Source of the DNA: a virus
Virus record (IMG/VR): IMGVR_UViG_3300030329_000319
Coordinates: 1-24,140 of that record
DNA length: 24,140 bases
Reading direction: 5' to 3' (one strand)
The notes below the pieces were generated by a model, which did not search any database, was not told the origin of the DNA, and saw only the letters and a list, made by a program, of their open reading frames with translations. How positions within the stretch are numbered: position 1 is the first letter of the stretch; the number at the start of each line of letters is the position of its first letter. Made by a program: the position numbers and the translations under genes. Below, one piece after another: positions 1 to 24,140 of this stretch.

Positions 1-14
1 AAAATACATCATTT

Positions 15-1601
15 ATGGCTGGTCAAAGAGGAAAATTGGACCAAATGAGAGCAGAGAATAGGAAACCTACTTTTTATGATGCGATGAGGGGTATGTATTA
101 TAATCAGAAACCACCGATATTAGATGTTCCTGTATTGCCGATGCAAAGTGGCCCTGATAGTGGTCCAATTATGCCATCTAGAGATCTTTCAACAGGAATT
201 GAATCAATAACACAAAGTCAATCAATACCAGATGTGTTGAAAGATTTAGGAGAATATATTATGGACAAAATTGGCATAGGCAGTTTCGCCGATGGTGGAC
301 CTGTTCAGTATTTAAGGGGCGGTGGTCCGACTAAACGTACTAATGAAAGTAAATGGGATACTTGGATACCTGATAGTATTGAAAGTGTTACTAATGCAAT
401 TAAGAATTTAATTAGTCCTGTTAATAAAGCGAAAAGTGTTGATACAGGGTATGGAGATTTAACTAAGCCTGGTTCTGCTTTTCCTGGTTCTGATTTGAAT
501 TTTTCTGAACCTATTGTTAAGCAAGTTCCTAGAGGACCTGCATTTGAAAGAGGTGGTAGAGGCACACCTCCTTTGTCATCTATTGATACGGACATATTAG
601 ATATGCCAGCACCTATGGACATACAAAGTTTAGTAGGCGGTGGAAGAGGTGCAGACCCTAGAAATTTTATGCAAGGTAACGCAGGTCGTGGTGACGATCC
701 AAGAAAATTTATGTATCAGGGCGATGCAGGTCGTGGGGGAGATCCTAGAGATTTTATGTATCAAGGTGATGCTGGTCGTGGAAGTGACCCTAGAGATTTT
801 ATGACTGAACCTTTAATATCTTCTGTGCAAGATCAAGAGCCTTTAGGCTCTGGTATGCAGTCAGGTCAAACACCTCCTGAAATTGGTGGCATTGGTTTAG
901 GTTCTGGAATAGCTTCTGTTGATCCAGCAAGTACTGGAGTTAGAGCAAATGTACAATCTGGTAGTGGAGCAGATTTTGACCAACCAATTACTTTGCCTGG
1001 TGCTAGACCTGAGAATATGACTCAAATTGGTGGTTATAATGATAGAACAGGTTGGATGGATCAAATATCTAGGGGCAATACTATAGATCCTGTAAGTGGT
1101 TATCCATATTCTATAATGATATCTGCAAGTCGTGTGGGTATGACTCCAGAACAATACTCTAATTTAAGTTTTGGCGAAAAAAGGGATTTATTTCCTAGAG
1201 AAATGGAAGTTCAAAGAGCAGATATGGCTTATGGATTGCGTAAACACGCAACTGCTTTAAAGAATTTTGATTTTACAGCCCCAGTTGATAATTATGGTGC
1301 AATGTCACAAGGTAGAGAGGGTTCTACTTATAGAGGACCTATTAATACTGGTGGAGGTAACTTTTTTCAGGAAATGATTGATAAAATTATTCCTCCTTCT
1401 GAAGATGTTGAAGAAGTTCCAACACCTACTCCAACTGCAACTGGTGGGTATACTTGCCCTGATGGATGGTTATACGATGCTAATACAAATTCTTGTGTAA
1501 AGCAGGGTAAAGGTTTTGGTGGTCAAGGTATGAATATGGGTGGAGCCGTAAGTCCTAGTTTAAATAACGCTGTGGACAATTTCATACAAGCTTTTGCGTA
1601 A
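15..1601 (+). CDS. Glycine-rich repeat protein, probable virion-associated protein (function unknown)
   Basis: A 528-residue reading from the ATG at 15. The frame stays open to the window edge and no Shine-Dalgarno precedes the ATG, so the true start may lie upstream. The product is rich in Gly, Pro and Asp and looks largely disordered. Residues about 210-263 carry four imperfect copies of a 14-15 residue unit (core GRGxDPRxFM). Near the C-terminus (about 479-497) is a small two-cysteine motif, CPDGWLYDANTNSCV, of a kind often seen in extracellular or virion proteins. The last residues, SPSLNNAVDNFIQAFA, look like a short amphipathic helix. It sits directly before the terminase with a 3-nt gap. 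No enzymatic motif is visible. An internal virion or tail-associated protein is inference from position and composition only. Confidence 0.72.
   Translation: MAGQRGKLDQMRAENRKPTFYDAMRGMYYNQKPPILDVPVLPMQSGPDSGPIMPSRDLSTGIESITQSQSIPDVLKDLGEYIMDKIGIGSFADGGPVQYLRGGGPTKRTNESKWDTWIPDSIESVTNAIKNLISPVNKAKSVDTGYGDLTKPGSAFPGSDLNFSEPIVKQVPRGPAFERGGRGTPPLSSIDTDILDMPAPMDIQSLVGGGRGADPRNFMQGNAGRGDDPRKFMYQGDAGRGGDPRDFMYQGDAGRGSDPRDFMTEPLISSVQDQEPLGSGMQSGQTPPEIGGIGLGSGIASVDPASTGVRANVQSGSGADFDQPITLPGARPENMTQIGGYNDRTGWMDQISRGNTIDPVSGYPYSIMISASRVGMTPEQYSNLSFGEKRDLFPREMEVQRADMAYGLRKHATALKNFDFTAPVDNYGAMSQGREGSTYRGPINTGGGNFFQEMIDKIIPPSEDVEEVPTPTPTATGGYTCPDGWLYDANTNSCVKQGKGFGGQGMNMGGAVSPSLNNAVDNFIQAFA
642..803 (+). 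repeat. Tandem 45-nt coding repeat (GRGxDPRxFM units)
   Basis: Four consecutive units starting near 642, 684, 729 and 774 encode GRGADPRNFM, GRGDDPRKFM, GRGGDPRDFM and GRGSDPRDFM, joined by YQGDA-like linkers. The first unit is one codon shorter than the 45-nt units and the last lacks the linker. Synonymous differences between copies indicate that the repeat is kept at protein level and is not a very recent duplication. Confidence 0.85.
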
Positions 1602-1604
1602 TGT

Positions 1605-3092
1605 ATGAAAGATCTTCCTAATATAGAAGGTTTAGAGGATTACCTTACAGACGATGAGTTAACCAAACTTGCTCCTATGTTGGAGCGTCTTTCTACTTTA
1701 GATAATAGGCAGAAAAAGCACGATAATTTTCTTAATTTTGTAAAGACTGTGTGGCCTCAGTTTATTGAGGGGTCACATCACAAGATTTATGCTCAGAAGT
1801 TGCAAGATGTAGCAGATGGTAAAATTAAGCGTTTGATTATTAATATGCCTCCTAGACATACGAAGTCAGAATTTGCGTCTTATTTGTTTCCAGCGTGGCT
1901 TATGGGCAGAGATTCGTCAAAAAAGATTATTCAGGCAACGCACACGGCAGAATTGGCTGTGGGTTTTGGTAGAAAAGTTAAAAACCTTATTGATAGCGAG
2001 GATTTTAGAGATGTTTTCCCAAATGTTAAATTGGCGACAGACGCAAAAGCGAGTGGAAGATGGTCAACCTCTGGCGGTGGAGAGTATTATGCTGTGGGGG
2101 TTGGTGGTGCTCTTGCTGGTCGTGGTGCTGACTTATGTATTATTGATGACCCTGTATCTGAGCAAGATGCACTAAGTCCTACTGCTTTAGATCATATTTA
2201 TGAATGGTATACGTCTGGACCAAGACAAAGACTTCAGCCAGGTGGAGCTTTAATAATTGTTATGACACGTTGGAGTATTCGTGATTTAACGGCAAAAGTT
2301 TTACACAAACAAAGCGAGTCAGGGGCAGATAAGTGGGAAGTTGTGGAATTTCCTGCAATTATGCCTTCTGGCAAACCATTATGGCCTGAGTTCTGGAGTT
2401 TAGAAGAACTTGAGGGTGTTAAGGCTTCTATTCCTGTATCAAAATGGAACTCTCAGTATATGCAGAACCCTACTGCTGAAGAGGGTGCTATTATTAAGCG
2501 AGAATGGTGGCAAAAATGGGAAAAACTAGACCCTCCGACTTGTGATTACATTATTCAGAGTTACGATACGGCATTTAGTAAGTCTGATAGGGCTGACTAC
2601 AGTGCTATTACGACTTGGGGTATATTCCAACCTGAAGAAGGTGGGGCAGATGCAATTATTTTGTTAGATGCTGTAAGAGGACGTTGGGATTTTCCAGAAT
2701 TAAAGAATATTGCCTATGAATTGCACGATAAATACGACCCAGATATGATTTTAATAGAGCAAAAAGCAAGTGGTATGCCCTTGTCACAAGAGCTTATTCG
2801 TATGGGTATTCCTGTTACTCCATTCACTCCAAGTAGGGGTGCAGATAAATTTACGAGAATGAACGCTTGCTCTCCAGTGTTCGAAAGTGGTATGGTATGG
2901 TGTCCTGACACCAAATTTGCAGAAGAGGTGGTCGAAGAATGTGCTGCTTTCCCAAATGGGGAACATGATGACTTGGCAGATAGCATGACTCAGGCTATAC
3001 TGCGATTTAGACAGGGGGGGTTTATTATAACCCCAGACGATTATGATGAAGACGAAGAAAAGTTATGGCGTGGTAAAAGAGAGTATTATTAG
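1605..3092 (+). CDS. terL: Terminase large subunit (packaging ATPase/nuclease)
   Basis: At 495 residues this is a usual length for a two-domain large terminase, the motor that drives DNA into the prohead through the portal and cuts it. The ATPase domain shows a Walker A variant PPRHTKSE at 82-89 (Thr where most relatives have Gly), Walker B LCIIDD at 177-182 and the coupling motif MTRW at 220-223. The RNase H-like nuclease domain keeps its acidic residues: Asp321 in SYDTAFSKSDRADY, Glu385 in ILIEQKASG and Asp455/Asp456 in GEHDDLADS. It starts 3 nt after the previous stop and is probably translationally coupled to it. No small terminase is recognisable in the window. The identification is firm; the termini it makes (cos or headful) cannot be told from sequence alone. 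Confidence 0.97.
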   Translation: MKDLPNIEGLEDYLTDDELTKLAPMLERLSTLDNRQKKHDNFLNFVKTVWPQFIEGSHHKIYAQKLQDVADGKIKRLIINMPPRHTKSEFASYLFPAWLMGRDSSKKIIQATHTAELAVGFGRKVKNLIDSEDFRDVFPNVKLATDAKASGRWSTSGGGEYYAVGVGGALAGRGADLCIIDDPVSEQDALSPTALDHIYEWYTSGPRQRLQPGGALIIVMTRWSIRDLTAKVLHKQSESGADKWEVVEFPAIMPSGKPLWPEFWSLEELEGVKASIPVSKWNSQYMQNPTAEEGAIIKREWWQKWEKLDPPTCDYIIQSYDTAFSKSDRADYSAITTWGIFQPEEGGADAIILLDAVRGRWDFPELKNIAYELHDKYDPDMILIEQKASGMPLSQELIRMGIPVTPFTPSRGADKFTRMNACSPVFESGMVWCPDTKFAEEVVEECAAFPNGEHDDLADSMTQAILRFRQGGFIITPDDYDEDEEKLWRGKREYY

Positions 3093-3103
3093 GAGTTAGG
3101 TAA

Positions 3104-3532
3104 ATGTCATCAGCAAGTAAAATTGCATCAGGGTATTATAATTACAAAGGTTATCAAATATCAAAAATTCCTTCTGGCGAAAGAAATGCTGGTATGTGGT
3201 TAATTACACCACCTGATTCTTATGATCCATCCGATATAGTATTTTCTTTAAAAGAGGGTAAAGATTTGATAGATAAGTTTGATGCAGAAGGTTATTATAA
3301 AGGTGGTTCTGTTGGTGGTATAGGCCAATTTAGTGAGTTGGGGCATCCAAATGCTCTCCCTTCTTTTGTTGATGCTCCAACACCAGAAGAAGAAATAGAA
3401 AGTGCAATTCGTAGTGGTACGGCTTCTGATGAAGAATTTTTTGCACTTGCGAAAGCGAAACAGTCAAAAAGTCCAATAGCAAGACAGTTTCATATGGATA
3501 GGGCAAATAGAATAAGAATGGGGATTGTATAA
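3104..3532 (+). CDS. Small conserved-type phage protein between terL and portal (function unknown)
   Basis: 142 residues with an AGGAG at 3091-3095, 8 nt before the ATG. Its stop TAA shares one base with the portal ATG, so it belongs to the packaging operon. The first half (about 11-58) is compact and aromatic, with GYYNYKGYQISKI followed by WLITPP and a predicted helix ending in LIDKF. A glycine-rich linker (KGGSVGGIG, near 68-75) leads to an acidic stretch and a helical tail of the form DEEFFALAKAK. There are no cysteines, membrane segments or enzyme motifs. The place between terminase and portal is where some phages keep a small terminase or head-completion factor, but I see no helix-turn-helix to support a small terminase, so the role stays open. 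Confidence 0.8.
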   Translation: MSSASKIASGYYNYKGYQISKIPSGERNAGMWLITPPDSYDPSDIVFSLKEGKDLIDKFDAEGYYKGGSVGGIGQFSELGHPNALPSFVDAPTPEEEIESAIRSGTASDEEFFALAKAKQSKSPIARQFHMDRANRIRMGIV

Positions 3533-5985
3533 TGGCAGTTGAGAAGGATGCAGGGGCTGGAGGAGAATTGGGAAATGTCGTAAATGACGTATCTCCAGAA
3601 CTTGAACAGGCAGAAGTAGATTTAATTGAATTTGAACAACAGCAGAATATTACCGAATTTGATGATGGTAGTGTTGTTGTAGGAGAATATCAGGAAGAAA
3701 TGCCAATGGCTGAACAGCCAATGGATTTTAATTCCAATTTGGCTGATTTTGTTGAAGAAAGTGTATTAGGACCTATTTCTAACACTTTGCTTGGCGATAT
3801 TGATGATGACATATCTTCTCGTAAGGAATGGGAAGATAACTACAAAGATGGTTTGTCTTTTCTTGGCATGAAGCCAGAAGAAAGGATGCAACCATTTGAA
3901 GGAGCGTCTGGAGTAGTGCATCCATTGCTTGCAGAGTCTGTAACACAGTTTCAGGCACAAGCTTATCGTGAGATGTTACCTGCAGGAGGCCCTGTCCGTA
4001 CACAAATTATAGGTGCTGATAATCCTATGCTTTCTGCACAAGCAGAACGCATTAAAGAGTACATGAATTACCAGATTACTTACGAAATGGAAGAATACGA
4101 TCCAGAACTGGATCAGATGTTGTTCTATCTACCGATTGTAGGTTCTACATTTAAGAAAGTTTACTTTGATCCGTTGTTACAAAGGGCAGTAAGTAAGTTT
4201 GTTTATGCTGAAGATTTAATTGTTCCTTATGCTGCAACTGATTTGCTTACAAGTCCTAGAGTAACTCATGTTATTCGCATGAGTGAAAATGAAGTAAGAA
4301 AAATGCAGATCGCAGGTTTTTACCGTGATCTTGAATTGCCGTCTACTGCTTCCATTAACAATTTATCCCAAATACAAGAAACAGTAGACGACATACAGGG
4401 AACCCAACCTTCGAGCATAAGTGAGGAACTTACAATATATGAGGTGCATACAAACCTTGATATTGAAGGTTTTGAAGATATGGGTGCTGATGGAGAACCT
4501 TCTGGATTAAAATTACCGTATATCGTTACAATTCTTAAAGATACGAGTGAAATCCTTGCTATCCGTAGGAATTTTGATGAAGCCGATATATTAAAAAGAC
4601 AGAAGCAGTATTTCATACATTACAAATTTCTTCCTGGTCTTGGATTTTATGGATTTGGACTTACACACATGATTGGAGGACTTGCACAAGCTTCCACATC
4701 ATTACTACGACAACTTATTGATGCAGGTACTCTCTCCAATCTCCCTGCAGGTTTTAAGTCTCGTGGTGCTCGTATTCGTGATGAGGACAATCCAATCCAA
4801 CCAGGAGAATTTAGGGATATAGATGCGATAGGTGGTGATATTAGGGGTTCTCTAATGCCATTGCCGTTTAAAGAGCCTTCAGGAACTTTGTATAACCTTT
4901 TAGGTACTCTTGTTGATGCAGGTAGACGTTTTGCTTCAATGGCAGATATGAAAGTCGCTGAAATGGGTGGAGAACAGCCTGTAGGAACGACTATGGCTAT
5001 TATGGAGCGTGGCACAAAAGTCATGTCTGCAATACATAAGCGTCTGCATTACTCACAGAAGATGGAATTTAAACTTCTGGCAAGAATTTTTTCTGAAAAC
5101 CCTACACCATATCCATATATGGCAGCAGGTGGTCCTCCACAAATTAAAGCACAAGATTTTGACAATAGAATTGATGTATTACCAGTTAGCGACCCCAACA
5201 TATTCTCTATGTCACAGAGAATATCACTTGCTCAGACACAATTACAACTTGTGCAGTCAAATCCACAAGTACATGGCGGTCCACAAGGATTGTATCAAGC
5301 GTATCACAAAATGTATGAAGCATTAGGTGTTACGAATATTGAGGCAATACTTCCACCACCTCCTCAACCTATGCCTATGAACCCTGCAAAGGAGAATCAG
5401 GCGTTTTTAACAGGAGGAATGGCACAAGCATTTCCACAGCAAGACCATCAGGCTCATATTAAGGCTCACCTAGCCATAATGTCTACTCCTGTAGTCCAAG
5501 CTAACATGAATGTCATTTCAGCCGTACAAGGGCATATTCAAGAGCATATAGCCCTATTCTCAGAACAACAGGCTCAAGAGGAGATTATGGCGAATTTACC
5601 ACCTGAAGCACAACAGATGATGCAAACAAACCCTGAGTTTCAAGCAAAGATACAAGAGCAAGTTCAAAACATGGCTGCAAGTTTGGCGGCAGAAATGATT
5701 GAACAGTATGCTCAGAGTGTAACTCCTGAGTCTACGGAAGATCCACTTGTAACAATCAGGAAGCAGGAATTAGCACTGAAAGGTGCTGATATTGAGAGAA
5801 AGAAAGAAGAATTTGATAGATCTCAAGAATTTAACAGAGAGAAAGAGCGAAATGATGCTCTTTTCGAGCAAAAACGTGTTGAAATTCAAGAAGAAGCTCT
5901 TGAAGATAAAACTCGTGTTGCAGAAGAGAGGATACAAACGCAGCGTGATATTGCTGCAATGAACAATTTAGCAAGGAGGCAATAA
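3532..5985 (+). CDS. Portal (head-tail connector) protein
   Basis: 817 residues. It would form the ring at the capsid vertex through which DNA enters and leaves. An acidic N-terminal extension (1-100, rich in Glu/Asp) is followed by the portal-type segment PFEGASGVVHPLLAESVTQF at 121-140 and AYREMLPAGGPVRTQIIG, typical of large portals of marine short-tailed phages. A Pro-rich linker, PPPPQPMP, lies near 607-614. The final 75-80 residues (from about 740) are highly charged and predicted to form a long coiled coil like the barrel helix of podovirus portals. The ATG overlaps the previous stop by one base, and the stop overlaps the next ATG the same way. Size and place directly after terminase support the call; a fusion with an extra C-terminal barrel or ejection domain is possible. 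Confidence 0.92.
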   Translation: MAVEKDAGAGGELGNVVNDVSPELEQAEVDLIEFEQQQNITEFDDGSVVVGEYQEEMPMAEQPMDFNSNLADFVEESVLGPISNTLLGDIDDDISSRKEWEDNYKDGLSFLGMKPEERMQPFEGASGVVHPLLAESVTQFQAQAYREMLPAGGPVRTQIIGADNPMLSAQAERIKEYMNYQITYEMEEYDPELDQMLFYLPIVGSTFKKVYFDPLLQRAVSKFVYAEDLIVPYAATDLLTSPRVTHVIRMSENEVRKMQIAGFYRDLELPSTASINNLSQIQETVDDIQGTQPSSISEELTIYEVHTNLDIEGFEDMGADGEPSGLKLPYIVTILKDTSEILAIRRNFDEADILKRQKQYFIHYKFLPGLGFYGFGLTHMIGGLAQASTSLLRQLIDAGTLSNLPAGFKSRGARIRDEDNPIQPGEFRDIDAIGGDIRGSLMPLPFKEPSGTLYNLLGTLVDAGRRFASMADMKVAEMGGEQPVGTTMAIMERGTKVMSAIHKRLHYSQKMEFKLLARIFSENPTPYPYMAAGGPPQIKAQDFDNRIDVLPVSDPNIFSMSQRISLAQTQLQLVQSNPQVHGGPQGLYQAYHKMYEALGVTNIEAILPPPPQPMPMNPAKENQAFLTGGMAQAFPQQDHQAHIKAHLAIMSTPVVQANMNVISAVQGHIQEHIALFSEQQAQEEIMANLPPEAQQMMQTNPEFQAKIQEQVQNMAASLAAEMIEQYAQSVTPESTEDPLVTIRKQELALKGADIERKKEEFDRSQEFNREKERNDALFEQKRVEIQEEALEDKTRVAEERIQTQRDIAAMNNLARRQ

Positions 5986-6221
5986 TGTCATCATCAGTAT
6001 ACGAAAAAATCGCTAAACAAATGAAAGAAGCGAAAATTATGCGTAGAGAAGCTATAAATAAGGCGAAAGAAGCTGCAGAAACCGTTATGGTTCGTGCCAG
6101 AACTGCCGCTGGTCATTATGTAGCTGATAATCCAGATACGCCTGAAAATGAAGCTTGGGAAGAAAAGCCTAAAGCCGAAGTTAAGAAAAAAACAACAAAG
6201 AAAGCTAAGAAGAAGAGTTGA
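5985..6221 (+). CDS. Small Lys-rich protein (function unknown)
   Basis: 78 residues, starting at an ATG that overlaps the portal stop (TAATG). The N-terminal two thirds is a predicted amphipathic helix (KIAKQMKEAKIMRREAINKA), then comes a short acidic stretch (DNPDTPENEAWEEK), and the tail is almost pure Lys/Thr/Ala (KKKTTKKAKKK). Such tails occur in nucleic-acid-binding proteins, so a DNA-condensing or packaging accessory role is possible. No known domain is recognised. The A-rich end of the gene also supplies the purine-rich ribosome binding region for the next gene. Confidence 0.8.
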   Translation: MSSSVYEKIAKQMKEAKIMRREAINKAKEAAETVMVRARTAAGHYVADNPDTPENEAWEEKPKAEVKKKTTKKAKKKS

Positions 6222-6409
6222 CAAAACCAACAGTAAATTCCCTTAACCAAGAGATACACTCTCTTGATTCACGCACTACTCGCCTCGAAACTGAAGCCGA
6301 TATTCAGTTCAGGGATTTGTTTAATCGTGTTAAGCGGCTTGAATCTATCATGCTTGCTTCTACTGGTGCTACTCTTCTTTTATTAATAAGCATAGTTATA
6401 CGGATGTAA
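6218..6409 (+). CDS. Small coiled-coil protein with C-terminal membrane anchor (XhlA-like architecture)
   Basis: 63 residues from a TTG at 6218 that overlaps the previous TGA (TTGA), with the purine run AGAAGAAGAG just upstream. Residues 5-45 have heptad-like spacing (LNQEIHSLDSRTTRLETEAD, then FRDLFNRVKRLE), and residues 45-62 are hydrophobic (LASTGATLLLLISIVI). This coil-plus-tail-anchor layout matches small phage lysis-associated proteins of the haemolysin XhlA type, but that is a match of architecture, not clear homology. It begins a run of small membrane proteins ahead of the holin and endolysin. A non-ATG start and short length keep confidence moderate. Confidence 0.66.
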   Translation: MTKPTVNSLNQEIHSLDSRTTRLETEADIQFRDLFNRVKRLESIMLASTGATLLLLISIVIRM

Positions 6410-6410
6410 G

Positions 6411-6899
6411 ATGGACCCTCTCACTATAAGTGCGGCTATCTCAACTGCGACTGCCGCATTTGGGGGAATAAAGAAAGCCTTTATGGCAGGTCGAGAACTG
6501 GAAAGTATGACGGCTGATTTGAGTCGTTGGATGGGAGCAGTTTCAGACGTATCGAATATAGAAAAAAGAGCAAAGAACCCTAGTTTATTTTCTAAAGTAT
6601 TTAATGGACAAAGTATAGAGCAGGAAGCTATCGAAGCTTTCGCTGCCAAAAAAAAATTACAACAGCAGCGTGACGAACTCAAAACCTTCATAATGTTCGC
6701 TCATGGAACCGCAGCTTGGGAAGAATTAATTCAGATGGAGGGCCAAATTCGTAAGCGTAGACAGAAGGAAATTTATGAAGCACAAGAACGTAAAGAAAAA
6801 ATTATATTCTGGACTATTGTCATCTGTACCTTTGGTATCGGCTTTGTTGTCCTCCTTGCTTTTGCTTACGGTCTCTTCTTGCTTGACAGAAGCTCATGA
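6411..6899 (+). CDS. Helical protein with C-terminal transmembrane segment
   Basis: 162 residues. The N-terminus (1-25) is Ala/Gly-rich and weakly hydrophobic, 60-130 is a charged helical region (KKKLQQQRDEL, then QIRKRRQKEIYEAQERKEK), and 131-157 is one strong membrane span. The strongly basic stretch just before the span predicts an N-in topology with only a few residues outside. Codons 122-162 are read a second time in the +1 frame as the start of the next gene, including all of the membrane span. The role is unknown. Lysis accessory protein, superinfection-exclusion factor or minor virion protein are all possible. It is not a classical inner-membrane spanin, which has its span at the N-terminus. 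Confidence 0.84.
   Translation: MDPLTISAAISTATAAFGGIKKAFMAGRELESMTADLSRWMGAVSDVSNIEKRAKNPSLFSKVFNGQSIEQEAIEAFAAKKKLQQQRDELKTFIMFAHGTAAWEELIQMEGQIRKRRQKEIYEAQERKEKIIFWTIVICTFGIGFVVLLAFAYGLFLLDRSS
6763..6770 (+). promoter_or_regulatory. Internal ribosome binding site for the out-of-frame gene at 6775
   Basis: AGAAGGAA lies inside the preceding gene, with the ATG at 6775 4-5 nt downstream. Because it sits within coding sequence of another frame, it is the main signal that the overlapping frame is translated in its own right. Confidence 0.65.
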
Positions 6900-7161
6900 G
6901 CACAAATTTCAACCTACGTTAAATAATGGACATTTAACGATATGCAGATTAAAAAAGATAGAGAAAGCACATCAGAACGCAAATGGCAGAAGTGCTCATG
7001 CGTGGTGGTGTCTTTACGAAGGAGCAAATGGTAGTGGATTTCTTGAACTGGTTGATTCGTATGATTTATGCCCTAAAGAAGTTGTTTGCCCCTATGACCC
7101 CAAGGATAAACCCCCTAATATAAAAGATATGCTCAATGCAATGAAGGAGGCATTTAAATGA
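6775..7161 (+). CDS. Exported cysteine-containing protein, probable lipoprotein, overlapping the upstream gene out of frame
   Basis: 128 residues. The first 125 nt overlap the gene ending at 6899 in a different frame. A basic N-region (MKHKNVKKK) is followed by a hydrophobic core (13-33) and the lipobox-like VSSC at 33-36, so Cys36 could be the lipidated residue; signal peptidase I cleavage after TEA (Ala40) is an alternative. The mature part has four more cysteines (57, 79, 99, 105) in the contexts TICRL, AWWCLYEG and DLCPKEVVCP, suiting two disulfides in an oxidising compartment. The stop TGA overlaps the next ATG (ATGA). An embedded lipoprotein recalls the Rz/Rz1 arrangement, but this one lacks the Pro-rich outer spanin character and its partner has the opposite membrane layout. 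It could act in lysis or at the host envelope; the function is unknown. Confidence 0.8.
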   Translation: MKHKNVKKKLYSGLLSSVPLVSALLSSLLLLTVSSCLTEAHEHKFQPTLNNGHLTICRLKKIEKAHQNANGRSAHAWWCLYEGANGSGFLELVDSYDLCPKEVVCPYDPKDKPPNIKDMLNAMKEAFK

Positions 7162-7493
7162 GTCAAAAAAAATTTCAAAAAGGCACTAAATTCTCAGAAT
7201 ATGACCTAGACGGTGACGGAATAATTACAGATAAAGAGATAGAACAAGAAGAAAGAATGATCCGTGTTCGTGACATGGATAAGATGGCAGATCAGCAACG
7301 ATATATCTGTTGGGTTTCTTCTATTACGTCCATAGGGCTGATATTACTGGCTATGTCGCCTGTTATTCCTGATTCACGAATTGAGATGGTCACTGCTTTA
7401 TTAAGCACTTATGTAGTGGCTAATCTTGGAATTGTGTCAGTATTTATGGGTGCTACTGCTTGGACACGAGCAAAAGAGAATGGAAAAGGTTAA
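7158..7493 (+). CDS. Two-TM membrane protein with a canonical EF-hand loop
   Basis: 111 residues. Residues 16-27, DLDGDGIITDKE, give a complete 12-residue EF-hand loop with D at 1, 3 and 5, G at 6, I at 8 and E at 12, so calcium binding is chemically plausible. Two membrane spans follow at about 49-69 and 79-101, with a short basic C-terminus (TRAKENGKG). The ATG overlaps the upstream TGA, and the stop lies 14 nt inside the next gene. Small TM proteins beside endolysin and nuclease genes are often holins or antiholins. A calcium-responsive holin-like role is inference, and a single EF-hand may be structural only. Confidence 0.88.
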   Translation: MSQKKFQKGTKFSEYDLDGDGIITDKEIEQEERMIRVRDMDKMADQQRYICWVSSITSIGLILLAMSPVIPDSRIEMVTALLSTYVVANLGIVSVFMGATAWTRAKENGKG

Positions 7494-7785
7494 CGATAAA
7501 CCCCAAAAGCTTAACTTTCAATCAATAGCATTAGGAGTTTATCTTTTTATATGTTTATTTGATTTTGTGCTTGTACCTGTCTGGTATGGTTTTAACAGAC
7601 CTGAAATATCAAGTTTTATAGCGACAATGAACACAATGGAAGATACCCAACTTCAAATGGAACTTATGAGAAAGATGACCGACCACCATAATCCTTACAC
7701 ATTAATGGGTGGGGGCTTGTTTCATTTGTCGTTTGGAGCCATATTAACAGGAAGTGTTTTAAATAGAAAAAATAAGGAGGAGTGA
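7480..7785 (+). CDS. Small two-TM membrane protein, holin-like
   Basis: 101 residues from the ATG at 7480, which overlaps the preceding gene by 14 nt. An in-frame TTG further upstream (7426) would add an unsupported leader inside the neighbouring gene. Hydrophobic segments lie at about 15-36 (containing LFICLFDFVLVPVWYGF) and 74-94 (LMGGGLFHLSFGAILTGSVL), joined by a polar Met-rich helix, and the C-terminus is charged (NRKNKEE). This is the size and layout of class II holins. No strong Shine-Dalgarno is visible, so translation is probably coupled to the EF-hand gene. The two may be a holin/antiholin pair or parts of one membrane complex; that is inference. Confidence 0.8.
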   Translation: MEKVNDKPQKLNFQSIALGVYLFICLFDFVLVPVWYGFNRPEISSFIATMNTMEDTQLQMELMRKMTDHHNPYTLMGGGLFHLSFGAILTGSVLNRKNKEE

Positions 7786-8180
7786 TGTACGAATATGCAG
7801 TTAAGGAAATAGTAAAGGTTGTAGATGGCGATACTGTTGACGTTGTAATAGACTTGGGGTTTGATCTTTCTAAAAAAGAACGTGTGCGACTTGCTGGTAT
7901 AGATACTCCTGAAAGTAGAACTAGAGATGCAGAGGAAAAAGTATTTGGTCTTGAAGCTAAAGCTTATCTTACGGAAAGATTAGAAGGTGCTGAAAACCTA
8001 ATTGTAAAAACAGAAAAAGACGGAAAATATGGTAGAATGTTAGGTTGGTTTTATAGCAATAAATCTGAAAACAGCATAAACAATGAAATGATTGCAAATG
8101 GATACGCTTGGGAGTATGATGGAGGCAAGAAGGAGAAGAATTTACAAGATTTAGCAGATATAAGGGGAGTTCCGATTTGA
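7785..8180 (+). CDS. Thermonuclease family (staphylococcal nuclease-like) protein
   Basis: 131 residues from the ATG at 7785, which overlaps the previous TGA; AAGGAGG at 7774-7780 is the ribosome binding site. The SNase fold is complete: VVDGDTV at 12-18, RLAGIDTPES at 35-44 and KYGRMLGWFY at 81-90. The catalytic set matches staphylococcal nuclease (Arg35, Asp40, Glu43, and Arg84 for its Arg87), with Asp16 as the further calcium ligand. The enzyme would be a calcium-dependent DNA/RNA endonuclease. There is no signal peptide, so it acts in the host cytoplasm or travels with the virion. Its place in the lysis block suggests host DNA degradation or thinning of the lysate, or nucleotide scavenging, as seen for other phage nucleases. 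The family call is firm; the role is inference. Confidence 0.95.
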   Translation: MYEYAVKEIVKVVDGDTVDVVIDLGFDLSKKERVRLAGIDTPESRTRDAEEKVFGLEAKAYLTERLEGAENLIVKTEKDGKYGRMLGWFYSNKSENSINNEMIANGYAWEYDGGKKEKNLQDLADIRGVPI

Positions 8181-8329
8181 GTAACTTGACAAAAAGACAA
8201 AAAGAAGCGTTGGCTAGACATAGTCCACATCATACAAAAAAACATATAAATGAAATGATTAAACAAATGAAAAAAGGAAAAACTTTTACAGAATCTCATA
8301 AATTAGCTATGAAAAAAGTTGGTAATTAA
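8177..8329 (+). CDS. Tiny basic conserved-type phage protein, 50 residues
   Basis: Reads from TTG at 8177, overlapping the nuclease stop (TTGA), with AAGGGGAG at 8162-8169 seven nt upstream. The stop is directly followed by the holin ATG at 8330. The product, beginning MSNLTKRQKEALARHSPHH, is a His/Lys-rich helical protein with the pattern LTKRQKEAL, then HINEMIKQMKKGKTFTESHK, then LAMKKVGN. Many marine phages carry a short protein of this pattern near holin or structural genes, which from memory makes it a known but unassigned family. No catalytic motif. The basic charge would suit binding to DNA or to another virion protein. Confidence 0.8.
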   Translation: MSNLTKRQKEALARHSPHHTKKHINEMIKQMKKGKTFTESHKLAMKKVGN

Positions 8330-8731
8330 ATGAGCGTATTAACAAGTTTAGTAGGTCCAGTAACAGGATTACTGGATAAATTTATAGAAGACAAAGATCA
8401 AAAAGCAAAGCTTGCACATGAAATAGCGACTATGGGCGAAAAACACGCTCAAGAGGCTATGCTTGCCCAGTTAGAGATAAATAAGGCAGAAGCGGCTTCA
8501 GGATCATTATTTAAAGGTGGTTGGAGACCGTTTGTGGGATGGGTATGTGCAGTAGCGTTTGCATATCATTTTGTAATTCAACCATTATTAATATTTATAT
8601 TTAGCTATATAGGGATTGACCCACCTGATTTGCCAGAATTTCAAATGAATACATTGCTCACAGTCTTGGGTGGATTATTAGGAATCGGAGGATTGCGTAG
8701 CTATGAAAAGACAAAAGGCTTAACGAAATAA
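8330..8731 (+). CDS. Three-TM holin of the gene-transfer-agent type
   Basis: 133 residues, starting at the base after the previous stop. The N-terminus (6-55) is a charged helix with the family's typical KAKLAHEIATMGEKHAQEAM stretch, then FKGGWRPFVGWVCAVAF leads into a hydrophobic block of two spans (about 67-93), and the third span covers about 108-122 (LLTVLGGLLGIGGL) followed by RSYEKTKG. This order, including the WRP motif before the first span and the Arg/Glu after the last, fits the 3TM holin family first named from gene transfer agents. It would form the lesion through which the endolysin at 9447 escapes. The other small TM proteins here may modulate its timing. The presence of this holin does not make the element a gene transfer agent. 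Confidence 0.9.
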   Translation: MSVLTSLVGPVTGLLDKFIEDKDQKAKLAHEIATMGEKHAQEAMLAQLEINKAEAASGSLFKGGWRPFVGWVCAVAFAYHFVIQPLLIFIFSYIGIDPPDLPEFQMNTLLTVLGGLLGIGGLRSYEKTKGLTK

Positions 8732-8741
8732 GGAGGAAATT

Positions 8742-8882
8742 ATGCCTAAAGTTGGAAAAAAACATTATCCATATACTCCAAAAGGGATGGCTATGGCTAA
8801 AAATGCTGCTAAGAAGGCAGGAACCAAAGTACAGTACAAGAAATATGGAGGTGCTGTAAAAAAAGGGAGAAAGAATAAATAA
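8742..8882 (+). CDS. Tiny Lys/Gly-rich protein, 46 residues
   Basis: ATG at 8742 with AGGAGGAA at 8731-8738, one of the best ribosome binding sites in the window. The product begins MPKVGKKHYPYTPKGMAMAK, continues with Ala/Lys-rich helix-prone sequence and ends GGAVKKGRKNK. The opening KVGKKxxPYTxxGMxxAKxxAKK recurs in small proteins of marine phages, so this is probably a conserved accessory protein, but I know of no role for it. It closes the tightly packed stretch that starts at terL; a 102-nt gap follows. Confidence 0.76.
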   Translation: MPKVGKKHYPYTPKGMAMAKNAAKKAGTKVQYKKYGGAVKKGRKNK

Positions 8883-8932
8883 CAAATAAGTCGGTTTTAC
8901 GTTTTTTTTGTCGTTTATAGATATATGTATTT

Positions 8933-8962
8933 TTGGGATTCTATGGTACTTTATAGTATAAC
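8933..8962 (+). promoter_or_regulatory. Possible sigma70-type promoter before 8985
   Basis: TTGGGA (8933-8938) and TATAAC (8957-8962) are 18 nt apart in an AT-rich gap, and the predicted start falls just before the AAAGGA of the next gene. Both boxes deviate from consensus and the surrounding sequence is rich in chance matches, so this is a weak call. Confidence 0.3.
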
Positions 8963-8984
8963 TTCAATACAAAAGGATATTAAA

Positions 8985-9419
8985 ATGTACTATATAAAAT
9001 TTACAAGACCTTCTGACGATCACTTAATGTATCTTTCAAAACAAAATTTAGGTATACCAGCTAACCACCCTCTATATGAGTTTAATCTGACAGAAAAAAG
9101 ACTTATTGAAGAAGAGGACAATAGAGGAGATAGTTGGCATCCCATAAAAAAGAAAGATTTGTATTCATCTGTAGAACAAGCTCTCAGAGTTGTAACAGAT
9201 AATTTTAGCATTGATTATATAAAAGATAATACTGCTTACGACAACACTAATGGACATATATTTGAAGTTCTAATTTATGATTTTAGTGATTACCAAGCAC
9301 GTTCCAACGAGTGTTATTATTTTACACCAGAGGGTGATATTAAAGGGTTAGGTTTAAACAAACCTACACCAGAAGGTGAGCGTTACTTACGTCAAAAAAT
9401 GCATAGTAATTATATATAA
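8985..9419 (+). CDS. Hypothetical protein (function unknown)
   Basis: 144 residues from the ATG at 8985, chosen because AAAGGA at 8972-8976 is correctly spaced. Extending upstream would add a 20-residue leader without a ribosome binding site. The sequence is soluble, acidic and rich in Tyr and Asp, beginning MYYIKFTRPSDDHLMYLSK and ending in PEGERYLRQKM; a segment HIFEVLIYDFSDY reads as a beta strand. No family is recognised. It lies alone between the holin group and the endolysin and may have its own weak promoter, which is a common position for a late-acquired accessory gene. Confidence 0.75.
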   Translation: MYYIKFTRPSDDHLMYLSKQNLGIPANHPLYEFNLTEKRLIEEEDNRGDSWHPIKKKDLYSSVEQALRVVTDNFSIDYIKDNTAYDNTNGHIFEVLIYDFSDYQARSNECYYFTPEGDIKGLGLNKPTPEGERYLRQKMHSNYI

Positions 9420-9446
9420 GAAGGAAAAAAATAGGAGAAAGAATAA

Positions 9447-9947
9447 ATGAAAGAAAATTTTGAAGAGTGTCTAAAAATGCTCCTTCATCATGAGGGTGGT
9501 TATGTTAACCACCCTGATGATCCAGGTGGGGAGACAAATCTAGGAGTGACTAAGAAAGTCTACGAAGAGTGGGGTGGAACAAAAGATATGAAAGACCTTA
9601 CAGTTGAAGATGTCGCTCCTATCTATAAAAAGAATTACTGGTCGAGACTCAAATGTGACGACCTCCCTAGTGGGTTGGATTTTTGTGCGTTTGACTGGGG
9701 TGTGAATAGCGGTACAGGTCGTGCAGCTAAAGCGTTACAAAAAATTGTAGGTGCAAACCCTGATGGAGCTATAGGTCCTAAGACACTTGCTCTTATAGCA
9801 AAACAAGACCCTAAATTTATGGTTGAGCAATTTGGTAAAATACGTCAGGAATTTTATGAAAGTTTATCAACTTTTAAAACTTTTGGTCGTGGTTGGACTA
9901 GAAGAAATGAAGAAACTACACAAAAAGCTGTAAGTATGGTACAGTGA
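9447..9947 (+). CDS. Endolysin: GH108 N-acetylmuramidase with PG_binding_3 domain
   Basis: 166 residues, the usual length for this family. The glycoside hydrolase 108 part (about 1-85) has the catalytic motif HHEGGYVNHPDDPGGETNLG with Glu16, followed by YKKNYWSRLKCDDLPSGLD and FDWGVNSGTGRA. The C-terminal PG_binding_3-like part holds LQKIVGANPDGAIGPKTL (98-114) and a helical tail. It cleaves the glycan backbone of peptidoglycan. There is no signal peptide or membrane anchor, so export depends on the holin. AGGAGA at 9433-9438 precedes the ATG by 8 nt. It is the last gene before a strong terminator, closing the lysis block. Cys8, Cys70 and Cys80 are present but not expected to be catalytic. 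Confidence 0.95.
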   Translation: MKENFEECLKMLLHHEGGYVNHPDDPGGETNLGVTKKVYEEWGGTKDMKDLTVEDVAPIYKKNYWSRLKCDDLPSGLDFCAFDWGVNSGTGRAAKALQKIVGANPDGAIGPKTLALIAKQDPKFMVEQFGKIRQEFYESLSTFKTFGRGWTRRNEETTQKAVSMVQ

Positions 9948-9977
9948 TTTGCTTTTTTCATTTTTAGCCAGAAACTA

Positions 9978-10004
9978 GGGGTGGCTTGTTCACCCCATTT
10001 TTTT
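9978..10004 (+). terminator. Rho-independent terminator after the endolysin
   Basis: GGGGTG (9978-9983), a 7-nt loop, CACCCC (9991-9996), then one A and a run of seven T. A six-pair G/C-rich stem plus uninterrupted U tract is a textbook intrinsic terminator. It ends the transcription unit that includes the lysis genes. Confidence 0.9.
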
Positions 10005-10064
10005 GTGGTATTTTATACACATATGTAGTAACAATTAAAAAAACATAACAATACTTAGTATAAA

Positions 10065-10259
10065 ATGGATTCAGTTGCTTTAGCACAAAAATTATTAAAA
10101 AGCATCCGTGAACAAAAACAGTCTATTTCAGACTATTTAACGGATGGTGGAGCCTCTACAATAGAGGACTATCGTTTTGTTGTAGGTCAGATGCGTGGCT
10201 TGACCTATGCAGAAGAAGAAATTAAAGCCACGATGAAAGGCATCGAAGAAGATGAATAA
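10065..10259 (+). CDS. Small conserved-type phage protein opening the capsid module
   Basis: 64 residues. The pattern LAQKLLKSIREQKQSISDYL, then GGASTIEDYRFVVGQMRGL, then EEEIKATMKG recurs in small proteins of marine and other short-tailed phages, usually near head genes, so the frame is well supported although no role is established. It is predicted to be all-helical and may form a small oligomer. The bases just before the ATG are AT-only with no Shine-Dalgarno, which is unusual in this genome. Its stop overlaps the next gene by 8 nt. It is the first gene after the strong terminator. Confidence 0.8.
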   Translation: MDSVALAQKLLKSIREQKQSISDYLTDGGASTIEDYRFVVGQMRGLTYAEEEIKATMKGIEEDE

Positions 10260-10740
10260 AAAACTATATGTGCCAGATCACATGGTAGGTACTTTAAATA
10301 AACAGAGGGGAAGAACCTCTGAAATTCCAAAAGCTATAAATAAAGCTTTTCCTGAAGCGAAAGAAAATAAAAACTCTAAAGACCCTTCTAAGTTTGAGCC
10401 GTCTGTTATAGACAGATTACCTCAACCAACAGGGTATAGAGTTCTTGTTATTCCCTGGTATCTTCCAGAAAAAACAAAGGGTGGACTTATTGTTCCTGAT
10501 GCAACAAGAGATAGAGAGTCATTCTCTACTGTGTGTGCATATGTAGTAAGACTTGGACCTGATGCGTATAAAGATGTTGATAAATTCCCATCTGGTGCGT
10601 GGTGCAGTGAGAAAAGTTGGATAATTATGGGAAGATATGCTGGAAATCGGTTTAAAGTTGATGGTTTAGAGGTTCGTATCATAAATGATGATAATATTAT
10701 AGGAACAATACTTGACCCATCAGACATTTCTTATGTATAA
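10252..10740 (+). CDS. Phage GroES-like co-chaperonin
   Basis: 162 residues. A 55-residue basic N-terminal extension precedes a Cpn10-type core (about 55-153): RLPQPTGYRVLVIPW, a mobile-loop equivalent ETK-type segment PEKTKGGLIVPDATRD (72-87) with the GroEL-binding GGLIV at 77-81, VVRLGPDAYKD, SWIIMGRYAGNRFKVDG and RIINDDNIIGTI. Together these match GroES from start to finish. It would cap host GroEL in the cytoplasm and help fold phage proteins, most likely the capsid protein made from the same operon, as T4 gp31 does for gp23. The ATG lies inside the previous gene. No phage GroEL is in the window, so host GroEL is the presumed partner. What the extension does is unclear. Confidence 0.92.
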   Translation: MNKKLYVPDHMVGTLNKQRGRTSEIPKAINKAFPEAKENKNSKDPSKFEPSVIDRLPQPTGYRVLVIPWYLPEKTKGGLIVPDATRDRESFSTVCAYVVRLGPDAYKDVDKFPSGAWCSEKSWIIMGRYAGNRFKVDGLEVRIINDDNIIGTILDPSDISYV

Positions 10741-10760
10741 GATAAATTAAAGGAAAAGTT

Positions 10761-11756
10761 ATGAATACTGTAAATGAAAATGTTGTTGAAAAAGAAGACC
10801 AAGGTTTAACAGTCGAAATACCTGAGTCTGAAGAAAATACTGAAGATGCGGTAGTTTTAGAAAATCAACAACAAAAAAATGGAGAAGAAACCCGAACAAA
10901 TGTTCAGGATAATTCTCAAGAAGGTGAAGAAGAAGACCTTCAAGCGTATAGTGAGAATGTTAAAAAAAGAATAAACAAACTCACGGCTCAAAGAAAGCAA
11001 GCTGCAGAAGAAGCAGAAGCTGCCGTTCAATGGGCTAGAAATGTTCAAGAAGAGAACCAAAACTTAAAAAATAAGTTAAATACTTTAGATCAAGGATATT
11101 TAAATGAATTTGAAAGCCGTGTTACAAGCCAGATTGCTCAGACTAAAAAAGTTATGGCAGAAGCTCACGAAGCTGGCGATATGGAGAAGGTCGCAGAAGC
11201 CCAAAGTATCCTCGCCAAACTTGCCGTCCAAGAAGAAGAGCTTGGCAAACAAAAAAGAAGGCAAGAAGTCTCGCAACAAGAAATAGCTCAACAAGCACAA
11301 CAACAAGCACAACAACCACAACAACCAGTACAACCTCAACCTAGAAGACCAGATATAAAAAATGATGTAAATCTTCAGGGGTGGATGTCTAATAACAGTT
11401 GGTTTATGAAGGATGTTGTTTTAACAAATGCCGCACAAGGAGTTCATCAACAATTAGTAGCAGAAGGTTTTTACCCAGATGATAATGGATTTATGGGTAA
11501 GGATTACTATAATGAACTTGATAAGCGTTTAAAAAGTCATTTTCCAAATCGAAATGAATTTGGAGGAGTGAAACAGGAGGAAAGGGTAAACGTCCAAGCC
11601 GTAACTCCTGCGTCCAATACTGGACGGTCTGTAAAATCTGGACGGAAAAAAAGCGTAGAACTTACTAAAGGTCAAGTCGCACTTGCTAAAAAGCTGAATA
11701 TACCCTTGGAGAAGTACGCTCAAGAAGTTATGAAAATAGAGAGTAGGAGATCGTAA
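10761..11756 (+). CDS. Probable capsid scaffolding (assembly) protein
   Basis: 331 residues. The N-terminal 60 are strongly acidic (Glu/Asp/Asn), 64-170 is a predicted long coiled coil (KRINKLTAQRKQAAEEAEAA onward), 171-193 is Gln-rich, 205-265 looks like a small folded part (LQGWMSNNSWFMKDVV), and the C-terminus is basic with a helix LTKGQVALAKKLNIPLEKYA. An acidic coiled-coil protein with a basic C-terminal helix just before the capsid genes is the normal layout for scaffolds, whose C-terminus binds the capsid protein. AAAGGAAAA lies just before the ATG. It ends in a one-base overlap with the next gene. The call rests on architecture and position; direct homology is not visible. Confidence 0.8.
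   Translation: MNTVNENVVEKEDQGLTVEIPESEENTEDAVVLENQQQKNGEETRTNVQDNSQEGEEEDLQAYSENVKKRINKLTAQRKQAAEEAEAAVQWARNVQEENQNLKNKLNTLDQGYLNEFESRVTSQIAQTKKVMAEAHEAGDMEKVAEAQSILAKLAVQEEELGKQKRRQEVSQQEIAQQAQQQAQQPQQPVQPQPRRPDIKNDVNLQGWMSNNSWFMKDVVLTNAAQGVHQQLVAEGFYPDDNGFMGKDYYNELDKRLKSHFPNRNEFGGVKQEERVNVQAVTPASNTGRSVKSGRKKSVELTKGQVALAKKLNIPLEKYAQEVMKIESRRS
11274..11340 (+). repeat. CAA/CAACAA-rich low-complexity tract encoding poly-Gln/Pro
   Basis: Within the scaffold-like gene, nearly every codon is CAA or CCA, giving a Gln/Ala/Pro linker. It is prone to length change by replication slippage and probably acts as a flexible hinge between the coiled coil and the C-terminal part. Confidence 0.7.
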
Positions 11757-12217
11757 TGTCTGACCGCACAAGTCGAGAAACAGCAACTCGTGAAAAAACT
11801 GAACGTGTACCAGAATGGAAGCCTCCCTCTGCTCTTGATGCTCCCGAAGCACCAATAGGGTATAAACATAGGTGGATAAGAGAAAGCGTCATGGATTATG
11901 ACGATAAAAATAACGTCCATAAAAGAAGGCGTGAAGGATGGGAATTTGTTCGTGCAGAAGAACATCCAGATTTTGACGCTCCTGTGATTGATGAAGGTAA
12001 AAACGCTGGCTGTATTGGAGTCGGTGGGTTAATTTTAGCAAGAATACCTGAAGAAATTGTAGAACAGCGGAACTCACACTATAATAGAGTGGCTCAAACC
12101 CAAATGGATGCTGTGGATCGTGATTGGATGAGTGAAAACAATCCTGCGATGCCAAAGCAAAAACCACAACGTAAATCCTCTGTGACCTTTGGTTCCCAAA
12201 GGCCAGATAAATCTTAA
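11756..12217 (+). CDS. Conserved-type capsid-module protein (function unknown)
   Basis: 153 residues, ATG overlapping the scaffold stop (TAATG). The N-terminus is charged and disordered (SRETATREKTERVPEWKPPS), then a compact part with the recognisable pattern APIGYKHRWIRESV, REGWEFVRAEEHPDFDAP and CIGVGGLILARIPEEIVEQR, and a basic tail (KQKPQRKSS). I recognise this pattern as recurring between scaffold and capsid genes of marine phages, where it remains unassigned. Place and charge suggest an assembly cofactor or inner capsid protein. No protease motif is seen. Confidence 0.84.
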   Translation: MSDRTSRETATREKTERVPEWKPPSALDAPEAPIGYKHRWIRESVMDYDDKNNVHKRRREGWEFVRAEEHPDFDAPVIDEGKNAGCIGVGGLILARIPEEIVEQRNSHYNRVAQTQMDAVDRDWMSENNPAMPKQKPQRKSSVTFGSQRPDKS

Positions 12218-12234
12218 TATAAGGAGATATAAAG

Positions 12235-12819
12235 ATGGCGAATAAAGATGCCGCTTTTGGTATGCGTCCTGTGAAAATGATAGGTGGAGCACCTTATACA
12301 GGAGGCCAAAGCCGATATCGGATCGCTGCTAACTATGACACTGCAATTTTTCAAGGTGACATGGTAGCTCAAGTTACTGGAGGTGGTGTAGAAGTACACG
12401 CTGACGGTGGCACAGTTCCGATTGTTGGTGTATTTAATGGTTGTAGCTATACAGACCCTACTACAAAAGAACAGGTCTTTAAAAACTACTACCCAGCAAG
12501 CACAAATGCTTCAGATATAATTGCTTATATCATTGATGACCCTATGGTTGTTTTTGAAATTCAATGTAATGCAGCATTTCCAGTCGCTGATTTGTTTGGT
12601 AATTTTGATATTGTTTATACAAGTTCTGGAAGTACAACTACTGGTATTTCTGGAGCAGAGTTGAATGTAAGTGACGGTGCAACAACCGCTAACTTATCTT
12701 TGAAGTGTATTGACATATCAGAAGATCCTGAGAACTCAGACGTTTCATCTGATGCAACTAATGTCCTAGTCGTGATTCAAAATCACCTCTTTGGTCAAAA
12801 AGCTGCTGGATTAGCATAA
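12235..12819 (+). CDS. Probable head decoration/stabilisation protein
   Basis: 194 residues with a very strong ribosome binding site (AAGGAGATAT, 12221-12230), suggesting high expression. The sequence starts ANKDAAFGMRPVKMIGGAPY and continues with alternating hydrophobic/polar strands, Gly, Thr and Asp turns (FQGDMVAQVTGGGVEV, VGVFNGCSYTDP), so it is mostly beta. It sits directly before the major capsid gene, where short-tailed marine phages carry a virion protein with a similar start. Decoration or capsid-stabilising function is inferred from position, fold type and predicted expression. There are only two cysteines (in FNGCSY and IQCNAA) and a third near LKCIDI; no enzymatic motif. Confidence 0.8.
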   Translation: MANKDAAFGMRPVKMIGGAPYTGGQSRYRIAANYDTAIFQGDMVAQVTGGGVEVHADGGTVPIVGVFNGCSYTDPTTKEQVFKNYYPASTNASDIIAYIIDDPMVVFEIQCNAAFPVADLFGNFDIVYTSSGSTTTGISGAELNVSDGATTANLSLKCIDISEDPENSDVSSDATNVLVVIQNHLFGQKAAGLA

Positions 12820-12833
12820 GGAAGGATTGAGAT

Positions 12834-13742
12834 ATGGCAATTTCAAGAGCACAACTCGCTAAAGAGTTAGAACCTGGCCTTAATGCACTTTTTGGCATGG
12901 AGTACAGCCGTTACGAAAACGAACACGCAGAGATCTATGATACTGAATCTTCAGACAGAGCGTTTGAAGAAGAGGTAATGCTCTCTGGTTTTGGTAACGC
13001 TCCAACTAAATCAGAAGGTGCTGGAGTCCAGTTCGATTCAGCAAATGAAGCATATACTGCAAGGTATACTCATGAAACTATAGCATTAGCTTTTAGTTTG
13101 ACTGAAGAAGCAATCGAAGACAATCTATATGACAAGCTTGGAGCACGTTATACAAAGGCACTTGCACGTTCTATGGCTCACACAAAGCAAGTAAAAGCTG
13201 CAGCTACGCTTAATAATGCGTTTAGCTCATCTTATACTGGTGGTGATAGCAAAGAACTTTGTGCAACTGACCACCCATTATCAGGCGGTGGAACCTTTAG
13301 AAACGAGCCTTCAACTGCAGCAGACTTAAATGAGACTTCTCTTGAGAACGCTCTCATTGACATTGCAGCATTTGTTGATGAGCGAAACATGATTATTGCT
13401 CTTCGTGGAATGAAGTTGATTATTCCACCAGCACTTCAGTTTATTGCAGATCGTTTACTAGAGTCAACTTTAAGACCTGGAACATCAGATAATGATGTAA
13501 ACGCAACAAAGAATATGGGAATGGTCCCTGATGGTTATACTGTCAACCATTTCTTGACTGATACAGATGCGTTTTTCATCAAAACTGACGCTCCTAACGG
13601 TTTCAAAATGTTTGAAAGAGCACCATTAGCTACAAACATGGAAGCTGACTTTGATACAGGTAACATGAGGTTTAAGGCTCGTGAGCGTTATTCCTTTGGT
13701 TATTCTGATCCTCGTTGTGTGTTCGGTTCCCCAGGAGCTTAA
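12834..13742 (+). CDS. Major capsid protein (Mu gpT-like, HK97 fold)
   Basis: 302 residues. The start MAISRAQLAKELEPGLNALF, then EEVMLSGFGNAPTKSEGAGV, the helix-rich IALAFSLTEEAIEDNLYDKL with multiple Ala-rich segments, CATDHPLSGGG near 142-152 and the C-terminal RERYSFGYSDPRCVFGS follow the Mu-like head subunit family. Length is right for a capsid protein without a cleaved delta domain, which agrees with a separate scaffold gene upstream. AAGGAAGGA at 12818-12826 is a strong ribosome binding site. A terminator follows 25 nt after the stop. It is expected to be the most abundant virion protein and the likely client of the phage GroES. Confidence 0.94.
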   Translation: MAISRAQLAKELEPGLNALFGMEYSRYENEHAEIYDTESSDRAFEEEVMLSGFGNAPTKSEGAGVQFDSANEAYTARYTHETIALAFSLTEEAIEDNLYDKLGARYTKALARSMAHTKQVKAAATLNNAFSSSYTGGDSKELCATDHPLSGGGTFRNEPSTAADLNETSLENALIDIAAFVDERNMIIALRGMKLIIPPALQFIADRLLESTLRPGTSDNDVNATKNMGMVPDGYTVNHFLTDTDAFFIKTDAPNGFKMFERAPLATNMEADFDTGNMRFKARERYSFGYSDPRCVFGSPGA

Positions 13743-13767
13743 TATACAATAAAATTTATTTTATTAG

Positions 13768-13796
13768 AGGGCGGCTAAAGTCGCCCTTTATTTTTT
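13768..13796 (+). terminator. Rho-independent terminator after the capsid gene
   Basis: AGGGCG (13768-13773), an 8-nt loop GCTAAAGT, CGCCCT (13782-13787), then TTATTTTTT. An AT-only inverted repeat (13748-13765) lies just before it but is too weak to count on its own. It ends the capsid transcription unit. Confidence 0.88.
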
Positions 13797-13805
13797 CAAA
13801 TTACT

Positions 13806-13814
13806 TGTTATAAT
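13806..13814 (+). promoter_or_regulatory. Extended -10 promoter between capsid and neck/fibre modules
   Basis: TGTTATAAT contains a perfect TATAAT at 13809-13814 with the TGn extension. No good -35 box is seen, as expected for extended -10 promoters. It lies 10 nt after the terminator's T tract and 57 nt before the next start codon, so it can restart transcription of the downstream virion genes. The predicted start is near 13820. Confidence 0.55.
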
Positions 13815-13827
13815 GCGTTATCCCTGA

Positions 13828-13846
13828 CAGTCGCATGGTGCGACTG
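13828..13846 (+). promoter_or_regulatory. 5' leader hairpin of the predicted transcript
   Basis: CAGTCGCA, loop TGG, TGCGACTG: eight perfect pairs, no T run after it, so it is not a terminator. It starts a few bases from the predicted transcription start and ends 14 nt before the AGGAGG of the next gene. A stable hairpin at the 5' end could protect the mRNA from decay or be a processing site; a protein-binding operator is an alternative. Confidence 0.6.
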
Positions 13847-13871
13847 ACATTTGCCACGACAGGAGGAAAAC

Positions 13872-14501
13872 ATGGCTAATTCGACTTTTTCAGGTCCAGT
13901 ACGCTCAAAAGGCGGTTTTAATGTAATTAATGAAAGCAGCACTACTGGTGCTATTACAGAAACTGGCTTTTCAGTAAATTCAACTGGACAATTAATTTCA
14001 CTTGGTACAAGAAAAATTCAAACATTTGCTATAAGTTTGGCTAGTACAAACGCAGCAGACACAACTTATGCAGATGATGATGTTCTTGTAGAAATAGGTG
14101 AATTAAATACCGATCACCCAGATGATTTAGTAACAGCGACTAAATTCTTTATTCATAAAGTAGTGCTTGGCGTTACAACTGCGGCTGCTAGTGACGCTAA
14201 TTCATTAGCTAATTTACAATTAAGTGCAACTTCAGGTACAGCAACTAACGCTGCTATATCTTCAGGTACAGAGATTGTAGGTGCTGGTGTTGCGTCTTTT
14301 AACCCAAGAATTTCTGCTACTGATTCTGTTACTGAGATAGACATTGATCTTGATGCCACTGCTGGTACTTATCATGTGTTTGCACCTAATATAAGTGCAG
14401 CTATAGCAAGTAAATATCTGTATATGGGTGCAGGTTCTACTTGTGATACTGCTTTAACGGCTTTTAGAGGCACTCTTGAAATAGAGTATTCAGTTTATTA
14501 A
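13872..14501 (+). CDS. Beta-rich virion protein, probable decoration or head-fibre-like protein
   Basis: 209 residues from the ATG at 13872, chosen because AGGAGG at 13861-13866 precedes it by 5 nt; an upstream in-frame TTG at 13851 would place the ribosome site inside the gene. The start ANSTFSGPVRSKGGFNVI is a pattern I associate with marine phage virion proteins placed right after the capsid gene. The rest is Ser/Thr/Ala-rich beta sequence with very few charged residues, no cysteine before Cys196, and the end AFRGTLEIEYSVY. The protein is bracketed by its own promoter, leader hairpin and terminator, which suggests strong separate expression, as for a major structural protein. The exact role is not shown. 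Confidence 0.8.
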   Translation: MANSTFSGPVRSKGGFNVINESSTTGAITETGFSVNSTGQLISLGTRKIQTFAISLASTNAADTTYADDDVLVEIGELNTDHPDDLVTATKFFIHKVVLGVTTAAASDANSLANLQLSATSGTATNAAISSGTEIVGAGVASFNPRISATDSVTEIDIDLDATAGTYHVFAPNISAAIASKYLYMGAGSTCDTALTAFRGTLEIEYSVY

Positions 14502-14508
14502 TCATAGG

Positions 14509-14528
14509 GGGGGAGAAATCCCCCTTTT
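14509..14528 (+). terminator. Short intrinsic terminator or attenuator
   Basis: GGGGGA, GAAA tetraloop, TCCCCC (14519-14524), then TTTT. The stem is very G/C-rich but the T tract is short, so it may end only part of the transcripts and thereby make the upstream gene more abundant than those downstream. Confidence 0.65.
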
Positions 14529-14544
14529 AAATAAGGAGATATAA

Positions 14545-14949
14545 ATGGCTGATGCGGTAACAAGTCAAACGATACAAGATGGTGTTAAGAATGTTGTAAT
14601 GAAATTTACTAACATTAGTGATGGTACAGGAGAAAGTGCTGTTGCTAAAGTTGATGTGAGTGCATTAACTGCAGGACCAAATGGAGAAACTTGTACTGGA
14701 GTTACTATAGAAGAAATATGGTGGCAATGTATAGGTATGAAAGTCAGTCTTTTTTGGGATGCTACTTCTAATGTAATAATAATGCAATTAGGAGAAAACC
14801 AATCAGGACATCAGGATTTCAGAGATTTTGGTGGTTTAACAAATAATTCAGGAAGTGGCAAAACTGGTGATGTACTGTTTACAACAGTAGGTCATTCAAG
14901 TGCTGATACTTATAGTATAATTTTATCTATGCGTAAAAATTACGGATAA
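14545..14949 (+). CDS. Conserved-type virion protein (function unknown)
   Basis: 134 residues with AAGGAGATAT at 14533-14542 just before the ATG. The opening ADAVTSQTIQDGVKNVVMKF, TNISDGTGESAVAKVDVSAL, the aromatic EEIWWQCIGMKVSLFWDA and GKTGDVLFTTVGHSSADTY are a pattern found in many marine podo- and myovirus virion proteins, from memory of the family. It is predicted all-beta with no enzymatic motif. The location between head and neck genes agrees with a minor structural component. Confidence 0.85.
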   Translation: MADAVTSQTIQDGVKNVVMKFTNISDGTGESAVAKVDVSALTAGPNGETCTGVTIEEIWWQCIGMKVSLFWDATSNVIIMQLGENQSGHQDFRDFGGLTNNSGSGKTGDVLFTTVGHSSADTYSIILSMRKNYG

Positions 14950-14953
14950 TTAA

Positions 14954-15049
14954 TTGGCTATTAGCAGGTCACAACTTAGTAAGCAAATATCTAAACCTCC
15001 AAAAAAAAAGAGGAAAAAAAAAGTAATCAGTAAGAAAAAGCGGAGATAA
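14954..15049 (+). CDS. 31-residue Lys/Arg-rich protein
   Basis: Reads from TTG at 14954: MAISRSQLSKQISKPPKKK followed by runs of Lys and Arg to KKKRR. It fills the gap between two supported genes and ends 3 nt before the next ATG. The start repeats the capsid protein's opening (MAISRAQLAKEL), and short proteins with this opening and a basic tail occur in other marine phages as far as I recall. Against it are the non-ATG start, weak ribosome site and A-rich composition: two A9 tracts at 15001-15022 could also be a mere linker. A small DNA-neutralising or capsid-associated peptide is possible. Confidence 0.55.
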   Translation: MAISRSQLSKQISKPPKKKRKKKVISKKKRR

Positions 15050-15052
15050 AAA

Positions 15053-15721
15053 ATGGCAACTTCTGCATCAACAAATTTTGAATTAGATGTATCTGATTAT
15101 ATAGAAGAAGCTTATGAGCGTTGTGGGATAGAAACCAGAACAGGTTATGACTTAAAAAGTGCTAAAAGAAGTTTAAATCTTATGCTTGTAGAGTGGGCAA
15201 ATAGAGGTTTAAATCAATGGACAATAGCACAAAGGACACAGACTGTTACATCTAGTGATGGTGAATATTCTCTTGGAACAGATGTTATAGATGTTTTGTC
15301 TATTTCTGTTTTAAGAAGTTCTACTTATTATCCATTAGAAAGAATAAGCCGTGATGCTTATTTAGCTATTCCGAACAAATCTCAAACAGGAAGGCCAACA
15401 CAATTCTTTTTAGATAGGCAATTAACACCTAATTTAAAAATATGGCCTTTACCTGAAAATAGTACAGATACTTTATATTATGACGCATTAACACGAATGG
15501 ATGATGCAGATTCATATACAAATACTTTGGAAATACCTTTTCGTTTTTATCCATGTTTAGCTGCTGGTTTGGCTTATTATATAGCAATAAAAAAAGCACC
15601 AGACAGAATACAACTTTTAAAAACTGCTTATGAAGAAGAATTTGAAAGAGCTATGGCAGAAGATAGAGATAGGTCTTCTTTTAATGTATCACCACAATTA
15701 GGATTTTATAACATTGTCTAG
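15053..15721 (+). CDS. Head-to-tail adaptor / P22 gp4-like neck protein
   Basis: 222 residues. The N-terminal helical part VSDYIEEAYERCGIETRTGY, then SAKRSLNLMLVEWANRGLNQ is the pattern of tail accessory factors of the P22 gp4 group that bind under the portal and keep packaged DNA in. A beta part follows (YSLGTDVIDVLSISVLRSS, YPLERISRDAYLAIPNKSQ, GRPTQFFLDRQLTPNLKIWP), and the C-terminus is helical. It starts 3 nt after the tiny basic gene and overlaps the next by 8 nt. Neck role is well supported by pattern and neighbours; the exact position in the neck is inference. Confidence 0.85.
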   Translation: MATSASTNFELDVSDYIEEAYERCGIETRTGYDLKSAKRSLNLMLVEWANRGLNQWTIAQRTQTVTSSDGEYSLGTDVIDVLSISVLRSSTYYPLERISRDAYLAIPNKSQTGRPTQFFLDRQLTPNLKIWPLPENSTDTLYYDALTRMDDADSYTNTLEIPFRFYPCLAAGLAYYIAIKKAPDRIQLLKTAYEEEFERAMAEDRDRSSFNVSPQLGFYNIV

Positions 15722-16034
15722 GTTTGCTACAGGAAAACACGCTTATGGTATATCAGATCGTTCTGGATTTCGATACAGAATGAAGGATATGCGTAAAGAG
15801 TGGAATGGTTCTTTAGTTGGAAAAGACGAATATGAGTCTAAACACCCACAATTAACGCCTAGATTAAGGGTTGTAGATGCACAAGCATTAAAAAATGCAA
15901 GACCTAATACTGACGTAGAAACTTCAGGTTTTGTAGTATATACAAATATTGGAGATGGAATTTTAGGAAAATTGTTAACTTCTGATTTAGAAGCAACAAC
16001 GGCATTAGGAACAGTAACGGTGACAACATCATGA
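15714..16034 (+). CDS. Small conserved-type structural protein of the neck region
   Basis: 106 residues from the TTG at 15714, which lies inside the preceding gene (8-nt overlap). The start RFATGKHAYGISDRSGFRYR, then MRKEWNGSLVGKDEYESKHPQL is a pattern frequent in phages next to the gp4-like gene, which supports the non-ATG start. Basic N-terminal half, Thr/Val-rich C-terminal half. Possibly a minor neck or tail component. No metal or nucleotide motif. Confidence 0.82.
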   Translation: MSRFATGKHAYGISDRSGFRYRMKDMRKEWNGSLVGKDEYESKHPQLTPRLRVVDAQALKNARPNTDVETSGFVVYTNIGDGILGKLLTSDLEATTALGTVTVTTS

Positions 16035-16678
16035 GTTTTACATACGCAACTTTAAAAACAGCAATACAAAATTACACAGATAATACAGAAACAACCTTTG
16101 TAGCGACCCTAGATACTTTTATAAAAACTGTTGAAGATCGTATTTTAACATCTGTAGATTTAGAATATTTTAGAAAGAACGCTACTGCTTCTATGACATC
16201 AAGTAATCAGTATCTTGCTGTTCCTTCTGATTTTTTATCTTCTTTTAGTATGTCGATTGTAAATTCAAGTTCTAAAGAGTTTTTATTACAAAAAGATGTA
16301 AACTTTATTCAGGAATTTAATCCAAATTCTTCAACTACAGGCACACCACGTTATTATGCTCGTTTTGATAATAGTAATTTTATTGTAGCACCAACTCCAG
16401 ATGCGAATTATGTGACAGAGGTTCACTACTATTATAGACCTACGAGCTTAACTGCTGGAAGTGATAGTGGTACAACCTGGTTAAGTACAAATGCTCCAAA
16501 TGCTTTATTATATGGATGTTTAATGGAAGCTTATACTTTTATGAAGGGTGAACAAGACGTAATGGCAATGTATGAAAAAAGATTTGCAGAAGCATTGTCT
16601 CGTTTAAAAGATTTTGGCGAAGCAAGAGAAAATGCTGATGCTTTTAGAAGAGGATTACCAGATAGGCCACGAACATGA
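16031..16678 (+). CDS. Phage adaptor protein (SU10-type)
   Basis: 215 residues, ATG overlapping the previous TGA (ATGA). N-terminal helices (TYATLKTAIQNYTDNTETTF, then DTFIKTVEDRILTSVDLEYF) are followed by a beta region with YLAVPSDFLSSFSMSIVNS and GTPRYYARFDNSNFIVAPTP, and a C-terminal helical part (ALLYGCLMEAYTFMKGEQDV, then MYEKRFAEALSRL). That is the layout of the adaptor that links the portal ring to the tail in SU10-like and related short-tailed phages. With the gp4-like gene at 15053 it forms the neck. The strong match of layout makes the assignment fairly secure. Confidence 0.86.
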   Translation: MSFTYATLKTAIQNYTDNTETTFVATLDTFIKTVEDRILTSVDLEYFRKNATASMTSSNQYLAVPSDFLSSFSMSIVNSSSKEFLLQKDVNFIQEFNPNSSTTGTPRYYARFDNSNFIVAPTPDANYVTEVHYYYRPTSLTAGSDSGTTWLSTNAPNALLYGCLMEAYTFMKGEQDVMAMYEKRFAEALSRLKDFGEARENADAFRRGLPDRPRT

Positions 16679-17388
16679 GGGTAGCAATAGTTGGACTAGG
16701 TGGAAGCTATGCAGATTACATAGCGGCTAGAATAAGATCAGAAAAATTTGATGAAGTTTGGGGTATTAATTGTATCGGTGCAATAATTCATGTGGACAAG
16801 ACGTTTATGATGGACCCTGTATCTCGTTTTTTAGATACGGATAATGCAGGATTGCAAACAGGCATAGCCAATGAATTTCTCAAAAATAACAAAAAACCTA
16901 TCTACACTTGCCAACTGGATAAAAGAGTCAAAAATCTCAAACTATATCCACTCGAAGAGGTCATTAAATCTACCAATCTTTGTTATTTTAACAACACTGT
17001 ACCTTATGCTATTGGTTATGCTATATATTGTAATGTCTCTTCCATTTGTCTTTATGGGATAGATTATACATATAAAGACAATATCTATATGGCAGAATCT
17101 GGCAGAGCTTGCACTGAATTTTGGTGTGCTACGGCTGTGTCAAAGGGTATAAAAGTAGAGGTTGCTCATAGGTCTGGTTTGTTAGATACGAATGTACCTG
17201 ATAGTGAGAAATTGTATGGGTATCACAGATTGGAAGACCCTTTAGTTCAACAATTTAACGAACAAGGGCTTTTAATTACAAAACAGTCTGAAATTGCTCC
17301 ACCAGAGCCTATAGACAATAAACCTATACTTTTTGGAAGACATGATATACAAAAACTAAACGGAGTTAATAATCATGTTTCAAATTAA
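16675..17388 (+). CDS. Rossmann-like protein, MptE/DUF115-type candidate (role unknown)
   Basis: 237 residues, ATG overlapping the adaptor stop (ATGA). The N-terminus RVAIVGLGGSYADYI (2-16) is a strand, Gly-rich loop and helix of nucleotide-binding type. Further motifs are FDEVWGINCIGA (25-36), FMMDPVSRFLDTD (44-56), NTVPYAIGYAIYCN (107-120), ICLYGIDYTY (124-133) and ESGRACTEFWCATAVSKGIKVEVA (broken here at 141-164). This resembles the Rossmann fold of DUF115/MptE-like proteins, which includes sugar-transfer-related and pterin pyrophosphokinase enzymes. The last 45 residues look disordered. It lies in the middle of virion genes with no gap, so it is made with the structural proteins. It could modify a virion glycan or be a moonlighting structural subunit; neither is shown. 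No signal peptide. Confidence 0.85.
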   Translation: MRVAIVGLGGSYADYIAARIRSEKFDEVWGINCIGAIIHVDKTFMMDPVSRFLDTDNAGLQTGIANEFLKNNKKPIYTCQLDKRVKNLKLYPLEEVIKSTNLCYFNNTVPYAIGYAIYCNVSSICLYGIDYTYKDNIYMAESGRACTEFWCATAVSKGIKVEVAHRSGLLDTNVPDSEKLYGYHRLEDPLVQQFNEQGLLITKQSEIAPPEPIDNKPILFGRHDIQKLNGVNNHVSN

Positions 17389-17662
17389 TGCAGCAGAGAT
17401 AGGCAGCGTAAAGATAAATACCTCTCAAAATGGGGGTTTTTCCAGTGACCAGATTGCTGATATGGCTACGGATAAGATAGTATATGTAGCAGATAATGCT
17501 CCTCCTGCTATACAAGAACAAGCTCGTGTCTTTGCAGATCGTGTAAGAAATCTTCTTAGAGGATATGTTGATTTGGCAAAAAGAGAAGAACGTGCTACAA
17601 TTATTCAAGTAATTGAACAAACTGGTAACAAAGAATTAGCAAATATCATAAGGAGGCTATAA
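17375..17662 (+). CDS. Small conserved-type helical phage protein
   Basis: 95 residues, starting 14 nt inside the preceding gene. A short beta start (FQINAAEIGSVKIN) is followed by helices with the recurring pattern FSSDQIADMATDKI, then NAPPAIQEQARVFADRVRNL and KREERATIIQVIEQTGNKEL. Small proteins with this APPAI-x-xQA pattern stand next to tail genes in many marine phages, as far as I can recall. No assigned function; a tail assembly factor or minor structural protein is likely from place. Confidence 0.84.
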   Translation: MFQINAAEIGSVKINTSQNGGFSSDQIADMATDKIVYVADNAPPAIQEQARVFADRVRNLLRGYVDLAKREERATIIQVIEQTGNKELANIIRRL

Positions 17663-18114
17663 TGGCGATTACTCAAGCAATGTGTACATCTTTTAAGCAA
17701 GAATTGATGTTAGGCACACATAATTTTGCGACAAACGGCAATTCTTTTAAACTTGCCTTGTACGCAGAAGGTGGAGGAGGTAAATCTTCTACTACGGCTA
17801 CTTTAGGAGCCGCAACGACTGCATACACCACAACTGGAGAAGTGGCTAATAGTGGTTCTTATACTGCTGGTGGAGGAGCATTAACAAATGTTGCACCTAC
17901 TACTTCAAGTACTACTGCTCTTACTGATTTTGCAGACATAAGTTTTACAACGGCTACAATTACTGCAATGGGTGCGTTAATATATAACGATACTAACAGT
18001 GATAAGGCAGTAGCGGTTTTAGACTTTACAAGTAACAAAACTTCTACTTCTGGTACATTTACGGTAACATTTCCAACTGCGGATGCTTCTAATGCTATAA
18101 TACGGATTGCGTAA
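17662..18114 (+). CDS. Conserved-type beta-rich tail/virion protein
   Basis: 150 residues, ATG overlapping the previous TAA; AGGAGG lies 9 nt upstream. AITQAMCTSFKQELMLGTHN, then FKLALYAEGGGGKSSTTATL, and further Thr/Ala/Gly-rich strands to the end FPTADASNAIIRIA. This pattern is very frequent directly before tail fibre genes in marine phages. Almost no charged residues in the C-terminal two thirds, typical of trimeric beta proteins or fibre bases. Probably a fibre base or tail tip component. Confidence 0.84.
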   Translation: MAITQAMCTSFKQELMLGTHNFATNGNSFKLALYAEGGGGKSSTTATLGAATTAYTTTGEVANSGSYTAGGGALTNVAPTTSSTTALTDFADISFTTATITAMGALIYNDTNSDKAVAVLDFTSNKTSTSGTFTVTFPTADASNAIIRIA

Positions 18115-19649
18115 TGGCTCATGTCGTTGCTGATCGTGTAAGAGAAACTACTACTACAACTGGCACAGGAACGTACACCCTTGCTGGAGCAGTAACTGGT
18201 TTTGAAACATTTGGCTCTATCGGCAATAGCAACACAACATATTATTGTTGTACTGACGGAACTGATTTTGAAGTTGGTGTAGGAACGTATACTTCTAGCG
18301 GTACGACTTTAGCTAGGACAACAATATTACAGTCTAGTAATAGCGATAGTGCGGTTAACTGGAGTAGTGGTACTAGGCAGATATTCTGTACGCTTCCTGC
18401 GGAAAAATCGGTTGTTTTAGATAGTAGTGGTGATTTAACTTTAACAGGTGATACCTATAATATAGTTTGGGATAAATCAGCTAGTCAGTTAGAGTTTCCC
18501 AACAATGCCAAACTTGCATTTGGTAATGCTGATGATTTTACCATCCACCATGACGGCAGTAATAGTATTATAAGAGATACTACTGGGCATAATCTTTGGG
18601 TTCAAACAGATGGGCATATATATTTATCAAAGAAAAATGCCGCTGAATATTATGCTGTATTTTATGACGATGCTGGAGTTGCTTTATATTACGATAATTC
18701 AGTAAAGTTTGAAACTGCTTCTGACGGTATTAGTGTTACAGGTGACATCACAGCCAAAACTTCAGATGGAGCAATCCTTAAACTACAAACAAGTCATACT
18801 ACTGTAGACGATGGAGATGTATTAGGTGCAATAGAATTTTCTGCTCCTGATGAAGGTAGTGGTTCGGATGGTGATGCAAGATTACTTGCGGCTTCTATTT
18901 CAGCGGAAGCCGATGCAAATTTTGATGATACGGAAAATAAAACTGATTTAGTTATTAAACTAGGAAAATCTGAAGCGGCTGTAGAAAGAGCTAGGTTTGT
19001 ACATGAAGGTGGATTGCACCTTACAGGATATGACACTGATTCTAATCCTGACCCTTCCCTTTCTTTAAGGAGAGATACAGCAAGTCCTGCTGATGGTGAT
19101 TTTATTGGTAGTATATACTTTTATGGTAAAAATTCGGCAGGTAATTTTTTTACCTATGGAGCTATTTTAGCAGTATCTAATGATGTTACTGATGGCACAG
19201 AAGATGGTAAGTTAATATTTAGAGTTGGTGACGCAGGTAATGAGGCTTGGTCTGGTTATTCAAATAATCTAATAACATTAACTCCAGATACTATAGCTTT
19301 TGATGCTTCAAGCGGAACAACCTTTGGCGGTCACGATATATCTTCAGTAGGGGAGATTAGTGCGACAAGTTTAGATATTTCTGGTGACGTTGATGTTGAC
19401 GGCACATTAGAGGCTGATGCTATGACGCTTAACGGCACAGCTATAACAACAACGGCTACATTATCAACTGGTATATCAAATAATAATGTTCCTAAATTTA
19501 CTTCTGGTGTAGCAGATAATGATTTTCTTAGAGTAGATGGAACAGCCATAGAAGGTCGTAGTGCATCAGAAGTTTTATCGGATATTGGAGGCACAACTGC
19601 AACTGATGCGGCAAACGAAGCCACGGCTCTTGCGATAGCCCTTGGATAG
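18114..19649 (+). CDS. Tail fibre / receptor-binding protein
   Basis: 511 residues, ATG overlapping the previous stop. The N-terminal part (1-110) has the conserved attachment-type sequence AHVVADRVRETTTTTGTGTY, GFETFGSIGNSNTTYYC and RTTILQSSNSDSAVNWSSGT, ending IFCTLPAEKSVVLDSSGDLT. The shaft is made of repeated short beta units (LEFPNNAKLAFGNADDFTIH, DISGDVDVDGTLEADAMTL) typical of trimeric fibres. The end FLRVDGTAIEGRSASEVLSD is a motif common just before fibre chaperone or tip domains, but no S74-type peptidase domain follows; the gene ends soon after. The tip function may therefore be carried by the separate small genes downstream. Confidence 0.88.
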   Translation: MAHVVADRVRETTTTTGTGTYTLAGAVTGFETFGSIGNSNTTYYCCTDGTDFEVGVGTYTSSGTTLARTTILQSSNSDSAVNWSSGTRQIFCTLPAEKSVVLDSSGDLTLTGDTYNIVWDKSASQLEFPNNAKLAFGNADDFTIHHDGSNSIIRDTTGHNLWVQTDGHIYLSKKNAAEYYAVFYDDAGVALYYDNSVKFETASDGISVTGDITAKTSDGAILKLQTSHTTVDDGDVLGAIEFSAPDEGSGSDGDARLLAASISAEADANFDDTENKTDLVIKLGKSEAAVERARFVHEGGLHLTGYDTDSNPDPSLSLRRDTASPADGDFIGSIYFYGKNSAGNFFTYGAILAVSNDVTDGTEDGKLIFRVGDAGNEAWSGYSNNLITLTPDTIAFDASSGTTFGGHDISSVGEISATSLDISGDVDVDGTLEADAMTLNGTAITTTATLSTGISNNNVPKFTSGVADNDFLRVDGTAIEGRSASEVLSDIGGTTATDAANEATALAIALG

Positions 19650-19662
19650 TTAGGAGAAATAA

Positions 19663-20028
19663 ATGGCAAATACATTCAAAGTTGTGAGTTTTGCGGCTGA
19701 ACCAAACGCTAGTGGAACTCCGTATGTAATGTACACAGCCGCTAGTAGTACAACAACGATTGTTTTAGGTTTAATACTTAGCAATATACATACTTCACAA
19801 GTCACGGCTACCGTAAGGTTAGTAAGTGATACTGGTAGCAGAGGTGGATCAAATAATGTAACAAATGGTACAAGCATAATTGTTAAAGATGCACCAATAC
19901 CTGTTGGAGCCTCATTAGAATTGATGGCAGGTAATAAAGTGGTATTAGAAACAACCGATCAAATTACAATAGACTGTAGTGTAGCAGATAAACTTTCAGG
20001 TACACTCAGTATTATGGAAATAACCTAA
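19663..20028 (+). CDS. Small beta-rich tail-associated protein
   Basis: 121 residues with TAGGAGAA before the ATG. Starts ANTFKVVSFAAEPNASGTPY and continues with regular strands (TIVLGLILSNIHTSQVTATV) and the segment KDAPIPVGASLELMAGNKVV. This PIPVGASLELxxGNKVVL pattern is common in small proteins beside fibre genes and suggests a compact beta sandwich. Likely a fibre accessory or tip-associated structural protein. Confidence 0.83.
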   Translation: MANTFKVVSFAAEPNASGTPYVMYTAASSTTTIVLGLILSNIHTSQVTATVRLVSDTGSRGGSNNVTNGTSIIVKDAPIPVGASLELMAGNKVVLETTDQITIDCSVADKLSGTLSIMEIT

Positions 20029-20029
20029 C

Positions 20030-20482
20030 ATGGCTTATGTTGGCAATGAACCAAGTGCTAATTTTCAAACACCTCCTGCTGTAGTCCGTTTTAGTGGAGA
20101 TGGTTCCGATACGACTTTTGATTTAGGTAGAACTATAGGATCTGTACAAGAAATACTGGTATCAGTAGATGGTGTTGTACAAGATAGTGCCGCATATACT
20201 GTACCCGATGGTCAGACGCTTACCTTTACTGCGGCTCCGTCTAGTAACTCTGGTAATAATATATTTGTGTATTTTCTTGAACTTGCAGGTGAGTCAATAG
20301 CTCCTGCCGCAGAAAACAAAGGTAACTTTAAGCATGGTGGTATGTTTAGAACTAATGCACAAAGTATGACTATCAGTACAACTATTACAGCTACTGAAAA
20401 TGCAACCGCTACAGGTACATTAGGTATAGCATCAGGTGTGACGTTGACTATCGAAAGTGGTGGGAGGCTAGTGGTGCTATGA
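20030..20482 (+). CDS. Fibre N-domain protein, copy 1 (attachment domain)
   Basis: 150 residues. AYVGNEPSANFQTPPAVVRF, FSGDGSDTTFDLGRTIGSVQ, EILVSVDGVVQDSAAYTV and IFVYFLEL form the beta domain that many marine phages use at the N-terminus of fibres to bind the tail. The C-terminal half MTISTTITATENATATGTLG to GGRLVVL is a short beta-helical end. The stop overlaps the ATG of the first tip protein (20479), so the two are made together in a fixed pair. The same arrangement recurs at 23447/23908. Confidence 0.85.
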   Translation: MAYVGNEPSANFQTPPAVVRFSGDGSDTTFDLGRTIGSVQEILVSVDGVVQDSAAYTVPDGQTLTFTAAPSSNSGNNIFVYFLELAGESIAPAAENKGNFKHGGMFRTNAQSMTISTTITATENATATGTLGIASGVTLTIESGGRLVVL

Positions 20483-20928
20483 GTACGTTAAAAGTAGATG
20501 CAATAAATGCAACTGGTGGTACTACAGGGATGGCTCTTGCTAGTAATGGTATAGTAACTATTCAAGGTGAAGGCACAGCTACAACTAATCTACAACAGGG
20601 TTTAATTAAACAGTGGGTAAATTTAACTGCGGCAACTCCTGCGTATAAAGATACTTTTAATGCGTCTACGGTTACAGATACAGGTGTAGGCAGATATGCG
20701 TACCCTTTTACAAATCCTATGGGTAATGCAAACTATAGTGCTGTAGGGTGTGCTTCAACTAAAGGTAGTTCTAATTCTTACTCATTTATAGTAACAACAG
20801 GAGATTCAGCTAATACTTATGGGTTGCATAGCACCGCTTCTATTGCTTTTCATACATACGCATACAATGCTACTACTTTGGCAGACCCAGATACAACAAA
20901 TAGCATAGTATCAGGAGACTTAGCATGA
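20479..20928 (+). CDS. Fibre tip-like protein, paralogue A
   Basis: 149 residues. Shares with the next genes the core TTNLQQGLIKQWVNL, DTFNASTVTDTGVGRYAYPF and NPMGNANYSAV, plus the end SGDLA. The core xxDSFNxxxxTDxGxGxxxxxxTN is a recognised feature of fibre tips in marine phages. Predicted beta-rich with many Asn, Ser, Thr and Tyr, suited to surface binding. It overlaps its partner at 20030 and paralogue B by 4 nt each. Confidence 0.84.
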   Translation: MSTLKVDAINATGGTTGMALASNGIVTIQGEGTATTNLQQGLIKQWVNLTAATPAYKDTFNASTVTDTGVGRYAYPFTNPMGNANYSAVGCASTKGSSNSYSFIVTTGDSANTYGLHSTASIAFHTYAYNATTLADPDTTNSIVSGDLA

Positions 20929-21347
20929 GTACACTCTTACTAAACACACTAACAGGCAAAACCTCCGCAGGGTCTATCGTGGTGACAGGAGAAGGTGGTT
21001 CTACAACTACGAATATGCAACAGGGTCTATGTAAAGGTTGGGCATTAACAGACTTTGCGGCCGCACAAAATGATGATAGCTTTAATGTATCTGCTTACAC
21101 AGACTATGCGGCAGGGTATGGACAGTTAAGTTGGAATAACGATTTCAATAATGCAAATTATGCTGTTGCCCAAGCCTGTTCAGGTTCAGGCACTAACCCT
21201 AATTGTGTCCCAGGATCTAATGCCAACTCATCAAAGGGAGCAGGAACTATAAGAATAAATACTATGGATAGTTCTAATGCTACTCCATCAAGTGATATGA
21301 TTGATTATGCAGAGTTTGGCACAGTAGCTATGGGAGATTTAGCATAA
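20925..21347 (+). CDS. Fibre tip-like protein, paralogue B
   Basis: 140 residues. The core is STTTNMQQGLCKGWAL, DDSFNVSAYTDYAAGYGQLS and NDFNNANYAVAQ, with the end AMGDLA. Compared with paralogue A the N-terminal 40 residues and the core are related while the part after the NY motif (CSGSGTNPNCVPGSNANSS) is different, including two cysteines not shared with the others. That is the pattern expected of a conserved core with a variable receptor-facing end. Confidence 0.84.
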   Translation: MSTLLLNTLTGKTSAGSIVVTGEGGSTTTNMQQGLCKGWALTDFAAAQNDDSFNVSAYTDYAAGYGQLSWNNDFNNANYAVAQACSGSGTNPNCVPGSNANSSKGAGTIRINTMDSSNATPSSDMIDYAEFGTVAMGDLA

Positions 21348-21763
21348 TGGTAGCACACGGAACAATAGCATTTGACACGCTCACAACGTCTGACCAAGTA
21401 AAGACTGGCACTGAGAAGTCACTAGATACTAGTTATCTTTATAATGGTTCAATTAAAGCATACGGACATCATTCAGGGGATAGTCCTACAACAGCAAGTA
21501 TGAATGATAGTTTTAATATTGCTACTTTAACCGATAACGGCACAGGAGATATTACTTATACTTGGACTAATGCTTTTAATAATGAATATTACAGTGCTAG
21601 TGGTATGTCTACCGAAGATGGTACAATAGGTTATGTCTCTTTATATTATAGCAGGTCTTATACTAGGTCAGCGGCTAATTTACGATTACAAGGTATAGAT
21701 AATGGAGACAGCTTTGATGATGGAGTATTTACTTCTTTTATGTGTGTAGGAGCATTAGCATGA
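21347..21763 (+). CDS. Fibre tip-like protein, paralogue C
   Basis: 138 residues. The N-terminal 40 (VAHGTIAFDTLTTSDQVKTG) are unlike those of A and B, but the core is shared: GSIKAYGHH, NDSFNIATLTDNGTGDITYT and TNAFNNEYYSASG, and the end CVGALA corresponds to GDLA. The exchange of the N-terminal part while the core stays suggests domain recombination among fibre genes. Overlaps: one base with paralogue B, 4 nt (ATGA) with the next gene. Confidence 0.83.
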   Translation: MVAHGTIAFDTLTTSDQVKTGTEKSLDTSYLYNGSIKAYGHHSGDSPTTASMNDSFNIATLTDNGTGDITYTWTNAFNNEYYSASGMSTEDGTIGYVSLYYSRSYTRSAANLRLQGIDNGDSFDDGVFTSFMCVGALA

Positions 21764-22248
21764 TAGAAACACCAGAATTTCAAGGCACACATTTATGGGA
21801 GCGTCTATGTTGGGCAAAGGAAAAGCTAGAGCCTTACAGGAGCGAGTACTGCATAGTATGGGAAGACCCTAATGAAATGGAAAACCCTGCTAAAGTTACA
21901 CACCCAGACCCTAACTGGATGGCTTGTGCATTACAGGGTGGCATACTACCACCAGTACAATCCTATTGGGAACTGAAGAAAGATGAAGCAAAGCCTGACT
22001 TTGTGAAACATACCAGAGGTCCAGAGCTTCTACACAACATGAAACCTATTGACGCTATGACTGAAGAAGAGGCAATAGAGTATTTAATAATGAAGGACAT
22101 ACCCGAACACGTTTGGAGAGATTGGGATAAATCCAATAAACCACGCTTAGTAATTTGCCAAAAGTCACAACTCCCTGCAACTAGGGAATGGAGAAACGCT
22201 TGGCAAATAAGTGATGAACTCACTGTAGATAAAACCGAAGCCGCATAA
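21760..22248 (+). CDS. Conserved-type acidic protein in the fibre locus, possible fibre assembly factor
   Basis: 162 residues from the ATG at 21760 overlapping the previous TGA; a longer reading from upstream would start within the fibre gene without a ribosome site. Rich in Trp, Glu and Pro, unlike its Ser/Thr-rich neighbours: TPEFQGTHLWERLCWAKEKL, YCIVWEDPNE, HPDPNWMACALQGG, LPATREWRNAWQI. It is mixed alpha/beta and soluble. The presence of such genes between fibre genes points to a chaperone or assembly role, but no family is recognised, so this is inference. Confidence 0.8.
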   Translation: MIETPEFQGTHLWERLCWAKEKLEPYRSEYCIVWEDPNEMENPAKVTHPDPNWMACALQGGILPPVQSYWELKKDEAKPDFVKHTRGPELLHNMKPIDAMTEEEAIEYLIMKDIPEHVWRDWDKSNKPRLVICQKSQLPATREWRNAWQISDELTVDKTEAA

Positions 22249-22260
22249 AGGAGTATTATT

Positions 22261-22635
22261 ATGGCAACTAAATCTTATATAACTGACATGGATGGTAAGA
22301 CTGTTGATGCATCTGCTGTAAGCAAACCATCTGATAGACACTTCAGGGGTGCTTGGAAACTTAGTGGTTCCACTATCTCTGAGGATATGACCAAAGCAAA
22401 AGAGATATTTAAGGACAAGATTAGAGAAGTCAGAAAGCCGTTGTTAGAAGCTGAAGATGTAGTGTACATGAAAGCACTAGAAGCTGATGATGCTTCTGCT
22501 AAGACTGCGAGTGTTAATAAGAAGAAAGCTCTTAGAGATGCACCTGCGGCACAAGCAATAACAGATGCAGACACTATAGCTAAACTAAAGGCAGCTTGGG
22601 ATACAAGCACATTGGGTACTAGCCCCTACGCATAA
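22261..22635 (+). CDS. Helical fibre-locus protein, possible tail fibre assembly protein
   Basis: 124 residues; AAAGGAG at 22247-22253 precedes the ATG. After a short start (YITDMDGKTVDASAV) comes DRHFRGAWKLSGSTISEDMT, then a helical region AKEIFKDKIREVRKPLLEAE, DVVYMKALEADD and KKALRDAPAAQAITDADTIA. This AW-xx-x-Ix-xDMxKAK-xxxDxxRxxRxPLLExxDxxxMxALE pattern recurs in small proteins beside phage fibres and resembles fibre assembly proteins. Charged and helical, so a chaperone is more likely than a virion component. Confidence 0.82.
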   Translation: MATKSYITDMDGKTVDASAVSKPSDRHFRGAWKLSGSTISEDMTKAKEIFKDKIREVRKPLLEAEDVVYMKALEADDASAKTASVNKKKALRDAPAAQAITDADTIAKLKAAWDTSTLGTSPYA

Positions 22636-22645
22636 GGATAATTGA

Positions 22646-23173
22646 ATGGCACTGACACAGGTTATAGGACGAGGACTAGGTACTCAAACAACTCTAGCAG
22701 GTAGTAATACTTTAGTATTAGATACTGATGGTAATATTACCAAGCCATTACAACCTGCTTTTCGTGTTCATAAAAATGGTACAAAGCAAACTAACATTGC
22801 TTTAAATTCTCATGTAGACATAACTTTTTCAACTGAAGTATTTGACGTAGGTAGTAATTTTGCATCTAACACATTTACAGCACCTGTAACAGGAAAGTAT
22901 GTATTTATTTTAAAGTTACGATTAGATGCTGTAGACAGTGCCGCTAGTTTTTATATTCCACGAATAACTACAAGTAATTCAAGTTACTTAGACATTTTTG
23001 ACCCAGATGTAGGTCAAGATAATGATTATTGGGGTATAACTCATATAGTTTTAGCAGATATGGATGCAAACGACACTGCTTCTGCAACTTTGTATCAAAG
23101 TGGTGGAACTTCACAAACTGATATTGAAGGAGATGGAACATATACTTATTTTTCAGGGCATTTAGTATGTTAA
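22646..23173 (+). CDS. C1q/TNF-like jelly-roll protein, probable receptor-binding
   Basis: 175 residues. A short N-terminal part (1-36, ALTQVIGRGLGTQTTLAGSN) is followed by a jelly-roll of C1q type (about 37-175): PAFRVHKNGTKQ, ITFSTEVFDVGSNF, FTAPVTGKYVFILKLRLDAV and the end YFSGHLVC. The FTAPVTGKYVF and final SGHLV segments are typical of C1q domains in phage fibres and tips. Trimeric C1q heads bind proteins or sugars, so receptor recognition is likely. AAGGAT precedes the ATG at proper distance. Confidence 0.86.
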   Translation: MALTQVIGRGLGTQTTLAGSNTLVLDTDGNITKPLQPAFRVHKNGTKQTNIALNSHVDITFSTEVFDVGSNFASNTFTAPVTGKYVFILKLRLDAVDSAASFYIPRITTSNSSYLDIFDPDVGQDNDYWGITHIVLADMDANDTASATLYQSGGTSQTDIEGDGTYTYFSGHLVC

Positions 23174-23183
23174 GGAGAAAAAA

Positions 23184-23447
23184 ATGGCAAAATTAACATT
23201 AACGGTTGAGTTAACCGACACACAACAAACTATATTAAAAAACGATTTGCTAGACCTAGATGCGTGGTTACAATCCGCTATGACAGGAAAAGTAAATAAC
23301 TGTTGGAAAAGGATGCAGTCAGAGTGGACAACAAAGCTGATGAATGACGAGAGTTTCACAGACCCAATCCCAAGCAACCAAGCAGACTTTGTAACATTAG
23401 TTACTGCAAGGAGTGATTATAAGAACAGAGCAAATAGAGAGAAGTAA
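23184..23447 (+). CDS. Small helical conserved-type protein of the fibre locus
   Basis: 87 residues with AAGGAG at 23173-23178. AKLTLTVELTDTQQTILKND, LLDLDAWLQSAMTGKVNNCW, KRMQSEWTTKLMND, then IPSNQADFVTLVTARSDYKN and RANREK. The pattern LxDxQxxILKNDLLDxxxWxQxAxxGKxNNCxKR with a final RSDYKNR recurs beside marine phage fibres, as far as I can recall, and is unassigned. It overlaps the next gene by one base. Probably cytoplasmic and involved in assembly. Confidence 0.83.
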   Translation: MAKLTLTVELTDTQQTILKNDLLDLDAWLQSAMTGKVNNCWKRMQSEWTTKLMNDESFTDPIPSNQADFVTLVTARSDYKNRANREK

Positions 23448-23911
23448 TGCCATATATAGGTAAATCACCAAAGAACTCAGTCCGTAGCCGTTTTACATAT
23501 CAAGCGACAGCAGGGCAAACATCTTTTAGTGGCAGTGATGCTAACGCTTTGACACTGAGTTATTCAGATAGTTTATATATGGATGTTTATCAAAACGGAG
23601 TGTTACTTAAAAGTGGTACAGATTATACCGCTACGACAGGTACAACAGTAGTTCTAGTTAGTTCAGCATCAGCGAATGACATAGTAGAGATGGTAGTCTA
23701 TGATGTGTTTGCTGTGGCTGATAGCTACTCTAAGTCTGACTCAGATACACGCTATCCATTCTTAGGCAACAACTCTATCATTAGAACTAATGGCAACTCT
23801 ATCAGTGCAGACATTACAATAAGCAGTAGCACAAATGGATTATCAGCAGGACCAATTACAGTAGGCTCAACTAGCACTGTGACTGTCGCAGGATATTGGA
23901 CAATAGTATGA
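23447..23911 (+). CDS. Fibre N-domain protein, copy 2
   Basis: 154 residues, ATG overlapping the previous TAA. PYIGKSPKNSVRSRFTYQAT, AGQTSFSGSDANALTLSYSD, LYMDVYQNGVLLKSGTDYTA and IVEMVVYDVFAVADSYSKSD have the same plan as copy 1 at 20030 but differ in sequence. SKSDSDTRYPF is a linker typical for fibres, and the end ITVGSTSTVTVAGYWTIV is a short beta-helix. The stop overlaps the ATG of the partial tip gene at 23908, as in copy 1. Confidence 0.86.
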   Translation: MPYIGKSPKNSVRSRFTYQATAGQTSFSGSDANALTLSYSDSLYMDVYQNGVLLKSGTDYTATTGTTVVLVSSASANDIVEMVVYDVFAVADSYSKSDSDTRYPFLGNNSIIRTNGNSISADITISSSTNGLSAGPITVGSTSTVTVAGYWTIV

Positions 23912-24140
23912 CAAGTAAACTTGTATTAGACAATATAGCAGGAAGAACTACGGCAGGTAGTATAACTATTGTTGGAGAAGGCAATAGCACCACAACTAAT
24001 CTACAGCAGGGGTTAGCTAAAGCGTGGGCAGGTGGTGACGATGATGGCACTACTATTAGGGATAGTTTTAACGTAACAAGTAGGACAGACGAAGGCACAG
24101 GAAACTATGACTACACTGTAACAAACGCTTTTTCTGCTCA
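23908..24140 (+). CDS. Fibre tip-like protein, paralogue D (3' end beyond the window)
   Basis: At least 77 residues; open at the window end. TSKLVLDNIAGRTTAGSITI, VGEGNSTTTNLQQGLAKAWA, RDSFNVTSRTDEGTGNYDYT and VTNAFSAQ match paralogues A and B through the N-terminus and core. The start is closest to paralogue B (LTGKTSAGSIVVTGEGGSTT). The C-terminal variable part is outside the window. Confidence 0.85.
   Translation, partial: MTSKLVLDNIAGRTTAGSITIVGEGNSTTTNLQQGLAKAWAGGDDDGTTIRDSFNVTSRTDEGTGNYDYTVTNAFSA

Follow-up and report, generated by a model that had tools for sequence, protein, structure and literature searches.

Can a single stretch of DNA provide the membrane anchor of one protein and, in another frame, the export signal of a second? 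This question is raised by two overlapping genes, here called A and B, in a 24,140-base virus record (the window, i.e. the whole stretch of DNA analysed), the capsid protein of which is 70-74% identical to the capsids of Pelagibacter phage HTVC023P and phage DSL-LC04. The genes lie on the same strand, with a portal-like gene on one side and a holin/GH108 endolysin block on the other, and both the open reading frame list and the sequence place B in the +1 frame relative to A with 125 nt in common (Table 1). The coordinates and frame relation given in an earlier sequence-only reading of the window were re-read from the sequence and matched. The preferred explanation, at a probability of roughly 0.8, is that A and B are both genuine phage proteins and that the shared 125 nt encodes the anchor of A together with a probable export signal of B, which would have its own start, Sec routing and signal peptidase (SPase) I cleavage. 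B would be initiated at an internal start codon with a ribosome-binding site inside A, exported by Sec and processed by signal peptidase I, with the cut at A↓HEH (marked by the arrow), after which the mature protein would fold in the periplasm with two disulfides. Such double use would be feasible in that an anchor and a signal each need little beyond hydrophobicity.

Table 1. Coordinates of the A-B locus and its surroundings within the window.
Feature	Position	Strand	Description
Gene A	6411..6899	+	162 aa; predicted all-helical cytoplasmic part and one C-terminal TM anchor; phrog_32327
Gene B	6775..7161	+	128 aa; +1 relative to A
Double-coding overlap	6775..6899	+	125 nt, ~41 codons of A
DNA of the A transmembrane segment	6807..6878	+	A residues ~133-156; from sequence and AF2 helix 100-161
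Putative B signal peptide	6775..6894	+	B residues 1-40, within the A coding sequence; cleavage predicted from conserved TEA↓HEH
B mature domain	6895..7158	+	88 aa, 4 Cys (C57, C79, C99, C105), invariant in alignment
Shine-Dalgarno-like AGAAGGAA for B	6763..6770	+	within the QKE codons of A, upstream of ATG 6775
VSSC, lipobox-like	6871..6882	+	B residues 33-36; not conserved in family
A stop codon	6897..6899	+	at predicted B cleavage site
Gene C	7158..7493	+	2-TM protein with EF-hand-like DLDGDGIITDKEIE calcium loop; ATGA overlap with B stop
3-TM GTA-type holin (PF11351)	8330..8731	+	1.4 kb downstream of A
GH108 endolysin	9447..9947	+	part of the holin/GH108 endolysin block

The 233 distinct A tails taken from all loci comprise 157 with B and 76 without it, the former consisting of 39 loci like the window (clade 1), 110 loci with a longer B (clade 2) and eight loci of a sister lineage. 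Only a match to B was required for the B-containing label, such that closure of the overlap would not have kept a locus out of the count. None of the 157 distinct B-containing loci has a +1 stop in the final 95 nt of A; when the A tail is recoded synonymously at the codon frequencies of the gene itself, 4.4-5.6 +1 stops are expected and the probability of no stop is ~0.007 per sequence. The loci share ancestry, and these counts are not counts of independent events. Among groups without B, the mean number of +1 stops was 2.0 in close relatives that lost B, 4.4 in the roseophage type and 8 in another group. Of the 63 roseophage-type loci without B, three are open in +1 all the same, so openness by itself is no proof of a gene, which is instead provided by the conserved B domain downstream. 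The proposal that two hydrophobic targeting segments are double-coded is borne out by the open frame in 157 of 157 loci and the conserved domain behind it, and it also withstood a check of the homologues for a second frame that is interrupted or begins only after the overlap. At the level of sequence comparison, the A/B overlap is confirmed as genuine double coding as opposed to a chance open reading frame, and the double use appears to have persisted through deep divergence in a large marine phage group, with stops usually filling the frame after loss of B. On a tree of the A body, from which the overlap was left out, the B label changes at least 4-6 times. Four phylogenetically independent pairs could be drawn, with the open frame lost in the B-less lineage in two to four of them and the reverse never seen (sign test p 0.125), four pairs being too few for significance on their own.

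A possible route by which both frames stay hydrophobic, through T-rich codons, had been suggested from the sequence, and this agrees with the observation that pyrimidine-ending transmembrane codons read in +1 give Leu, Phe and Ser and make the +1 reading hydrophobic at almost no cost. The maximum 14-residue mean hydropathy of the +1 frame is 2.59, compared with 2.15 expected given pyrimidine-ending codons. Owing to the way the code is built, hydropathy profiles tend to survive frameshift (Bartonek et al. 2020, PMC7084103), and A/B is likewise a case in which a hydrophobic segment stays hydrophobic in +1; the published frameshift stability is, however, a statistical property, whereas in A/B both readings appear to be used as targeting signals. 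The overlap codons of A avoid adenine at the third position, and use of ATA for Ile falls between the upstream region and the overlap from 52% to 9% in the clade of the window and from 48% to 5% in clade 2, with a value of 60% in B-less roseophage-type tails. Synonymous constraint in the overlap, which the sequence-only reading had named as a check on its claim, was weak: the ratio of the synonymous difference rate in the overlap to that upstream was 0.65 in clade 1, 0.84 in clade 2, 1.04 in the small sister lineage and 0.84 in the B-less control, such that the ratio of clade 2 equals that of the control. Synonymous-rate suppression was consequently set aside as a stand-alone proof of double coding. 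Values of dN/dS were ~0.06 for the part of B outside the overlap, 0.06-0.08 for the A body and B mature part, and 0.35-0.54 within the overlap in either frame, the last being a soft constraint that is not decisive and that is expected if both segments need only hydrophobicity.

Protein A has a single strong hydrophobic segment in its last ~30 residues, with a tail of ~6 residues beyond the transmembrane helix, and its AF2 model is all helical (mean pLDDT 72). The RKRRQKEIYEAQERKEK ahead of the transmembrane segment would fit an N-in/C-out orientation under the positive-inside rule. A matches the phrog_32327 profile (E 2e-11), as do 21 of 21 aligned A proteins, and the phrog_32327 members encountered in cultured phages have no B beside them. 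At least 597 relatives of A are present in IMG/VR, and Roseobacter CRP phages carry A homologues that are ~34-42% identical (tblastn). Sequence searches found no solved structure for A or B, and neither protein had an NCBIfam match or a defence family match.

Protein B begins with a basic N-region, MKHKNVKKK, followed by a hydrophobic core, and its AF2 model (mean pLDDT 70) has a mature part of four strands and a C-terminal helix at pLDDT ~80. A fold search with B gave no PDB match with E <0.001, and in VIA-align every row had Z <5, with the top rows aligning on the lone signal helix. Relatives of the mature domain are encoded in 331 IMG/VR stretches; homologues of B were absent from cultured phages (tblastn, with either B type as query) and from the bacterial and archaeal genome contigs searched. 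Five of 35 B members matched peptidase inhibitor family I36 (PF03995) weakly (best E 0.0027); the B of the window was not among them, and the similarity may serve as a weak lead only. The least certain proposal is that B, as an exported periplasmic protein, would act on the envelope, and confidence in any precise task is low. A 92-aa viral protein in BFVD, A0A516LQI5, is 86% identical to B, and is as long as a gene called from the TTG at -17 relative to the A stop would make it, i.e. with the signal peptide left off.

On the strength of VSSC, B had been read earlier as a lipoprotein. The Cys of this motif is present in 16 of 39 clade 1 near relatives and in none of the eight sister loci, and lipobox-like Cys matches in clade 2 (9 of 110) are mostly mid-core and not at the homologous place, while a signal-peptidase-I-type site, x-x-A↓(H/S)EH with Ala at -1, is kept in 46 of 47 clade 1 and sister loci; the patchy Cys and the conserved type-I site argue against lipidation. 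In clade 1 and the sister lineage, B has the basic n-region, hydrophobic core and small residues at -3/-1 of a Sec/SPase I substrate, the site being less clear in clade 2. In the window the site falls on the stop codon of A; the overlap thus corresponds in essence to one complete Sec signal peptide, at the end of which the conserved domain starts. The mature part of ~92 residues proposed earlier had been counted from the lipobox; a part outside the overlap remains, but TEA↓HEH would have the mature protein begin at residue 41 (6895) and leave 86-88 residues outside the overlap.

An i-spanin has an N-terminal TMD and a periplasmic domain, N-in and C-out, and +1-frame gene overlap occurs in the P2 and lambda spanins (PMC6139136). 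Like the two-component spanins (P2-type, lambda Rz/Rz1), A and B are small phage envelope proteins with a second gene overlapping in the +1 frame (157 loci) and with the export signal of that second gene inside the first. Unlike them, A has neither an N-terminal TM nor a long periplasmic domain, B has no conserved lipobox Cys and has a cysteine-rich mature part of predicted beta plus helix, and the overlapping DNA encodes a C-terminal membrane anchor where theirs encodes a periplasmic coiled coil. A is also without the signal and lipobox, and B without the C-terminal TMD, of a unimolecular spanin. The earlier statement that this is not a standard spanin pair therefore stands, given the C-terminal TM of A and the lack of a conserved lipobox. 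It is improbable that B is instead a lipoprotein of the outer or inner membrane that works with A in lysis as an unusual pair resembling spanins, and this reading was rejected on lipobox and topology. It would account for VSSC in the window and 16 near relatives, for the P2/lambda-like overlap and for the presence of holin and GH108 endolysin genes beyond A-B in the window, but the Cys is missing from the sister and larger lineages in which the rest of B is conserved, the C-terminal TM leaves A without a long periplasmic domain, and in 5 of the 11 records that have a PF11351 holin A-B lies 6-41 kb from it (in the other six, the holin is at most 1.5 kb downstream of A). A lysis role for A-B may still be possible. 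In a phage of a different type (L051:4995-6044), A-B comes after a 1043-aa protein; its downstream neighbours are a protein of 60 aa and a helicase encoded on the reverse strand, and no adjacent lysis gene was seen.

The start of B always lies between -140 and -86 nt relative to the stop of A. All 39 clade 1 and eight sister loci have an ATG at -116 to -125, which arises from the Tyr codon TAT of A (TAC would give ACG), and clade 2 has an ATG at -128 to -137 in most loci; other clade 2 loci have a new ATG further on (-92 to -101), and in 21 loci a +1 stop separates this in-frame ATG from the old start. ACG replaces ATG ~137 nt before the A stop, with no new ATG, in 17 clade 2 loci (including L329, L341 and L193) that are related and do not represent 17 events. 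Each of the 17 has AAGGAG just upstream (GGAGG in 16) and ATA as the next codon, compared with AAGGAG upstream in one of 64 ATG-start loci. Initiation at ATA with the strong ribosome-binding site AAAAGGAGG would be a guess for these loci, downstream TTG codons being an alternative start. The same 17 loci bear on a different reading, by which +1 ribosomal frameshifting would fuse the cytoplasmic part of A to the B frame, yielding a longer alternative product with the +1-frame segment as its TM; the loss of the usual ATG, the AAAAGGAGG just upstream and the hydrophobic helix in both frames at one place fit such a product, and Shine-Dalgarno-like sequences also stimulate the known prfB frameshift. 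It is nonetheless very unlikely, as the ATG at the B start is kept in 39 of 39 clade 1 and 8 of 8 sister loci, inspection revealed neither a 0-frame stop nor an evident slippery codon at a common place, and the conserved A↓HEH resembles the end of a signal peptide; further, the 21 loci with a stop before the new ATG are permitted by a new start, whereas frameshifting would restrict them. Least credence is given to a B that is real but starts at or after the overlap, from the -17 TTG, with an incidentally hydrophobic +1 frame. A0A516LQI5 has the length expected of such a protein, but the loss of ATA codons and of every +1 stop before -17 across the 157 loci, and their return without B, would be left unexplained, and it would be strange for a conserved four-Cys domain to have no export signal.

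Under the preferred reading of two proteins with a double-coded anchor and signal, the B domain may have acquired its export signal by overprinting the anchor of A, or may have joined behind an already open frame. A is found without B outside the B-containing group, and no B with an intact 5' end was found without A, all nine B-only matches being cut at the contig 5' edge; the simplest account is therefore a single gain of B behind A followed by several losses, with A as the apparently older element. A chimera (L150) compared with another locus (L147) is 93% identical in the mature domain, 37% in the signal and 57% in the A body, and the sister lineage displays a similar contrast, with up to 90% identity in the mature part and 32-49% in the signal, suggesting that each A tail supplies its own signal peptide. 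These two contrasts and the longer clade 2 domain led to a tentative proposal, held at somewhat below even odds, that the C-terminal anchor of a phage protein could act as a portable signal-peptide donor, with domains behind its stop exported via the +1 frame and mature domains swapped by recombination near the stop/cleavage junction. Two loci (L046, 2330-2560, and L319) have an open +1 signal-like frame with a stop 16 nt past A and are missing the B domain, apparently as a remnant.

A/B represents a clear and widespread case of one DNA stretch specifying a pair of membrane-targeting elements, each in its own frame, and the lineages that lost B serve as natural controls; within the terms searched, no literature report of overprinted signal peptides was found. 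The code would seem to offer little resistance to the conversion of an anchor into an export signal, which bears on the origin of secreted phage proteins. Further, gene callers can omit overlapped signal peptides, so a family of secreted marine phage proteins may stay hidden.

Elsewhere in the window, Pfam EF-hand matches to the DLDGDGIITDKEIE loop of gene C are sub-threshold. A GroES-like co-chaperonin is encoded at 10252-10740 (NCBIfam NF001531, E 9e-10, below its cut-off), at a position matching that of HTVC023P gp36, annotated GroES. Immediately upstream of A, at 6218-6409, is a gene for a 63-aa protein with a coiled-coil-like N-part and a C-terminal TM, a tail-anchored plan like that of A, which resembles XhlA in topology only.

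What the first reader, a model, noticed from the sequence alone, without database searches (positions are those of the whole stretch)
20030..24140. Duplicated two-gene fibre cassette (attachment-domain gene plus tip-like gene)
The pair 20030/20479 and the pair 23447/23908 have the same order, similar lengths, the same 4-nt overlap and related products. Between them lie two further tip paralogues, a C1q-like protein and three possible assembly genes. This looks like a modular receptor-binding locus that grew by duplication and may let the phage carry several alternative tips at once.
Basis: partly seen in the sequence, partly recalled or inferred. Interest (0 to 1): 0.6.

Follow-up and report, generated by a model that had tools for sequence, protein, structure and literature searches.

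The report
Address-tagged swappable phage adhesin tips
A marine phage carries a row of small adhesin genes in which every position keeps its own short address tag while the sticky tip behind the tag is freely exchanged between positions and between phages, which would let the virus mix and match what it can attach to.

Summary
The window (a 24,140-base virus record related to SAR116 phage HMO-2011) ends inside a conserved locus: anchor A1, three tips, two chaperone-like genes, one middle tip, anchor A2, three tips, a final slot. A1 and A2 are one-to-one orthologues across related marine phages, so the duplication is old. Blocks from A1 to the first chaperone-like gene hold exactly three tips in 65 of 65 loci and 44 of 44 held-out loci; in distant relatives the number varies (mostly 3 or 4). 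Each tip has a ~33-residue N-terminal tag specific to its position (nearest neighbour in the same slot 419 of 444; held-out prediction 154 of 158), also present on unrelated C1q-like tips (104 of 115), and a ~94-residue tip with little slot memory that moves between slots with sharp DNA breakpoints. Two of the window's own tips occur elsewhere behind other tags. The conserved GDLA end hides the next gene's ribosome site. A1 has the T7 gp17 attachment fold; tips resemble lectin-like fibre tips. Best reading: an addressed rack of exchangeable adhesins, working like, but not belonging to, Ackermannviridae tailspike complexes. Docking and simultaneous display are inferred.

The parts
19663..20028 (+). 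Small conserved gene directly before A1 ('Z'), probable virion protein
   Evidence: phrog_1276 E 2.3e-9; found before A1 in most relatives
20030..20482 (+). Anchor A1: T7 gp17-like N-terminal attachment domain plus C-terminal hub
   Evidence: Fold of T7/HRP29/T5-type attachment domains, Z 8-9 over residues ~13-86; PF03906 E 1.5e-4 but 21.9 bits under the 25.2 cut-off; next gene overlaps by 4 bases in 93 of 93 relatives
20321..20479 (+). Hub: C-terminal part of A1
   Evidence: Same segment ends a 422-aa fibre in Mel-JY33/Nsp-JY18, stands alone as a 56-aa protein in distant phages, matches the last 46 residues of a 3319-aa tail-fibre family
20479..20607 (+). Address tag of slot p1
   Evidence: Slot-specific N-part; boundary at the invariant Lys44
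20608..20928 (+). Exchangeable tip of slot p1
   Evidence: Same tip in slot q3 of L013, q1 of L084, p3 of L082; DNA breakpoints at joint and stop; lectin-like fold
20914..20917 (+). GGAG of the ribosome site for slot p2, inside the GDLA codons of the p1 tip
   Evidence: Gly codon GGA in 387 of 394 GDLA ends versus 1528 of 5315 elsewhere
20925..21032 (+). Address tag of slot p2
21033..21347 (+). Exchangeable tip of slot p2
   Evidence: Same tip behind a p1 tag in L015 (C similarity 0.94, N 0.28)
21333..21336 (+). GGAG of the ribosome site for slot p3
   Evidence: sequence
21347..21454 (+). Address tag of slot p3
21455..21763 (+). Tip of slot p3
21749..21752 (+). GGAG before the start of chA
   Evidence: sequence
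21760..22248 (+). chA, conserved gene after the first three tips; putative tip-assembly factor
   Evidence: Follows tip-bearing genes in close and distant relatives; no Pfam or PHROG match
22261..22635 (+). chB, putative tip-assembly chaperone
   Evidence: phrog_20196 E 8.9e-32 (unknown function), phrog_4912 tail fiber assembly E 5.6e-4
22646..23173 (+). Middle slot: MALT... tag plus C1q-like tip
   Evidence: C1q E 6.6e-4 below cut-off; 78 of 81 non-B middle tips score best with the middle tag
23184..23447 (+). chC, partner (probable chaperone) of C1q-type tips
   Evidence: Directly follows a C1q-bearing gene in 16 of 16 occurrences, 3 of them A2::C1q fusions
23447..23911 (+). Anchor A2, paralogue of A1
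   Evidence: residues 7-107 48.5% identical to the tail-fibre N-terminus of HTVC031P; fused to a C1q tip in L008, L011, L079
23759..23908 (+). Hub: C-terminal part of A2
23908..24018 (+). Address tag of slot q1
24019..24140 (+). Tip of slot q1, cut by the end of the record
   Evidence: 97% identical over 77 columns to q1 of L013, which continues with q2, q3 and a 347-aa final slot

Best explanation
The locus encodes an addressed rack of small adhesins on the phage tail. Two anchors (A1, A2), each with a T7 gp17-type attachment domain and a C-terminal hub, hold several different tips. Each tip carries a short N-terminal tag that fixes its position (p1, p2, p3, middle, q1, q2, q3, final), and a C-terminal binding domain that is interchangeable. 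Recombination at the conserved tag-tip joint and at the gene end replaces the binding domain while the tag stays, so a phage can take over a tip from any slot of any relative without breaking assembly. The conserved gene end also supplies the ribosome site of the next gene, so translation of the row stays coupled after a swap. Non-B tips often travel with their own small chaperone gene. Shown by sequence: conserved order, slot-specific tags, slot-free tips, breakpoints, embedded ribosome sites, the anchor fold (by prediction). Inferred: that tags dock tips on the hubs, that tips are homotrimers that bind sugars, and that they are displayed together.
For: Conserved order over 151 loci; 65 of 65 and held-out 44 of 44 complete A1..chA blocks with three tips (51 and 34 of these are three B genes; the rest count unassigned ORFs >=140 aa as tips, a cut-off set after seeing the first set). 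N-part nearest neighbour in the same slot 419 of 444 against 0.15 for shuffled labels, C-part 122 of 444; mean C similarity 0.155 same slot, 0.151 different slot; 85 of 146 similar tip pairs (>=0.5) sit in different slots, 80 of them with different tag labels, and 57 of 85 multi-locus tip clusters span more than one tag. Held-out tag prediction 154 of 158, chance 0.22. Unrelated tips keep the slot tag, 104 of 115. Breakpoints: about 50% to >=90% DNA identity at the joint in 13 of 13 pairs chosen from the upper part of the list, and back at the gene end in 12 of 13. GDLA Gly codon GGA 387 of 394 versus 1528 of 5315 elsewhere, held-out 148 of 152. Folds. B tip fused to the end of 226-379-aa fibres before chA in five distant contigs. 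Replicate in two cyanobacterial phage records: tags 76-81%, tips 34-39% identical. Tags are under purifying selection at the protein level: median pS 0.52-0.62, pN 0.26-0.43.
Against: No multimer could be modelled and no binding data exist. The tag is low-confidence in the single-chain model (pLDDT ~50). Non-B tips in p2 (8 of 13) and q2 (0 of 3) do not all carry the expected tag. In distant relatives the tip number is not fixed: 24 BBB, 4 BBBB, 10 u+BBB, 3 u+BB, 1 u+BBBB, 4 BB (one, L246, mis-called by my ORF filter), 1 B of 47. Tip fold matches are middling (Z 5-6.7). All but a few of the loci are metagenome contigs and the sets were the best 80 hits per query.
Confidence: 0.66

Rival explanations
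1. Mosaicism without address: the 5' ends stay simply because recombination happens at a conserved linker inside the gene, and the tags have no docking role beyond a generic one.
For: The linker (GEG..TTNLQQGL.K) is conserved in most slots and breakpoints fall there; one linker-borne mechanism explains swapping.
Against: Tags differ between slots (different-slot N similarity 0.168, same-slot 0.541) but stay within a slot across loci with near-saturated synonymous change (pS 0.52-0.62); they sit on unrelated C1q-like tips (104 of 115); tags p3 and q3 mostly lack the common linker.
Confidence: 0.17
2. Heterotrimer: the three tips of a block assemble 1:1:1 into one hetero-trimeric tip on each anchor.
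For: Exactly three tips in 109 of 109 complete blocks of this phage group; in three loci A2 plus three tips is replaced by one A2::C1q fusion.
Against: Distant relatives have 1 to 5 tips; slot p1 or p2 can be a C1q-like fold beside two B tips; tips of one block are no more alike than tips of different phages (0.152/0.153 versus 0.151), so no sign of matched interfaces; the solved folds that match best are, from general knowledge, homotrimers.
Confidence: 0.1
3. Alternative tips: all tips compete for one site per anchor and each fibre carries one at random.
For: Tips share one ancestry and are interchangeable between slots.
Against: Position-specific tags would be unnecessary; they are conserved in every slot and predictive (154 of 158).
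Confidence: 0.1
4. Artefact: swaps are chimeric metagenome assemblies.
For: Nearly all loci are metagenome contigs.
Against: Swapped tips differ by several percent in DNA, so they are not misjoined copies of one read set; cultured HMO-2011 tips recur in other slots (p1 as mid of L158, C 0.71; mid as q3 of L057, C 0.61); the same tag-stays, tip-differs pattern separates two cyanobacterial phage genomes.
Confidence: 0.03

Closest known systems
Branched tailspike (TSP1-TSP4) cluster of Ackermannviridae (Kuttervirus, CBA120)
   Same: Several receptor-binding proteins in one cluster; N-termini conserved per position, C-terminal modules diverse; modules found in different TSP positions, joined at a conserved motif (PMC8432352, abstract and passages). 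A1's attachment domain also matches the TSP4 N-terminal region of CBA120, Z 8.5.
   Different: Here up to eight short (~140-aa) proteins instead of up to four tailspikes, two separate anchor genes, fixed three-tip blocks in this phage group, lectin- and C1q-like tips, podovirus-type relatives.
Tail-fibre locus of Puniceispirillum phage HMO-2011 (gp43-gp28)
   Same: Same gene order with A1, A2, chA, tips and C1q; the window is a relative.
   Different: Only annotated as tail fiber, tail-related, collar, C1q or hypothetical proteins; its p2 and q2 slots hold non-B tips with an extra small gene.
T7-like pelagiphage tail fibres (e.g. HTVC031P) and T7 gp17
   Same: Shared N-terminal attachment domain (48.5% identity over residues 7-107 of A2; fold Z 8-9 for A1).
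   Different: There one long fibre (T7: recalled); here the anchor is about 150 aa and tips are separate genes.
Variable host-recognition islands of marine phages (metaviromic islands)
   Same: Tail-fibre and C1q genes as the variable part (PMC3909814, passages).
   Different: The passages read describe variable genes and C-termini, not position tags or exchange between positions.

Membership tests
T7 tail fibre N-terminal domain (PF03906) | Score above Pfam's curated cut-off | tested here: not met
   A1 21.9 bits against 25.2; A2 no hit. Not filed as a member
T7 tail fibre N-terminal domain (PF03906) | Fold of the gp17 attachment domain | tested here: met
   7ey9 Z 8.9, 7boz Z 8.6, 8dsp Z 8.5, about 70 residues aligned; Foldseek E only 1.5e-3 and weaker
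T7 tail fibre N-terminal domain (PF03906) | Sits at the tail and carries the fibre | not testable with these tools
   no virion data
C1q domain (PF00386), middle tip of the window | Score above Pfam's curated cut-off | tested here: not met
   20.3 bits against 23.7; other tips in the same locus type pass: L136 55.1, L009 40.1 bits. Called C1q-like only
Gp53-like tail fibre tip (PF21882) / H-type lectin-like tips | Sequence profile match | tested here: not met
   Only B3, E 0.15, 13 bits against 24.9
Gp53-like tail fibre tip (PF21882) / H-type lectin-like tips | Shared fold | tested here: inconclusive
   Best rows include Pam1 and phiAB6 tailspike ends, SLL-2, R-pyocin tips, Helix pomatia agglutinin, AP22 gp53, Z 5.0-6.7; under the Z 8 that would stand out
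Ackermannviridae branched TSP complex | Clustered receptor-binding genes with position-conserved N-termini and diverse C-termini | tested here: met
Ackermannviridae branched TSP complex | Binding modules found at more than one position, joined at a conserved motif | tested here: met
Ackermannviridae branched TSP complex | Belongs to an Ackermannviridae genome with large tailspikes | tested here: not met
   Tips ~140 aa; large terminase nearest to Pelagibacter phages HTVC027P/HTVC023P among named isolates. Works like it, not a member
Ackermannviridae branched TSP complex | gp10-like XD domains that hold the spikes together | tested here: inconclusive
   A1 attachment domain matches CBA120 TSP4 residues ~181-252, Z 8.5, but T7-type domains match equally
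Phage tail assembly chaperone (PF16778), small genes after non-B tips in relatives | Score above Pfam's curated cut-off | tested here: met
   L014 44.4 and L075 60.8 bits against 26.6; a third (L077) is XkdW; 2 of 5 tested have no hit. The window's own chC has none
Diversity-generating retroelement target | Reverse transcriptase and template repeat nearby | not tested
   not searched for

The most novel reading that the evidence does not exclude
The virion displays all of the tips at once at fixed addresses: a natural plug-and-play adhesin array of about eight positions on two anchors, in which a population-wide pool of binding domains is shared across positions because only the short tag has to fit. 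A phage could then change or widen host recognition one slot at a time by a single recombination event, and the tag alone would let one predict from sequence where any tip sits.
Probability: 0.4. Interest if true: 0.75.

Novelty: new variant of a known kind. Interest (0 to 1): 0.6.

Why it matters
[quoted passage not shown] If the tags are addresses, tip position can be read from sequence, the pool of exchangeable binding domains can be catalogued from metagenomes, and exchange of host recognition becomes traceable one slot at a time. It also gives a second case of position-addressed, swappable receptor-binding modules next to Ackermannviridae, with much smaller parts that should be easy to express and test.

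Tried and rejected
Recent pair duplication: rejected, A1 and A2 orthologous across relatives and almost no within-locus tip similarity. Fixed number three as a law of the whole family: rejected after the distant set. Prophage or bacterial origin of chA: a scan of genome contigs gave 9 pattern hits and no relative. Solved-structure sequence searches: one chance-level hit for tips, E 0.33; for the anchors the 60 rows shown are antibody chains, which I take as a chance resemblance of a Gly/Ser-rich stretch. Match to the whole window among phage records: none at megablast level. The iterated C1q profile drifted into the A family and was replaced by a domain-only profile; the iterated chB profile drifted (200 hits) and was replaced by single-pass phmmer. 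My first slot script mistook chA for A by substring and was redone. The iterative alignment of all B rows timed out and was rerun with a faster setting. Literature: searches in an open-access library listed no paper that, from listing, abstract or passages read, describes position tags in HMO-2011-type phages; HMO-2011 with C1q gave 0 papers. The original HMO-2011 genome paper was not in the listings and was not read. That the matching tip folds (H-type lectins, R-pyocin, gp53) are homotrimers is recalled, not tested.
Full report
What was claimed and what is there. The genes exist at the stated coordinates with the stated 4-base overlaps. A1 (20030) and A2 (23447) are distant paralogues; the tips B1 (20479), B2 (20925), B3 (21347) and B4 (23908, cut at the end) are paralogues of each other. 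The record is a 24,140-base virus fragment and cannot be extended. No phage record matches it at megablast level. Its large terminase is nearest to Pelagibacter phages HTVC027P and HTVC023P and two other aquatic phages, but the anchors and chA match cultured HMO-2011 best: A1 60.7%, A2 68.8%, chA 67.1% identical.

Locus architecture. Searches with A1 and A2 gave 80 loci each, the best of 480 and at least 545 relatives. After removing 9 contained loci, 151 remained including the window and HMO-2011. The order is: long fibre, small gene Z, A1, three tips, chA, chB, one middle tip (sometimes with chC or another small gene), A2, three tips, a final slot usually of 330-390 aa. A1 and A2 profiles at E 1e-30 recover 99 proteins each with none shared. 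Of 65 loci with the whole A1 to chA block, 65 have three tips: 51 are three B genes, the rest contain a C1q-like or unassigned tip. I counted unassigned ORFs of 140 aa or more as tips and shorter ones as accessory, a cut-off chosen after seeing this set. In a held-out set from the HMO-2011 A1 query (68 loci kept of 79), 44 of 44 complete blocks have three tips, 34 of them three B genes. After A2, 31 of 99 loci read B B B then the large final slot and 30 are visibly cut; the others are shorter, hold non-B tips, or have a fourth B. Three loci carry A2 fused to a C1q-like domain and then no B genes. In 93 of 93 cases A1 overlaps the next gene by 4 bases.

Tags and tips. B proteins split at an invariant lysine into an N-part (median 33 aa) and a C-part (median 94 aa). 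Among 444 distinct B proteins in eight slots, the nearest neighbour from another locus is in the same slot for 419 by N-part and 122 by C-part; shuffled labels give 0.15 for both. Mean N similarity is 0.541 within and 0.168 between slots; mean C similarity is 0.155 and 0.151. Of 3296 pairs with nearly the same N-part, the median C similarity is 0.16. Of 146 between-locus pairs with C similarity at least 0.5, 85 are in different slots; 9 of those 85 have similar N-parts, which includes slot shifts by inserted genes, and 80 have different tag labels. 57 of 85 tip clusters found in two or more loci span more than one tag. The tip of the window's slot p1 also sits in q3 of L013, q1 of L084 and p3 of L082; the tip of its slot p2 sits behind a p1 tag in L015. 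Tag profiles trained on the first sets name the slot of 154 of 158 held-out B genes. The same profiles, trained on B genes only, pick the right slot for 104 of 115 non-B tips: middle 78 of 81, p1 11 of 11, q1 5 of 5, q3 2 of 2, p2 8 of 13, q2 0 of 3. The final slot looks the same by eye: the large proteins and most fourth B genes share an MSKA..LA or MTKA..LA start.

How exchange works. For 13 swapped pairs that I picked from the upper part of the list, DNA identity rises from about 50% to 90% or more at the tag-tip joint in all 13 and falls back at the gene end in 12; in the thirteenth the flanking genes are shared too. B genes nearly always end in GDLA. The glycine codon there is GGA in 387 of 394, but only 1528 of 5315 glycine codons elsewhere in the same genes, and GGAG lies a few bases before the start of the next gene, which mostly overlaps by 4 or 1 bases; held-out 148 of 152. 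So at least part of the conservation of this peptide is a ribosome site. Tag regions have median pS 0.52-0.62 and pN 0.26-0.43 per slot, so the protein is constrained although silent sites are near saturation.

Folds. The single-chain model of B1 has a mostly confident C-part and an unordered tag (pLDDT mostly 83-92, with a loop at 64-68, versus about 50). Best structural matches of the tip are phage fibre or spike ends and H-type lectins, Z 5.0-6.7; predicted phage proteins match with E down to 8e-9. A1 matches T7, HRP29, T5, CBA120 TSP4 and related attachment domains with Z about 8-9, although the overall model is modest (pTM 0.45). A2 residues 7-107 match the tail-fibre N-termini of many pelagiphages and roseophages.

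Origin and partners. In cyanobacterial phages Mel-JY33 and Nsp-JY18 a 422-aa fibre ends with the A1 hub and is followed by three B tips, chA and chB, with no second block seen in the annotated stretch. Between these two phages the fibre is 96%, chA 87%, chB 99%, the three tags 76-81% but the tips 34-39% identical: the same rule again. Among 66 distant loci found with chA, 47 have an A1-type gene upstream: 24 BBB, 4 BBBB, 10 u+BBB mostly with a 56-aa hub-only gene, 3 u+BB, 1 u+BBBB, 4 BB (L246 is really three, lost by my ORF filter) and 1 B; five others have a B tip fused to the end of a 226-379-aa fibre directly before chA. This makes B a fibre tip and chA/chB its likely assembly partners, and it shows that three is not universal. 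chC follows a C1q-bearing gene in 16 of 16 cases. Two of five small genes after non-B tips are PF16778 tail assembly chaperones and one is XkdW.

Comparison with what is known. In Ackermannviridae, up to four tailspikes form a branched complex; N-termini are kept per position, binding modules are diverse and some occur in different positions, with a conserved motif at the joint (PMC8432352, abstract and passages); exchange was engineered (PMC11414711, abstract). The present locus works in the same way on sequence evidence but differs in parts, number, anchors and virus group. Variable tail-fibre and C1q genes in marine phages are known (PMC3909814, passages). Papers on HMO-2011-type phages that I looked into mention tail-fibre genes only in general terms (PMC6918029 and PMC8528129, passages).

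Verdict.

Noticed in passing
window 10252-10740: GroES-like co-chaperonin gene among head genes (phrog_3188, E 1.6e-9); the related Pelagibacter phages HTVC027P and HTVC023P have one near the capsid gene too.
   Followed up: no
window 16675-17388: 237-aa protein between tail genes with no PHROG match at E 0.1.
   Followed up: no
L148 whole (2731 bases): A2 anchor followed by two tips and then chA; the second tip has a p3 tag, as if the A1 block had been rebuilt on A2. Could be a recombinant or an assembly error.
   Followed up: partly
L122 2500-4700: Five B genes after A2; the extra gene has a p2-like tag and the tip that sits behind the q1 tag in L120.
   Followed up: partly
L117: chA and chB are one 237-aa ORF.
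   Followed up: no
L120 3127-3528 and 6549-6968: The only within-locus pair of similar tips (C similarity 0.84), in slots p3 and q4.
   Followed up: no
L076 135-3248: 1037-aa protein with an A2-like N-terminus on a long fibre upstream of A1.
   Followed up: no
L290, L303, L306, L308, L316-L319, L323, L324: 56-aa proteins that look like the hub alone, followed by a 165-199-aa unassigned tip and three or more B tips.
   Followed up: partly
window 20030-20482: Profile search of the anchors against solved structures returns antibody light chains because of a Gly/Ser-rich stretch; taken as chance.
   Followed up: no
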